NCBI GenBank assembly: GCA_902559035.1 | Contig: CACEGG010000003.1 | Coordinates: 85,608-149,607, forward strand | DNA: 64,000 nt | Reading direction: 5' to 3' | DNA from: an uncultured Bacteroidota bacterium | Lineage (GTDB): Bacteria > Bacteroidota > Bacteroidia > Flavobacteriales > Flavobacteriaceae | Shown: positions 1 through 64,000 of the stretch, one piece after another | Position numbering within the stretch: position 1 is the first letter of the stretch | How the letters are laid out: each line of letters opens with the position of its first letter | Made by a program: the position numbers and the translations under genes | Notes under the pieces: model-generated | Databases searched by the model: none | The model's input: the letters and a program-made list of their open reading frames with translations, nothing else | Told to the model about the DNA's origin: nothing

Positions 1-506
1 CTTCCTAAGCCAAGCATAGTTTTCAGAAAGTTGTTACCAAATGAAGAATATAACCAAGAAGTTCTAATTACAATTGAATCAATATTACTACCAATAACAA
101 AAAGCTCCCCTGTTCTTTTCGTTTCTCCATAAACACCAATTGGGTTTACTTTATCCAATTCTTTGTAAGGTTCAGAACTATTCCCGTCAAAAACATAGTC
201 AGTTGAAATATGAATAAGCTTGCCATTGATTTTTTCTAAAACTTCAACAATATTAGAAACTCCTGTTACGTTTACTCTGTTGGCTATCTCAAAATTTTCT
301 TCAGCTTTATCTACCGCAGTATACGCTGCACAATTAATAACTGCATCAATATCTTGACCAATAATAAAAGAATTTAATGACTCAGCATCACAAATATCTA
401 ATTCAGGAAGGTCTTTAAATATGCATTCCAATTTATTATATTGAGAGGATAGCTCTTTAATTTCTGACCCTAATTGCCCGTTTGATCCTGTAATCAATAC
501 TTTCAT
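1..506 (-). CDS. rfbD: dTDP-4-dehydrorhamnose reductase, C-terminus truncated by window edge
   Basis: Reverse-strand translation from the ATG at 506 gives MKVLITGSNGQLGSEIKEL...INCAAYTAVDKAEE...HISTDYVFDG...RTSWLYSSFGNNF, RmlD-type SDR motifs; next to rfbC and rfbA. Confidence 0.93.
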   Translation of the reverse strand, partial: MKVLITGSNGQLGSEIKELSSQYNKLECIFKDLPELDICDAESLNSFIIGQDIDAVINCAAYTAVDKAEENFEIANRVNVTGVSNIVEVLEKINGKLIHISTDYVFDGNSSEPYKELDKVNPIGVYGETKRTGELFVIGSNIDSIVIRTSWLYSSFGNNFLKTMLGLG

Positions 507-509
507 ATT

Positions 510-1064
510 CTAAATGGTAAATGGAGATTTAAACTCTGAAAAAAATGGAAGTTTTGAATCTTTTTTTGAGACTATTATTTGACTTTCATCAAAACCCCAT
601 TGAATATTTAATATAGGATCATTCCAACAAATACCTGCATCATACTCAGGTGCATATTTATTGTCAACCTTGTAAGCGAAAATAGCGGACTCGCTTAACA
701 CTAAAAAACCATGCGCAAAACCGCAAGGCACAAAAAGTTGTTTTTTGTTTTCACTAGAGAGTTCTATAGCTGTATGTTGACCATAAGTTTTAGAACCATT
801 TCTAAGATCTACCACAACATCCAAAACTTTTCCTTCAATGCAACGTACCAATTTAGCTTGATCAAATGGTGGTTTTTGAAAATGAAGCCCTCTTAAAACA
901 CCTTTTGAAGATTTTGACTCGTTATCTTGAACAAATGAAACTTTACCAAGGATCTCCTCAAGCTTATCTTTATTGTAAGATTCTAAAAAATAACCTCTCT
1001 TATCTCCAAAAACTGTAGGTTCTAGTATTATTAGATCTTTAATTTTGGTTTTAATAAATTTCAT
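510..1064 (-). CDS. rfbC: dTDP-4-dehydrorhamnose 3,5-epimerase
   Basis: RmlC motifs: [42 protein letters not shown]. Confidence 0.95.
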
Positions 1065-1936
1065 TTATCCTTTACTAAATTCAATAAATATTGACCGTAA
1101 CCATTTTTATTTAATGGTTCTGCTAATTTTATAACTTGTTTAAAATCAATGTAATTCATTCTGAATGCAATTTCCTCCAAACACGCCACTTTAAGGCCTT
1201 TACGAGATTCTATCGATTTAATAAAATTCCCTGCTTCAAGTAGAGAATCATGAGTTCCAGTATCTAACCAAGCAAAACCTCGACCAAGTAATTCAAGTTT
1301 TAATTTTTTATTTTTAAGATAGACTTGGTTAATGGAAGTGATTTCTAGTTCTCCTCTATGAGAAGGTTTCACATTTTTGGCGATTTGAATCACTTCATTT
1401 GTATAAAAATATAATCCTACAACTGCATAATTAGACTTTGGATTTTTAGGTTTTTCATCAATAGAAATTACATTTCCATTATTATCAAACTCGGCAACAC
1501 CATATCGCTCAGGATCTTTAACATAATATCCAAATACAGTAGATTTCCCTTTTGAAATATTTTTTTTAGCATTTTTTAACATTCCAGAAAAACCAGAACC
1601 ATAAAAAATATTGTCTCCTAGTACCAAACATACATCATCACTTCCAATAAAATCTTCTCCAATAATGAAAGCCTGTGCTAAACCTTCAGGGCTAGGTTGT
1701 TCTTTATAAGATAATTTTAGACCAATTTCTGATCCATTTCCTAATAACTTTTCAAAATATGGCAAGTCTTCAATTGTTGAGATAATCAAAATTTCTTTAA
1801 CATCAGCTAACATAAGAACTGACAAAGGGTAATAAATCATAGGCTTATCATAAACAGGCAACAACTGTTTAGAAACCCCTTTTGTAATAGGGTATAATCT
1901 TGTTCCACTTCCTCCAGCTAATACTATTCCTTTCAT
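1061..1936 (-). CDS. rfbA: glucose-1-phosphate thymidylyltransferase
   Basis: [39 protein letters not shown], canonical RmlA N-terminus. Confidence 0.96.
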
Positions 1937-1969
1937 AATTCAAATTTAATTATTCTTTTTTTTGCAGGT

Positions 1970-2635
1970 TTATGTCTTTAAATAGCCAGGGATTTTTGGT
2001 AATGATCTAAATACCTTTTCAACTATATTACTACTTGGAAAAATAATTACCCAAGCTGTTAAAATCATAAGCTTAAAATCAACAAAAGTTGACTTATTAT
2101 GAAAGTACCAAACTTCAACTTGCGATTTGTATGGAGCTATTTTTTCTTTATAAAATATATGTTTATCTCCATCGTGATTAGAAATCCATTTTTCCTCATC
2201 TCTAAAAATTATTGATCCAATACCAGTGATTCCTGGTTGAGATTTATATATATCATTTCTTATGTCAATGGGGAATTTATCAAAATCTACTTGCATTTGC
2301 GGTCTTGGCCCAACTATGGACATGTTTCCTATTAAAACATTAAATATCTGAGGAAGTTCATTTATTTTTGATTTTCTTAAAAATTTTCCAAAAGGAAGTA
2401 CTCTAGGATCACGCCTTAATGTCAAACTACCTGTGCCAATATTAGGACTGTTTTTTAACATAGTAGCAAATTTTATAATATTGAACTTTTTATTTTGAAA
2501 TCCAAGTCGTTCTTGTAAATAAAAAACTTCACCTTCTCCAGAAAATTTTAAAATAATTGATACTATTAAAAATAAAGGAGATAATAGTATAAGTGCAACA
2601 ATTGAGATAAATAAATCAATAAGTCTTTTAATCAC
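1970..2635 (-). CDS. small bacterial sugar transferase (initiating phosphoglycosyltransferase, PglC-like)
   Basis: Short form with one N-terminal hydrophobic segment; FYLQERLGFQNKKFNIIKFATM, LRKSKINELPQIFNVLIGNMSIVGPRP. Confidence 0.88.
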   Translation of the reverse strand: MIKRLIDLFISIVALILLSPLFLIVSIILKFSGEGEVFYLQERLGFQNKKFNIIKFATMLKNSPNIGTGSLTLRRDPRVLPFGKFLRKSKINELPQIFNVLIGNMSIVGPRPQMQVDFDKFPIDIRNDIYKSQPGITGIGSIIFRDEEKWISNHDGDKHIFYKEKIAPYKSQVEVWYFHNKSTFVDFKLMILTAWVIIFPSSNIVEKVFRSLPKIPGYLKT

Positions 2636-2641
2636 AGTAAT

Positions 2642-3664
2642 CTATTTATAGAATTTGTTAGGACCTTCAAAAAATCTTTTATTTGGATTTTCTTTATAAT
2701 AATTCACATACCAATCTAGAGTTTCTTTTAATGCCTCTTTCCAATCAATTTTTGGATTAAATCCAAGTATTTTTCTTGCTTTAGTTAAATCGGGACACCT
2801 TCTCGAAACTGATCCTGGATATGTAGGAGCTATTTCATAATTACCTTTGTAATGAAAATACCTACCTGTTTCTTTAACTAAATCTTCAATAGTTATCTCT
2901 ACATCATTACCTATATGAAAAATTTCATGTTTAGCATCTTCACATTCCATTGCTTGAATTGTTCCTAAAGCACCATCATCTATTCCACAAAACGCTCTAG
3001 TTTGATCTCCACCATAAATTTTAAAAGGAGATTCACCATCAATAAATCTTTCAACTAGATGGGGAATCACATGACCAAAACCCATTTTAGGTCCAATAAT
3101 ATTATTATATCTGATAATTTTACAGTTAAACCCAAATACTCTTGAGTAATTTAAAAATCCTGATTCACCTAACATTTTAGTAACAGCATAAGTAAATCTT
3201 GGATGATCAATTGGATCTATACATAATGGAATTTCTTCATTCGTAGGAACCTTATATCCAAATTTATCGATTGTTCCTGAATAACATTCACTTGTAGAGG
3301 TGAATAAAAGATTCTTCACTGAATTGTTTTTAACCCATTCTAAGGAATTAGAAATTAATGCTGTATTTACTCTGATTATTTCGTGCGGATTTTCAAGAGT
3401 ATTGTTAACTCCAATCATTGAGGCAAGCATATAAAAATCATCATAGTGTTTATCTAATAAATCATAACTTGACTTTTCCGTAAAATCAGCTTTGAATAAT
3501 TTTATACTATTTTCTAATATAAAATGCGTGAATATTTCATCATCCTGGTTGTGATGAAAATTATCTGCAATAGTTATATCATATTTTTCACGCTTAGATA
3601 AAATTCGTGCAATTGCAGATCCAATAAATCCTCCTCCACCTAAAATTAATACTTTTCTTTTCAT
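2642..3664 (-). CDS. NAD-dependent epimerase/dehydratase (nucleotide-sugar modifying; start trimmed to MKRKVLILGGGGF)
   Basis: GGGGFIGSAIA Rossmann motif, YAVTKMLGE (YxxxK), PTYPGSVSRRCPDLTKARKILGF. ORF-track start 3703 overlaps the upstream gene; ATG at 3664 fits the fold. Confidence 0.85.
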   Translation of the reverse strand: MKRKVLILGGGGFIGSAIARILSKREKYDITIADNFHHNQDDEIFTHFILENSIKLFKADFTEKSSYDLLDKHYDDFYMLASMIGVNNTLENPHEIIRVNTALISNSLEWVKNNSVKNLLFTSTSECYSGTIDKFGYKVPTNEEIPLCIDPIDHPRFTYAVTKMLGESGFLNYSRVFGFNCKIIRYNNIIGPKMGFGHVIPHLVERFIDGESPFKIYGGDQTRAFCGIDDGALGTIQAMECEDAKHEIFHIGNDVEITIEDLVKETGRYFHYKGNYEIAPTYPGSVSRRCPDLTKARKILGFNPKIDWKEALKETLDWYVNYYKENPNKRFFEGPNKFYK

Positions 3665-3671
3665 AATTATT

Positions 3672-5093
3672 TTATATATCTCCTCTACCAAGGACTTTAA
3701 CAATATTATTTTTATTTAATTTTACAATATCTTTCTTTTTTAGAATCCCTAAAGTATCCAAAATTTTAACATTAGACATATTACTAATTTTTGAAATTAC
3801 TTTTGAATCTTTGTATTCACTGTGAGCAGCAGAAAAAACAATAATATCCCAGCTCATATCTAATTTTTCATCTAAATCTTGCGATACTTTTAAGCTAATT
3901 TCTTCCCAATATTGAACATATGGGTCATGAGTTTCTACAATAGCTTTATTATTAACACAATTCAAATAAAATGGTTCAACAGGTGAGTACCTAGTATCTC
4001 CAACATCACTTCTATATGAGACACCTAATAATAATATTTTCTTATTAATTATTGACTCTAAATCAAAAACCTTCTTCATGAAATCAAATGCGTAATGAGG
4101 CATTTTGTCATTAATCTTAACTCCTTTTTCACTTTGCTCTAAACTATCATTACTATCAAAATGATTAATTTTTGCCCATGAAGCTAACAGAGGATCCTTG
4201 GTTAAACAATAGCCTCCGACTCCTATACCTGGATACATTAAATTTGAATGAGTGGGTCTCATTCTTATAGCATTAACGATTTCATAAAGGTTAACACCAG
4301 CTTCTTCAGCATATCTTGACCATTCTACCGCAAATGCAATATTCATTGCACGATAAGAGTTTTCTAATACTTTAGCCATTTCTGTAGCATTTGTATTTAC
4401 CAACCTTGTTAAAGGATATTCATCAGTTGAAATTATAGTTTTCAAAAACTTTTCAGTTTCTTGAGCAGAATTTTTATCAATTCCAGAATAAACTCTGTAA
4501 AAATTTTTGATAGAATTAATATATTCAGGACCAGGCATTACTCTTTCGTATGAATGACCAATTTTAATTTTACCCAATGAAAGATGTCTTTTTCTTAATT
4601 CCTCTTCAATAATTGGTTTTACAACTTTCATACATGTTCCCGGTGGAACTGTAGTTTCTACTAAAATCAAAACATCTTCTTTGCAATTTTGTCCAATAGT
4701 TCTAATTGCATTCTTGAAAGGGTTTAAATCTACATTAAATGAATTCAAATTTCCTTTGCTATCGGAATTTTTTTGTACATCTAAATTAATGTCCACTATA
4801 ATAACACTAGCATATGAATATGCTGAAGTATCATAGGTAGCTAAAAAATTTCCTTTTTTTATAGATTTTTGATAATATTCTTCAATTTTTGGATCAGAGG
4901 ATTTAATAGGAAAAATACCATTATTAATATTATCAATAATTTCTATACTTTCTTTTCTGTCAACTCCTATAACGGCATAATCTTTTTTAGAGGAATTTGA
5001 AACTACTATAGACATAACCGCTCCAACAAATCCTAAACCTTGAACAACAACTACATCTTTATTGTTATTATTTAAAAACTCTTTTATTTCCAT
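3672..5093 (-). CDS. UDP-glucose/GDP-mannose dehydrogenase family protein
   Basis: GLGFVGAVMS NAD motif, VETTVPPGTC, GVGGYCLTKDPLL catalytic-Cys motif, C-terminal UDP-binding domain. Confidence 0.85.
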   Translation of the reverse strand: MEIKEFLNNNNKDVVVVQGLGFVGAVMSIVVSNSSKKDYAVIGVDRKESIEIIDNINNGIFPIKSSDPKIEEYYQKSIKKGNFLATYDTSAYSYASVIIVDINLDVQKNSDSKGNLNSFNVDLNPFKNAIRTIGQNCKEDVLILVETTVPPGTCMKVVKPIIEEELRKRHLSLGKIKIGHSYERVMPGPEYINSIKNFYRVYSGIDKNSAQETEKFLKTIISTDEYPLTRLVNTNATEMAKVLENSYRAMNIAFAVEWSRYAEEAGVNLYEIVNAIRMRPTHSNLMYPGIGVGGYCLTKDPLLASWAKINHFDSNDSLEQSEKGVKINDKMPHYAFDFMKKVFDLESIINKKILLLGVSYRSDVGDTRYSPVEPFYLNCVNNKAIVETHDPYVQYWEEISLKVSQDLDEKLDMSWDIIVFSAAHSEYKDSKVISKISNMSNVKILDTLGILKKKDIVKLNKNNIVKVLGRGDI

Positions 5094-5227
5094 TAATTAC
5101 AATGTTTTAATTTATTTTATCTCAATATGTTATTTAATTAAAATTTGGAGACAAAGCCTGAAAAATATAATATATAAAATAATCAAAATTAAGTTTATTT
5201 AAGCTCAGTGAAATAGTTTTTCATAAG

Positions 5228-6418
5228 TTATATAATTTTTTGGTACAAAGATTCTATATTGGATACTAATTTATTATAACTATAATTTTCAAGACTTATG
5301 CTTTTTCCTTTTTTCCCTAATTTAAGTCTTAGATTTTCGTCTTCAATTATTTGTAATAAATTCTCGCCATAATCATTGACTTTTTTTGTGGACACGATTC
5401 CGCTAATATTGTTTTCTATAATATCTGAAACACCACCAACATCCGTTGAAATCGAAGCAGTTTCGGAAGCCATAGACTCAATAATACTCACTGGAGTGCC
5501 TTCGTTTAAAGATGTTAGACATACAATATCACTCGCAGCTAGAACACTATCAATATCAGAACGCCAAGAAGTGAATAAAACATCACATTCTTTATTTAAA
5601 TCTTTATATGAGTAGGATAAATTATTATTTTCTACATAATTTATTATTTTTTCTGTTTCACTACCATCTCCTACAATTAATGCTTTAATAACCCTCGATG
5701 ATCTATTCATACAATAATTAATTACATCAATAAATAATTGATGATTTTTAACGGGAACAATTCTACCAATAATTGTTATTAAAATTGTATCATCATGTAC
5801 ATTAAATTCTTTTCTTAGCTTTTCTCTTTTAAGTCTTTTGTTCTCGGTAAATCTAATTAAATCAAAACCTAATGGAACTATTTCTATTTTTTCCTTTTCA
5901 CAAATTTTATATTTATATATAAGGTCATAGCTTTGAAGTTTAGATATAGCAATTATTTTGGTTGATTTTTTTGCTAAAAGTGTTTCAATAAATATTAAGA
6001 TTTTATTTTTAAAATTTGAAAAATATCCTTCGAAAACATTACCATGATAAGTGTGAACTAATCTTATTTTTTTATAATAAAACAATGAGGCTAAACGTCC
6101 TAAAAGACCTGACTTAGCCGCATGTGTGTGTATTATATCTGGTTTAAATTTATATATTATAATAATAATTTGAATTAAAGAAATTAAGTCAAATAATGGG
6201 GAAATAGCTCTTCTCATGAATTTCAACTGCTTGAAAGATACCTCTAAATCGTTTAATATATAATCTGCAGATTGTTCATGTTTTTCAGGTTTCCCACCAA
6301 TCAATAGTGTCTCATATAAATCTGAGTTTAAGTACTTAGTTAGATAAGTTGCATTATAAACTGGCCCTCCAACATTAAACCTATTTAATATTCTTAATAT
6401 TTTTATTTTTCTTTTCAT
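5228..6418 (-). CDS. glycosyltransferase, GT4-like
   Basis: Two-Rossmann GT-B pattern: NRFNVGGPVYNATYL, HTHAAKSGLLGRLAS, IGRIVPVKNHQLFID, SLNEGTPVSIIESMA. Confidence 0.9.
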   Translation of the reverse strand: MKRKIKILRILNRFNVGGPVYNATYLTKYLNSDLYETLLIGGKPEKHEQSADYILNDLEVSFKQLKFMRRAISPLFDLISLIQIIIIIYKFKPDIIHTHAAKSGLLGRLASLFYYKKIRLVHTYHGNVFEGYFSNFKNKILIFIETLLAKKSTKIIAISKLQSYDLIYKYKICEKEKIEIVPLGFDLIRFTENKRLKREKLRKEFNVHDDTILITIIGRIVPVKNHQLFIDVINYCMNRSSRVIKALIVGDGSETEKIINYVENNNLSYSYKDLNKECDVLFTSWRSDIDSVLAASDIVCLTSLNEGTPVSIIESMASETASISTDVGGVSDIIENNISGIVSTKKVNDYGENLLQIIEDENLRLKLGKKGKSISLENYSYNKLVSNIESLYQKII

Positions 6419-8298
6419 TGCTTTATATTATATACTTTGGTATACCATTTTTGAAAACAATAAAATGACCAGACTCGAAATGTATTATCCACTTTAGCAT
6501 CAATATGATTTTGGACTAAAGGAACTATATAGTCTATTCTAAAAAGACTCTGCACATTCAAAAAATCTATATCAATATAATCTCTCAATTCGTTCTTTAA
6601 ATTTGTTCTTAACCAATCTCCTACAGGGACAGTAAATCCCATTTTTGATTTTTCTAAAAATTTGTCAGGAAAATACTCTTGAAACGCTTGCTTTAGTATA
6701 TACTTTTTATTCCAGCCTTTAATTAAATAATCATCAGGTAAGCTATTTGTGAAATGCCATATTTTTTTATTAAGAAAAGGAGATCTACATTCAATAGAAG
6801 CATACATACTTGCTCGATCAACCTTAACTAGCATATCACCCTCCAACGAAATATTTTTATCTAGATTTCTAAAGTCATTGATTGAAGACATCTTTTTATT
6901 CATAAAAAATGAGTCTAGAACATTAACATCATCAAACAAAAGCTCTTTTAATTCTCCACTTTTAAAAGCTAACGAAATGATATTTTTATAAAAATCATTA
7001 TTATAATTTACAGATTCCAACAATTTTCTAAGTTTATAGCGTTTTCCTCTTTTATCTTCTCTACTTATTGTAAGTAATTTTATATACTTTAAAAAATTGC
7101 TGTGTATACTCTTAGGAATAGTCTTAGTATAAATACTATTAATTTTACCCATGTAATGTTTGTTATATCCACCAAAAACTTCGTCACCTCCATCACCAGT
7201 CAAAGCGACTTTTACATGACTACTAGTTAATTTAGAGACTAAATATGTTGGTAAAGCCGATGAATCAGCAAAAGGTTCATCATAGTTTAAAATTACATTT
7301 TCTAAATCTTCTTCTAATGATTTTGAATTCACTATAAATTCATGATGCTTACTATTAATAGCCTTAGCTACTAACCTAGATTTTTCCGTTTCATCAAAAG
7401 ATTTTTTATCGAATCCTAATGAAAATGTATCAATTGGATTCTCGTTAGTTTTAGATAAGCATAAGGAAACAATTGACGAGTCAACACCACCTGATAAAAA
7501 AGTACCAATAGGAACGTCAGAAATTGATCTAGAAGATACAGATTCCGTTACCAGATCATGAGTAATTTTTTTTGCTTTTTTAAAACTAATATTACTAGTT
7601 TTTTGAGGAACTGATTTGGATATTTCATTCTCTTTGATGTCTAGAGTGTCAATATCTAACTCAAGATAATGATTAGAAAGGAGTTTCTTAACACCATCAT
7701 AGATTGAATAAGGCGCAGGAATATATGTTAACTGAAAATAAAGTGATAAAGCCTCTTTATTAATTTTTGGCTTAGACTCAAAATTAAGCATTAAGGACTT
7801 TAATTCTGATCCCCAAATTATTTTTTCCATCTGTTTAGAATAGTACAATGGTTTCTCTCCGAAGAAATCTCTAGCAATAAACACCTTTCCGATGTTTTTA
7901 TCAAGTATAGAAAAAGCAAACATTCCATCTAACTTTGAAAAAGATTCAACACCATATATTTCGTACATCTTTAAAATAACTTCTGTATCAGATTTTGTAT
8001 TGAATTCTGTATTATGATTAGTTTCTAATTCTATTTTTAGAGATTGATAGTTATAAATTTCACCATTAAAAACTAATATTAAGTTTCCATCATCTGAAAT
8101 CACGGGCTGTTTACCATTATCTATATCTATAATAGATAGACGTCGCATTCCAAGACTAATCTTCTTACCATTAATTATATCATTATAATAACCTTCATCA
8201 TCTGGACCCCGATGAATTATTTCATTGTTCATCTTATTTATATTTTTGTTTAAATCAATTTCTAAAGATTTAGAAATTATTCCATTAATTCCACACAT
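6415..8298 (-). CDS. asnB: asparagine synthase (glutamine-hydrolysing) family amidotransferase
   Basis: MCGINGIISK N-terminal Cys, HRGPDDEGYY, SGGVDSS PP-loop, LTGDGGDEVFGGY. Confidence 0.93.
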   Translation of the reverse strand: MCGINGIISKSLEIDLNKNINKMNNEIIHRGPDDEGYYNDIINGKKISLGMRRLSIIDIDNGKQPVISDDGNLILVFNGEIYNYQSLKIELETNHNTEFNTKSDTEVILKMYEIYGVESFSKLDGMFAFSILDKNIGKVFIARDFFGEKPLYYSKQMEKIIWGSELKSLMLNFESKPKINKEALSLYFQLTYIPAPYSIYDGVKKLLSNHYLELDIDTLDIKENEISKSVPQKTSNISFKKAKKITHDLVTESVSSRSISDVPIGTFLSGGVDSSIVSLCLSKTNENPIDTFSLGFDKKSFDETEKSRLVAKAINSKHHEFIVNSKSLEEDLENVILNYDEPFADSSALPTYLVSKLTSSHVKVALTGDGGDEVFGGYNKHYMGKINSIYTKTIPKSIHSNFLKYIKLLTISREDKRGKRYKLRKLLESVNYNNDFYKNIISLAFKSGELKELLFDDVNVLDSFFMNKKMSSINDFRNLDKNISLEGDMLVKVDRASMYASIECRSPFLNKKIWHFTNSLPDDYLIKGWNKKYILKQAFQEYFPDKFLEKSKMGFTVPVGDWLRTNLKNELRDYIDIDFLNVQSLFRIDYIVPLVQNHIDAKVDNTFRVWSFYCFQKWYTKVYNIKQ

Positions 8299-8301
8299 TT
8301 A

Positions 8302-9036
8302 TTATATGATTAGTTTTCTAAGTAAATAAGCTATTTTTGGGAATAATTTAATTTTAGAATGGTTTAAACCAACTTTTAAGGTTTCTATCATTGCTAAATT
8401 TTTATTTGAATCAGCAAATCCCCCCATTAATCTTTTAACAAGAATATCTTCTGTAAAGCCAAAAGTCATTTTAGAGTTTATACACCTATATAAAAAATCA
8501 TAATCACCTGAAACTCTATATTTATCATTAAACCTTCCAACTTTATCATATACTTTCTTTCGAATGAAGCAAGCGGGATGATTAACTGGCATTAAAAATG
8601 GAAAAAGATTTAGGTTTTTATTTTTTGAAATATTTTGTTTCCCGTTGTCATAAAAATTTAAAGATTTTCCACAAAATATATCTATAGCAGTATTATTAGT
8701 AAAAAAAGTTGAGACCAATTCGATAGTATTATTTAAATACCAATCATCACTATTTAAAATAAAAATATATTCAGAATTTTTACTAACCATTTTTAAACCC
8801 ATATTCCATGCTTCATATATTCCTCCTTTTGTTGTTTGTTTTTTCAATAAAAAATTCACTCCCAACTCTTTAAATTTTATTTTAACTTTTGATAAATATT
8901 CAAGTGTGCCATCATCAGAACCACCATCTACAAAAATATACTGAATGGGTAAATGTTTTTGAATTAAAATTGATTCAACAGTTTTATCAATTGTTTTAAT
9001 TGAATTTAGACAAGCTGTAATTAATGTGTATTTCAT
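8302..9036 (-). CDS. glycosyltransferase, GT2-like
   Basis: MKYTLITACLNSIKTIDKTVESIL, FVDGGSDDGTLEYL, LNSDDW, NHPACFIRK. Confidence 0.9.
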   Translation of the reverse strand: MKYTLITACLNSIKTIDKTVESILIQKHLPIQYIFVDGGSDDGTLEYLSKVKIKFKELGVNFLLKKQTTKGGIYEAWNMGLKMVSKNSEYIFILNSDDWYLNNTIELVSTFFTNNTAIDIFCGKSLNFYDNGKQNISKNKNLNLFPFLMPVNHPACFIRKKVYDKVGRFNDKYRVSGDYDFLYRCINSKMTFGFTEDILVKRLMGGFADSNKNLAMIETLKVGLNHSKIKLFPKIAYLLRKLII

Positions 9037-9851
9037 AAATTCCTATTAATTTTTTTTAGCAAAATTTTAATGAAGAACTTTGAAAGAAGAAAATTTATAG
9101 AAAAAAAAATATTTATAACTGATAAGTGTTTAATTGCAAAAAGAAATTTATTATTTAAAATTCTTCTGTATGTTATGGAAGAATTAGAAGCAGAAAGAGA
9201 TCCAATATGAGCAATTTTATAATTGTAAGACACTTTATTTGTATAACCCATTTTTTTTATTCTATAACACATATCTACCTCCTCTACATATGCTGGGTAG
9301 AAATGTGGGTCAAATAGAAAAGATTTTTTAAATAAACTAGTCCTTACAAAAACTGCAGCTCCTAACACATATCCTACTTCTTTAACTTTATTTATTTTTT
9401 TATAATTTTCACCCCTTTTTAAATAATCCATATCTAAAGTAATTAAGTTTATTTTTCCTCCAGCTGATTGAATAATATTTCTATCATAATTTTCAACAAC
9501 AACAGGACCAATAGACCCTATAGTTTTATCATTTTCCATTTCTACAATTAATGGGGAAATAAAATCTTCAAGCACTATTACATCATCATTTAAAAGTAGA
9601 ACATAATCACAACCATCCTTGAGTGCATGTTCAAAACCAAGATTATTCCCGGCAGAAAAACCAAGGTTTGAGTTAGATAAAATTAAATTGATTTCAGGAT
9701 AATGTTTTTTTATTAAATCAACAGATCTGTCTTTAGAATTATTATCAACCACATAAATATTTGGGTTCTTATAGAATTTAAATATTGAATCTAAGCAATT
9801 AATTATTCTATCTTCTGAATTCCATGAAAGTATTATAATTCCTAATTTCAT
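9033..9851 (-). CDS. glycosyltransferase, GT2-like (rhamnosyltransferase type)
   Basis: IIILSWNSEDRIINCLDSI, VVDNNSKDRSVDLI, NLGFSAGNNLGFEHAL, LLLNDDVIV. Confidence 0.9.
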   Translation of the reverse strand: MKLGIIILSWNSEDRIINCLDSIFKFYKNPNIYVVDNNSKDRSVDLIKKHYPEINLILSNSNLGFSAGNNLGFEHALKDGCDYVLLLNDDVIVLEDFISPLIVEMENDKTIGSIGPVVVENYDRNIIQSAGGKINLITLDMDYLKRGENYKKINKVKEVGYVLGAAVFVRTSLFKKSFLFDPHFYPAYVEEVDMCYRIKKMGYTNKVSYNYKIAHIGSLSASNSSITYRRILNNKFLFAIKHLSVINIFFSINFLLSKFFIKILLKKINRNL

Positions 9852-10990
9852 TTATTTATAAATATGTTTTTATTACATAAGCTAAACATCAAAATAAAAA
9901 TTGGTGCTGTTAATATCGGATTTGTGAACGTCGCCAATACCAGCGATAACAAAACATAAGAGTCAATTTTACTAGAATTTTTAATTATTCTAAACATCAA
10001 AATAAAAATAAAAGCAAAAAAAATAAAACCATATTTTCTCATGATATCTAGAGGTGCAATTTCAATAGCATAAACATATTCAGCTATGAAATCTAAAAAT
10101 ATTGGGGTTCCAGAGCCCATACCAAAAAGGAAAATATATATATTATCTCGATATAAGTCTATGATTGTATTTATCTGGTCTAGCCTTGTTGAAACTGTGA
10201 ACTCAGAAATATTTTGAAGATTAAAAAAATGAATAAAAATATTAGGCACAAAAATGTTGATTACATATAAGATCATGCATGCAAAAAGAATTATTAGAAA
10301 AATATTTTTAATTAAATCTTTAAAATTTTTATTTCTTAGAAAAAATAATAATGAAAAAATTAATGCTATTGAAATTGCTCCTCTTGATAAAGAAAGTACA
10401 ATTGATATTAAAATAATAAGAGATTTTACATAGTTTTTTTTGAATAAAAAATAAATATATGCAGCGGGTAAAAATAAAGTAAATTGAAAGTAAATTTTAG
10501 GCACAATTATCATTGATGATGACCTAATACCCTCATACGTGTCATAATTACTTGAAAACAATACCAATATATTAGTTATTGATTTTACAGGATAAATATT
10601 TGAAAAAACATTTCCAAAAATGATAAGTGTAGATGAATAAAGTAAAACATTCATTAAAAAATTTAACATTTTATTAGAATCTACATAATCAACTAAAAAT
10701 GAGCATATAATTAGAGTAATAATAGCTAGATTATATTGTAGTGCAAATTGAATACTCCCATCATTTATAATTGTAGTAATCAAACTTAAACAAAAGAAAA
10801 ACATAAGAAATCCAAAAAAAAGTATTTGATTTCTGGATAATTTTATTTGTTGAAAATTCAATAAAACAGATGAAATTAATACAATAAATGAAACATATTT
10901 TAAGCCAATAAATCCTGAATAATCTAATATGTTACTTATTATAAAAAAACAAGTAGATAATTCTAATATTTTAAAATTGCTTAATGTCAA
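9848..10990 (-). CDS. O-antigen polymerase-like multi-span membrane protein (Wzy-like)
   Basis: Polytopic hydrophobic protein inside a glycosyltransferase operon; large periplasmic-type loop ending GMGSGTP. Confidence 0.65.
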   Translation of the reverse strand: MTLSNFKILELSTCFFIISNILDYSGFIGLKYVSFIVLISSVLLNFQQIKLSRNQILFFGFLMFFFCLSLITTIINDGSIQFALQYNLAIITLIICSFLVDYVDSNKMLNFLMNVLLYSSTLIIFGNVFSNIYPVKSITNILVLFSSNYDTYEGIRSSSMIIVPKIYFQFTLFLPAAYIYFLFKKNYVKSLIILISIVLSLSRGAISIALIFSLLFFLRNKNFKDLIKNIFLIILFACMILYVINIFVPNIFIHFFNLQNISEFTVSTRLDQINTIIDLYRDNIYIFLFGMGSGTPIFLDFIAEYVYAIEIAPLDIMRKYGFIFFAFIFILMFRIIKNSSKIDSYVLLSLVLATFTNPILTAPIFILMFSLCNKNIFINK

Positions 10991-12514
10991 TCAGTTAGTT
11001 TTATATAAGTTTTTTAAATTATTATTAATCATAAGTAACAATGATTTTTTAATGTAATTATGTGATTCTTCGATTCTATTATATTTTGATATATGTGAGA
11101 AGAAATATTTTAAATCATTGTTTTCACCCAAGTTTAAAGTGTAACAATCAAGATGCGCTTTTTTTCTATCTATACCATAATCATCAAAAAATAAATAAAG
11201 TAGTTTACTGGCTAATAGTTGCTCATCTTTACTTGGTTTAACCATCTTTTCAATATTTCTTAGCATTTTATGATACTCTTCTAAGTTATTAGCCTTATTA
11301 ACAAAACTAAAATTTCCATATGGCGGAGATGAGGCAATGATTACGGGAATACCGTGAAAAGCATACTCCATGCCAGATGTTCCACCACAGGTTATCATAT
11401 AATCAACTGAATTTAATAGCGACTTGGAATTTAATTGATTTGAAACCAATTTTACATTAGATAAATTGTGATTTTCTAATAATGTTTTTAAATAACCCTT
11501 CTCTTTGTATAACTCTGCACTTGGATGCTCTTTTATTAAAATATTTAAATCATTATTTCTATTTAATATATTAAGTGTATCGATTAACCAATGTTCATAA
11601 TCTTGATAAAAAACAGAGGGGTATGCGTGAGGAGCATCACAAAAAATATGAGGTAAAACTAATACAATTTTTGAATTTATATCCAAATTATAATCTGTGA
11701 TTATTCTTTGTCTACTTAATATTTCTTTGGAGTTTGAAAATGCTCTTTTTGCATCATGTTGATTTTGCTTACCAGAGAATCTCTTTTTAGCAAAATCAAG
11801 TGCTTCTTGATTATAAATTTTACTTCTAAAAATTTTAGAAATATATTTTTCGTCAGGTGTTCTACAATGGTACTCATAATCTTTTTGTGTTTCATATAAA
11901 TGAAGAGTTAAAAGGTTTATATCAAACCCAGTATACATTTTTAAATCATAAAATCTAGCTAATTCGAAAACGATTCCCTCCACATAGACATTATCTAAAG
12001 TGAGTAATGATTTAATATTATGTTTAATGATCAGATCATCAATTAGATAAAAATAATAAAGGCAGAGTGCAATTTCTAGCCTGTTTATAATACTTAATTT
12101 TTTTATCGTAGGGATTTTATTTTTTATTAAAATGTAATCATATATATGCTTACCAATGTAAACATTCTTAATACTATAATTTTCTAATGTGATTCCATCT
12201 TTAATCTTAAAAAGTTCAATAAATATTTTTGGGGTGAAATAAAAAAAATTCTTAAGTATTTGTTTTATATGATTTAAATAAAAATCTAGATTAAAGGAAT
12301 CTGATAGTTTATTTATATTAGAATTAGGTTTAAAAAAAGGTACATAAACTGTATTCAGTGATTCTATTTCTGCAATAGCTTTGGCAAACTTTAAAAGAAT
12401 GGTGTTAAAAATAAAATTATTAGTTACTGATACAATTAATAATCCCTCTGAAAAATTATTGTTTCTATAAAAATTTTTATTTTTTTTAAAAAAATTATTT
12501 AATTCTTTTTTCAT
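10991..12514 (-). CDS. putative GT-B glycosyltransferase / capsule-synthesis-like protein
   Basis: C-terminal half VLPHIFCDAPHA, ILIKEHPSAELYKEKG, MITCGGTSGMEYAFHGIPVIIAS, a GT-B nucleotide-binding pattern like capsule/Kdo/nonulosonate transferases. Confidence 0.5.
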   Translation of the reverse strand: MKKELNNFFKKNKNFYRNNNFSEGLLIVSVTNNFIFNTILLKFAKAIAEIESLNTVYVPFFKPNSNINKLSDSFNLDFYLNHIKQILKNFFYFTPKIFIELFKIKDGITLENYSIKNVYIGKHIYDYILIKNKIPTIKKLSIINRLEIALCLYYFYLIDDLIIKHNIKSLLTLDNVYVEGIVFELARFYDLKMYTGFDINLLTLHLYETQKDYEYHCRTPDEKYISKIFRSKIYNQEALDFAKKRFSGKQNQHDAKRAFSNSKEILSRQRIITDYNLDINSKIVLVLPHIFCDAPHAYPSVFYQDYEHWLIDTLNILNRNNDLNILIKEHPSAELYKEKGYLKTLLENHNLSNVKLVSNQLNSKSLLNSVDYMITCGGTSGMEYAFHGIPVIIASSPPYGNFSFVNKANNLEEYHKMLRNIEKMVKPSKDEQLLASKLLYLFFDDYGIDRKKAHLDCYTLNLGENNDLKYFFSHISKYNRIEESHNYIKKSLLLMINNNLKNLYKTN

Positions 12515-13772
12515 TTTTATTTATAAAATATAACCAAGGCATATTTTCAGTTCTTAAAGTTAAAACAAAAGCAAAAAATCCGCCTGTAAAGAAGGATATA
12601 AAAGTAGCTAAAGCGGCTCCGTTAACACCAATCTCTTTAATAAAATAAAAATTTAATACTACATTTAGAATTGCACTTACAATTAGTGTATAAGCATAGT
12701 AACTTGTTAAATTTTTATTTATTAGGTAACAATTAAAAATTTTCCATAATCCATCAAAAAAATATGCAAAAGAGACCAATACAATTATTGCCCAAGAAAA
12801 TTGATAGGAGTCATCAACTATAAAAATATCAAATAAAAAAGGAGATATCATTATTATAGATATTGTCATTAAAAATAAAATTAGTATTAACCAATAAGTA
12901 TATCTTATGATTTTAACTTTAGATTCGTTGTTGTTTTTAGCAATCTCCTTGTAGAAAAATGGGGACCAAGCCCTAAGTATTCCAACCTGTATCATCATAA
13001 CTATGATCCCAAATTTATAATTTACAGCATAAATACCTGTAGCACTTATATCTATTAAATCTGAAATCATAAATTTATCCAATGCCTCAATAACCCAACC
13101 TCCTATGTGGGTTAATATTAGGGGAGAACCTAAGAATAAAATCATTTTGACTTTATTAAATGGATTTATAATCCCAATTTTGCTCTTATATAACATGAAA
13201 ATTGTTAAAAGAAAAAATATTGTGGATGCAAATAAAATTCCATAAACTACTGATTCCCATCCGTAATTTTTGTATTCTAAAAAGTAATAAGAGATTAATA
13301 AAGAAGATAAAGAAAATCCTACTACAAATAATGCGTATGAAATTGCTTTACCTTCGATTTGAAATAAAGTAGTTTGAATTGCAGTTATTGACTGAATTAA
13401 TGAGGTTAAAATACCAATTAAAATAACAATTAATGGAATTGAATATCTCTGAAAAATAATATCCTGTAGATTAGGAAAAAAAAGTACTGCAAACAAAGTT
13501 ACAGATCCAATTACTAAAGAAATAAAAATAGCATTATGTATAAAGATTTTTAATTCTTTTTTTGTCCACTTAAAATAATTTCCAAAAATTAATGTATTAG
13601 ATCCAAAAATAAACAAGCCCTGTAATAAAGCTATAGATGATCTATATAATTCAAGTGTTCCAAATTGATCTGCACTTAAGAATGATGTCAATATAGGTAG
13701 AAACAGAAATGATAATCCCCCGTTTATTACGGAAACAAGTATATAAATTACTGTGTTTTTAAATATTTTCAA
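12495..13772 (-). CDS. polysaccharide flippase, Wzx/MATE-like (copy 1)
   Basis: About 12 hydrophobic segments; FLPILTSFLSADQFGTLELYRS, typical PST/Wzx N-terminus. Confidence 0.85.
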   Translation of the reverse strand: MKIFKNTVIYILVSVINGGLSFLFLPILTSFLSADQFGTLELYRSSIALLQGLFIFGSNTLIFGNYFKWTKKELKIFIHNAIFISLVIGSVTLFAVLFFPNLQDIIFQRYSIPLIVILIGILTSLIQSITAIQTTLFQIEGKAISYALFVVGFSLSSLLISYYFLEYKNYGWESVVYGILFASTIFFLLTIFMLYKSKIGIINPFNKVKMILFLGSPLILTHIGGWVIEALDKFMISDLIDISATGIYAVNYKFGIIVMMIQVGILRAWSPFFYKEIAKNNNESKVKIIRYTYWLILILFLMTISIIMISPFLFDIFIVDDSYQFSWAIIVLVSFAYFFDGLWKIFNCYLINKNLTSYYAYTLIVSAILNVVLNFYFIKEIGVNGAALATFISFFTGGFFAFVLTLRTENMPWLYFINKNEKRIK

Positions 13773-14435
13773 CTAAACTATTTTTTTTCTAACAATTTTA
13801 AATTTCCAAAGTATTTTAAAAAAAACTCTAAATAAGTTAAAATCAATTCTCAAATCATTTGCATTACTAATCCAAAACGAATACTTTTTTGGTTTTTCCC
13901 AGTTTTTTCCATAAAGTGATTCAAAATATTTAATATGATTTTTTGGTAATTGGATATTGATATTATTAAATTTTATTTCTTTAAATTCATCATACAATGC
14001 CTTACTATGAACTCTTTTTAAAAAAATTGTTTCTGGAATATCATTTATATATCCATCAAAGTGGTTATACCAAATACAAAAATCAATTGAATGGTATGGT
14101 TTTTTAACAAACACTAATTGAATATATCTTTCATTTTTTTTTAATTGTCTATATATCCTGTAATCATTTTTAAGCATTTGATTCGTTAAATATTCCAGGT
14201 CTTTTTCTGTTGGATTTATTAAATCAATATCAATATCTGTATCCCAATCAATCAATTTATTATCTCTTAAAATACCTAAAGCTGTGCCGCAGCTAAAGAA
14301 ATATTTTGTTTTTAGTCTATGATTTAAAATTGATATAACTTTTTTTAATTCTTTAAAAGTATTTTCTCTGTTTTTCAAGGGAACAGAAAGATCAATAGTT
14401 TCAGGTAATTTATACCAATTATCGTAGTAGATCAT
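13773..14435 (-). CDS. LicD-like nucleotidyltransferase (putative phospho-substituent transferase)
   Basis: TKYFFSCGTALGILRDNKLIDWDTDIDIDLI matches the LicD/fukutin GTxLGxxR...WDxDxD signature. Confidence 0.75.
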   Translation of the reverse strand: MIYYDNWYKLPETIDLSVPLKNRENTFKELKKVISILNHRLKTKYFFSCGTALGILRDNKLIDWDTDIDIDLINPTEKDLEYLTNQMLKNDYRIYRQLKKNERYIQLVFVKKPYHSIDFCIWYNHFDGYINDIPETIFLKRVHSKALYDEFKEIKFNNINIQLPKNHIKYFESLYGKNWEKPKKYSFWISNANDLRIDFNLFRVFFKILWKFKIVRKKIV

Positions 14436-14436
14436 A

Positions 14437-16212
14437 CTAGTTTATAAGATAGGAAATTTTTTCAATAACCAGTTTATTATCGTAACCCGTTCTTACTGCA
14501 AATCTAAAGTAAGTTTTGCCGTCTTTAAATTTATTACTAATCTCTCTAATATAAATATTGTGAAATTCCAATAATTCATTTATTAGTTCTGCAATTTCAG
14601 CTCTAGTTTCTACTAAAATAAAATCTGATTCACTATTAAAAACTCTTTCAACCCAATCTTGTTTTTTTAAAAGATTAGAAAATTCTGATCTATCAGAAAT
14701 TGTTTTTTCAATGGATTTTTCAAATTCATTTCTATACTTTAACATAATTTCTAAAAAATACTCAGCAATAGAATTAAAATTCCACACAGGAAGAGATTGG
14801 TTAATTTCTTTAATAATTTTTAAATTATTTGAATAAACATAGCCTATTCTAACACCAGGAAATCCATGACTTTTACTCATACTTTTAATAATTACAAAAT
14901 TCTCTAGCAAATCTGCGTTAGGCATCTCTGAAACAGAGGGGGTATTTGAAAAATCAATAAAAGACTCGTCAATTATGAATAACTTCTTTGGGTACTTTTT
15001 AATTAATTCAAAAATATTTTCAGATTTAGTTATAGTTCCTGTTGGATTATTGGGATTAACAAAAACAATAATATCATTGTTGAGGATTTTTTTTGATATC
15101 TCGTCAAAATTAAATGAGCCATTATCACTATAATAATCTTTTTTATTAAATATTTTTTCATATTCTCCAAACGTAGGATTTGGAATCAACACCCTAGAAT
15201 CTGAATATTTATTATTTATAAAAGGATAAATTTGTGCTGCACCATTTAAAGCGCATAGCTTAGATTCGTCTTTAAGCAAGTAATATGACAATTTTTGATT
15301 GAAGATTTTATTGGATGAACCATAATTCCAAATTAATTCTTCAATATTGTTTTTAACATCTGCAATCATTGAGGGAGTTGGAAAATACATATTCCTTATA
15401 AAAGAGAAATCTATTATATCATAGTTCCAATAACCTCCCCAGGCATCACCTAAAATATCTTTTTTTTGATCCTTAGCAAATTTATACTCTGCAATTCTAA
15501 TATCATTAGTATCATCTACCTCAATCCAATCTTTATTATCCACTAATATTGAATAAATATCCTCTTTTTGCATATAAATCAAAATTCCCAGAACTAACTC
15601 GTAATAGCAATTATCATCAATGACCTCTGAATAATAATTAAGAAGTTTTGAAAAAATATTGTTTGTAAAATCTTGAGAAAATTTATAAATATTTAAGGTT
15701 TTATATTTATTTGAAAATGAAAAATCAGAGTCCTGAAGATGTGGCGGTATAACCTCTGTAATTTTATTATTTGATCCAAGTTTAACAACTGTACCATCCA
15801 TTCCTGATTGATATTTAGATACTAATGCAATATTTTTTTTTGAGGACTTTATTAGATTTCCTATTATTTTATGATCATATATAAGATCTGATTCTATTAA
15901 AATAATATCCGAATCAATTTCAATTTTTTTAAAAGCAAGTGATAAAGAAAAAATATTATTAGTTGTTCTAAAATCTTTATTATGTACAAATTGGAAATTA
16001 ACATTATTGTAATTATCTAATAAATATTTTTTTAATTCTTCTGATCTGTAGCCTGTAACGACGACTACGTTCTTAACTGAATTACTAATTAAGGAATCAA
16101 TAATATTATCAATAATGGTAATATTATTGATTTTCAATAATGTTTTATGTTCATTGTCAGTCAGAGGGCGCATTCTATTCCCATAGCCTGCTGCTAAAAT
16201 TATTGCAATCAT
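14437..16212 (-). CDS. bifunctional fusion: N-terminal LicC-like nucleotidyltransferase + C-terminal PLP-dependent class I/II aminotransferase/decarboxylase (CobD/HisC-like)
   Basis: N-term MIAIILAAGYGNRMRPLTDNEHKTLL, TTNNIFSLSLA, WIEVDDTND; C-term VFVNPNNPTGT, FIIDESFIDF, KSMSKSHGFPGVRIGY (PLP-Lys motif). Confidence 0.85.
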   Translation of the reverse strand: MIAIILAAGYGNRMRPLTDNEHKTLLKINNITIIDNIIDSLISNSVKNVVVVTGYRSEELKKYLLDNYNNVNFQFVHNKDFRTTNNIFSLSLAFKKIEIDSDIILIESDLIYDHKIIGNLIKSSKKNIALVSKYQSGMDGTVVKLGSNNKITEVIPPHLQDSDFSFSNKYKTLNIYKFSQDFTNNIFSKLLNYYSEVIDDNCYYELVLGILIYMQKEDIYSILVDNKDWIEVDDTNDIRIAEYKFAKDQKKDILGDAWGGYWNYDIIDFSFIRNMYFPTPSMIADVKNNIEELIWNYGSSNKIFNQKLSYYLLKDESKLCALNGAAQIYPFINNKYSDSRVLIPNPTFGEYEKIFNKKDYYSDNGSFNFDEISKKILNNDIIVFVNPNNPTGTITKSENIFELIKKYPKKLFIIDESFIDFSNTPSVSEMPNADLLENFVIIKSMSKSHGFPGVRIGYVYSNNLKIIKEINQSLPVWNFNSIAEYFLEIMLKYRNEFEKSIEKTISDRSEFSNLLKKQDWVERVFNSESDFILVETRAEIAELINELLEFHNIYIREISNKFKDGKTYFRFAVRTGYDNKLVIEKISYLIN

Positions 16213-16224
16213 TTATTTATTTAT

Positions 16225-17238
16225 TTATTTGATTAATTCAAAGGACATTGGAGTGCCTTTTTCAATATCTTTTGAAAATTCTTTGCCAATTATTTCAGAA
16301 AGAAACTTAGGATGCATACCAAAACCAGGACGAATACTTCTAACGTTTTCATTGGTAATTTTTTCACCAGATTTAACATCTTTAGTCACAAATAAAGATC
16401 TAGAAAATTGCCTGCTTTTTTGCTTTTTTTCTGTCATTTCATAATCAACTTTACCCATCATTTGTTCAGCTATTCGTACAGCTTTTACCATATTAGAAAA
16501 CTCCTGTTCATCCAAGGAGAAATGAGCGTCTGGACCACCAATTGACTTATCCAAAATAAAATGTTTTTCGATTACAGTTGCTCCAAGGCTAGTTGCAATG
16601 ACAGGAGCTTCAATCCCGATTGTGTGATCAGATAATCCTACTTTTACATCAAATCTAGATTTAATATCAGGGATTGATAATAAATTAGCATCTTTAGGAT
16701 CTGCAGGATAAGCAGATGTACATTTTAAAATAGTAATATCATTATTACCAACTTTTTTACAAGTTTCAATAGCTAGTTCAATATCTTCAATCTCAGCAAT
16801 TCCCGTAGATATTATCATAGGTTTACCTTTACTCGCAGCATACTCTATGAGTGGTATGTCTTGGATTTCGAAGGATGCAATCTTGTATATTGGAGTTTTT
16901 AATTTTTCTAATAAATCAATTGCAGTATTATCAAAAGGAGAGGAAAAGCAAATGATTCCTTCTTCTTTTGCTACTCTAAAAATATCATTATGCCATTCCC
17001 AAGGAGTATACGCTCTTTTATATAAATCATATAAATATTCTCCATCCCAAGCTGTTCCATGATTAATTTTGAAATATTCATTTTTAGAATCAATAGTTAA
17101 AGTATCAGCTGTGTAAGTTTGTATTTTGATGGCATCAGCACCAGTTCTTTTTGCTGCTCTAATGGTTTCCAAAGCAATATTTAAATCACCATTATGGTTA
17201 GCTGATAGTTCAGCAATAATAAATGTTTTTTTATTCAT
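16225..17238 (-). CDS. pseI: pseudaminic acid synthase-like NeuB family (with C-terminal SAF domain)
   Basis: IIAELSANHNGDLNIALETI, ADAIKIQTYTADTLTID, AYTPWEWH, SDHTIG, EKHFILDKSIGGPDAHFSL, SLFVTKDVKSGEKITNENVRSIRPG (SAF). Confidence 0.9.
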   Translation of the reverse strand: MNKKTFIIAELSANHNGDLNIALETIRAAKRTGADAIKIQTYTADTLTIDSKNEYFKINHGTAWDGEYLYDLYKRAYTPWEWHNDIFRVAKEEGIICFSSPFDNTAIDLLEKLKTPIYKIASFEIQDIPLIEYAASKGKPMIISTGIAEIEDIELAIETCKKVGNNDITILKCTSAYPADPKDANLLSIPDIKSRFDVKVGLSDHTIGIEAPVIATSLGATVIEKHFILDKSIGGPDAHFSLDEQEFSNMVKAVRIAEQMMGKVDYEMTEKKQKSRQFSRSLFVTKDVKSGEKITNENVRSIRPGFGMHPKFLSEIIGKEFSKDIEKGTPMSFELIK

Positions 17239-17240
17239 AG

Positions 17241-18101
17241 TTATGTTAATTTGTCACCAACATTAAATGTTACTGACTCTCTCAATTTTTTAAGCTCCAA
17301 TGTGCCATTTGGAGTTTTTACAATAATATTTGGTTCATTGGCTATGATTGTTCCATTTGGAACATCATATTTAAAACCAATATTAGAATCTAATACTTCA
17401 TCAATTATTATTTTTTTATTGTCAAAATATGAAAATGCTCCTGGGTAAGGATAAGCTAAAGCTCTTACCCAATTTTTAATTCTTTGTTTTTGCCAATGCC
17501 AATTTATTTTTCCGTCCTCAGGTGTTCTTTTTCCAAAGTATGTTGACGATTTTTCGTCTTGCTTTATCAAATTAAGGTTACCAGTTTCTATTTTTTTAAT
17601 AACATCTTTTACTAAATTGTAATACTCTGATCTATATTTATTTAATATATCAAACCCAGTATCATTTTCATTAATTGGAATTATAATTTTGGTTATTATA
17701 TCCCCTGTATCACAACCTATATCCATTACATGGGCAGTAATACCTGTATTTTTTTCGTTATTTATAATTGACCAAACATGGGGTGTTCTGCCTCTATACT
17801 TGGGAAGTAAAGAACCATGCACATTAAAAGATAAAATTTTTGGATGATTAATAATATCAGATTTAATTAAAAATAAATAGTTTATTGAAATTATTACATC
17901 AATGTTATAATTTTTAACGAATCCATATGCATTTCCATCTCTTGGGTTTCCTTTAAAAAAAGGAATTTTATGGTTTATACATAATTCAATAATACTTAGA
18001 GAGTTACTATCAGTTAAGACAAAACATATTTCATAATCTAAGATAATCTTCTCCAAAGTATCTTTTCCAATATCTCCACTTGTAAGTATACCTAATTTCA
18101 A
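17241..18101 (-). CDS. methionyl-tRNA formyltransferase-like sugar N-formyltransferase
   Basis: FNVHGSLLPKYRGRTP, GITAHVMDIGCDTGDII (Asn-His-Asp triad retained); shorter than Fmt and inside a sugar cluster. Confidence 0.82.
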   Translation of the reverse strand: MKLGILTSGDIGKDTLEKIILDYEICFVLTDSNSLSIIELCINHKIPFFKGNPRDGNAYGFVKNYNIDVIISINYLFLIKSDIINHPKILSFNVHGSLLPKYRGRTPHVWSIINNEKNTGITAHVMDIGCDTGDIITKIIIPINENDTGFDILNKYRSEYYNLVKDVIKKIETGNLNLIKQDEKSSTYFGKRTPEDGKINWHWQKQRIKNWVRALAYPYPGAFSYFDNKKIIIDEVLDSNIGFKYDVPNGTIIANEPNIIVKTPNGTLELKKLRESVTFNVGDKLT

Positions 18102-18661
18102 TTTTTACTGTTTATTTTTGAATATATAACCACATCTAAATATTTATTTTCAAAGAAACTATGCTGATTCAAAACTGCATCTTTGAAATAATTTGATTCC
18201 TCAAGAGCAGTGTAAAGATGCGGTCTCAAATCAAATGCATAAACATATAATTTATGCATTTTTAATTCTTCAAACCCAATTTTTTCAATAAGAGAAAGAA
18301 AAATATTCCAATGAGTTTGAAAACTTTGTTTTTCAAGTTTGGTATCCATTATAAATGATATCTCTGAATTTTTATCAATCCAATTAATATGAACTAGTCC
18401 ACCATAACCAATACATTTATCATTTTTTAAGAACGAAAACAGAATTTGATCAGGTTCATTTTCAGTAAATAGATTATTTATTACATCTTTAAAATAATTA
18501 TTTTGAGATTCATTGGTAAGAGGTTTATCTTGTCGCAAGTGATAAATTTGTTCATTACGCCAATTCATTATAGAAAACCTGTCTTTTTCCCTAATTGGAA
18601 CTATCGAAAAAGCTCCTAAATTAAAAATCTGTTTGTTTAAAACTTTATAGGATTTCATCAA
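18098..18661 (-). CDS. pseH: GNAT N-acetyltransferase (PseH-like)
   Basis: IVPIREKDRFSIMNWRNEQ, CIGYGGLVHINWIDKNSEISFIMD; nonulosonate-cluster context. Confidence 0.65.
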   Translation of the reverse strand: MMKSYKVLNKQIFNLGAFSIVPIREKDRFSIMNWRNEQIYHLRQDKPLTNESQNNYFKDVINNLFTENEPDQILFSFLKNDKCIGYGGLVHINWIDKNSEISFIMDTKLEKQSFQTHWNIFLSLIEKIGFEELKMHKLYVYAFDLRPHLYTALEESNYFKDAVLNQHSFFENKYLDVVIYSKINSKN

Positions 18662-19978
18662 TTAATTTAATCTTTTAAAACCTGAGTGACAAACTGGACC
18701 ATCTAATAAATCATCAATTTTCAAATCATTAAATTCACATTTTGATATTAAATTATATACCTCATCTAATGCAGTAAAATAACTATCAATATAGTTTTGT
18801 TTATGTTCAGTGCAAGCATAAAAATTTGTGCTCGCCAGAAAACCTTTTTTTAACATTTCTTGTGTTATTAAGGTTTTATATTTTAAATTATTTTCAGAGT
18901 TGAAAGAGTACGTACTAATCGCTGGAAGTCCACTTGTAATAATTTTTAAGTTGTAAGAATCAGCAAGCTTATTCCACTCATCACGCATTTTATTACCAAT
19001 TGATGTAATTATTTCCCATGACTTAATACTTTTCATTTCTTGTAGTGTAGCCAATGCAGCAGCAGGACCAATTCTTTCAGTCCAAAATGTACTACTTATA
19101 AAAGTTTTTTGAGCTGCTTCCATCACGGATTGTTTTCCAACAACTGCCGTTATACCATAACCATTTCCTAGGGTTTTACCAAACATTGCTAAATCAGGGT
19201 TTACTCCAAATTTTTGGTGTATTCCACCATATGTTTCTCTAAAACCAGAAGTACACTCATCAAAGATTAAAACAATATTTTTTCTTGTAGCCAATTCTCT
19301 CACTTTATGAAGAAAATTATCTTCTGGTCCAAAATTTCGAACCACTTCCATTTTGATAACTCCTATATCATTATTTTCTACGATAAAAAGTAACTCTTCA
19401 TAATTATTATAATTAAAAGGATATACTGAATTTTTCAAGTTCTTTGGAACACCCTTTGCATTTAAGCCTGGTAATAAATGTCCCGACAATTCATCTCCAT
19501 CATTATGATTAGCAGACAAATACCAATCGTGCCATCCGTGATAACCACAAATAGCTACATTATCTTTACCGGAAGCCGCACGGGCAATGCGTATAGCGAT
19601 GGCATTTGCTTCTCCTCCGCTTCTAGCAAATCTAACCATATCTGCCCAAGGATTAATTTCTATTAATTTTTCAGCTAAGTAAACTTCTTCAGGGCAATTT
19701 AAAGTACTCATATTGCCTTTTCTAATTGTTTCCATAACAGCAGCATCAACTTTGTCATTACCATACCCTAAAGTATTCGTTCCAATACCCATTATCGACA
19801 TATCGATTAGCTCATTTCCTTCAAGATCCCAAACTGAACAACCTTTTGCTTTAGAAAAATATGAAGGCCATTGTTCTGGTAAAAACATTTCAGGTCTTTT
19901 GGATAATAACATGGTACCTCCAGGGATTATTTTTTTTGCCTTTTTATATAACTCTTGTCCTTTTCCCATTTTAATCAT
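18662..19978 (-). CDS. class III PLP aminotransferase (glutamate-1-semialdehyde aminomutase-like)
   Basis: KIIPGGTMLLSKRPEMFLP, ARSGGEANAIAIRIARAASGKDNVAICGYHGWHDW, IFDECTSGFR, LAMFGKTLGNGYGITAVVG. Confidence 0.9.
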   Translation of the reverse strand: MIKMGKGQELYKKAKKIIPGGTMLLSKRPEMFLPEQWPSYFSKAKGCSVWDLEGNELIDMSIMGIGTNTLGYGNDKVDAAVMETIRKGNMSTLNCPEEVYLAEKLIEINPWADMVRFARSGGEANAIAIRIARAASGKDNVAICGYHGWHDWYLSANHNDGDELSGHLLPGLNAKGVPKNLKNSVYPFNYNNYEELLFIVENNDIGVIKMEVVRNFGPEDNFLHKVRELATRKNIVLIFDECTSGFRETYGGIHQKFGVNPDLAMFGKTLGNGYGITAVVGKQSVMEAAQKTFISSTFWTERIGPAAALATLQEMKSIKSWEIITSIGNKMRDEWNKLADSYNLKIITSGLPAISTYSFNSENNLKYKTLITQEMLKKGFLASTNFYACTEHKQNYIDSYFTALDEVYNLISKCEFNDLKIDDLLDGPVCHSGFKRLN

Positions 19979-20729
19979 TTTTTAAGGATTTTAAAAATCC
20001 TTCATTTCGGATAATTGAATTGTTTATTTTATCTAAATCATTTTTAATTATATGATTCGTATACTCTAACCAAGTTTTATCAGTACCTAAATCCTTAATT
20101 AGGGTTTTTATTAAATCAAAATCTTTGGCCTCATCTACGGTCATTCTAATCTTTGAGTAATCCAAACTACAAGGATAGTTTAATGCTTTAAATATATTAG
20201 CTCCTTTAAAATCAGAATTATTTCGAATATATGGCGTGACGTGTTCGCGATCTGATGATAAAATAGCATTTTTCCATGCTACTTCTAGGGCTGAAAATTT
20301 AAAAACTTCAATATCTTGACCATCAGGATACTTTTCAACTAAAGTATTTGAACAATAGTCTACATTATTATTATGAGCAAAAGTAATTAACTTATCTACT
20401 AAAATTGGGTCTATTAATGGGCAATCTGAAGTCACTCTTACAATCCAATCTGGTTTTTCATTTCTTACAGCTTGATAAAATCGATCTAACACATCAGATT
20501 CAGAACCTCTAAAAGAATTAAAACCCCAATCTTTAGCATAGTCATAAATAACTTTATCCTCAGGTTTATCCGTAGTAGCAACTATAATATTAGAAACATT
20601 ACTACACTTATTTAAACGCTTTAAGTGAATTTCTAGTAAAGATTCATCATTAATTTTCTTGAATATTTTTCCAGGCAACCTCGTGCTTCCCGACCTTGCC
20701 TGTGTAATCAATGATGTCTTTACTTCCAT
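19971..20729 (-). CDS. pseF: CMP-nonulosonate-type cytidylyltransferase (SpsF/PseF-like)
   Basis: SLITQARSGSTRLPGKIFKKIN, LDRFYQAVRNEKPDWIVRVTSDCPLIDP. Confidence 0.8.
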   Translation of the reverse strand: MEVKTSLITQARSGSTRLPGKIFKKINDESLLEIHLKRLNKCSNVSNIIVATTDKPEDKVIYDYAKDWGFNSFRGSESDVLDRFYQAVRNEKPDWIVRVTSDCPLIDPILVDKLITFAHNNNVDYCSNTLVEKYPDGQDIEVFKFSALEVAWKNAILSSDREHVTPYIRNNSDFKGANIFKALNYPCSLDYSKIRMTVDEAKDFDLIKTLIKDLGTDKTWLEYTNHIIKNDLDKINNSIIRNEGFLKSLKND

Positions 20730-21589
20730 AATGATGGGTTTAACAAATCTAAATTTTCAACAGTTATATTATCAATACATTTTAAAGCTTCCTCATTAAC
20801 TTCATAAGCAGCGGCTTTTATATTAGCATTTAATTGAGATATGGAATCAACACCTATAATGACATTATCTATATTATTTTGTTTGATACAGTAGCTTAGT
20901 GCTAATGCTTCCATTGAACAACCTTGTTTTTTTGTTATTTTATTTAAGGTCTTTAGATGACGTTTTAGGGCTTGAACAATCGATAAATTATCAGTTATTT
21001 TTTTAAAGAATAAACCTTGAAGAAAAGCAGATCTAGTATGAATTATTTTTCCTTTTTCTTTCAATTTATTTATTAAAACTCCTCTAACGCTAAAATTATC
21101 TAACAAATTAAATGGTAATTGCACTACAGTAATTAAATCTTCATTTAGTAAGCTTTCTAATTGAGTGTTCGTATAAACTGATACACCAATGTTTTTAATT
21201 AAACCTTCAGATTTTAATTCATTCAATGTTTTAAGTGAATTATAATTAGATTTAAAAGAATCAAATGAATGAAACATTATTACATCCAGAGTATTAACGT
21301 TCATTAAGTCGAGGTACTCAAGAACTTTACTCTTTATTAAATTATGTTTAATCTGATGTGGAAATTTAGTGATAATTTTAAATTTAAAATTATTTTGTTC
21401 TTTGTGATAATTTCCAATTAACTGGTGAGCATTTCCATATGCCTGAGCTGTATCTAAAATTCTAATTCCCGAATTATAAGCTACTTTTAAAAGACTTAAT
21501 ACTTCCTCTTTTTTAGGTTTTCCTATAGTATTGTTAATTCCATATTTTAAACCAAATTGAACTGTACCAAGAATTAACTTACTATTCAT
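20720..21589 (-). CDS. aldo/keto reductase (start trimmed to MNSKLILGTVQFG)
   Basis: GTVQFGLKYGINN, ILDTAQAYGNAHQLIG, IITKFPHQI, VIMFHSFD: Asp-Tyr-Lys-His tetrad positions present. Confidence 0.88.
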   Translation of the reverse strand: MNSKLILGTVQFGLKYGINNTIGKPKKEEVLSLLKVAYNSGIRILDTAQAYGNAHQLIGNYHKEQNNFKFKIITKFPHQIKHNLIKSKVLEYLDLMNVNTLDVIMFHSFDSFKSNYNSLKTLNELKSEGLIKNIGVSVYTNTQLESLLNEDLITVVQLPFNLLDNFSVRGVLINKLKEKGKIIHTRSAFLQGLFFKKITDNLSIVQALKRHLKTLNKITKKQGCSMEALALSYCIKQNNIDNVIIGVDSISQLNANIKAAAYEVNEEALKCIDNITVENLDLLNPSLWK

Positions 21590-22730
21590 TAGAAATAAAT
21601 TTGATAACTTCATCAATAACAAAATTTTGCTCTTCATTTGAAAGCGTTGGATACATTGGAAGACTAATACATTTAGAATAATAATTTTCTGCATTAATTA
21701 AATCTGAACCTTCATAACCAATTTTTTTATAATATGGCATAGTATATACTGGTACATAATGAATTTGTGCCAAGATGCCTTTAGAATGGAGGAAGTCATA
21801 CAATTCTTTCCTGTTTTCAACCTCTATAATAAAAAGATGATGGGCATTATAAGACCCAATGGGTAAGTCTTGAAATTTTATTTTCCCTTTGAAAGCTTTT
21901 TTATAATTAAATGAAATTTCATTTCTTCGCTCAACTCCTTTTTTATTTTTTGCTAATTGAGTAATTCCTAATGCAGATTGGAAATCTGTTAATCTATAAT
22001 TAAAACCAAGCGCTATCATTTCATAATACCAACCTCCATGGTTTTCTTCCATGTTCTCTCTAGTAATTCCATGAGTTCTTAGTAACATCAACTTTTCGTA
22101 CAAATCTTTGGAATTGGTTGTAAGCATTCCTCCCTCCCCACAAGCAATGTGTTTTACAGGGTGAAAAGAAAAAACTCCAATGTCTGTATAATTTCCATTT
22201 CCACAAAAGTTTACTTCTCCTTTGCTATCTATAAAATACCCACCAGGTGCATGACAAGCATCTTCTATTATCCAAAGATTATGACTATTTGCCAAAATTC
22301 TAAATTCTTCCATATTAACTGGAAGTCCAGCGAAGTCAACAGGAATTATTCCTTTAAAATATCCTTTTGGCTTTGATTTAATCAATTCTTTTACAGAGTT
22401 AATATCCAACAAATAAGTATTTGGATCAATATCTGCAAACCAAACTTCTCCACCTGCATAACGAATACAGTTTGCCGAGGCAGCAAAAGTTATAGGAGTT
22501 GTAATTACTCTATCACCTTTTTTAAGACCTAAGGCTAGGACAGATAAGTGTAGCCCAGCAGTTGCATTATTAACAGCTACTGCATAGTTAGATCCTACAT
22601 ATTCTGCAAATTTTGATTCAAATTCTCTAGCCTTAGGTCCTTGAGTAAGGTAATCAGATTGTAAAGTTGATACTACAGCATCAATATCTTTTTGATCTAT
22701 ACTTTGTCTACCGTAAGGTATTTTTTTCAT
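21582..22730 (-). CDS. pseC: UDP-4-amino-4,6-dideoxy-N-acetyl-beta-L-altrosamine transaminase
   Basis: IPYGRQSIDQKDIDAVVSTLQSDYLTQGPKAREFESKFAEYVG, VFSFHPVKHIACGEGGML (PLP Lys): DegT/PseC family. Confidence 0.92.
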   Translation of the reverse strand: MKKIPYGRQSIDQKDIDAVVSTLQSDYLTQGPKAREFESKFAEYVGSNYAVAVNNATAGLHLSVLALGLKKGDRVITTPITFAASANCIRYAGGEVWFADIDPNTYLLDINSVKELIKSKPKGYFKGIIPVDFAGLPVNMEEFRILANSHNLWIIEDACHAPGGYFIDSKGEVNFCGNGNYTDIGVFSFHPVKHIACGEGGMLTTNSKDLYEKLMLLRTHGITRENMEENHGGWYYEMIALGFNYRLTDFQSALGITQLAKNKKGVERRNEISFNYKKAFKGKIKFQDLPIGSYNAHHLFIIEVENRKELYDFLHSKGILAQIHYVPVYTMPYYKKIGYEGSDLINAENYYSKCISLPMYPTLSNEEQNFVIDEVIKFISNE

Positions 22731-23746
22731 TATGCTGTAAAATTAGGATCAACATGAATTTTTACTAATTCTCTTAAAGATTCTATCGTTTCCCATTCTT
22801 CATTATCCCCAGAACTGTAAGAAAAATTAGGATCAACTAATTTTGCTTTAAAATGTTCGATAAACTTCTCTCTATTAAAAATAGTCTTTTGTGGTAAAAT
22901 TGCGTAATATTTACCAATGTCATATGTGTTTAGTGCATCGGATACAGTTATCATTTCTTCGTGTAATTTTTCACCGGGTCTTATCCCTACTTCTTCTTGA
23001 CGACAATCAGGACCTATAGCAGTTGCAACGTCAACAATTTTATAGGATGGTATTTTTGGAACAAATAATTCACCTCCCCAAGCTTTTTCAATAGCATCAA
23101 ATACCATCTGACAACCATCTTGAAGAGAAATATTAAAACGGGTCATTTTTTTATCAGTGATTGGTAAAACCCCCTCTTTTCTTTTATTCAAGAAAAATGG
23201 CATAACTGAACCATTAGAACCCATTACATTACCATAACGTACTACTGAGAACTTAACATCTCTTGACCCTTTAATATTGTTAGCTGCTATAAATAGTTTA
23301 TCAGAAGTAAGCTTCGTTGCACCATATAAATTAATAGGAGCACAGGCTTTATCAGTTGAAAGTGCTACAACATCTTTTACACCACATTTCATCGCTGAAG
23401 CAATAACATTTTCTGCTCCATTTATATTTGTTTTGATACATTCTGAAGGATTGTATTCAGCTAAATGAACATGTTTCATTGCTGCAGCATGAATAACGAT
23501 ATCTATTCCTTCAAAAGCTCTATCTAATCTATCTTTATCACGTACATCCCCAATAAAGTACCTCATTGATGGATATTTAGATTCAGGAAACTCCATGGCC
23601 ATATTAAAATGTTTTTGTTCATCTCGTGACAAAATAACTAGTCTTTTTATATCCGGATTTCTATCTAAAATTAATCTTGTAAACATTTTACCAAAAGAAC
23701 CTGTTCCTCCGGTGATTAAAATTGATTTTCCATTTAAATTTAACAT
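22730..23746 (-). CDS. pseB: UDP-N-acetylglucosamine 4,6-dehydratase (inverting)
   Basis: MLNLNGKSILITGGTGSFGKMFTRLIL, AAAMKHVHLAEYNPSECIKTNI, STDKACAPINLYGATK. Confidence 0.95.
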   Translation of the reverse strand: MLNLNGKSILITGGTGSFGKMFTRLILDRNPDIKRLVILSRDEQKHFNMAMEFPESKYPSMRYFIGDVRDKDRLDRAFEGIDIVIHAAAMKHVHLAEYNPSECIKTNINGAENVIASAMKCGVKDVVALSTDKACAPINLYGATKLTSDKLFIAANNIKGSRDVKFSVVRYGNVMGSNGSVMPFFLNKRKEGVLPITDKKMTRFNISLQDGCQMVFDAIEKAWGGELFVPKIPSYKIVDVATAIGPDCRQEEVGIRPGEKLHEEMITVSDALNTYDIGKYYAILPQKTIFNREKFIEHFKAKLVDPNFSYSSGDNEEWETIESLRELVKIHVDPNFTA

Positions 23747-23792
23747 TACCTTAATTTTTTAATTTTATATTTTTTTTAAATTTTAGAGATAA

Positions 23793-24920
23793 TTATTCAT
23801 AATAATTATTTGTGCTATACCCACCTTTTTTCAAATACTGATCTTTTTGCATCAACGTAATATCCGATTGCATCATATCTTTCACCAACGATCCCAAATC
23901 ATGTTCTATAACCCACCCTAATTTGGTTTTAGCTTTTGTAGGATCTCCAATTAATAAATCTACTTCTGTTGGTCTAAAATAAGCAGGATCTATAGACAAC
24001 ACTTCTTTTCCTAACTCTAATTGAAATTCTTCATTATTACAATTAACAACAAAAGCTTTCTCATTGACTCCTTCACCTTTAAATTGTAAATCAATACCAA
24101 CTTCTTTAAAAGCTAGTCGTACAAAATCTCTGACCGTGGTGGTCTTTCCTGTTGCTATCACCCAATCTTCAGGTTCTTCTGCCTGCAAAATCATCCACAT
24201 CATACGCACATAATCTTTGGCATGCCCCCAATCACGCTGGGCATCTAAATTCCCTAAATATATTTTCTCTTGCAATCCTAAAGCTATTCTAGCGGTAGCT
24301 CTTGTAATTTTACGAGTCACAAAGGTTTCTCCTCTTCTAGGGGATTCATGATTGAATAAAATACCGTTACATGCAAACATATTATAAGCCTCTCTGTAGT
24401 TTTTGGTGATCCAAAAGCCATAAATTTTTGCAACTCCGTAAGGAGATCTTGGATAAAAAGCTGAATTTTCATCATAAAACCCTTTGTTATTTTTATTTTC
24501 TGGCATTCCGCCATATAATTCTGAAGTAGAGGCTTGATATATTCTCGTTTTCTTTTCTAAGCCTAGTAAACGAACTGCCTCTAGAATACGTAAGGTCCCT
24601 AACCCATCTACATTTCCTACATATTCAGGAGTATCAAAAGAAACTTTTACATGAGACATCGCTCCTAAATTATAGATTTCATCGGGCTGACATTCTTCTA
24701 TAATCTTGGTAAGATTGATTGCATCTGTTAAATCTCCATAATGCAATTTTAATCGTTGATTAGGATGATGAGGATCTTGGTATAAATGATCTATACGATC
24801 AGTATTTAATGAAGATGCTCTTCTTTTTATTCCGTGCACCTCATACCCCTTTTCTAATAACAATTCTGCTAAATAGGAACCATCTTGTCCAGTAATTCCA
24901 GTAATTAAAGCTACTTTCAT
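23793..24920 (-). CDS. gmd: GDP-mannose 4,6-dehydratase
   Basis: [70 protein letters not shown]. Confidence 0.97.
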
Positions 24921-24923
24921 TAT

Positions 24924-25910
24924 TTATAATTTTATTTTTTTAATTGAATGTATATTCTCTAAAAACCAAGAATAAGTTTTTTTAATGCCGTCTTCTAATT
25001 CTGTTGAATATTGCCATCCAAGTTCTTTCATTTTAGAAACATCCATCAATTTTTTTGGAGTTCCATCTGGTTTACTTGTATCCCAAAGAATCTTTCCTTG
25101 ATGTCCTGTTACTCTCTGAGTGGTGTCAGCTAATTCTTTAATAGTTATGTCTTTTCCAGTACCTACATTATATAAATATTCTGGTAAATTATTCTCTAAT
25201 ACGTAGACTACAGCTTCTGCCATATCATCAACATATAAGAACTCTCTCATCGGAGTTCCGCTTCCCCAGAGCGTTACATTTGAATTGTTATTTATTTTAG
25301 CCTCATGAAATTTACGCAGCATCGCTGGCAGTACATGCGAGGATTGCAAATCGAAATTATCAAAAGAACCATACAAGTTGGTAGGCATCAAACTAACATA
25401 GTCTTTGTTATATTGTTTACGAATAGCCTGACAAGCTTTTACTCCTGTAATCTTTGCAATGGCATACCATTCATTTGTAGGCTCTAAAGAATCTGTTAAT
25501 AAGTAATCTTCTTTTAAAGGCTGTGGAGCAAACTTTGGGTAGATACATGAACTCCCTAAGAAAATAAATTTTTCTATTTCAGCTTTATGCGCACCATTAA
25601 TCAGATTGTTTTGAATTTGCATATTTTCCATTAAAAACTGGTAGGGGAAATTATTATTAGCAAGGATCCCTCCAACTTTTGCAGCAGCATCGATTACTAC
25701 CTCTGGCTTTTCTTTCTTATAAAAATCATAAACAGCTTGTTGGTTTGTTAAATCTAATTCTTTACTTGTTTTTCCTATTAAATTGGAATATCCCCTGGAG
25801 ACTAAAACTCTCCATACTGCAGAACCTACCATTCCTTTATGTCCTGCGATATATATTTTTGTTGTATTTTCCAAACTGGCTTTTTTTATTTGTAACTTAT
25901 AGGCTTCCAT
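24924..25910 (-). CDS. fcl: GDP-L-fucose synthase
   Basis: [67 protein letters not shown]. Confidence 0.97.
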
Positions 25911-27180
25911 CTACAATATTTCCTTCTAAAAAATTCTTAACGTCATAAATAATAGCGTTCTCATTTTTTAAAGACAAGAAATCTAATTCATTGAATTTCT
26001 GATGTGATACAGTCAATACTACCGCATCAAATTTTTTATTGGGTAAAGATTTTGAAGATTTTAATCCATATTCAAGATTTACTTCTTCTTCATCAGCCCA
26101 AGGATCATGAATTGTTATATTAGTTCCATAATCTTTCAATGCATTTATAAGATCTACTGCTTTTGTATTTCGTACATCTGGACAGTTTTCTTTAAATGTG
26201 ATTCCTAAAACAAGTACCTTAGATCCATTAACAGGTATATTTTTCTTAATCATGCATTTTACAATCTCAGAAGCCACATAATCTCCCATTCCATCATTTA
26301 ATCTACGTCCGGCTAAAATAATTTCAGGATGATATCCATTCTCTTGGGCCTTTTGAGCTAAATAATAGGGATCCACCCCAATACAATGACCACCAACCAA
26401 ACCGGGCTTAAAAGGAAGAAAATTCCATTTAGTTCCTGCTGCTTCCAACACATCATGAGTATTTATATCTAAAATATTGAAGATTTTTGCTAATTCATTC
26501 ACAAATGCAATGTTAATATCCCGTTGAGAGTTTTCAATTACTTTGGAGGCCTCTGCAACTTTTATTGTGGGTGCCAAATGAGTCCCTGCTGTAATAACAG
26601 ATTTATACAAACCATCTACTTTCAAACCTATCAATGGCGTTGAACCGGAGGTAACTTTTAATATTTTTTCAACAGTATGCTCTTTATCACCTGGATTAAT
26701 TCTTTCAGGTGAATACCCAGCATAAAAATCGGTATTGAATTTAAGGCAAGAAACTTTTTCTAATACAGGAACACAATCTTCTTCTGTAGCTCCTGGATAC
26801 ACAGTAGATTCATAAATTACGACATCTCCTTTTTTTAATACTGCCCCAACAGTTTCACTTGCTTTTACAAGTGGTGTTAAAATGGGTCTGTTATTTTTAT
26901 CAACGGGTGTTGGAACTGTTATAATGTAATAATTACAATCCTTAATTTCTGCCAACTGATTGGTGCAAAACAATCCATTAGAATCAGAGTCTTCACAGAC
27001 GAGTACTGATTGTAATGTTTGGCTATCAACTTCCAAGGTTGAGTCAACACCGGACATTAGTTCAGATATTCTATCGGTATTGATATCAAAACCGACTACT
27101 GAATATTTGGTTGCAAAGAGTCTTGCTAATGGTAGGCCTACATATCCTAAACCGATGATTGCAATTTTATCTTTTTTCAT
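25897..27180 (-). CDS. UDP-N-acetyl-hexosamine 6-dehydrogenase (WbpA/TviB-like)
   Basis: [70 protein letters not shown]; start trimmed to MKKDKIAII. Confidence 0.92.
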
Positions 27181-27185
27181 GCTTT

Positions 27186-28169
27186 TTATAAATTTTTCCA
27201 ATACCATTTCACAGCTTCTTTCAAACCTTGCTGCAGTGTAAACTGTGGATTATAATTTAAATTTTCTTTTGCTTTATCTACACTAGCATGTGAATGTGGA
27301 ATGTCACCTGCTCTATTTGGGCCATATATGACCTCAACATTTGAAATTTTAGAATCAAACTCAGATAAATACTCTTTTAAGTATCCCATTAAATCATTTA
27401 GCGTATTACGATCTCCATAAGCTATATTATAGACAGTATTAATCGCTTTTTCATTTGTTGTTACAAGGCTTAATAAATTAGCTTGTATTACATTATCAAT
27501 GTATGTAAAGTCTCTAGAGTAGTTTCCGTCTCCATTAATAACTGGCGATTCTCCCTTCATTAATTGGCTAACAAATTTTGGGATTACTGCTGCATAAGCA
27601 CCATTTGGATCTTGCTTCCTGCCGAACACATTAAAATATCGAAGACCAATCGTTTGTAAACCATAGGTTTTTGAAAAAATATCAGCATATAACTCATTTA
27701 CATATTTAGTAATGGCATATGGCGACAAGGGTTTCCCGATGATATTCTCAACTTTTGGCATTGATTCTGAGTCTCCATAAGTTGATGAACTTGCTGCAAA
27801 CACAAATCTTTTCACTCCATTGTCTCTTGCCGCTACAAGCATATTTAAAAAACCACTCACATTCACATCATTGGAGGTGATTGGATCTTTAATAGATCTT
27901 GGAACCGACCCTAATGCTGCTTGATGTAAAACATAATCAACACCCTGGCAAGCTTTTAAACAATCCTCTAGTTTTCTAATATCACCTTCGATTAGCGTAA
28001 AATTAGAATCCTTTAAAAGCTGTTCTAAATTTTCTCTTTTACCAGTAGCAAAATTGTCAAGACAAACTACTTTGTTTCCTTTTTCAAGTAGAGCCTCGCA
28101 TAAATTTGATCCAATAAAACCGGCACCTCCAGAGACAAGAATTGTTTTATTACTTAATTCAATATTCAT
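27186..28169 (-). CDS. UDP-GlcNAc/GlcNAcA C4-epimerase (WbpP/TviC-like)
   Basis: [88 protein letters not shown]. Confidence 0.92.
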
Positions 28170-28212
28170 TAACTATTTTTATATTTTTCTCGAATACCAA
28201 CATTATTCAGGT

Positions 28213-29049
28213 TTATTTTGTTTTTTTAAAACTCACAGACCGGCCTTCCTTTTCTTCCCAATCTTTTTCTTGTCTTACTTTTAAATTTGTCTTCCAGCCC
28301 CCTTTAATGGTGTTTAACTCAATATCATGCTTTTTAGAAAAAGACAAAAGAGCGTTGACATCTTTTGGAAAACACGTTCCTCCGTATCCAAGCTTTCCAT
28401 CATGCCCAGGGACATTTAAATGACTGTCACCAATTCTACCATCAGAAACAAAACCCTTTAATGCATCCTGCCAATTGGCTCCAATTTTATCGCATAAAAG
28501 TTTAAACTCATTCATGATGCTCACTTTAGTAGCAAAAAAAGTGTTGTTCATGTATTTAGTGAGCTCTGCTGTTTTTGAATCTGTTTGAATAGTATTTTTA
28601 GTTTTAAACCTCTCGTTAAATAAGGTTTTTGCTTTTTCAGTGAGCGGCAACTCCCCACCTAAAATAATTCTGGATTGAGTAAGCATGTCTAACTTTGCGG
28701 TTCTTTCTGTGAGAAATTCAGGAGAAAAAATAATTTTAATATTTGAATATTTTTTAGATAACTCCTCTGTAGTTCCTGGCAAAACAGTAGATTTTAATAT
28801 ATAAACTGGTTTGCTTGTGGCCTTTTCAAAAGTGCTTTCAACGTATGATAAATCTTGAGATCCATCCTGGAACATCGGAGTTGGAACGCAAATAAACACA
28901 AAATCACAAGAGTGTACAGACTCCAGATCATCTAAACTCTTTAAAGGATCTGTATCGTATACATACAAATCTGAAACTGGAGAAAAAGCATACGAAATGG
29001 CTTCACCCACAAACCCGTTTCCAATGACACCTACTTTAAATTTTTTCAT
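28213..29049 (-). CDS. short-form UDP-glucose 6-dehydrogenase-like protein
   Basis: VGVIGNGFVGEAISYAF, LKSTVLPGTTEEL, FSPEFLTERTA, LGYGGTCFPKDVNALL catalytic Cys; only 278 aa. Confidence 0.85.
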   Translation of the reverse strand: MKKFKVGVIGNGFVGEAISYAFSPVSDLYVYDTDPLKSLDDLESVHSCDFVFICVPTPMFQDGSQDLSYVESTFEKATSKPVYILKSTVLPGTTEELSKKYSNIKIIFSPEFLTERTAKLDMLTQSRIILGGELPLTEKAKTLFNERFKTKNTIQTDSKTAELTKYMNNTFFATKVSIMNEFKLLCDKIGANWQDALKGFVSDGRIGDSHLNVPGHDGKLGYGGTCFPKDVNALLSFSKKHDIELNTIKGGWKTNLKVRQEKDWEEKEGRSVSFKKTK

Positions 29050-29061
29050 TAAAATTTTAAT

Positions 29062-29466
29062 TTATTTTTTTAAACGAGTTTTAATTTCTGTACTTGAAAA
29101 ACGATGCTCTCTTGAGTTATAGTAAATTTCTATTCCTTTTTCTATGCAGTACTCTTTTCCTGTGAAATCAATAGTTTTATATTCCTCTCCAATTATACGA
29201 ACATCTATTTTAAACGATCGCAGTATATCCTCCACATCTTGCTCTAAAACATAGGGAACAATTTCATCCACATACTTGGATCCTTTTAATTGAATGTATC
29301 TCTCAATGATGGATTGCGAGGGTGCATTTTTATTAGATCTATCAAGTGATGGATCTAGTTGCAGGCCTACAATTAAATAATCACATTGTTTTTTTGCTTC
29401 TTTAAGCATCATTACATGTCCGGCATGTAATAGATCAAAAGAAGAAAAAGTAATTCCTACTCTCAT
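29062..29466 (-). CDS. TagD/RfaE-like cytidylyl- or adenylyltransferase
   Basis: MRVGITFSSFDLLHAGHVMMLKEAKKQCDYLIVGLQLDPS, HRFSSTEIKTR; ORF-track start at 29529 extended past the fold start. Confidence 0.83.
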   Translation of the reverse strand: MRVGITFSSFDLLHAGHVMMLKEAKKQCDYLIVGLQLDPSLDRSNKNAPSQSIIERYIQLKGSKYVDEIVPYVLEQDVEDILRSFKIDVRIIGEEYKTIDFTGKEYCIEKGIEIYYNSREHRFSSTEIKTRLKK

Positions 29467-29610
29467 AATTTTATTTTCTTTAAGGATCTCAATAGTATTA
29501 TTTGATTTTAAAATAGTGTTAATAATCACGCTTCTTATTTACTATTAAATACGGCTTCGCCAAAAAAGTCACAATTTAACGTGAGAATTTAATGTAATTT
29601 TTAATAAATA

Positions 29611-30117
29611 TTAAGCCTCAAAAATAGTTAGTGAGTTTTGTTTTAAAGACTTATTTGAAACAAAAAAACTAACTTTTCTTTTTATTTTTAATTCAATTTT
29701 TGGAGATATTTCATCCAAATACTCTTTATTTATGTTCTCCCCAACAATTAAAATCTCTATAAGCCCACTATCTATTCCTTTAGCATAATCTCCAAGAATC
29801 ATAATTTTTTTTACATCTCCAATTCTATTATAGACCGTTTCTAGAATTTCTTCAATACCCAGGTGCTTATGGACTATTTTTTGAATAATTTTAAATAGCG
29901 GGTGAGAAGCATTGGCCTTATAAATAACTTTATTGTTTTGGTGGTGTTTTTCTAAATAGCCCGCAGAAGACAAATTATTTAATTCTTTTCTAACAGAATT
30001 AGTGGATTCTCCAAACTCATTAGCAAGACTGTTTAAATACCCCTTATTGGCAATATTTAAAAAAAACTTGATAAGAAGTCTTAATCTAGTTTTGGATGTG
30101 ATCAGTGATTCTAACAT
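29611..30117 (-). CDS. winged-helix regulator with a degenerate nucleotidyltransferase-like C-terminal domain
   Basis: N-term wHTH (YLNSLANEFGESTNSVRKELNNLSSAGYLEKHHQNNKVIYKAN); C-term IMILGDYAKGIDSGLIEILIVG resembles MNT fold. Confidence 0.75.
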   Translation of the reverse strand: MLESLITSKTRLRLLIKFFLNIANKGYLNSLANEFGESTNSVRKELNNLSSAGYLEKHHQNNKVIYKANASHPLFKIIQKIVHKHLGIEEILETVYNRIGDVKKIMILGDYAKGIDSGLIEILIVGENINKEYLDEISPKIELKIKRKVSFFVSNKSLKQNSLTIFEA

Positions 30118-30187
30118 GTAATAAGTAACAAAAGTACTTGATTTTTTTATAATAAAAAATCATAGTTTTACATTTATTCTATTTTAA

Positions 30188-31159
30188 ATGAAAAAAACTG
30201 TTTTAATCACTGGAGCCGCTGGATTTATAGGATCACATTTATGCGATTGTTTCCTTTCTAAAAATTACAAGGTAATAGGGATAGACAATTTAATAACGGG
30301 TAATTTAAAGAATCTGTCTCACCTTAACTTAAATATGGATTTTCAGTTCAAAAAAATTGACATCACCCATGATTTTAACATAGAGAGTTCTGTTGATTAT
30401 GTACTGCATTTTGCCTCTCCAGCCAGCCCAATTGATTATTTAAAAATTCCACTGGAAACTCTAAGAGTAGGATCTTTAGGAACAGAGAACGTTTTAAAAA
30501 TAGCTTTAGAAAATAATGCTCGTATTTTAATTGCTTCCACTTCAGAGGTTTATGGTGACCCTTTAGTACATCCACAACCTGAAGAATATTTCGGAAATGT
30601 AGATCCTGTTGGACCAAGAGGCGTCTATGATGAGGCCAAGCGGTTTCAGGAGGCTTTAACCACCGCTTACCATACCTTTCACGGACTCGATATAAGAATA
30701 GCTAGAATATTCAATACTTACGGCTCTAGAATGAGAGTAAATGACGGAAGAGCAATTCCGGCCTTTATGGGGCAAGTTCTAAGACAAGAGAGCTTAACGG
30801 TGTTTGGAGACGGCTCTCAAACCAGATCTTTTTGCTATATAGATGATATGGTTGATGGAATTTATAAGCTCTTACATTCAGACTACGCTAAGCCTATGAA
30901 CTTAGGAAATCCTGAAGAAATAGCTTTGATTGACTTTGCAAAGGAAATTATAGCTATGGGCGGTAATGATAATAAAATAGTTTTTAAGGCTCTTCCTCTA
31001 AATGATCCTGTTAAAAGAAAACCCGATATAGCTAAAGCAATGAAAATTTTAAATTGGCAGCCCCTTGTTTCAAGAAAAAAAGGACTAGAAAATGCTTTTA
31101 ATTATTTTAAGAGCTTAACTTTAGAGGAGATAAATAAAAAAGAAAGTAAATTTACATAA
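30188..31159 (+). CDS. UDP-glucuronate decarboxylase-like extended SDR (UDP-xylose synthase type)
   Basis: VLITGAAGFIGSHLCDCFL, FASPASPIDYLKIPLETLRVGSLGT, STSEVYGDPLVHPQPEEYFGNVDPVGPRGVYDEAKRFQEALT, IARIFNTYGSRM. Confidence 0.92.
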   Translation: MKKTVLITGAAGFIGSHLCDCFLSKNYKVIGIDNLITGNLKNLSHLNLNMDFQFKKIDITHDFNIESSVDYVLHFASPASPIDYLKIPLETLRVGSLGTENVLKIALENNARILIASTSEVYGDPLVHPQPEEYFGNVDPVGPRGVYDEAKRFQEALTTAYHTFHGLDIRIARIFNTYGSRMRVNDGRAIPAFMGQVLRQESLTVFGDGSQTRSFCYIDDMVDGIYKLLHSDYAKPMNLGNPEEIALIDFAKEIIAMGGNDNKIVFKALPLNDPVKRKPDIAKAMKILNWQPLVSRKKGLENAFNYFKSLTLEEINKKESKFT

Positions 31160-31178
31160 ACATTTATTAAAAACACTT

Positions 31179-31889
31179 GTGAAAAAACACCGTCTAATTA
31201 ATTTACTTAAAATCTTTATTCTCTTTTTTTTAATTGATTCTTGTTCATATCCTGAAATTTCAAGAGATGAGCTGATTTATGATAACGATTTTGAAAGTGT
31301 AAACTTAACTGAAATTGATGGTAAAGCTACTTCTACTTTTAACAACACTACAGTTCTAGGAGATTTCAATAACGATGGTTTTACTTTACATTTAGAAAAC
31401 ACAGGGGATCACGACTATGTTTTTATTTCTTTTGATTTATACGTTCATGGCACATGGGACGGAAATTTTAATGGATTTCCAGAAAACGACAAACCTGATA
31501 AATGGATTATGGAATTAGATCCAGATATGGATTTAATAAAAGACAATTCAGGCGATCGGTTTGTTACTACATTCTCTAACAGTCCATGTTTTAGCAATTA
31601 TTGCTTGAGACAATCCTACCCTGAAATGTATCCATTTGAAAACAATCCAAAAACTGGAAACAGTAAAGTTGATCTACCAAAAATATGTAAAGACTCCTAT
31701 TTTGGAGGTAACTCAACTTTATATAAAATTGAAAAAGGGTTTAGACATTCGGGTAATGCCGTTGTAATAAGATTTTATGACGAGCTTTATCAGCCTAACG
31801 CTATAGATAAAGACGGTATTGTTCAATCTAAATGTGATGAGAGCTGGTCTTTGGACAATTTAAAAGTAAGAGTAATTTCCTACAACTAA
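31179..31889 (+). CDS. lipoprotein of unknown function (GTG start)
   Basis: Hydrophobic leader with lipobox-like LIDSC; codirectional with and directly upstream of Wzi-like gene. Confidence 0.7.
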   Translation: MKKHRLINLLKIFILFFLIDSCSYPEISRDELIYDNDFESVNLTEIDGKATSTFNNTTVLGDFNNDGFTLHLENTGDHDYVFISFDLYVHGTWDGNFNGFPENDKPDKWIMELDPDMDLIKDNSGDRFVTTFSNSPCFSNYCLRQSYPEMYPFENNPKTGNSKVDLPKICKDSYFGGNSTLYKIEKGFRHSGNAVVIRFYDELYQPNAIDKDGIVQSKCDESWSLDNLKVRVISYN

Positions 31890-33607
31890 TGAAATACAAT
31901 TTCTTCTTATTTTTATTTTTCACATTTTTTGTATCAACCTCCCAGACAATTAATCTTAACGAGTCGTATTTGACGGATTATTTAAGAACCTCACAACTTA
32001 AAGGAGATTTTAAAAGTGATATTTCTTTCACAATAAGACCATTAGATATTGGAAAAAATGGATTAAAAATTAACAAAGAAATTTTTGATACAAAAAAATA
32101 CGCTCCTACACTGCTGAGTTTTTTAAAAGGAAATGGAAAAATAAAAATCCTTCCAATAGATTATAATATTGAATTCAATTCCCATCACCCCTACAATAGA
32201 AATAACGGAAGTATGGTTCCAAATCGTGGGTATCAACACATAATAAGCGCAGGAATTTATGCTGAGATAGGCCCCTTAACTATTCAATTAAAACCCGAAC
32301 ATTTATATTCTGAGAATAAAGATTTTGAAGGATTTGGAGAAGGCCCTAATGGCCATTATCCTGTAATATGGGCAAAAAGATACAACCTGTGGAATTTGAT
32401 AGATACACCTGAAAGATTTGGCGAAAAAAGTATTAGTAAAACACTAATAGGACAATCTAGTATCAGATTAAATTATAAAGGATTAAGTCTTGGAGTTTCA
32501 AATGAAAATATTTGGTGGGGACCGTCAATCAGAAATAGTATAATGATGAGTAATCATGCAAGAGGATTCAAGCATATAACATTTAATACTAACAAGCCAA
32601 TAGAGTCATCTATCGGAAATTTTGAATGGCAATTTGTTACTGGGAGGTTAGAGTTATCTGGGTATACTCCTCCAAATCCTGAAAAAAAATATGCTGGCAC
32701 ATTATTATATATTCCAAAGGGAAATCAAGCATATAACGGTTTAGGTGACTGGAGGTATTTCCAAGGATTTACTTTTACTTACTCTCCAAAATTTATACCA
32801 GGACTTTCTATAGGTATGATAAGATGGGCTCAAATGTATAGAGGATTATTAGAGGGAGATTATACATGGATTAATGGCAAACCTGATTATTTTCCTGTTT
32901 TTAGTAATTTATTTAGAAAAAATGATAAAAATATTGATATTGAGTATCAAATAGATCAAGCAATTGGTGTTTTCATGAGATGGTTTTGGGAAGATTCAAA
33001 AGCAGAGATTTATGCTGAATTTCATTATAATGATTCTAAGGCGAATATTAGAGATTTACTATTAGATTCTGATCATAGTAGAGCTGTTACTATTGGTTTA
33101 CAAAAAGTTTTTGAAATTAATAATTATGATTATTTATTTTCATGGGAATGGACTCAATTGGAACAAACTGGAGGAAGATTACTTAGAAGTGCTGGTAGCT
33201 GGTACCATCACACATATGTAAATTCAGGTTACACCCATGAGGGAGAAATTCTTGGAGCTAGTATTGGGCCTGGAAGTAATTCACATTACTTTGCTCTTTC
33301 AAAAATCAATAAAATGAATACTGTTGGTTTAGCACTGGAAATAATTGATCAAAATAATGATTTCTATTACTATGCTTTTGAATCTGCACAAGATTATAGG
33401 CGGTACTGGAAAGATTATAATTTTCACTTAAAATATTCTAAAAAATTTAAAAATTTTTGGCTTACATCAAACCTTGTTTTTTCTAGAAGTTTAAATTATC
33501 AGTGGGATTTAGATGACACTGCAACGGAATATTATCATCCAGGAAACGATGTGAATAATTTTCATATGACCTTAAAATTAATCTACTTAATTCCTTTGTT
33601 TAACTAA
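31889..33607 (+). CDS. wzi: capsule assembly Wzi-like outer-membrane protein
   Basis: Signal peptide, beta-rich; LSLGVSNENIWWGPSIRNSIMMSNHARGFKHITF, typical Wzi signature. Confidence 0.82.
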   Translation: MKYNFFLFLFFTFFVSTSQTINLNESYLTDYLRTSQLKGDFKSDISFTIRPLDIGKNGLKINKEIFDTKKYAPTLLSFLKGNGKIKILPIDYNIEFNSHHPYNRNNGSMVPNRGYQHIISAGIYAEIGPLTIQLKPEHLYSENKDFEGFGEGPNGHYPVIWAKRYNLWNLIDTPERFGEKSISKTLIGQSSIRLNYKGLSLGVSNENIWWGPSIRNSIMMSNHARGFKHITFNTNKPIESSIGNFEWQFVTGRLELSGYTPPNPEKKYAGTLLYIPKGNQAYNGLGDWRYFQGFTFTYSPKFIPGLSIGMIRWAQMYRGLLEGDYTWINGKPDYFPVFSNLFRKNDKNIDIEYQIDQAIGVFMRWFWEDSKAEIYAEFHYNDSKANIRDLLLDSDHSRAVTIGLQKVFEINNYDYLFSWEWTQLEQTGGRLLRSAGSWYHHTYVNSGYTHEGEILGASIGPGSNSHYFALSKINKMNTVGLALEIIDQNNDFYYYAFESAQDYRRYWKDYNFHLKYSKKFKNFWLTSNLVFSRSLNYQWDLDDTATEYYHPGNDVNNFHMTLKLIYLIPLFN

Positions 33608-34708
33608 AAAGTTAAAAACCTCTAAATACTGACTGGTGATAAAATCCCAATTGTATTTTTTAATGATTCCATATATAGATTTCCGTCTAAAATTATCAAT
33701 TTCATGTTTTTCTTTTTCACAATAATTTATATAATTAGTTATTGTTAAAAGTTCTTTTTTAAAAAACAACCCAAACTTTCCCCTTTGAAGCATTTCTTGA
33801 TTGAATACTGTATCTAAAGCTAGAATAGCAGAGCCGTAAGCCATTGCCTTAATCATAGTAGGATTGGTTCCGCCAAACTCATGGCCATGTATATAAACAT
33901 AACAGTTGTGATATAATTCAGCTAATACATTTTGATCCTTTACATAACCTGTAAAAATCAATCTTTTATCATGTATTTTTTTCAAATCTGACGCATAAGC
34001 ATCTTTGTAAGGCACATCTCCAACAACAACTAAATTCTTATTTGAACTAGATTTTAAAAAACCCTTTATAATCAAATCAGCATTGTTATCAGGTATTAAT
34101 CTTCCTATAACCAAGTAATATTCTCTTTTTTTAATATCCCACTTGTTTATTAGTTTTGGATTTTTTGATTTTTTAATATCAGCTCCGTAAGCAATAACCT
34201 TAGAATCTCTTTTAAAAAGATCTAAATAAACCTTTCTCATTTCATCAGAATCATTAATAATCTGATCGTAAAAAAGAGTAGCCATTTTAGAAGCCCACTT
34301 AAAATAAATTGATCCTAAACCTTTCCATTTTGGCCTTAGCCATTCCAAGCCGTCAACATTAATAGCAGTTGGTATTCTAAATAATTTAGTTAAAAGACCA
34401 AAAGGACCATTAGCAGAATTTACAACTAGAATAACATTTGGTCTTGAAAAACATGCATGGATAATGGATAAAAAAGAGTGAATTGGCTGAGATAATATTT
34501 TTGTTTCAATAGTAGGTATATAAACTAGTTTTATACCTTTTATTTCTTTTGGTCTTATTTTAAAAAGACCCTTGTGACAATAAATAGTGACGTTATAACT
34601 CTTAAGAACCAACCTTTCACTAAGCTGCTTTACAAAAGTTTCATAGCCGCTATACACATAAGGATATCCTCTAGTTCCAATAATAGATATGTTTATTTTT
34701 TTTTTCAT
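33587..34708 (-). CDS. glycosyltransferase (DUF1972/rhamnosyltransferase-like, GT4)
   Basis: NISIIGTRGYPYVYSGYETFVKQLSERL, NVDGLEWLRPKWKGLG, HGHEFGGTNPTMIKAMAYG. Confidence 0.9.
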   Translation of the reverse strand: MKKKINISIIGTRGYPYVYSGYETFVKQLSERLVLKSYNVTIYCHKGLFKIRPKEIKGIKLVYIPTIETKILSQPIHSFLSIIHACFSRPNVILVVNSANGPFGLLTKLFRIPTAINVDGLEWLRPKWKGLGSIYFKWASKMATLFYDQIINDSDEMRKVYLDLFKRDSKVIAYGADIKKSKNPKLINKWDIKKREYYLVIGRLIPDNNADLIIKGFLKSSSNKNLVVVGDVPYKDAYASDLKKIHDKRLIFTGYVKDQNVLAELYHNCYVYIHGHEFGGTNPTMIKAMAYGSAILALDTVFNQEMLQRGKFGLFFKKELLTITNYINYCEKEKHEIDNFRRKSIYGIIKKYNWDFITSQYLEVFNFLVKQRN

Positions 34709-35848
34709 TTAAAGTAAATTATTTACTTCTTTTAAAATATTTTTATTAAACGACTCCGAACTAAAATTAATTTTAAAATTCTTTTTACTGTTCTCTAAAT
34801 GCTTTTTTTGTAGCTTATCATTACTACAATACTCATTAATTAAATTGGCTGCTTTTCTAGAGTCATTAAACGGAATCAATAATCCATTCTTCCCGTTATC
34901 AAGAATTTCAATTGCACCACCCAAATTAGTGGCCACTGATGGCAAATTGTTATATAACGATTCAAATAGTACTGTTGGAAGAGGATCTGGCGCAATTGCA
35001 GGATGAATGAATAAATCTGATTGTTTTAAAATATTTGAAACATCATTTCTAAAGCCCAAAAATTTAATTTTATTTTCTAAACCTAGATCTTTAACTTTTT
35101 GTTTCATGCTTTTTTCATAAGATGAGTAACTTGGAAGTGTATCGCCTACAATTAAAAACTTAAATTTTGAAGATTTTTTAATAAGCTCATAGGCGATTTC
35201 AATTAAATACATGTGTCCCTTGTAAGGGATTAGCCTAGCCACACTAGTGATTACAAAATCACCTTGATCTTTCTCGAGTTTGATTATAGAATCCATTTTT
35301 TGATATTCAATTCCATTGTAAACTCTTTCAATTTTGTGTTCATTAATGTTTTTAAGCCAATGACTTTTAACGCTATTTGATACTGTTAAAACTTTACTCG
35401 AAATTCTGTTAATTAATTTTCCACTAAAAATTTCATAGAGCCAGTTTCCTGTTGGGATTTCATGGACATGGAATAGACTAGGGATGCCATTTTTTTTAGC
35501 TGCAATTCCACCAGAAAGAACAGTGGAAGTGTTAGTGTAAACTAAATCTATTGAATAATTTTTAATATAATTTGATAAAAATTTTATTGCTTTAATGTTA
35601 ATTACCAACCTATTAATAAGACCTAAGGGATTTAAATATTTTTTTCTAAGAACTCCCAATTCATGATAAGATACCTTAATGTCTTTTTTATTTAAAAAAT
35701 CATCAAGCTTGCCTTTTTCAGGCAAAACAACATAGACATTAAAACCATTAGTTAAAAACAAATCAATTAATTGTAAAAATATTTTACTAGCACCATAAAG
35801 ATCGTTTGAGCTATGAACTAATAAAATATTTTTTTTTGGGCTAATCAT
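34709..35848 (-). CDS. glycosyltransferase, GT4-like
   Basis: NILLVHSSNDLYGASKIFLQLID, VARLIPYKGHMYLIEIA, HPAIAPDPLPTVLFESL. Confidence 0.9.
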   Translation of the reverse strand: MISPKKNILLVHSSNDLYGASKIFLQLIDLFLTNGFNVYVVLPEKGKLDDFLNKKDIKVSYHELGVLRKKYLNPLGLINRLVINIKAIKFLSNYIKNYSIDLVYTNTSTVLSGGIAAKKNGIPSLFHVHEIPTGNWLYEIFSGKLINRISSKVLTVSNSVKSHWLKNINEHKIERVYNGIEYQKMDSIIKLEKDQGDFVITSVARLIPYKGHMYLIEIAYELIKKSSKFKFLIVGDTLPSYSSYEKSMKQKVKDLGLENKIKFLGFRNDVSNILKQSDLFIHPAIAPDPLPTVLFESLYNNLPSVATNLGGAIEILDNGKNGLLIPFNDSRKAANLINEYCSNDKLQKKHLENSKKNFKINFSSESFNKNILKEVNNLL

Positions 35849-36938
35849 TGCTATCTAAAATAATTTCTTCAAAACCTTTAATGAAGTTTTTTCTACTAAA
35901 TTTGTTAAGATGCATTATATTATTCTTTTGTTTTAAATTTTTAGATTTTAATATTGAAGTTATTTTTTTAGACAAAGAAATAAAATCTCCTACTTTAAAA
36001 TATTCAACGTATTCTCCTCCTACTTCTTTAAAGACATCTATGTCAGAACAAATTACTGGTATTGAAAATGACAAAGCTTCTAAAACAGGTATACCAAATC
36101 CTTCGTCTAATGAAGGGAATACATATATTCTTGCATTTTTATACAATATACTTGCTTCTTCTTTAGAAATGTACCCTGCTAAAATCACTTTATCTTCAAG
36201 TTTATTTTGAACAATAAACGTTTTAATTTCATTTAAAACCTCAGAATTACCATTGATTATTTGCGCTCCTGCAAGTACTAGTTTTAAATTGGAATCATCA
36301 ACTATTTTAAATGCTTTTACTAGAGTTATTAAATCTTTTCTTTTTTCAAATGAACCGATGTGTAATAAGTAATTTTTAGGTGTTATGTAATTAGACGATG
36401 AAGTTTTGTGATAATTAAAACTTTGATATAGATAACTGATACTTTTATCACTACCTAAAATTTTGATTAAATTCTTTTTTGAGTAATTACTTGTTGTTAT
36501 AATTTGAGTTCTGCTATTTATACCTAAATTAATTAGAGAAATAAAATATTTATTCCATAAAAAACTGTAATTTTTTTTATAATCCCAAAAAAGTGAATCA
36601 TGTAATACGGTAACTCTTTTAGCTTTGAATGTAAAATAAGGAGCAATATAATCTGGACAAATAACATAATCCGCATTATAGAAAAGTATTTTTAGTGGTA
36701 ACTGAATTTGTTTATATATCAAATATCTAATTTGAAAAATCCATCTTATAATTCTGTTGTTGGAATTTAAAAAAATAGCCTTTCCTACTAATTTATTAAT
36801 ATCGTGTGTAAAGATATAGTTGATATGATCAGATCCGTGATCTTTACATGAAGCTTCAAGTTCTCTTATATAACTTCCAATGCCAGCAACAGCAGCTTTT
36901 AAATAGTATAAATCAACAAGGACAGTAATCTTTTTCAA
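35841..36938 (-). CDS. glycosyltransferase, GT4-like
   Basis: VLHDSLFWDYKKNYS, HIGSFEKRKDLITLVKAF, VFPSLDEGFGIPVLEALS. Confidence 0.9.
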   Translation of the reverse strand: MKKITVLVDLYYLKAAVAGIGSYIRELEASCKDHGSDHINYIFTHDINKLVGKAIFLNSNNRIIRWIFQIRYLIYKQIQLPLKILFYNADYVICPDYIAPYFTFKAKRVTVLHDSLFWDYKKNYSFLWNKYFISLINLGINSRTQIITTSNYSKKNLIKILGSDKSISYLYQSFNYHKTSSSNYITPKNYLLHIGSFEKRKDLITLVKAFKIVDDSNLKLVLAGAQIINGNSEVLNEIKTFIVQNKLEDKVILAGYISKEEASILYKNARIYVFPSLDEGFGIPVLEALSFSIPVICSDIDVFKEVGGEYVEYFKVGDFISLSKKITSILKSKNLKQKNNIMHLNKFSRKNFIKGFEEIILDSND

Positions 36939-36939
36939 A

Positions 36940-38316
36940 TTATAATTTTGTGTTGTATAGCCTTTCTGATTGACCTACAAGATACCAAGAAAAAAGCGCT
37001 ACAAAAAGATATAGTTCAGCATTAGCGGTAAATAAAGGAATTAACAATCCAAATTTTGTTAGACTGGTAATAAAACCAATTGATTTATGATTATAATCAA
37101 CAGACTTTAAGTAAAGCCTAGCAGAATTATAAATGGCTTTAATTAATATTAATAAATACAGAACTAAAGAAATAATACCCATCTGAACACCATAAATTAA
37201 AAATTGATTTTCACCTCCAATTTTAATAGATTGGTCCACACCACTTGCGTTACCACTCATAGCTAATCCCACTCCAAACGGATTTTCATAAATGGAAATA
37301 ATTCCTTCAATCCACTCAACTAAATGTCCTAAACTTGATGTATTTTGAAAGGTCAGAGTATCTTGAATAAAAAATCTCAACTCTTCATCTGAAAAATTAT
37401 ATACGTAAACAAATCCTAATAATACTATGAAAAACATAGAAAAAATTATTTTATAATTCCTCGATAAATAAAGTCCAAAAACTAAAACTAAAATTCCAGA
37501 AAACATAGAGGCTCTTGAAAAAGCAAACAGAAATGAAAAAATAATTACCAAAATTAGACTAAAAAAAAGAAGTTTGTTTTGTTTATGCTTTGAGTGTGTA
37601 AATAGCCATAGAACTAAAGAAAAAAACAATAATAAAGATGCTGAAAATTCTAGTGGATCAGCAAAAAATGAAGCATATCTAGGCTTAGCACCTTGACTTT
37701 CAAATGACCAATTCAATCCATAATTACCCTGAGGATCAATATCATTAACAACAAGATTATAATTAGAATATCCTAAAAAAGAATGCAAGTGAGTACCAGC
37801 AACAGTCTCAAGAAGCGCAATTATAAAAGACAACAAGGTTAAGAAAACCAGCAGTTTAATAACTATGTTCCAGTTTTTAAAATTAAAATCTGTGTTTCGG
37901 CCAAAAAAATATAGTATTCCAATTAAAAAGATATTTTTAGCATAAATTATTTTAGAAATCAAATTAGCTTCTCCTAAGGGAATAATTAAGTAAACAAGTA
38001 CTAGCGCTAGAAAAGTAATAATTAATTTATCAAGAACAGAAAAATTAAAAGTTCTATTAATAAATGAACGCTTAGTTCCGATTATAAAAAGTATAAAACT
38101 TGAAAAGAAAACAAAATCTTTTGAATATTTAATGCTGTTTATAAGAACTGTATTTTCAAAAGCATTAAAAACTGTAATTTGAAAAACAGTATAAAAGGGC
38201 AAAAAACATATTACATAAAGTAATAGGTACGCAGAATTTCCCTTATATATTTCACCTAAGGTAAGACCAATGAAAATTATGTAAATTAAAATAAGTAAAG
38301 AAGCTAGTACAATCAT
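36940..38316 (-). CDS. O-antigen ligase/polymerase-like membrane protein (Wzy-like, copy 2)
   Basis: Polytopic; FLFAFSRASMFSGILVLVFG and ...GVGLAMSGNASG... pattern of Wzy_C/O-antigen ligase family. Confidence 0.75.
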   Translation of the reverse strand: MIVLASLLILIYIIFIGLTLGEIYKGNSAYLLLYVICFLPFYTVFQITVFNAFENTVLINSIKYSKDFVFFSSFILFIIGTKRSFINRTFNFSVLDKLIITFLALVLVYLIIPLGEANLISKIIYAKNIFLIGILYFFGRNTDFNFKNWNIVIKLLVFLTLLSFIIALLETVAGTHLHSFLGYSNYNLVVNDIDPQGNYGLNWSFESQGAKPRYASFFADPLEFSASLLLFFSLVLWLFTHSKHKQNKLLFFSLILVIIFSFLFAFSRASMFSGILVLVFGLYLSRNYKIIFSMFFIVLLGFVYVYNFSDEELRFFIQDTLTFQNTSSLGHLVEWIEGIISIYENPFGVGLAMSGNASGVDQSIKIGGENQFLIYGVQMGIISLVLYLLILIKAIYNSARLYLKSVDYNHKSIGFITSLTKFGLLIPLFTANAELYLFVALFSWYLVGQSERLYNTKL

Positions 38317-39197
38317 TTAATTTCAAGTTTAAGCCCATCAATTATACCCTGATAAATAATTCTTAATTTATTAAATCTTAATCTTAAAATGAAATATACT
38401 GAATAGAAAAACAGTTTAATTGATTGATATAGAATTAATCCCAAAAAATTAAATTTATTAATATGCTTTCTTAAAAGATATATGTGATTTTTAAAATTTA
38501 GGTAATGAACTTTTGGAGATAAATTTCCTTCAAATGATGAATTTTTAGAGGATTTTGAACCGTGATGGTATACCAAACTTGTGTTAACTAAATTAAGGGA
38601 AAATCCTAAATCTTTAATTCTAAAGGACCAGTCTACATCTTCATAATATGCAAAAAAATTCTCATCAATTAGGCCAACTTTTTTTATTATATCTACTTTT
38701 AATAAAATACAGCATCCTGTAACCCAGTCAAGTCGTAAATTTCTATTTGGGTTTTTAATTGTGGATGTGTAACCAAAAAATTTATTAATATACCCACCAG
38801 CACTCCAAACAGAATTTTTATTATTATAATTCATTATTAAAGGTTGAACAGCACCAATTAAATTGTTTTTATTTGTTGTATTTATTAATGGATCTATAAA
38901 ATTTTCATCAACCTCAGTATCATTATTTAATAGCATTACATATTTAAAATTATTTTGAATAGCATAATTTATCCCTTGATTATTAGCTGCTCCAAATCCT
39001 CGGTTATATTCATTTTTAAAAACTTTTAGTTTTTTAAAATTATCACTAAGATTTTTTAATTTTTTAAAATTTGATTCATTATCAATTAAAAGAACCTCAA
39101 AGTTTTTGAATTTACTTTTATAAATAGACAATAAACATTTTGAAGTTAATTCGTACTGTTTCCAATTAACTATTATTATGGCTAATTTATTGTCCAT
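38313..39197 (-). CDS. glycosyltransferase, GT2-like
   Basis: AIIIVNWKQYELTSKCLLSIYKS, NRGFGAANNQGINYAI, LLNNDTEVD, AYYEDVDWSFRIKDLG. Confidence 0.92.
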   Translation of the reverse strand: MDNKLAIIIVNWKQYELTSKCLLSIYKSKFKNFEVLLIDNESNFKKLKNLSDNFKKLKVFKNEYNRGFGAANNQGINYAIQNNFKYVMLLNNDTEVDENFIDPLINTTNKNNLIGAVQPLIMNYNNKNSVWSAGGYINKFFGYTSTIKNPNRNLRLDWVTGCCILLKVDIIKKVGLIDENFFAYYEDVDWSFRIKDLGFSLNLVNTSLVYHHGSKSSKNSSFEGNLSPKVHYLNFKNHIYLLRKHINKFNFLGLILYQSIKLFFYSVYFILRLRFNKLRIIYQGIIDGLKLEIK

Positions 39198-40431
39198 TTG
39201 TATTAGATTTTGAAAGAAGTATGGTGTGAACTAGGAAACTAATAAACTCCGATATTAATAATGCTACAGCCAGTCCAAAGCCATTATAATAATAACTTAG
39301 TATTAATGCTAATGGAATCATAAAAAACAATGAATACCATGTAGATTTATTTAGAACATCTTTTTTTTCATTTATTAGAATTATTAAAATATTTTTAAAA
39401 TTTAACATAGCTAAAAAAGGAATAAAGGATAATAAGCTTAGAATTTGATTTGAATATATTATTTCTTCACCTGAAAATAATAGTATAATCCATTTAGAAA
39501 ACAGTGTACATAAAACACCTAAACTAAATGTTAAAACTAATCCTCTTTTAAAATAATAATTCAAGTACTTATTTAAATTAGGATTATCATTCTTATTTAT
39601 AACCGTAGCGTTTTGTAAAACAGACTGAATAATAAACACAGGTATCATTCTAAGTAAAAAGGCAACTCTATTTGCCAAAGCAAATTTTCCTAGTTCAGAG
39701 TCATTAACAAATAATTTAAGAATTACTAGAGTACTATGAATAGATACGTGCCCAGCAACAGATGACATAAAAAATTGAAAATTTTCATGTAATCTAAATT
39801 TTATTTGATTTAAGTCTGAGAAATCAATTTTCGACTTTTTCTTTTTAAAAAACAAAATCCAATAAAGAATATATAAAGTTGATAACACTGAACCGTAAAT
39901 TAAATTAACCATAAAAGCATCATCTGGACCAGTAATAGTTAACACTATTAATACTAAGTAAATTAATTTAGAAACAGCATTGAGTATGGCTAATACAGAT
40001 AAATTATTTTTTCCCTGCAGATAAAATACAGGATGAACGGCTTCACTAAACAAAATTGGAATCGAGAAAAGTATAATTAACTTATAATTATTAAAAAAGG
40101 AAGTTGTTGCTGTAAAAACAATAATAATTAATGATATAACAATTGCAATAAATAATCTTAGAGACACTAAATTTTTTATCAGTGTTGCTTCCTTATTAAT
40201 ATCATTCAAAATAGAAATTTGTTTTGGACCGTTTAAATGATAGCCATAACTAACAACAATAGAAATCAACATAAATATTGAAAATGCATAGTTAACTAGC
40301 CCAAATTGACTGTCACCCAAGTTCTGGAACAGTATTGGAGTTACAATAATTGCTATTAAAATGTTTACCCCTTGATTTAATGAAAGGTTAATGAAATTTT
40401 TTATAAAAATATTCTTAACCTTTTTATTCAT
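39187..40431 (-). CDS. polysaccharide flippase, Wzx-like (copy 2)
   Basis: Polytopic; INLSLNQGVNILIAIIVTPILFQNLGDSQFGLVNYAFS. Confidence 0.87.
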   Translation of the reverse strand: MNKKVKNIFIKNFINLSLNQGVNILIAIIVTPILFQNLGDSQFGLVNYAFSIFMLISIVVSYGYHLNGPKQISILNDINKEATLIKNLVSLRLFIAIVISLIIIVFTATTSFFNNYKLIILFSIPILFSEAVHPVFYLQGKNNLSVLAILNAVSKLIYLVLIVLTITGPDDAFMVNLIYGSVLSTLYILYWILFFKKKKSKIDFSDLNQIKFRLHENFQFFMSSVAGHVSIHSTLVILKLFVNDSELGKFALANRVAFLLRMIPVFIIQSVLQNATVINKNDNPNLNKYLNYYFKRGLVLTFSLGVLCTLFSKWIILLFSGEEIIYSNQILSLLSFIPFLAMLNFKNILIILINEKKDVLNKSTWYSLFFMIPLALILSYYYNGFGLAVALLISEFISFLVHTILLSKSNTNGQ

Positions 40432-40469
40432 TTTAAGTATTAATGAGTTAAATGAATATATGAATAAAT

Positions 40470-41528
40470 TTACAGCGAATCTAGGGTTCTTTTAAATGAC
40501 AATGAAAAAATTGAAAACCCTAAGCCAAAAATCATTCCGTAAATGATGGTTTTTAATAATTTCCATCTTGAGTTTTCTAAAGGATAACTAGGACTATCTA
40601 TAATTTGAATTAAAGGCATATTATTTCTGTGAGTTACTTTTGCTAACTCTAGCTGTTTGAGAAGTTCTTGATAAATAGCGCTATTGGCTTGAACGTCAAT
40701 CATAGCTTTTTGATATGGAACTAGATTTACCTTTGAAAGAGGGTTTGGATTTGGAATGCTCTGATCTATCTCTGCTAGAAGCATAATAGATGTGTCCAAA
40801 ACAATTTTGACACTATCAGACTGTCTTTGTAAAATTTTAAGATTTGACCCTGTTTTTAGTGTCTTAGTTTCATTATAAAATTGGTTAACTATTTTAACTA
40901 AATTTTCATTAAAGGTTTTAGCTAAGGTTTCATCTTTATGATCAAAACCAATTTCTAAAATAGTTGTTTTTCTACTGGGCTTATCAACTATTAAATTTTT
41001 CTTTTTTATATTTTTTATCAGATCCTTTATTAAACTATCTTTAACTCTTGAGATAGTCTTATTTGATCCAAGATTATTAGTGTCAACTCCTAGTTTATTC
41101 CATTTATTTACTAGATTTTCCGATTGAATAAAACGTTTAATTAAGAAAAAATCTTTTTTACCATCATTCCCTGAAGACATCAAGGTTTTTTTAATCATTG
41201 AATTAGATCTGTATAATTCTTGTATATTATCAATCTGAAATAGACTTGAAGCATCAATAAAACTTGAAGCATTAATACCAGCTAAAGAGGCCAAAGAACT
41301 CAAATCCCCCATGGAGCTTGTGCTGTCGTTATCTAATACAAAAGTCGTTCTAGCAAAATAGGTTGGTTTAATGAGGTAATTATAGGAAATAGTAAAAAAT
41401 AAAAAACAAAATGTACCTAAGATTATTATTCCCCTATTAGAAAATAAAAACAATATCCAATCTTTAAGTCGCTTATAAAGAAAACTTAAAGAGATCTTAT
41501 CTTCAAAAGTATTTTTTTCCAAGCTCAC
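40470..41528 (-). CDS. chain-length determinant Wzz-like protein (no kinase domain)
   Basis: Two flanking TM helices around a coiled periplasmic domain; PLIQIIDSPSYPLENSRWKLLKTIIYGMIFGLGFSIF. Confidence 0.85.
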   Translation of the reverse strand: MSLEKNTFEDKISLSFLYKRLKDWILFLFSNRGIIILGTFCFLFFTISYNYLIKPTYFARTTFVLDNDSTSSMGDLSSLASLAGINASSFIDASSLFQIDNIQELYRSNSMIKKTLMSSGNDGKKDFFLIKRFIQSENLVNKWNKLGVDTNNLGSNKTISRVKDSLIKDLIKNIKKKNLIVDKPSRKTTILEIGFDHKDETLAKTFNENLVKIVNQFYNETKTLKTGSNLKILQRQSDSVKIVLDTSIMLLAEIDQSIPNPNPLSKVNLVPYQKAMIDVQANSAIYQELLKQLELAKVTHRNNMPLIQIIDSPSYPLENSRWKLLKTIIYGMIFGLGFSIFSLSFKRTLDSL

Positions 41529-41529
41529 G

Positions 41530-44064
41530 TTAATTAATTTGATTAATTGCTAAAATTAAAGTTGCCAACCCTGTTGTAAAACTTAATAATTGATTAGCTG
41601 CAATTGGGTTTTTTAAGGGCTTTTTTGGAACTATTACCTCAGAACCAGGCTCAGCTTTTGGGTATATATTAAAAAACAGGAATTTTTTGGTTCTGGCTAC
41701 ATCACCATTAGCATAAACAATATAGGTATCGGAGCGTTTTGCTTTATTATCAAAACCTCCCGATGAGTTAATATAATATTTCAAGCTTTTATTGGGAATA
41801 AATCTTACAGTAGTAGGGTATAATAATTCTCCTCTGAGTCTAACTGTTTCTAATTTTTTTGGTACAACTATAACATCACCCTCCTTTAGCAATAAGTCTG
41901 ATTTAGATTTTGGTGATTTAATAATTGCCTCTAAATCAATACCAATCGCTTCTGATTTTGAAATAGGAATATCACCCTGAACTGAATTCTTTTTTATAAT
42001 TTCAGAAATTCTTTCAGTTTTAGCATAACTGCCAAGATTTTTACTGTCATTTTTTTGAGCCTCAAGATTCTTTAAATCCTCATCAATTCTTTGAATTAAT
42101 AAAACTTCCGATTCAGTTAAAGTTCCTTTCTTAGATAAAACTTTACTTTTAAGATCATTAAGGTTTTTTATTTTTTTTGTTAAATCAGACTTTATTTCAG
42201 CAAATTCTGTCAGTCTAATGAGTGTTGCTCCCTTTAAATAAGCCATATTTTTAAACCCACCTGATCTGTTAATTAAATCAGATATTCTTTCATTTTTTGA
42301 TGAGATAGCGTACTTTCCAGGATACATTACTTCACCCTCAACTCTAGCATATTGTTGCACGTAAAAATTTGGATTTTTTCTAACTATAACCTGATCGAAA
42401 GGTTTTATAGTTAATGAACTTTTATTAATATTTTTATTTAAATCAAAAGTTAAAATTTCAGTAATATTATTATCATTTAATTCGTTTACTGACAACCTTC
42501 TGTTAATTTCAATCCTACTGGAAGATGCGTTTTCTTTAAAACCTCCTGCAAGTAAAATTAAATCAGAAACAGAGAGGTTTTCTGAATATGGGAAAACTCC
42601 AGGATTATTTATCTCGCCCATAATTTCAACATAATTGTCTTCACTCAAATCGTTTAAAGAAAGAATATTTAATACATCTTCTTCTTTTAAAAGAAAAGAA
42701 GGTTTATTCATTTCATTTTGAAGATCTAATGTAATTGTAGTCGTTGAATAGTCTTTATTTGTTCGAGTTACGTAGGCCTTTTCATAATAAACATCACTTT
42801 TTAAACCTCCTGCCTTTTCAACTAAATCTTTAATTGACATACCATCATAAACAGAAAAAGTTCCAGGTCTATAAACTGCTCCACTAACTATAACTCTATT
42901 GTTGTATTTTTCTATTATTTTATCTACTTGATACTTGTCACCAGTCATAGGTTTAAAAAACTGAAATTGATCTGAATTTATATCAACTATTTTTAACTCT
43001 CCATCAATTATTCTTGTTAGTTTAATTGATTTTTTAAATGCATTTTCAGAAAGTCCACCAGAGTATGATAGGAGGTCTGCTAGGGTCTCGTCATTTTTAG
43101 TTTCAAATTTACCAGGTATTTTTACTGCTCCTTCAATTGTTACTCTGTTGGTGTAGGGGCCAACTACAATAAGGTCATTATTTTCTAATCTTATATTTGA
43201 ACTACCATCACCTTTATTTAAGAATTTATAAACATCCACTGTGTTCACTAATTTATTGTTCCTGTAGAGTTTTATTTCTCTTAAAGTTGCTTTTTCGGTA
43301 ATACCACCAGCAACATAAATAGCATTGTATACAGTATTAAAAGCACTAAAATTATAAGTTCCAGGAAGGTTTACTTCACCAACAATATTAACTCTAACGG
43401 CTCTTGGTATTCCAACAGAAATATTAACAAAAGTTGTTTTATTATTGATACCGGTATAAATTGTTTTAAATCTGGAAAGCAGTCTCTTCTTTGCATTCTT
43501 CAGAGATAATCCGTTTAGATTTACAGGACCAATATTTTCAAGAATGACATCTCCGTCAGGACTTACCTCAGATTGATAATAATTTTCAGACTGACCATAA
43601 ATATCAATAAACAACTTGTCTCCAGGACCTATAACATAATCTAGTGGAGTGGGAATATTTAAATTAGACTGGAAAGATAAAAATGTATTTCCCCTAAAAA
43701 CATTAAATCCATAAATATCGGAATTACTAGTCTCTCTAAAAATCTCCATCTCCTCAGTCCATCTTTGTCTTAATCTGGTATCTTCTAAAGGGGTGCTTGC
43801 GTTTTGAGAAACTCTACTGATAGTTTCAGTAGATTTAAATTTTTTATCTAATTCATTTATTTCAGAGGGATCCATACCCTGCTCTTTAGCCATTCTCAAT
43901 AAATCAAACTGAGTATACCCCTGCGAACCAGCTCTTCTTAATAATAAATCTATTTGAGTATTATTTAAATCAGAAAAATTAATATTTGATAAATCAGAAA
44001 AATTTTGTGAATAATTCTGAAATGAGAACAAAAAACATATTAATAAAATATAATATCTTAACAT
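41530..44064 (-). CDS. polysaccharide export protein with repeated SLBB domains (Wza-like)
   Basis: LDYVIGPGDKLFIDIYGQSE, multiple V.I.GEVNLPGTY/GEINNPGVF/GEVMYPGKY SLBB repeats. Confidence 0.92.
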   Translation of the reverse strand: MLRYYILLICFLFSFQNYSQNFSDLSNINFSDLNNTQIDLLLRRAGSQGYTQFDLLRMAKEQGMDPSEINELDKKFKSTETISRVSQNASTPLEDTRLRQRWTEEMEIFRETSNSDIYGFNVFRGNTFLSFQSNLNIPTPLDYVIGPGDKLFIDIYGQSENYYQSEVSPDGDVILENIGPVNLNGLSLKNAKKRLLSRFKTIYTGINNKTTFVNISVGIPRAVRVNIVGEVNLPGTYNFSAFNTVYNAIYVAGGITEKATLREIKLYRNNKLVNTVDVYKFLNKGDGSSNIRLENNDLIVVGPYTNRVTIEGAVKIPGKFETKNDETLADLLSYSGGLSENAFKKSIKLTRIIDGELKIVDINSDQFQFFKPMTGDKYQVDKIIEKYNNRVIVSGAVYRPGTFSVYDGMSIKDLVEKAGGLKSDVYYEKAYVTRTNKDYSTTTITLDLQNEMNKPSFLLKEEDVLNILSLNDLSEDNYVEIMGEINNPGVFPYSENLSVSDLILLAGGFKENASSSRIEINRRLSVNELNDNNITEILTFDLNKNINKSSLTIKPFDQVIVRKNPNFYVQQYARVEGEVMYPGKYAISSKNERISDLINRSGGFKNMAYLKGATLIRLTEFAEIKSDLTKKIKNLNDLKSKVLSKKGTLTESEVLLIQRIDEDLKNLEAQKNDSKNLGSYAKTERISEIIKKNSVQGDIPISKSEAIGIDLEAIIKSPKSKSDLLLKEGDVIVVPKKLETVRLRGELLYPTTVRFIPNKSLKYYINSSGGFDNKAKRSDTYIVYANGDVARTKKFLFFNIYPKAEPGSEVIVPKKPLKNPIAANQLLSFTTGLATLILAINQIN

Positions 44065-44159
44065 TTTTAGTTTATTGGAAAGACGAATATACTGAAAAAG
44101 TGCTTATTTTAGATTTAACTTTTAGATTAATAAAGATTTAGCTAACATTAACACAGCCA

Positions 44160-44762
44160 ATGATTAAATATATTTTATCCTGTTTTTTACTGTTATTCTT
44201 AAATTTGAGTAATTCACAAACTGAACTAAAATTTAACCTTGCTTCAGCTCTTATATTAACACCAAATATTGGAATTGAAGTTCAACTTTCAGAAAAAATT
44301 GGGTATCAGTTAGATACTAGTGCTACATTTTTTGATAACATTGAAGGTTCCCCTTTTCAAACCACTCAAATTTTTAATGAAATTAGATACTACCCTAAAC
44401 TAAAAGAAGGTAAAAATAAACGCTCTTTTTTCATCGGTCCTCACGTTGGATATGGAATGTTTACCCTCAGAATTCCAAAATTTATAACCTCAATTGTTGA
44501 TACTGAGTTAAAAGAGGAAGGCAGTTATCAATCTGGAAGAAATGCTTATTACGGGATAACAATTGGAAAGAAAATCCCTCTAAAAAATACCAAATTTAAT
44601 CTAGAATTATTTATCGGAGGAGGAAGTTCGCAGTCCAATTACAAATACTATAATAAAGAAGGGAATAGAATTTTTGAGAATCCTGATATTGAGAAAAACT
44701 TTAACCAAAGTGGTGAAGAACTAGTTTATAAGGGTGGGCTAATGCTTACTTACAGGCTGTAA
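44160..44762 (+). CDS. outer-membrane/secreted protein of unknown function
   Basis: Signal peptide MIKYILSCFLLLFLNLSNSQ, alternating beta-rich body ending in LMLTYRL (aromatic/beta C-terminus). Confidence 0.6.
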   Translation: MIKYILSCFLLLFLNLSNSQTELKFNLASALILTPNIGIEVQLSEKIGYQLDTSATFFDNIEGSPFQTTQIFNEIRYYPKLKEGKNKRSFFIGPHVGYGMFTLRIPKFITSIVDTELKEEGSYQSGRNAYYGITIGKKIPLKNTKFNLELFIGGGSSQSNYKYYNKEGNRIFENPDIEKNFNQSGEELVYKGGLMLTYRL

Positions 44763-46127
44763 TTATCTAAATCTTAAAACTCCTTTAAATAAAATTAAAA
44801 TAGTTCTAATTACAATTTTTAAATCTAAAAAAATACTCCAATTTTTAAAGTAAAAAACATCCATTTTTACTCTATGACTCATTTCTTGAAATGAAGATAT
44901 AAAACCTGAATGACCTAAACTCTGCGCTAAACCTGTTATTCCAGGCTTATAGCGATGTCTTTTTTCAAAATTTTTAACTTTAGATCTGTATTCTTTATTT
45001 AAATTGATAGGGTGAGGTCTAGGTCCGACTACAGACATATCGCCAAAGAAAACATTAATAAATTGAGGCATTTCATCAAGAGTACTTAATCTTAAAAATT
45101 TACCAAATTTTGTAAGCCTCTCATCGTTATCATCTGCCATTTTAGTGTCAGACATGGAATTTGGAACCATTGTTCTAAACTTAATACATTCAAATATTTT
45201 ACCTCTATATCCCTCTCTTTTTTGAATAAAAAATACAGGACCTTTTGAAGATAATTTTATGATTATTCCAATTATTGGAGTCAACCATGAAAGAATTAGA
45301 GTTAGAACTAAAAATGAAAAAAGTATATCAAAAGATCTTTTTATATAAAGATTAAATACATTGTCAAGAGGAAGTTTATTTATACTTATGTAAGGAACTG
45401 TTGAAATTTTGGATATAAAAAAGTTTTTGTAATCGTGGAAAGCTAAATCAGGTATAGAACTAACCTTGATATTTAATTTATCCGCAATTTCTATTATTTT
45501 TTCCTGAGTTTTCAGTTTAACTTTTTGAGAAAAAAAAATTCTGTCATATTTTTTAATAACACTTTCATCTAAATCAGTAAACTTACCTAAATATGGAACA
45601 GAACTTAGCTTGAATTTAGAATTATAAGTATATATGCCATCAGCTCTGTAACCTAACTCTGGAAATTTTAAAATTTCATCATACAATTGAGAAACCTGAT
45701 TATTATTTCCAATAATTAGACACCTCAAAATATTTCCTCCAGTAGCCCTATATTTTTCTAAAATTGTATCTACAGTTAGCTTATATAAAAGCATTAAAAA
45801 ATAAAATAGAGCAGCAGCAATTATTATTGTAAGTAAATAAAATTCCATTCTATAAAAGAGTAAGTTCAAAATAGAAACAAAACCGCTAAACAGAAACAGA
45901 CTCTTTAGAGTAGATTTAATTAAATTCCATTTTTTGATATCACGTCCTACTACATGAGACTTAAGTGCAATTGATATTAAAAACCAAAATGCTATGAAAA
46001 GATTATTTACATAAGTCCATTTAGTATGTGTGAATGCAAGCATAATATTAGTAGATATAATAATCACTAAAAATTCACCTAAATAATATAGAATTGGAAA
46101 ATAAAAACTGAATCTACTTTTTGACAT
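44763..46127 (-). CDS. undecaprenyl-phosphate hexose phosphotransferase (WbaP/WcaJ-like, full length)
   Basis: N-terminal TM region plus FFIQKREGYRGKIFECIKFRTMVPNS, LRLSTLDEMPQFINVFFGDMSVVGPRPHP. Start ATG at 46127 preferred over TTG at 46136. Confidence 0.92.
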   Translation of the reverse strand: MSKSRFSFYFPILYYLGEFLVIIISTNIMLAFTHTKWTYVNNLFIAFWFLISIALKSHVVGRDIKKWNLIKSTLKSLFLFSGFVSILNLLFYRMEFYLLTIIIAAALFYFLMLLYKLTVDTILEKYRATGGNILRCLIIGNNNQVSQLYDEILKFPELGYRADGIYTYNSKFKLSSVPYLGKFTDLDESVIKKYDRIFFSQKVKLKTQEKIIEIADKLNIKVSSIPDLAFHDYKNFFISKISTVPYISINKLPLDNVFNLYIKRSFDILFSFLVLTLILSWLTPIIGIIIKLSSKGPVFFIQKREGYRGKIFECIKFRTMVPNSMSDTKMADDNDERLTKFGKFLRLSTLDEMPQFINVFFGDMSVVGPRPHPINLNKEYRSKVKNFEKRHRYKPGITGLAQSLGHSGFISSFQEMSHRVKMDVFYFKNWSIFLDLKIVIRTILILFKGVLRFR

Positions 46128-46133
46128 ACTTAA

Positions 46134-46141
46134 CAAATATA
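46134..46141 (-). promoter_or_regulatory. possible Bacteroidetes -7 box (TATATTTG) for the WbaP-like gene
   Basis: Reverse strand TATATTTG matches TAnnTTTG; no clear TTG element at N19. Confidence 0.3.
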
Positions 46142-46199
46142 AAACTTTTTAAAAATTCATCCTTGCTAGGATGTTTTATATTTTATTTTCGTTAGTTAG

Positions 46200-46281
46200 T
46201 ACTTCGGGTGGGAATCGAACCCACACTCTTGAAAGAACTGGATTTTGAATCCAGCGCGTCTACCAATTCCGCCACCGAAGC
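46200..46281 (-). tRNA. tRNA-Leu (anticodon CAA)
   Basis: Reverse strand GCTTCGGTGGCGGAATTGGTAGACGCGCTGGATTCAAAATCCAG...GTGTGGGTTCGATTCCCACCCGAAGTA; class II long variable arm; CTGGA-TTCAAAA-TCCAG anticodon stem-loop. Confidence 0.95.
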
Positions 46282-46326
46282 AAGGAGCGCAAAAATATAA
46301 AAAATATATATTATACCTACATAAAT

Positions 46327-46356
46327 TATGTATCCTAAAATAAATTAGTAAATTTG
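46327..46356 (+). promoter_or_regulatory. possible Bacteroidetes-type promoter upstream of prs
   Basis: TAAATTTG (TAnnTTTG) at 46349-46356; weak upstream element; 19 nt to the prs ATG. Confidence 0.45.
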
Positions 46357-46375
46357 CCGTCCATTATTAGAAGAA

Positions 46376-47317
46376 ATGTCTAAAAATATTACAGAAGCTA
46401 AAATTTTCGCTTGTAGACAAAGCCAAGCTATTGGAAAAAACATAGCAGATGCATATGGAGTCAAACTTGGAAATGTAATTTTCCATTCTTTTAGTGATGG
46501 AGAATTTCAGCCATCTTTCGAAGAGTCAATTCGTGGAAGCAGAATTTTTTTAATTGGTTCCACTCATCCTAGTTCTGAAAACTTGATGGAACTTTTACTT
46601 ATGATTGATGCTGCCAAGAGGGCATCAGCTAGACACATTACAGCTGTAATGCCTTACTTTGGATGGGCTAGACAGGACAGAAAAGATAAACCAAGAGTTC
46701 CTATAGGTGCAAAATTAATTGCTAAATTATTAGAATCTGCAGGCGCAACTAGGATTATAACAATGGATCTTCATGCTGATCAAATACAAGGTTTTTTTGA
46801 AAAGCCTGTTGATCATCTTTATGCATCAACAATATTTATTCCTTATTTAGAAAATTTAAAATTAGATAATCTAACAATTGCATCTCCTGATATGGGAGGT
46901 TCAAAAAGAGCTTATGCTTATTCTAAGTTTTTAAAAAGTGATGTAGTTATTTGCTACAAGCAAAGAAAAAAAGCAAACATAATTTCTCACATGGAATTAA
47001 TTGGAAATGTAGAAGGAAAAAATGTTGTTCTTGTTGACGATATGGTTGACACTGCCGGGACACTTACAACAGCTGCTGACCTAATGATGGAAAGAGGAGC
47101 AAAATCTGTAAGAGCAATTTGTACTCATCCATTATTGTCAGGGAAAGCATATGAAAGAATTGAAAATTCGAAATTAAAAGAACTTATTATTTCTGATAGC
47201 ATTGAAATCAAAAATAAATCTAAAAAAATTAAAGTTTTATCCTCAGCAAATCTTTTCGCTGAAGTGATGAAAAACGTTCATAATAATCAATCAATAAACC
47301 CATTTTTTATAAAATAA
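46376..47317 (+). CDS. prs: ribose-phosphate pyrophosphokinase
   Basis: FSDGEFQPSFEESIRGSRIFLIGSTH, YFGWARQDRKDKPRVPIGAKL, MDLHADQIQGFF, VVLVDDMVDTAGTL. Confidence 0.97.
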   Translation: MSKNITEAKIFACRQSQAIGKNIADAYGVKLGNVIFHSFSDGEFQPSFEESIRGSRIFLIGSTHPSSENLMELLLMIDAAKRASARHITAVMPYFGWARQDRKDKPRVPIGAKLIAKLLESAGATRIITMDLHADQIQGFFEKPVDHLYASTIFIPYLENLKLDNLTIASPDMGGSKRAYAYSKFLKSDVVICYKQRKKANIISHMELIGNVEGKNVVLVDDMVDTAGTLTTAADLMMERGAKSVRAICTHPLLSGKAYERIENSKLKELIISDSIEIKNKSKKIKVLSSANLFAEVMKNVHNNQSINPFFIK

Positions 47318-47320
47318 ACC

Positions 47321-48010
47321 ATGAAATCAATTACAATCAACGGATCTAAAAGAGAACACGTGGGCAAAGTAGCTACTAAAGCCTTGCGTAATGCTGGAAA
47401 GGTGCCTTGCGTTATATACGGAGGAGAAAGTCCAGTACATTTTTCAGCAGAAGAATTAGCTTTTTCAAAACTAGTATATACAGGAGATGCACATACTGTT
47501 GTTGTTGTTTTGGAGGACGGAACTAAAATCGATGCGGTAATGCAAGATATTCAATTCCACCCTGTTTCTGATAAAATTTTACATGTAGATTTCTTCCAAT
47601 TACACCCTGGTAAAGAAATTAATATGATCATTCCTGTTAAAGTAGAGGGAACTGCACCTGGAGTAAAAGATCAAGGTGGATTACTTTCTAGAAACAAGAG
47701 AAAACTTACGGTTAGAGCTATTCCTAAAAATCTTCCAGATTTTCTTACGGCTGATATTTCTAAACTAAAATTAAATGATTCAATTACAGTTGCTGACCTT
47801 TCTGAGGAAACATTTAAAATCTTACATCCTGACACTCAAGTAGTTTGTCAAGTTAAAATGTCTAGAGCTTCAATGTCTATTGATGAAGGTGATGATGAAG
47901 AAGGTGAAGAAGGTGAAGTAGCTGAAGGTGCTGAAGGAGCTGAAGGAGCTGCAAAAGAATCCTCTTCTGAAGGTGCTGAGGCTGGAAAAGAAGAAGCAAA
48001 ATCTGAATAA
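47321..48010 (+). CDS. rplY: 50S ribosomal protein L25 (Ctc form) with acidic low-complexity tail
   Basis: [45 protein letters not shown]; tail [25 protein letters not shown]. Confidence 0.95.
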
Positions 48011-48029
48011 TTTCAGGTTTTAAAATCTT

Positions 48030-48070
48030 AAAGCATCTCATTTAAGACTATTTGAGATGCTTTTTTTATT
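48030..48070 (+). terminator. Rho-independent terminator after rplY
   Basis: AAAGCATCTCA ... TGAGATGCTTT inverted repeat (11 bp arms) followed by T-rich TTTTATTTTT. Confidence 0.85.
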
Positions 48071-48091
48071 TTTAATAAAAAATCTACCGAC

Positions 48092-48700
48092 TTGAATTGG
48101 CTTAATTTCTTTGGCTGGAAAAAAAATAATTTGGAAATGAAAAAATTTCTAATAGTTGGAATTGGAAATATTGGAAAAGAATATGATAACACCAGACATA
48201 ATGTTGGTTTTCAAATCTTAGACTATATCTCTAAAGAATTTCAACAAGATTTTGAGACTGTCAAATATGGTCAAATTTCTAAATTTAGAATTAAAGGTAA
48301 ATCTATTATACTTTTAAAACCCTCAACTTATGTCAATTTATCAGGAAAAGCTGTAAGCTATTGGTTGAAAAAAGAAAAGATAGGTATTAATAATTTATTT
48401 GTTATTTCAGACGACCTAAATCTTGACTTTGGAAAAATTCGAATAAAAACTAAAGGAACTGATGGAGGCCATAATGGTTTAAAAGATATCTCCAAAGTTC
48501 TAGGAACAAATGACTATAGCAGATTCAGATTTGGAATTGGGGGAAATTTTCCAAAAGGCAGACAATCTGATTATGTTCTTTCTAAATGGAATAGTGATGA
48601 GATAGCAGAATTTATTACACTTGAAACTCATTTTATTGAACTTTTTAAATCTTATCTACTTGAGGGTATTGATATAACTATGAATAAATTCAATGGTTAA
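48092..48700 (+). CDS. pth: peptidyl-tRNA hydrolase (TTG start, or ATG at 48137)
   Basis: KKFLIVGIGNIGKEYDNTRHNVGFQILD, LLKPSTYVNLSGKAV, GTDGGHNGLKDI. Confidence 0.95.
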   Translation: MNWLNFFGWKKNNLEMKKFLIVGIGNIGKEYDNTRHNVGFQILDYISKEFQQDFETVKYGQISKFRIKGKSIILLKPSTYVNLSGKAVSYWLKKEKIGINNLFVISDDLNLDFGKIRIKTKGTDGGHNGLKDISKVLGTNDYSRFRFGIGGNFPKGRQSDYVLSKWNSDEIAEFITLETHFIELFKSYLLEGIDITMNKFNG

Positions 48701-48702
48701 TA

Positions 48703-49629
48703 ATGAAAATATTTAATAACATAAATGAATTTAATTGTAAAAAATCTACAATTATAACTATTGGAACATTTGATGGGGTTCACTTAGGTCATCAAAAAAT
48801 CTTAAAAAAGCTTAACGTTGAAGCTGAAAATAATAGACTAGAATCTAGTGTGCTTACATTTTTCCCTCACCCAAGAACAGTTCTAAATCCTGATTCTACA
48901 CTAAAACTTATTAATACTATCGAAGAAAGGATAAGTCTTTTTAAAAAATCAAAAATTGATAATTTGATTGTCCATCCTTTTACTAAGAGTTTTTCAGAAC
49001 TTGATTCTGAGGAGTATGTAAAAAATATTTTAGTTGATCAGCTGAAGGCGAAAATTGTTCTAATAGGGTACGATCATAAATTTGGGAAAAATAGAACTGC
49101 AGATATTAACAATTTAAAAGAGTATGGAATAAAATACAACTTTGAAGTTATTGAAATAAAAGCTGAAGAGATTAATGATATTGCTATTAGTTCAACTAAA
49201 ATTAGAAATTCAATAAATGAAGGTGATATTCAGCTTACTAACTCTTATTTAGGATATGAGTTTTCTTTCTTTGGAAAAGTTGTAAAAGGAAACAGTATTG
49301 GAAAAACACTTGGGTTTCCTACTGCCAATATTAAAATTGGAACTGATCTTAAATTAATTCCTAAAAACGGAGTGTACTTGATTTGCACAATTATCAATCA
49401 AAAAATAATTTTTGGCATGATGAATATCGGAATAAAACCTACAACCAATGAAAATACAAAATCTATTGAGGTTAATTTATTTGATTTTAATCAAGATTTA
49501 TATGATACAAATATCACTATATACATAAAACAATTTTTAAGAGAAGAAATAAAATTTGATTCAATGAATGAATTAAAATTACAAATTGAAAAAGATAAAA
49601 TAACCTGTAATTCTATTATTAATAATTAA
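48703..49629 (+). CDS. ribF: bifunctional riboflavin kinase/FAD synthetase
   Basis: IGTFDGVHLGHQKIL, FFPHPRTVL, ISSTKIRNSINEGDI, GKTLGFPTANI. Confidence 0.96.
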   Translation: MKIFNNINEFNCKKSTIITIGTFDGVHLGHQKILKKLNVEAENNRLESSVLTFFPHPRTVLNPDSTLKLINTIEERISLFKKSKIDNLIVHPFTKSFSELDSEEYVKNILVDQLKAKIVLIGYDHKFGKNRTADINNLKEYGIKYNFEVIEIKAEEINDIAISSTKIRNSINEGDIQLTNSYLGYEFSFFGKVVKGNSIGKTLGFPTANIKIGTDLKLIPKNGVYLICTIINQKIIFGMMNIGIKPTTNENTKSIEVNLFDFNQDLYDTNITIYIKQFLREEIKFDSMNELKLQIEKDKITCNSIINN

Positions 49630-49674
49630 CCTAATCTTTTAAGTAATAATCCATTAACTTTATAAAAAAATTTA

Positions 49675-50940
49675 ATGCTACGAGTATCTGATATAAACGA
49701 GAATATTGATAATATAAGTTTGTTATTATCCAAAAGAAATATTGATGTAAAGGATAAGCTTGTTGAAATTTTAAAAATTGATAAATCAAGAAGGTCTATT
49801 CAATCTGAACTTGATGGTGTTTTAGCTGAATCAAACAAATTAGCTAAAGAAATAGGGGATTTATTTAAGAGTGGACAAGCTGAAAAAGCATCAATTTTAA
49901 AAGAAAAAGCAAGTTCTTTAAAACCAAAAAGTAAAAGCCTTTCTGAAAAACTTTCTTCTGAATCTGAAAGACTCAAATCTCTTTTACTTGACATTCCAAA
50001 TGTTCCAAATAAACTAGTTCCAACCGGTTCTAGTGAAGAAGATAATTTGGAGATTTTTAAAAATGGTAATATTCCTGATTTAAATACTACTGCTTTACCC
50101 CATTGGGAGTTAGCGTCAAAATATGATATAATCGATTTTGATCTTGGAAATAAGATTACTGGGGCAGGATTCCCAGTTTACAAAAACAAAGGAGCAAAAC
50201 TACAAAGAGCCTTGATTAATTATTTTATTGATAAAAATACCGAAGCAGGATATAAAGAAATTCAAGTTCCAATTCTAATTAATGAAGATTCAGGTATGGG
50301 TACGGGTCAACTTCCAGATAAAGAAGGTCAAATGTACCATATTACTAATGACAATCTTTATTTAGCACCTACCGCTGAAGTACCAGTTACAAATATTTAC
50401 AGAGATTCTATTATTAAGTCTTCAGAACTTCCAATACGCCTTACTAGTTATACTCCTTGTTTTCGTCGAGAAGCCGGAAGTTATGGAGCTCATGTTAGAG
50501 GTTTAAATCGATTACACCAGTTTGATAAAGTTGAGATTGTAAGAATTGAACAACCTGAGAATTCTTATTCTGCTTTAGAAGAAATGGTAGATCATGTAAA
50601 AGGAATTTTAGATGAACTTGAACTACCTTATAGAGTATTAAGGTTATGTGGGGGAGATCTTGGATTCACCTCGTGCTTGACTTATGATTTTGAGGTATAT
50701 TCTGCAGCTCAAAAAAAATGGTTAGAAGTCAGTTCAGTTTCAAATTTCGAAACATTTCAAGCTAATAGACTGAAGTTGAGAATTGACAATAACGGAACTA
50801 AAAGTTTAGCACATACTCTTAATGGTAGCTCACTGGCTCTTCCTAGGATAGTCGCTTGTATATTAGAAAATTTTCAAACTGAAAATTCAATTAAAATCCC
50901 CCAGGCATTAATTAATTACACTGGTTTTGAAGAAATATAA
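49675..50940 (+). CDS. serS: seryl-tRNA synthetase
   Basis: LAPTAEVPVTNIYRD, PCFRREAGSYGAHVRGLNRLHQFDKVE, NGSSLALPRIVACILENFQ. Confidence 0.97.
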   Translation: MLRVSDINENIDNISLLLSKRNIDVKDKLVEILKIDKSRRSIQSELDGVLAESNKLAKEIGDLFKSGQAEKASILKEKASSLKPKSKSLSEKLSSESERLKSLLLDIPNVPNKLVPTGSSEEDNLEIFKNGNIPDLNTTALPHWELASKYDIIDFDLGNKITGAGFPVYKNKGAKLQRALINYFIDKNTEAGYKEIQVPILINEDSGMGTGQLPDKEGQMYHITNDNLYLAPTAEVPVTNIYRDSIIKSSELPIRLTSYTPCFRREAGSYGAHVRGLNRLHQFDKVEIVRIEQPENSYSALEEMVDHVKGILDELELPYRVLRLCGGDLGFTSCLTYDFEVYSAAQKKWLEVSSVSNFETFQANRLKLRIDNNGTKSLAHTLNGSSLALPRIVACILENFQTENSIKIPQALINYTGFEEI

Positions 50941-51718
50941 TTCCACAATTAAACCAAAAAAAAGATTAGGCCAACACTTTCTGGAAAGTTCTGAAATTGC
51001 AAAAAAAATTGTGGATTGTTTAGATTGTAATGATATTAATACAATTATTGAGATTGGCCCTGGTATGGGTATACTTACAAATCATATTATTAAACTTTCA
51101 AAAAACTCTTTTTTTATAGAAATTGATAATGAGTCAGTAGATTATTTAAAAAAAGAATTTAGTGAAATAGAACACTCTATAATTCAAGAAGATTTTTTAA
51201 AAATAGATTTAAAAAAATTTAAGTCTCCACTAGCTATTATCGGTAACTTTCCTTACAATATATCATCTCAAATTGTATTTAAAATAATTGAACATAAGAA
51301 TACTGTTGAAACTTTAGTTGGAATGTTTCAACTTGAGGTCGCCAAAAGGATTTGTGAGAAACCTGGATCAAAATCCTACGGAATTTTATCTGTATTGGTT
51401 CAAGCTTATTATGAAACAAGTTTTGAGTTTTTACTTGAACCGACTTATTTTAATCCTCCACCAAAAGTTAACTCAGGGGTCATTACTCTAAAAAGAAAGA
51501 AACAGTTAGAATTAAAATGTAATGAAGCTTTATTTTTTAAAGTGGTTAAAACCTCATTCCAGCAAAGAAGAAAAACAATTAGAAATAGTCTAAAAGTTTT
51601 TAATTTAAGTAATAATATAAAAGAAGATGTTATCTTTGGAAAGCGTCCAGAGACGTTAAGTGTTGATGATTTTATACACCTAACTAATATTATTGCTAAT
51701 GAAAACATTTCAACTTAG
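50927..51718 (+). CDS. rsmA: 16S rRNA dimethyladenosine transferase
   Basis: KKRLGQHFLESSEIAKKIV, EIGPGMGILTNHI, IIGNFPYNISSQIVFKI. Confidence 0.97.
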   Translation: MKKYNSTIKPKKRLGQHFLESSEIAKKIVDCLDCNDINTIIEIGPGMGILTNHIIKLSKNSFFIEIDNESVDYLKKEFSEIEHSIIQEDFLKIDLKKFKSPLAIIGNFPYNISSQIVFKIIEHKNTVETLVGMFQLEVAKRICEKPGSKSYGILSVLVQAYYETSFEFLLEPTYFNPPPKVNSGVITLKRKKQLELKCNEALFFKVVKTSFQQRRKTIRNSLKVFNLSNNIKEDVIFGKRPETLSVDDFIHLTNIIANENIST

Positions 51719-53057
51719 CGAAAAACTCTTAAAAAAGATTGCTGATTTAATTCAAGCAAAAAAAAATTCACCTTTAAAGAAATTAGTTAAAGACATTCAC
51801 TTTGCTGATATGGCAGAAATAATTAATGAACTAAATCTTGATGAGGGGGTTTATTTAATTAAGTTATTCGATAGCGAAAAAACATCTGAAATTTTAACTG
51901 AATTAGATGATGATGTAAGAGAAAAAATTCTTAAGAGGTTATCTGTAAAAGAGATTGCAGTTGAAATTGAAGAATTAGACAGTGATGATGCGGCAGATAT
52001 ATTAGGTGAGTTATCTGATCAAAGAAAGGAAGAAGTAATCTTAGAAATATCAGACGACAGTCTTGCTGATGATCTTAAAGAACTTTTATCATATGAAGAA
52101 AATTCTGCAGGAGGTTTAATGGCAAAAGAATTAGTTAAAGCAAATGAAAATTGGACTGTCACTAAATGTCTTAAAGAAATTAAACAACAAGGTGAATATG
52201 TAACAAGGGTTCATTCAATCTATGTTGTGGATGATAAAGAAAAATTGATTGGGAGACTTTCTTTAAAAGATCTTATAACATCACCTTCAAAAAAATTAAT
52301 AAAAGATATTTATATTCCTAAAGTAGATTCTGTAAATGTATTTGAAGATGGTGAAGAAGTTGCAAAAATTATGTCAAAATATGATTTAGAAGCCATTCCA
52401 GTTATTAATAATAAAAAACAATTATTAGGTAGAATAACTATTGATGACATCGTTGATTTAATAAAAGAAGAGGCTGAAGAAGATTACTTACTTGCGGCTG
52501 GTGTTCAAGGGGATGTTGAAGCTGATGATTCAATTATTGAATTAACAAAAGCTAGACTTCCGTGGTTGTTTTTAGGACTTATTGGAGGACTTGGTAGTGT
52601 TTTTATTTTAGAAGGTTTTGAAGAAGTCATGAGTCATCCCAGCTATAAAGCGTTATTTTTCTTTACTCCTTTGATTGCAGCGATGGCAGGTAATGTTGGA
52701 GTACAATCTTCTGCAATTATAGTACAAGGTTTAGCTAATGATGTTGTTAAAGGAAGTCTAATAAATCGTCTTTTAAAAGAATTAGGATTAAGCTTAATCA
52801 ATGGATTAATTCTTTCATTACTTACAATAGTCTTTGGGCTCGCTACAAATTTGCCAATTGAACTAAGCATTACAATTTCTTTGTCTATGCTTTGTGTAAT
52901 TGTAGTTGCAGCCTTAATCGGAACATCAATTCCAATTATTTTAGATAAAAGAGGGATTGACCCTGCAATTGCTACTGGACCATTTATAACAACTAGTAAC
53001 GATATTTTTGGAATTTTTCTATTTTTTTATATTGCTAAAATTATCTTAGGATTCTAA
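51699..53057 (+). CDS. mgtE: magnesium transporter MgtE
   Basis: MgtE_N repeats (LDSDDAADILGELS), CBS pair, and TM domain MAGNVGVQSSAIIVQGLA. Start trimmed to MKTFQLSEK. Confidence 0.95.
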   Translation: MKTFQLSEKLLKKIADLIQAKKNSPLKKLVKDIHFADMAEIINELNLDEGVYLIKLFDSEKTSEILTELDDDVREKILKRLSVKEIAVEIEELDSDDAADILGELSDQRKEEVILEISDDSLADDLKELLSYEENSAGGLMAKELVKANENWTVTKCLKEIKQQGEYVTRVHSIYVVDDKEKLIGRLSLKDLITSPSKKLIKDIYIPKVDSVNVFEDGEEVAKIMSKYDLEAIPVINNKKQLLGRITIDDIVDLIKEEAEEDYLLAAGVQGDVEADDSIIELTKARLPWLFLGLIGGLGSVFILEGFEEVMSHPSYKALFFFTPLIAAMAGNVGVQSSAIIVQGLANDVVKGSLINRLLKELGLSLINGLILSLLTIVFGLATNLPIELSITISLSMLCVIVVAALIGTSIPIILDKRGIDPAIATGPFITTSNDIFGIFLFFYIAKIILGF

Positions 53058-53059
53058 AA

Positions 53060-54004
53060 ATGAAAATACTTCATTTAGATACAACACACCCTTTTTTGGA
53101 GGAGGAATTAAAAAAACTTGGATTTACTAACCATTTTGATTTTGATTCACCAAAATCAGTAATTGAAAAAAAAATATTCAATTATTTTGGAATAATTATC
53201 AGAAGTAGAATAACAATTGATCAAAAGTTTATTGAAAGTTGTAAAAATTTGAAGTTCATCGCTAGAATTGGATCAGGTGTTGAAAATATTGATGTGAAAT
53301 ATGCTCAAAAAAAACAAATACAAATTATTTCAACCCCAGAAGGAAATTCAAATGCTGTTGGAGAGCATTCCTTAGGACTTCTTTTATCATTATTAAACAA
53401 TATTAATTCCAGTAACACTGAGATTAGTGATGGTGTTTGGGAAAGAGAATATAACCGAGGTAATGAACTTAAAAATAAAACTGTAGGTCTAATTGGATAT
53501 GGTCATACTGGTAAAAGTTTTGCAAAAAAGTTAAAAGGTTTTAATGTAAAAACGATTTACTATGACATAAAAAATGTCAAAGGAAATAAAAATGCGAATC
53601 CTGTTAGTCTAAAGTTTTTAAAAGAAAATTCTGATGTTATTAGCCTACACACTTCAATTACAAAAGAGTCAAATGGAATGATAAATAATTCTTTCATTAA
53701 TAGTTGTAAGAAACCTTTTTGGCTTATTAACACAGCCAGAGGAAGTTGTGTGAAAACAAATGACTTAGTTGATGGATTAAAAAATGGGAAAATTCTTGGA
53801 GCTGGTTTGGATGTTTTAGAATATGAGAAAAAATCGTTTGAAAAATTGTCCAGTGACATTTCTGAAAAGGCCAATTTTCAATATCTCATAAATTCTAAAC
53901 ACGTTATTTTAACACCTCATATTGCTGGATGGACACATGAAAGTAAAATAAAACTTGTAAAAGTTGCTTTAAAAAAAATAAAAAAACTAATTAGTAAAAA
54001 ATGA
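53060..54004 (+). CDS. D-isomer-specific 2-hydroxyacid dehydrogenase (phosphoglycerate dehydrogenase-like)
   Basis: ARIGSGVENIDVKYAQKK, VGLIGYGHTGKSFAKKL, INTARGSCVKTNDLVDGL, LTPHIAGWTHES. Confidence 0.9.
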   Translation: MKILHLDTTHPFLEEELKKLGFTNHFDFDSPKSVIEKKIFNYFGIIIRSRITIDQKFIESCKNLKFIARIGSGVENIDVKYAQKKQIQIISTPEGNSNAVGEHSLGLLLSLLNNINSSNTEISDGVWEREYNRGNELKNKTVGLIGYGHTGKSFAKKLKGFNVKTIYYDIKNVKGNKNANPVSLKFLKENSDVISLHTSITKESNGMINNSFINSCKKPFWLINTARGSCVKTNDLVDGLKNGKILGAGLDVLEYEKKSFEKLSSDISEKANFQYLINSKHVILTPHIAGWTHESKIKLVKVALKKIKKLISKK

Positions 54005-54417
54005 AGAATATTTTAATTTTATGCACAGGAAATTCTTGTAGAAGTCAAATTGCTCATGGATATTTCAATAACTTTTCTAAAAATAAAGCTAAAATTTATA
54101 GCGCTGGAATAGAAACACACGGTCTTAATATAAATGCAGTTGAAACAATGAAAAGAGATAAAATTGATATTTCAAGTTATAGGTCAAATAATGTTTCTGA
54201 ATATTTGAACATCAATTTTGATTATATAATTACGGTTTGCGATCATGCAAATGAAAACTGCCCCTACATTCCTTCAAAAAAGGCTATTAGAATTCATAAG
54301 AATTTTACTGACCCATCTAAAGTTGAAAACTCAGCTAATAAAGAGAAAGATTTTGATTCCTGCAGAGATGAAATTAAAGACTTTACTATTAAATTTTATA
54401 GGAAATACTTTGATTAA
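54001..54417 (+). CDS. low-molecular-weight phosphatase / ArsC-like protein
   Basis: ILILCTGNSCRSQIAHGYF (CX5R loop), YIITVCDHANENCPYIP. Confidence 0.85.
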   Translation: MKNILILCTGNSCRSQIAHGYFNNFSKNKAKIYSAGIETHGLNINAVETMKRDKIDISSYRSNNVSEYLNINFDYIITVCDHANENCPYIPSKKAIRIHKNFTDPSKVENSANKEKDFDSCRDEIKDFTIKFYRKYFD

Positions 54418-55664
54418 GAAACTACCAGCTGTAAAGTCTCTTTAGTCCTTTGTTCAAGTAAAAGCTTATTGTTTTTTAAAATTTCTTTTGATGAATTTTC
54501 ATTAAAGTGTCTAATGGTAAATAAACTTACATTTTCAGTACATTCCACTTTATATGTTGCCTTTAAAATGGATAACAATTCTTTTAGCCTATAATACTTA
54601 TCGTAGACGCATACCGAGAAACTAATTGCTGAATTTTGAATTAAATCGACTTTCATTTTATTTTCGTGAAGGATTTGAAAAATATCACTAATGTTGTCTT
54701 CAACAATAAAAGAGAAATCCAAAGAAGAAAGCTTTAACAAGCTAAGGTTTCTTTGAACAATAAAACATGGGATTTCAGGATCAATTTTGATTCCTCTTGA
54801 GATTGCTGTTCCCTCACTGGAGGGATCTAAAAAAGATTTAACATATAATGGTATTTCTTTTTTTTGCAATGGCTGTAAAGTTTTTGGATGAATTACAGAA
54901 GCTCCATAAAAAGCCAACTCAATAGCCTCTGTGTATGAAATTTTATTTAATAATTGAGGTTTTTTAAATACACGAGGATCAGCATTTAAAACTCCAGGGA
55001 CATCTTTCCATATTGTTACAGACTCTGCATTTAAACAGTACGCAAAAATAGCTGCCGAGTAATCTGATCCTTCCCGTCCAAGTGTAGTGCTGAAATTATT
55101 GTCATCACTAGCAATAAAACCTTGTGTAATGTTTAATAAAGAATTATTTACTCTGTTAGAAATATTATTTTGAGTGACCTGCCAATTTAGATTTGCATCT
55201 CTATACTTTGAATCAGTTTTAATCAAAAGTCTAGAATCTAACCAGTTAGATTTGATGTTGACATAATTCAAATAAGAATTGATAATTTTAGTAGATACGA
55301 TTTCACCAAAACTAACAACTTGATCATAAACAAAAGAGTAATTTGGTGATTTATTTCTTTTAAGAAATACTTTCAAATTTTCAAATATTTCTTTTATTTC
55401 AGAGTATATAGGGTGATTATTTTCAGAAAATAGTTCATTTAAAATATTATTATGAAAAACAAAAATTTCATTTAGTGAATACTCTAATTCTTTTTGATTT
55501 TCAAAATAATTTTTAACAACAAACTCTAAAGAATTAGTCATTTTGCCCATGGCAGAAACAACTACCAGGGTTTTATCATTGCCTAACTCATTTAAGATTT
55601 TTACTAAATTTTTTACTCCACTGGCATCTTTAACAGATGCACCACCAAATTTATATATTCTCAT
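54414..55664 (-). CDS. lysC: aspartate kinase
   Basis: MRIYKFGGASVKDASGVKNL, TLGREGSDYSAAIFAYCLNAESVTIWKDVPGVLNADPRV. Confidence 0.95.
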   Translation of the reverse strand: MRIYKFGGASVKDASGVKNLVKILNELGNDKTLVVVSAMGKMTNSLEFVVKNYFENQKELEYSLNEIFVFHNNILNELFSENNHPIYSEIKEIFENLKVFLKRNKSPNYSFVYDQVVSFGEIVSTKIINSYLNYVNIKSNWLDSRLLIKTDSKYRDANLNWQVTQNNISNRVNNSLLNITQGFIASDDNNFSTTLGREGSDYSAAIFAYCLNAESVTIWKDVPGVLNADPRVFKKPQLLNKISYTEAIELAFYGASVIHPKTLQPLQKKEIPLYVKSFLDPSSEGTAISRGIKIDPEIPCFIVQRNLSLLKLSSLDFSFIVEDNISDIFQILHENKMKVDLIQNSAISFSVCVYDKYYRLKELLSILKATYKVECTENVSLFTIRHFNENSSKEILKNNKLLLEQRTKETLQLVVS

Positions 55665-56139
55665 TTTTACTTATAAAAGTTTTAATAGCACTCTCATCCA
55701 TTTGTGCTATCTGCCATTCTCTGGATACATAAGCTCCATTGTTTTTATAAAAATTTATTGCATCAATATTCCAATCCAAAACTGCCCATTCTATTCTTCT
55801 AACTCCTTTTTTGTTTGAGAAATTTATAAAATGTTTAAAGAGGGCGAATCCAATACCTTTACCGCGTTGAGATTTGGTAACTATTAGGTCTTCTAGGTGC
55901 ATTGTTGGTCCTTTCCAAGTTGAATACCTTGGATAGCCTAAACACATCCCTGAAATCAAATTATTAGTTACAGCTACAAAACAAGAAAAAAGAGGCTTAT
56001 TTCCAAACCCATGTTGAATTAAATCCTCTGATTTAATAACAACTGCGTATGGTTCTCTTTCAAAAATAGCAAGCTCCTTAATTAATTCTAGGACGTATTT
56101 CATATCCTGCTTTTGTGCTTGTCGAATTTCAATTTTCAT
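55651..56139 (-). CDS. GNAT N-acetyltransferase
   Basis: KIEIRQAQKQDMKYVLELIKELAIFEREP, LEDLIVTKSQRGKGIGFALFKHF. Confidence 0.9.
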   Translation of the reverse strand: MKIEIRQAQKQDMKYVLELIKELAIFEREPYAVVIKSEDLIQHGFGNKPLFSCFVAVTNNLISGMCLGYPRYSTWKGPTMHLEDLIVTKSQRGKGIGFALFKHFINFSNKKGVRRIEWAVLDWNIDAINFYKNNGAYVSREWQIAQMDESAIKTFISKNENI

Positions 56140-56150
56140 AAATAGTAGAA

Positions 56151-56180
56151 CAAATTTAACTTAATGAATTTAATAATCAA
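56151..56180 (-). promoter_or_regulatory. Bacteroidetes-type promoter TTG-N19-TAAATTTG for the GNAT-lysC operon
   Basis: Reverse strand TTG (56178-56180), 19-nt spacer, TAAATTTG (56151-56158), 11 nt before the ATG. Confidence 0.65.
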
Positions 56181-56216
56181 CAAATGATAAAAAGTATAAC
56201 AATTTTATAGATATTT

Positions 56217-59200
56217 GTGACAATGAAAAAAGGGGTTAAACCTCCAATTATTTTACCTTATTCAAAGTCTCTGAATATTCAGAAACTACGAAATTCTATT
56301 GCGCAAAAAGAAAATAATATCCATTTAAAAGGCGTATATGGATCTGCCAAATCGTTTGTAATTGAAAAGCTTTTTAAAGAAAATATTCATAACATTTTAT
56401 GGATTTTAGAAAGTAAAGAAAATGCAAGCTACCATTATAATGATATAGAAAGTTTAATTAGCAGTAATGAGCTTTACTTCTTGCCTAGTAGTTACAGCAG
56501 AGAAAATAATTTTAAAAAAACAAATTCTCAAAATATTTTTAGAAGAACTGAATTTATTAGAAATTACAATTTGTCTAAAAATTTAACAATTACCTACCCT
56601 GAAGCTTTATTTGAAAAAATAATTTTAAGAAAAGAACTAAAAAACAGGAAAATAATTCTTCAAACTAATAATCAAATTAGTTTGGAAATTTTGAATGAAA
56701 AATTATTTGAACTTGATTTTGAAAGGGTAGATTTTGTGGTAGAACCAGGAGATTTTTCTTTAAGAGGAGGTATTGTAGATGTCTTTTCTTATTCAAACGA
56801 TCTTCCCTACAGAATTGAATTTTTTGGTGATGAGATAGAAAGTATAAGAAGTTTTGATATTGAAACACAAATCTCAAATAAAAATTTTAAAAAAATTGAA
56901 ATACTAGGAGACATTGAAAATAAAGATATTGACTATAAGCGAGAAAGTATTTTTGATTTTATAAGTGATGATACTGTAGTTATTTCCGAGAATATAGGTT
57001 TGTTAAAAGAATCTCTCTCAAATTCTTACAAAAAGTTAAAACAAATAAATGAAAATGATGTAGAAAATATTTTTTATTCAGGTGATTCAATCCGTTTAGA
57101 CATTAAAAAATTTAAAGTTATTGAATTAAACAAAATTGAAAATCAAACACCTGATGTTAATTTTAATATTGCACAACAACCTGCTTTTAATAAAAAGTTT
57201 AATCTATTAATAGAAAACATTACGACTTTAAATGACCAGGGTTACTCAATTAGAATATTCTGTAGTAACGAGACACAAATTAATAGATTCCAAGAAATAT
57301 TTGAGTTAAATAAATTAAATTTTGATCCAATTTTAATTAGTAAATCTATTTATAAGGGGTTTATTGACCATGATACTAAAGAAGTTTGTTACTCCGATCA
57401 TGAAATATTTGAGAGGTATCATAAATTTAAAATAAAACAAGGGTTTAAAACTAAATTAAGAGTTAACCTGAACGAATTAAAGCAATTACAAATCGGAGAT
57501 TACGTTACTCACATAGACCATGGCATTGGAATTTTTGGTGGTCTCAAAAAAATTGAAGTTAATGGTAAAAAACAGGAAGCTATTAAATTATCTTATGGGG
57601 AAAGAGATACTTTATATGTGAGTATTCATTTAATTCATAAAATTTGCAAGTATAATGGTAAAGATGGCACAAAGCCAAAAATCTATAAACTTGGTTCAGG
57701 TGCTTGGAACAAAGTTAAATTAAAAGCAAAAAAGAGAGTAAAAGAAGTAGCGTTTAATTTAATTGAAGCTTATGCAAAAAGAAAATTAAAAAAAGGGTTT
57801 ATGTATGGACCAGATTCTTCGATGCAACATGAGCTAGAAGCTTCTTTTTTATATGAGGACACACCAGATCAGATTAAATCTACCATTGATATTAAAAGAG
57901 ACATGGAAAATGAAAAACCCATGGATAGGCTAATTTGTGGTGATGTTGGATTTGGAAAAACAGAAATTGCGATTAGAGCAGCATTCAAAGCTATTGATAA
58001 TAATAAACAAGTTGCTGTACTTGTCCCTACAACAGTTTTGGCATTTCAACATTTTAAAACATTTTCTAAAAGACTCAAAGACTTCCCTGTTTCTATAGAT
58101 TATCTAAATCGATTTAGAAGTTCTAAGGAAAAATCTACGATAATTAATGAACTGAATAATGGAAAAATTGATTTAATCATCGGCACTCATCAACTGGTTA
58201 ATAATAAAATAAATTTTAAAAACCTTGGGCTTTTAATTGTTGATGAAGAGCAAAAATTTGGAGTTAGTGTAAAGGAGAAAATTAGATCTATGAAAGAAAA
58301 TATTGATGTGCTTACATTAACCGCTACTCCAATTCCAAGAACTCTGCAATATAGCCTAATGTCTGCAAGAGATTTATCAATTATTAATTCACCTCCTCAA
58401 AATCGATTTCCAATAGAAAGTAATGTAATTTCTTTTAAGGAAGATGTTATAAAAGATGCTATAAATTTTGAAATTAATAGAGCTGGTCAAGTATTTTTCG
58501 TTCATAACAGAATTGAAAATATAAACGAAATTAAAAGTATGATTTGCAGGTTAGTTCCCTCAGCTCATGTAGCTGTGGTACATGGAAGACTGGATGGCAA
58601 AAAACTTGAAAAAACCATGCTTGATTTTATTAGTGGAGAATATGATGTTTTAGTTTCAACAACCATAATAGAAAGCGGTTTAGATGTACCCAACGCAAAC
58701 ACAATATTTATAAACAATGCTCATAATTTTGGACTAAGTGATCTTCACCAAATGAGAGGAAGAGTAGGAAGAAGTAATAAAAAAGCGTTTTGTTATTTTA
58801 TTACATCTCCATTTTCATCCATGACCAAAGAAGCAAGAAAAAGAATTGAAGCAATTGAAAAACACACTGAACTAGGGTCAGGATTTCATATCGCTATGAA
58901 AGATCTGGAAATCAGAGGTGCAGGAGATCTTTTAGGTGCGGAACAAAGCGGGTTTATCAATGATATTGGATTTGAGACCTATCAAAAAATATTAAAAGAG
59001 GCTGTTGAAGAGTTAAAAAACAAGGAATTTGAAAACCTATTTAACGATGATGAAAATAGATCATTATCAAAACTGACTAACTTCAAAATTGATACAGATC
59101 TTGAAATATTATTCCCAGATGATTATATAAATAATGTCAATATTAGATTAAATCAATATCAAAAACTTTCTGAAATAAAAGACTTAAAGAGCTTGAGTTT

Positions 59201-59531
59201 GTATGAAAGTGAACTTGAAGATAGGTTTGGAAAATTACCAGTTCAATCACAAGAGTTAATTCAAACCGTGAAACTAAAATTTTTAGCTATTGAAAATGGA
59301 TTTGAAAAATTGATTTTAAAAAATCAAAAAATGATCTGTCAATTTAATAGTAACAAGAATGATCCATTTTTTCAAAGTGAAAGCTTTCAAAATATCTTAA
59401 AAGTAATAAATCAAAATCATGATATTTGCCAACTGAAAGAAAAAAAATCGACCAAAGGTGAAAGATTACTATTAGTTTTTGAAGAGGTCTATAATGTTGA
59501 AGATGCTATTAATTATTTAAAGATTTTTTAA
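56217..59531 (+). CDS. mfd: transcription-repair coupling factor
   Basis: CarD-interaction domain LQIGDYVTHIDHGIGIFGGL, GDVGFGKTEIAIRAAFKA, DEEQKFGV, TATPIPRTLQ, QMRGRVGRS. ATG at 56223 also possible. Confidence 0.97.
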   Translation: MTMKKGVKPPIILPYSKSLNIQKLRNSIAQKENNIHLKGVYGSAKSFVIEKLFKENIHNILWILESKENASYHYNDIESLISSNELYFLPSSYSRENNFKKTNSQNIFRRTEFIRNYNLSKNLTITYPEALFEKIILRKELKNRKIILQTNNQISLEILNEKLFELDFERVDFVVEPGDFSLRGGIVDVFSYSNDLPYRIEFFGDEIESIRSFDIETQISNKNFKKIEILGDIENKDIDYKRESIFDFISDDTVVISENIGLLKESLSNSYKKLKQINENDVENIFYSGDSIRLDIKKFKVIELNKIENQTPDVNFNIAQQPAFNKKFNLLIENITTLNDQGYSIRIFCSNETQINRFQEIFELNKLNFDPILISKSIYKGFIDHDTKEVCYSDHEIFERYHKFKIKQGFKTKLRVNLNELKQLQIGDYVTHIDHGIGIFGGLKKIEVNGKKQEAIKLSYGERDTLYVSIHLIHKICKYNGKDGTKPKIYKLGSGAWNKVKLKAKKRVKEVAFNLIEAYAKRKLKKGFMYGPDSSMQHELEASFLYEDTPDQIKSTIDIKRDMENEKPMDRLICGDVGFGKTEIAIRAAFKAIDNNKQVAVLVPTTVLAFQHFKTFSKRLKDFPVSIDYLNRFRSSKEKSTIINELNNGKIDLIIGTHQLVNNKINFKNLGLLIVDEEQKFGVSVKEKIRSMKENIDVLTLTATPIPRTLQYSLMSARDLSIINSPPQNRFPIESNVISFKEDVIKDAINFEINRAGQVFFVHNRIENINEIKSMICRLVPSAHVAVVHGRLDGKKLEKTMLDFISGEYDVLVSTTIIESGLDVPNANTIFINNAHNFGLSDLHQMRGRVGRSNKKAFCYFITSPFSSMTKEARKRIEAIEKHTELGSGFHIAMKDLEIRGAGDLLGAEQSGFINDIGFETYQKILKEAVEELKNKEFENLFNDDENRSLSKLTNFKIDTDLEILFPDDYINNVNIRLNQYQKLSEIKDLKSLSLYESELEDRFGKLPVQSQELIQTVKLKFLAIENGFEKLILKNQKMICQFNSNKNDPFFQSESFQNILKVINQNHDICQLKEKKSTKGERLLLVFEEVYNVEDAINYLKIF

Positions 59532-60173
59532 ATTTTTAATTACTTTAAATGCTTTATCCACTTGATCTTCATTTACAAGAATTGTAAATTCATTTGATGT
59601 TGATATTACCTCATAGATATTAATTCCTTCCCATGATAACCTTTGAAAAACAAAATAATATACACCAGGAATTGAAACATTTTCAGCCGGCAACTTGATA
59701 GAAATAGACGAAAGATTAGTTTGCTTAGATAATAATACCTCATCCTTTAAAACATCTTCAACAAGCGAAATTAAATTTCCACTAACAACGATATTACATT
59801 CATTCACTCCTCTTGAAGAAGTATAAAAATCATCATTATTATCTACTTTGGATAAAAGCTTAGCTTGATTACTTAAAAGTGTCTCAGAAACTTTGAAATT
59901 GTAATCTACTAAAGAAGATCTAACAGTAATATCTCCAATATCTTTAATTATTTTTACAATTTTAAAAGTAGTTCTAAACTCTAGTTCAGTTGATAATCTC
60001 TTCAAAGCCATAACTATTGCCCCATACCTAACTTCTTTTTTTAAAGAAAGCTCTATTTCAGATTTTATAATTCTTGACAATGAAGTCAAATTTATAATTC
60101 CTTGAGAAAGAGCAGAAATTAAAAATGGTTTAGATTTAATATAATCCTCAACTGCAGATGAAATTGTTCTCAT
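59517..60173 (-). CDS. conserved protein with C-terminal aspartokinase-like ACT-type region; unknown function
   Basis: C-term SISIKLPAENVSIPGVYYFVFQRLSWEGINIYEVISTSNEFTILVNEDQVDKAFKVI resembles ACT domain; helical N-term. Confidence 0.6.
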   Translation of the reverse strand: MRTISSAVEDYIKSKPFLISALSQGIINLTSLSRIIKSEIELSLKKEVRYGAIVMALKRLSTELEFRTTFKIVKIIKDIGDITVRSSLVDYNFKVSETLLSNQAKLLSKVDNNDDFYTSSRGVNECNIVVSGNLISLVEDVLKDEVLLSKQTNLSSISIKLPAENVSIPGVYYFVFQRLSWEGINIYEVISTSNEFTILVNEDQVDKAFKVIKNLKNL

Positions 60174-60180
60174 AACATGG

Positions 60181-60210
60181 CAAATATACGTTGAAATTAA
60201 ATTGTTACAA
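60181..60210 (-). promoter_or_regulatory. Bacteroidetes-type promoter TTG-N19-TATATTTG for the ACT-domain gene
   Basis: Reverse strand TTG (60208-60210), 19-nt spacer, TATATTTG (60181-60188), 7 nt before the ATG. Confidence 0.65.
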
Positions 60211-60304
60211 ATAAAACATTTAATTATATATATAACATAAGTTAATTTATTTCAGATCAGAATCTGTGAGAATAAATCAGTATTTTTATAAAAAATTATA
60301 GGTC

Positions 60305-61981
60305 ATCAAAAAAAGATATACAATAACTGCAGCTTTACCCTATGCAAACGGACCTATCCATATAGGGCATCTTGCAGGATCTTATATTCCAGCTGATATA
60401 TACTCTCGATACTTAAAATTATGTAATCATGATGTAATTTTTATTTGCGGAAGTGACGAACATGGAGCTGCTATTCCAATAAGAGCAAAAAAAGAAGGGG
60501 TTTCTCCTCAAACAATAATCGATAAATATCATTCTGTAATTAAAAAATCATTCTTTGATTTTGGAATATCTTTTGACAACTATTCAAGAACTTCTTCAAA
60601 AATTCACCATGAAACTGCTTCAGATTTTTTTAGAAATCTTCATGAAAAGGGGGTTTTTGTTGAAAAAGAATCCGAACAACTTTATGATGAAATTGAAAAT
60701 CAGTTTTTAGCAGATAGATATGTTGAAGGTGAGTGTCCTAAATGTGGATTTGGGGAAGCTTACGGGGATCAGTGCGAAAGTTGTGGTTCAAGTTTAAACG
60801 CAACGGATTTAATAAACCCAAAGTCGAAGCTGAGTGGAAATAAGCCTGTGCTTAAAAAAACAAAACATTGGTTTCTGCCATTAAATAATTTTGAGCCTTT
60901 TTTAAAAAAATGGTTTTTAAAGGATAATAAAGATAATTGGAAAGCAAATGTTTTTGGACAAGTTAAATCATGGATCAATGAAGGATTGAAACCAAGGGCT
61001 ATTACTAGAGATTTAGATTGGGGGATTCCTGTGCCGTTGGATGAAGCTAAAAATAAAGTTTTATACGTATGGTTTGATGCACCAATTGGATATATTTCTG
61101 CCACTAAGGAGTGGGCTATGTCAAATAATAAAGATTGGGAACCATATTGGAAGGATTCTAAAACCCAATTAGTTCATTTTTTAGGAAAAGACAATATAGT
61201 TTTCCATTGTATAATTTTCCCTTCAATGTTAAAAGCCACAGATGAATATATCTTGCCTGCCAATGTCCCTGCTAATGAATTTTTAAATTTAGAAGGTAAA
61301 AAAATCTCAACCTCAAAAAACTGGGCTATATGGCTTCACGAATATTTGAAAGATTTTCCAAATATGCAGGATACTTTAAGATACACTTTAACATCCAATG
61401 CCCCTGAAAATAAAGACAATGACTTTACTTGGAAAGATTTTCAAGCGAAAAATAATAATGAATTAGTTGCTATTTTCGGGAATTTTGTAAATAGGGTGGT
61501 CGTTTTAACTCATAAATATTACGATGGAATTAACCCTAACATAAACCTTTCAAATGATATTGATAAAGAAACTCTTCAAGAGATATATAAATTTCCAAAA
61601 AAAATCGGGGATTTAATTGAGAGATATAAATTTAGAGAAGCAGTGAATACAGTAATTGACCTTGCAAGATTGGGTAATAAATATTTAGCTGAAGAAGAAC
61701 CTTGGAAACTGATAAAAACTGATCAAAAAGAAAGAGTTAAAACAATTATGAACATCTCAATACAGCTTTGTGCAGTTTTAAGTATTGTCTGTGAACCATT
61801 TCTTCCATCCACATCTGAAAAATTAAAAAAAATATTAAATTTTGAAAATTTTAGTTGGAATTCAATATCCATTGATAATCCGGTTAAAATAAATAATATT
61901 AATAAAGGAGAATTAATATTTAGAAAAATTGAAGATGATGAAGTAGAACTCCAAGTTCAAAAACTAAATGAGTCAGCTTAA
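60305..61981 (+). CDS. metG: methionyl-tRNA synthetase, short form, non-canonical start (ATC at 60305 proposed)
   Basis: In-frame translation upstream of the ORF-track start 60848 gives (M)[37 protein letters not shown]...[11 protein letters not shown]...[22 protein letters not shown]; then [13 protein letters not shown] (KMSKS-like). Confidence 0.93.
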
Positions 61982-62768
61982 AATAGCAATAATTGGATGT
62001 GGTTGGCTGGGTCTTCCCTTAGCCAAGAAACTTATAAAAGAAAATTTTATTGTTAAAGGATCTACAACTTCAAAAGAAAAAATTTCTGTTCTTAAAACTG
62101 AGAAAATAGAGCCATTTCTGATTGATTTAAATAAAAATTTAGACAAAGAAATTTTGAATTCATTTTTAAAGAATGTCGATGTTTTAATAATTAATATTCC
62201 TCCTAAAATTAGAAAGGAAAAAACAATCAATTATTACAGTAAAATTAAAAAAATCACAAGTAACAATCTTATTAAAAAAATTAATAATATTATTTTTATT
62301 AGCAGTACCTCTGTATATGGACCAAAACAAGGGAAAATTAATTCTCAAACTATTCCTTCACCAGACACTATAAATGGAAAAGAAATATTAAAAACTGAAA
62401 AATTATTTGACAACAAAAATAATACTATTATAAGATTTGGAGGATTAATAAATGAGACTAGAAATCCATTAAATTATTTGATAAAAAAACAAGAGGTTTT
62501 AAATTCTGACGCACCTATTAATTACATTCATCTAGAGGATTGCATTGGAATAATTCTTTCAGTAATTAAAAAAAATAAATGGGGTAAAATATACCTGGGA
62601 GTTACTCCTTTTCATCCTACCAAGAAAAATTATTTTGATAATTTATGTGAGAAAAAAAGAATTAAAAAATTAAACTTTTCTTCATTAAAAACTTTAATTA
62701 ATAAAGAAATAAACGACGAGAAAATTTATAAGGATTTAAATTATAAGTTTGAATTCCCTAATCTTTAA
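61968..62768 (+). CDS. NAD(P)-binding epimerase-like protein (YeeZ-type SDR)
   Basis: [55 protein letters not shown]. Confidence 0.82.
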
Positions 62769-63262
62769 TTTAAAAGTATTTTATCATCTTTTTGTGATAC
62801 CTCTAAGTTCATTGTTTTAACTAATGCATTATAAGAATTAACAATATCTTTTAAATGTTTTCTAAATGTTTTAGAATTTTCAAAAGATAAATCATCAATA
62901 TTTATTTTTAGAATATCAGTCTTTAACACTCTAAATCGGCCTATAACTTGGGGATGATTTAAGGCATGTGGAATATTTTTATCATTTATCTTCAAAATAT
63001 CTGTTTTTAAAAGATTTATAGGAAAATTTAGTTGCTTTGATTCTATAAGAGGAATTTTTTTAACAGTATTAATTAGATTAATATCTTTCCATTGTTCAAA
63101 AACATCACTATAATTAATGTCTAAATTCAAAGTTGAGGGTAAAGAGTCTTTAATAAAACTGTCCAAAGCGTTATAATCTAAAGATGAGGTATTAGAAACT
63201 GGTTGATTATTTGAAGAACAACCAATAATAAGTAGAACAATTAATAATTTAAAGAGCTTCAT
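62765..63262 (-). CDS. lipoprotein of unknown function
   Basis: MKLFKLLIVLLIIGCSSNNQ signal peptide II-type lipobox. Confidence 0.7.
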   Translation of the reverse strand: MKLFKLLIVLLIIGCSSNNQPVSNTSSLDYNALDSFIKDSLPSTLNLDINYSDVFEQWKDINLINTVKKIPLIESKQLNFPINLLKTDILKINDKNIPHALNHPQVIGRFRVLKTDILKINIDDLSFENSKTFRKHLKDIVNSYNALVKTMNLEVSQKDDKILLN

Positions 63263-63303
63263 GATAATATCTTGAGCTCAAAATTAACTATTTTTCTAAG
63301 ATT

Positions 63304-64000
63304 CTATTGTGTTTTAAACGAATAGACTATAGAATAGCTAGCATTAGTTCCGTCTGATGTCTTCACTCTCCAGTAATAAGTCGTAGCAGCCTCAAGCTCA
63401 ACATCCACAGTCTCTGACGATAAATTACTAAGTGCAGAAGTTGGGGTTTGTTTCCCATCCACCTTGTCTACATAAACTGTGTAACTAAGCGTGTCTCCAC
63501 TATCAGGATCCGAACCGTCCCAAGTAAATGTGGCTTTACCCTCACTAAGAGTAATTGTTGATCCAGATGCAGGTGCTGTAAGATCTGCTGGGAACGGGGC
63601 ATAATTAACCACACCCTCTCCAGCCAAGTAAAACTTCCAAAGATCACTAGGTGTCGATGTTGTAGTTGTTGTATTCTTAGAAGTTACTCTCCAAGAATAA
63701 GGAACTCCTTTATCAAGTGTGGCAGTAGTGCTAGTAGAAGATACTCCGTTTTTGTTTGTAGCAGTACTCGAATTTAAGTTAGTGATTTGAACATCATACG
63801 TATTGGTATTAGCAGAAGCGTTCCAATTAAAAGTGACTGTACTTTGAGTATCCGATACACTAGTTCCAGTCTCACATGTTTTATTGTTAGCAGGAGCAAC
63901 TAATGTTGCTTTTCCTGGGGGAGTTGGAGTTGGGCCTCCGCCTCCTCCGCCTCCGCCACCGCCGCCACCGCCGGTGTCATCTCCTCCTCCGCCACCACAG
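63304..64000 (-). CDS. surface lipoprotein with fibronectin-type-III-like repeats and poly-Gly linker, N-terminus beyond window
   Basis: Frame is open from 63304 to the edge: C-GGGGDDTGGGGGGGGGGGGPTPTPPGKATLVAPANNKTC...TFNWNASANTNTYDVQI...YSWRVTSKN...TFTWDGSDPDSGDTLSYTVYVD...TYYWRVKTSDG. Two repeats ending YxWRV. Confidence 0.78.
   Translation of the reverse strand, partial: CGGGGGDDTGGGGGGGGGGGGGPTPTPPGKATLVAPANNKTCETGTSVSDTQSTVTFNWNASANTNTYDVQITNLNSSTATNKNGVSSTSTTATLDKGVPYSWRVTSKNTTTTTSTPSDLWKFYLAGEGVVNYAPFPADLTAPASGSTITLSEGKATFTWDGSDPDSGDTLSYTVYVDKVDGKQTPTSALSNLSSETVDVELEAATTYYWRVKTSDGTNASYSIVYSFKTQ

Follow-up and report, generated by a model that had tools for sequence, protein, structure and literature searches.

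What does a protein make that joins a LicC-like cytidylyltransferase to a PLP enzyme, and whose gene runs straight into one for a LicD-type transferase? Such a pair lies in the window (the whole stretch of 64,000 nucleotides analysed here), which belongs to the 1.58-Mb draft genome, 88.6% complete, of a marine bacterium. A single 591-aa ORF on the minus strand (16212 to 14437) combines a LicC/PntC-type cytidylyltransferase with a fold-type-I PLP domain. This architecture had been proposed in a sequence-only reading of the DNA and is confirmed by ORF calling and Pfam (NTP_transferase/NTP_transf_3 at residues 3-138, Aminotran_1_2 at residues 310-573); all motifs quoted in that reading are present. 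The LicD gene (14435 to 13773, minus strand, 220 aa) is directly downstream, with 1 base between the stop codon of the fusion and the LicD ATG. Its LicD signature, also noticed earlier, agrees with the coordinates and with PF04991, whose gathering score it reaches (37 bits against a cut-off of 22.6) through a partial match to profile positions 7-65 of 227; against NF045866 it scores 58.8 bits, under the cut-off. The features are the following.

14437..16212, minus strand: 591-aa fusion of a cytidylyltransferase and a CobD/SMUL_1544-type PLP domain, activities predicted (ORF, Pfam/NCBIfam, same-architecture homologues)
15478..16212, minus strand: N-terminal cytidylyltransferase domain, residues 1-245 (profile of 14 nucleotidyltransferase domains against 6pd1 and 1jyk)
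15892..15894, minus strand: Glu107, equivalent of Tde-PntC Glu104, amine contact (alignment to 6pd1; role from PMC6697681)
15598..15600, minus strand: Glu205, equivalent of Tde-PntC Glu196 and Spn-LicC Asp192 (profile alignment to 6pd1 and 1jyk)
14440..15441, minus strand: C-terminal PLP domain, about residues 258-591, CobD-like branch (TIGR01140, trees, motifs, Foldseek)
14872..14874, minus strand: Lys447, PLP Schiff-base lysine by homology, in SMSK (alignments of seven fusions and of motifs)
13773..14435, minus strand: phosphotransferase of the LicD family, predicted to serve the module as acceptor transferase (PF04991)
16225..17238, minus strand: PseI (pseudaminic acid synthase), separated by 12 bases from the fusion downstream (TIGR03586, 522.9 bits, above cut-off)
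21582-22730, minus strand: PseC (TIGR03588, 452.2 bits, above cut-off)
22730-23746, minus strand: PseB (TIGR03589, 496.6 bits, above cut-off)
12495..13772, minus strand: Wzx-type flippase directly downstream of LicD (PF01943, 45.3 bits)

On the same strand, the block is flanked upstream by the pseudaminic acid genes and downstream by the flippase, a capsule-type protein and glycosyltransferases. The fusion and LicD are part of a surface-polysaccharide locus of pseudaminic-acid type, and the context of PseB and PseC predicts a glycan that contains pseudaminic acid or a relative. The pseudaminic acid operon also holds a HemL-like class III aminotransferase gene (18662-19978; NF004856, 241 bits, below the cut-off of 486). 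In a sister species (locus L002), a PIG-L-type deacetylase gene (7261-7965) separates the fusion from the PseI-like gene; the window has none at that spot.

The best explanation, which we consider reasonably probable, is that the fusion acts as a two-step donor synthase from serine phosphate to CDP-ethanolamine, from which LicD would transfer phosphoethanolamine to the glycan. The C-terminal PLP domain would decarboxylate L-serine O-phosphate, its most likely substrate, to phosphoethanolamine and CO2. The N-terminal domain would then react phosphoethanolamine with CTP to give CDP-ethanolamine and PPi, and the covalent fusion would channel the small intermediate between the two sites. In the last step, LicD would attach the phosphoethanolamine group of CDP-ethanolamine to a sugar in the surface polysaccharide that the surrounding locus would make and that would contain pseudaminic acid, with release of CMP. 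For the first step there is a precedent from a capsule locus: Cj1436 forms ethanolamine phosphate by decarboxylation of serine phosphate (PMC12409886). A self-contained module for phospho-amino-alcohol decoration had been suggested from the sequence, and it finds bioinformatic support in the placement of the PLP domain, the nucleotidyltransferase pocket and the linkage to LicD. Placement beside SMUL_1544, together with a Glu/Glu pocket, narrows that earlier guess to phosphoethanolamine.

The identity of the PLP domain is central to this proposal. Its best-scoring named family is CobD (TIGR01140, 176.2 bits), a score below the equivalog cut-off of 290.55, so the substrate is not readable from the model; hisC (TIGR01141) scores 132.2 bits, likewise under its cut-off of 276.55. 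A maximum-likelihood tree unites all fusions, SMUL_1544 (6oux) and the stand-alone homologues from IMG/VR in one clade (support 100/99), which sits with 3ftb and with CobD (1lc5, 3fkd), its sister. HisC lies apart from this group on branches supported 100/99. A second tree, to which rhizobial members were added (its outgroup is imperfect, with one long HisC row) gives the same placement. Assignment to the CobD/SMUL_1544 branch was defined by tree grouping plus the patterns P[TS]F.EY, DE[SA]F, S.SK and W[NS].N, and the fusion has both. Its motifs are of that type throughout (PTFGEY, DESF, SMSK, PVWNFN, FRFAVRT), the HisC-type counterparts (PPTYGMY, DEAY, TLSK, PPYN, LRITVGT) are missing at all five sites compared, and all seven aligned fusions have Lys447. 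The sequence-only reading had named clustering with HisC as an outcome that would count against it; the domain falls in a separate clade with CobD-type motifs. A Foldseek search with the PLP-domain model (pLDDT 76.5) returns CobD 3fkd (E-value rank 1) and SMUL_1544 6oux at the top, while TM-scores to HisC are about equal, so that the fold alone does not discriminate CobD/SMUL_1544 from HisC. The full-length AlphaFold model (pLDDT 62.9) is too poor for use.

A role as HisC, or as a missing histidine enzyme, was considered and is ruled out by the tree, the motifs and the search for histidine genes: neither hisB nor hisC was found in the source genome or the sister species. The missing pair may reflect a need for external histidine, or gaps in the assemblies; three congeners have both genes.

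Within the decarboxylase branch, the choice of substrate leans on SMUL_1544. The PDB title of 6oux names it a decarboxylase, and its role was established in a 2016 J Bacteriol paper, which reportedly describes decarboxylation of serine phosphate. SMUL_1544 has also been proposed as the likely supplier of the ethanolamine phosphate that goes into norpseudo-B12 (PMC4585668). The top score for CobD and the first Foldseek rank of 3fkd would also suit a domain that decarboxylates L-threonine phosphate to (R)-1-amino-2-propanol phosphate, so that the glycan would receive phospho-aminopropanol. This is judged unlikely: the domain groups with SMUL_1544 and not with CobD 1lc5/3fkd, and the nucleotidyltransferase pocket residues match an ethanolamine-sized amine site. 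Alternatively, the domain could be an aminotransferase, as its HisC-like fold would allow, making for example serinol phosphate from DHAP, the reaction by which Cj1437 serves capsule synthesis in C. jejuni (PMC12409886); the donor would then be CDP-serinol. Motifs and tree, the latter built without Cj1437, put the domain on the CobD/SMUL_1544 decarboxylase side, away from HisC, and make such a transamination quite unlikely.

The cytidylyltransferase domain bears on the same choice. A profile of 14 homologous nucleotidyltransferase domains scores best against Tde-PntC (6pd1, 105.7 bits) and next against Spn-LicC (1jyk, 100.6 bits). Phosphoethanolamine and 2-aminoethylphosphonate (AEP) are one bridging oxygen apart, so a primary-amine pocket suits phosphoethanolamine. 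In Tde-PntC, Glu104 and Glu196 contact the primary amine of AEP, where Spn-LicC has Asp105 and Asp192 (PMC6697681). Glu107 and Glu205 of the fusion align with the two Tde-PntC residues and are invariant in all 14 domains; the LicC-type Asp/Asp pair of the choline end is absent. This is suggestive of a pocket that accommodates phosphoethanolamine, although Ari-PntC combines LicC-like aromatic residues with AEP specificity (PMC6697681), so that pocket residues alone are no proof of specificity. The pocket also touches on a variant in which the PLP domain does not decarboxylate and the donor is a CDP-linked amino-acid phosphate with its carboxylate retained, comparable to the N-methylthreonine-phosphate of C. 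difficile type A flagellin. Phospho-amino-acid decorations of glycans are indeed known (PMC8861647), but both pocket acids would be expected to repel a carboxylate and the PLP domain stands in a decarboxylase branch, which renders this variant highly improbable.

The resemblance to PntC raises the question of a phosphonate module, in which the fusion would make and activate AEP from phosphonoalanine or phosphonoacetaldehyde. No EDKxxxxxNS motif occurs in the window, in line with the earlier statement that no PEP mutase is visible there. Nor was pepM found elsewhere in the source genome, at 88.6% completeness, where the one weak match is PanB-like and without EDKxxxxxNS; a pepM elsewhere in the genome was another finding that had been named as adverse. 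In the sister species, too, pepM was not found and the weak matches are PanB-like, again lacking that motif. The PLP domain matches PF00155 (class I/II) only, with no class V match, which sets it outside the AEP transaminase fold that had likewise been considered beforehand, and 6pd1 matches the fusion across its nucleotidyltransferase part only. An AEP transaminase/pepM route in this genome is without support, pepM not having been found. One fusion-bearing genome of another Bacteroidota family (G239) does have pepM, but on a different contig from its fusion, where a decarboxylase gene and one for a class V aminotransferase accompany it. A phosphonate role is therefore very unlikely here, even with PntC as the nearest relative of the nucleotidyltransferase and with split relatives of the fusion adjoining aepX/pepM on rhizobial plasmids.

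Those plasmids carry aepX/pepM with a separate LicC-like nucleotidyltransferase and a CobD-like PLP enzyme of the fusion clade, at three loci.

Bradyrhizobium sp. 187, locus L029, 6753-10737
Rhizobium sp. 007, locus L088, 1-8721
M. loti 582, locus L089, 3744-8218

An aspartate-aminotransferase-like gene lies beside aepX in two of the three, a CDP-alcohol phosphatidyltransferase gene is present in two of the three, and no phosphonopyruvate decarboxylase is annotated at any of them. This arrangement suggests a route from phosphonopyruvate through phosphonoalanine to AEP, CMP-AEP and a phosphonolipid, in which the clade member would decarboxylate phosphonoalanine. Since these members adjoin pepM, the substrate of the clade is not fixed.

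In the source genome, a SerC-like gene scores 437 bits, slightly short of its curated cut-off (443.6), and makes it probable that serine phosphate is available. A choline kinase (LicA, PF01633) has no match in this genome, the sister species or G239.

The fusion recurs well beyond this genus. Full-length versions occur in six phyla and on IMG/VR contigs, with 80-81% identity in the sister species, 43% in G239, 47% in Gloeothece, 44% in Pseudonocardia, 35% in Fusobacterium, about 31% in Rahnella, Erwinia and Priestia, and 33-35% on three IMG/VR contigs; same-architecture homologues in other phyla span about 28-47%. Such full-length homologues in a congener and in other phyla show that the fusion is not an assembly accident. 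It is nevertheless rare, being present in 2 of 396 sampled Bacteroidota (the source genome included) and in 3 of the 22 genomes that represent the genus; in G005, one of these three, a contig end leaves the N-terminal part only. The Rahnella fusion gene gave no match by blastn against E. coli genomes.

LicD is a recurrent partner. It is the next gene to the fusion in the window, the sister species, G239, Pseudonocardia and the viral contig L037, and the two coding regions overlap in the last four; in Gloeothece, Fusobacterium and IMG/VR contig L039 it lies a few genes away at most, and on IMG/VR contig L038 none was found by the fusion. The co-occurrence survey called for by the sequence-only reading gives a simple result: a PF04991 search finds exactly one LicD each in the source genome, the sister species and G239, and in every case it adjoins the fusion. 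In the other branch, the fusion is followed by a CDP-alcohol phosphatidyltransferase gene instead of LicD (that of Priestia is unannotated and was detected with a profile that does not contain it). The switch between the two partner types maps to one change on the tree. LicD and the CDP-alcohol phosphatidyltransferases are unrelated families whose sole common trait is the use of CDP-activated alcohols, and this shared use of CDP-activated head groups fits a CDP-alcohol as the product of the fusion.

A broader reading, offered tentatively, takes the fusion as a widespread family that pairs a decarboxylase with CMP activation. It might provide a de novo, Kennedy-like route from serine phosphate to CDP-ethanolamine (or, with pepM, from phosphonoalanine to CMP-AEP) and feed LicD for glycans or CDP-alcohol phosphatidyltransferases for lipids interchangeably. 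To our knowledge, bacterial phosphoethanolamine decoration draws the group from phosphatidylethanolamine, and the CDP-based decorations that we know of use scavenged choline or PEP-mutase-derived phosphonates. If true, the proposal would supply glycans with CDP-ethanolamine independently of lipid, choline and phosphonate, and would explain proteins in several phyla that are annotated merely as "aminotransferase class I/II".

Each half-reaction is already known, and the proposed pathway is a variant of the Lic/Pnt logic of CMP activation. The fusion is not a member of PntC, CobD, HisC or Lic-1, as at least one tested defining feature fails for each. Tde-PntC (T. denticola Tde1415; 6pd1/6pd2) also carries a LicC-like cytidylyltransferase N-terminal to a PLP enzyme, with Glu/Glu amine contacts, and its chemistry, like that predicted for the fusion, yields a CMP-activated amino-alkyl phosph(on)ate destined for the cell surface; its PLP enzyme, however, is a class V AEP transaminase that needs PEP mutase, whereas that of the fusion is a CobD-type class I/II domain in a genome where pepM was not found. 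SMUL_1544 of Sulfurospirillum, linked to ethanolamine phosphate formation, is, among characterised proteins, the nearest to the PLP domain (clade support 100/99), yet it stands alone, serves norcobamide assembly and has no nucleotidyltransferase attached. By description alone, Cj1436 of the C. jejuni capsule is similar as a PLP serine-phosphate decarboxylase of a surface-polysaccharide locus (PMC12409886); it differs, again by description, in that the ethanolamine phosphate it makes is incorporated through an amide bond and later loses its phosphate, with neither CDP activation nor LicD. The Lic-1 pathway (LicA/B/C/D) shares the transfer by LicD of a CDP-activated zwitterionic head group to glycans, but relies on imported choline and choline kinase (PMC10434233), and no choline kinase was found in the source genome. 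EptA/Lpt-type transferases arrive at the same final phosphoethanolamine decoration (predicted here) from phosphatidylethanolamine (PMC10434233 for Lpt3) in place of a CDP donor. A search of the open-licence literature found no published description of a LicC-CobD fusion, of its linkage to LicD or of its wide scatter.

Several of the homologous loci have features of their own. Gloeothece has a SAM methyltransferase gene between the fusion and LicD (L024, 10872-11567), which would, speculatively, permit an N-methylated ethanolamine head group. The 121-kb IMG/VR contig L037, classed as viral, carries the fusion with the overlapping LicD-like gene (6001-8570) and also GDP-mannose dehydratase-like genes; phages may spread glycan-decoration cassettes, or else this contig may derive from a host. 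On plasmid pBM700 of Priestia megaterium (L028, 8989-12635), the fusion and its CDP-alcohol phosphatidyltransferase gene adjoin two ATP-grasp genes and an additional gene for DXP reductoisomerase (DXR); the set may be a natural-product cluster in which the extra DXR confers self-resistance. Lastly, the fusion homologue on pNGR234a of S. fredii NGR234 (L030, 7656-9512) has neither the PLP lysine (KSLGAIMG) nor GGYW, is surrounded by IS elements and has probably decayed.
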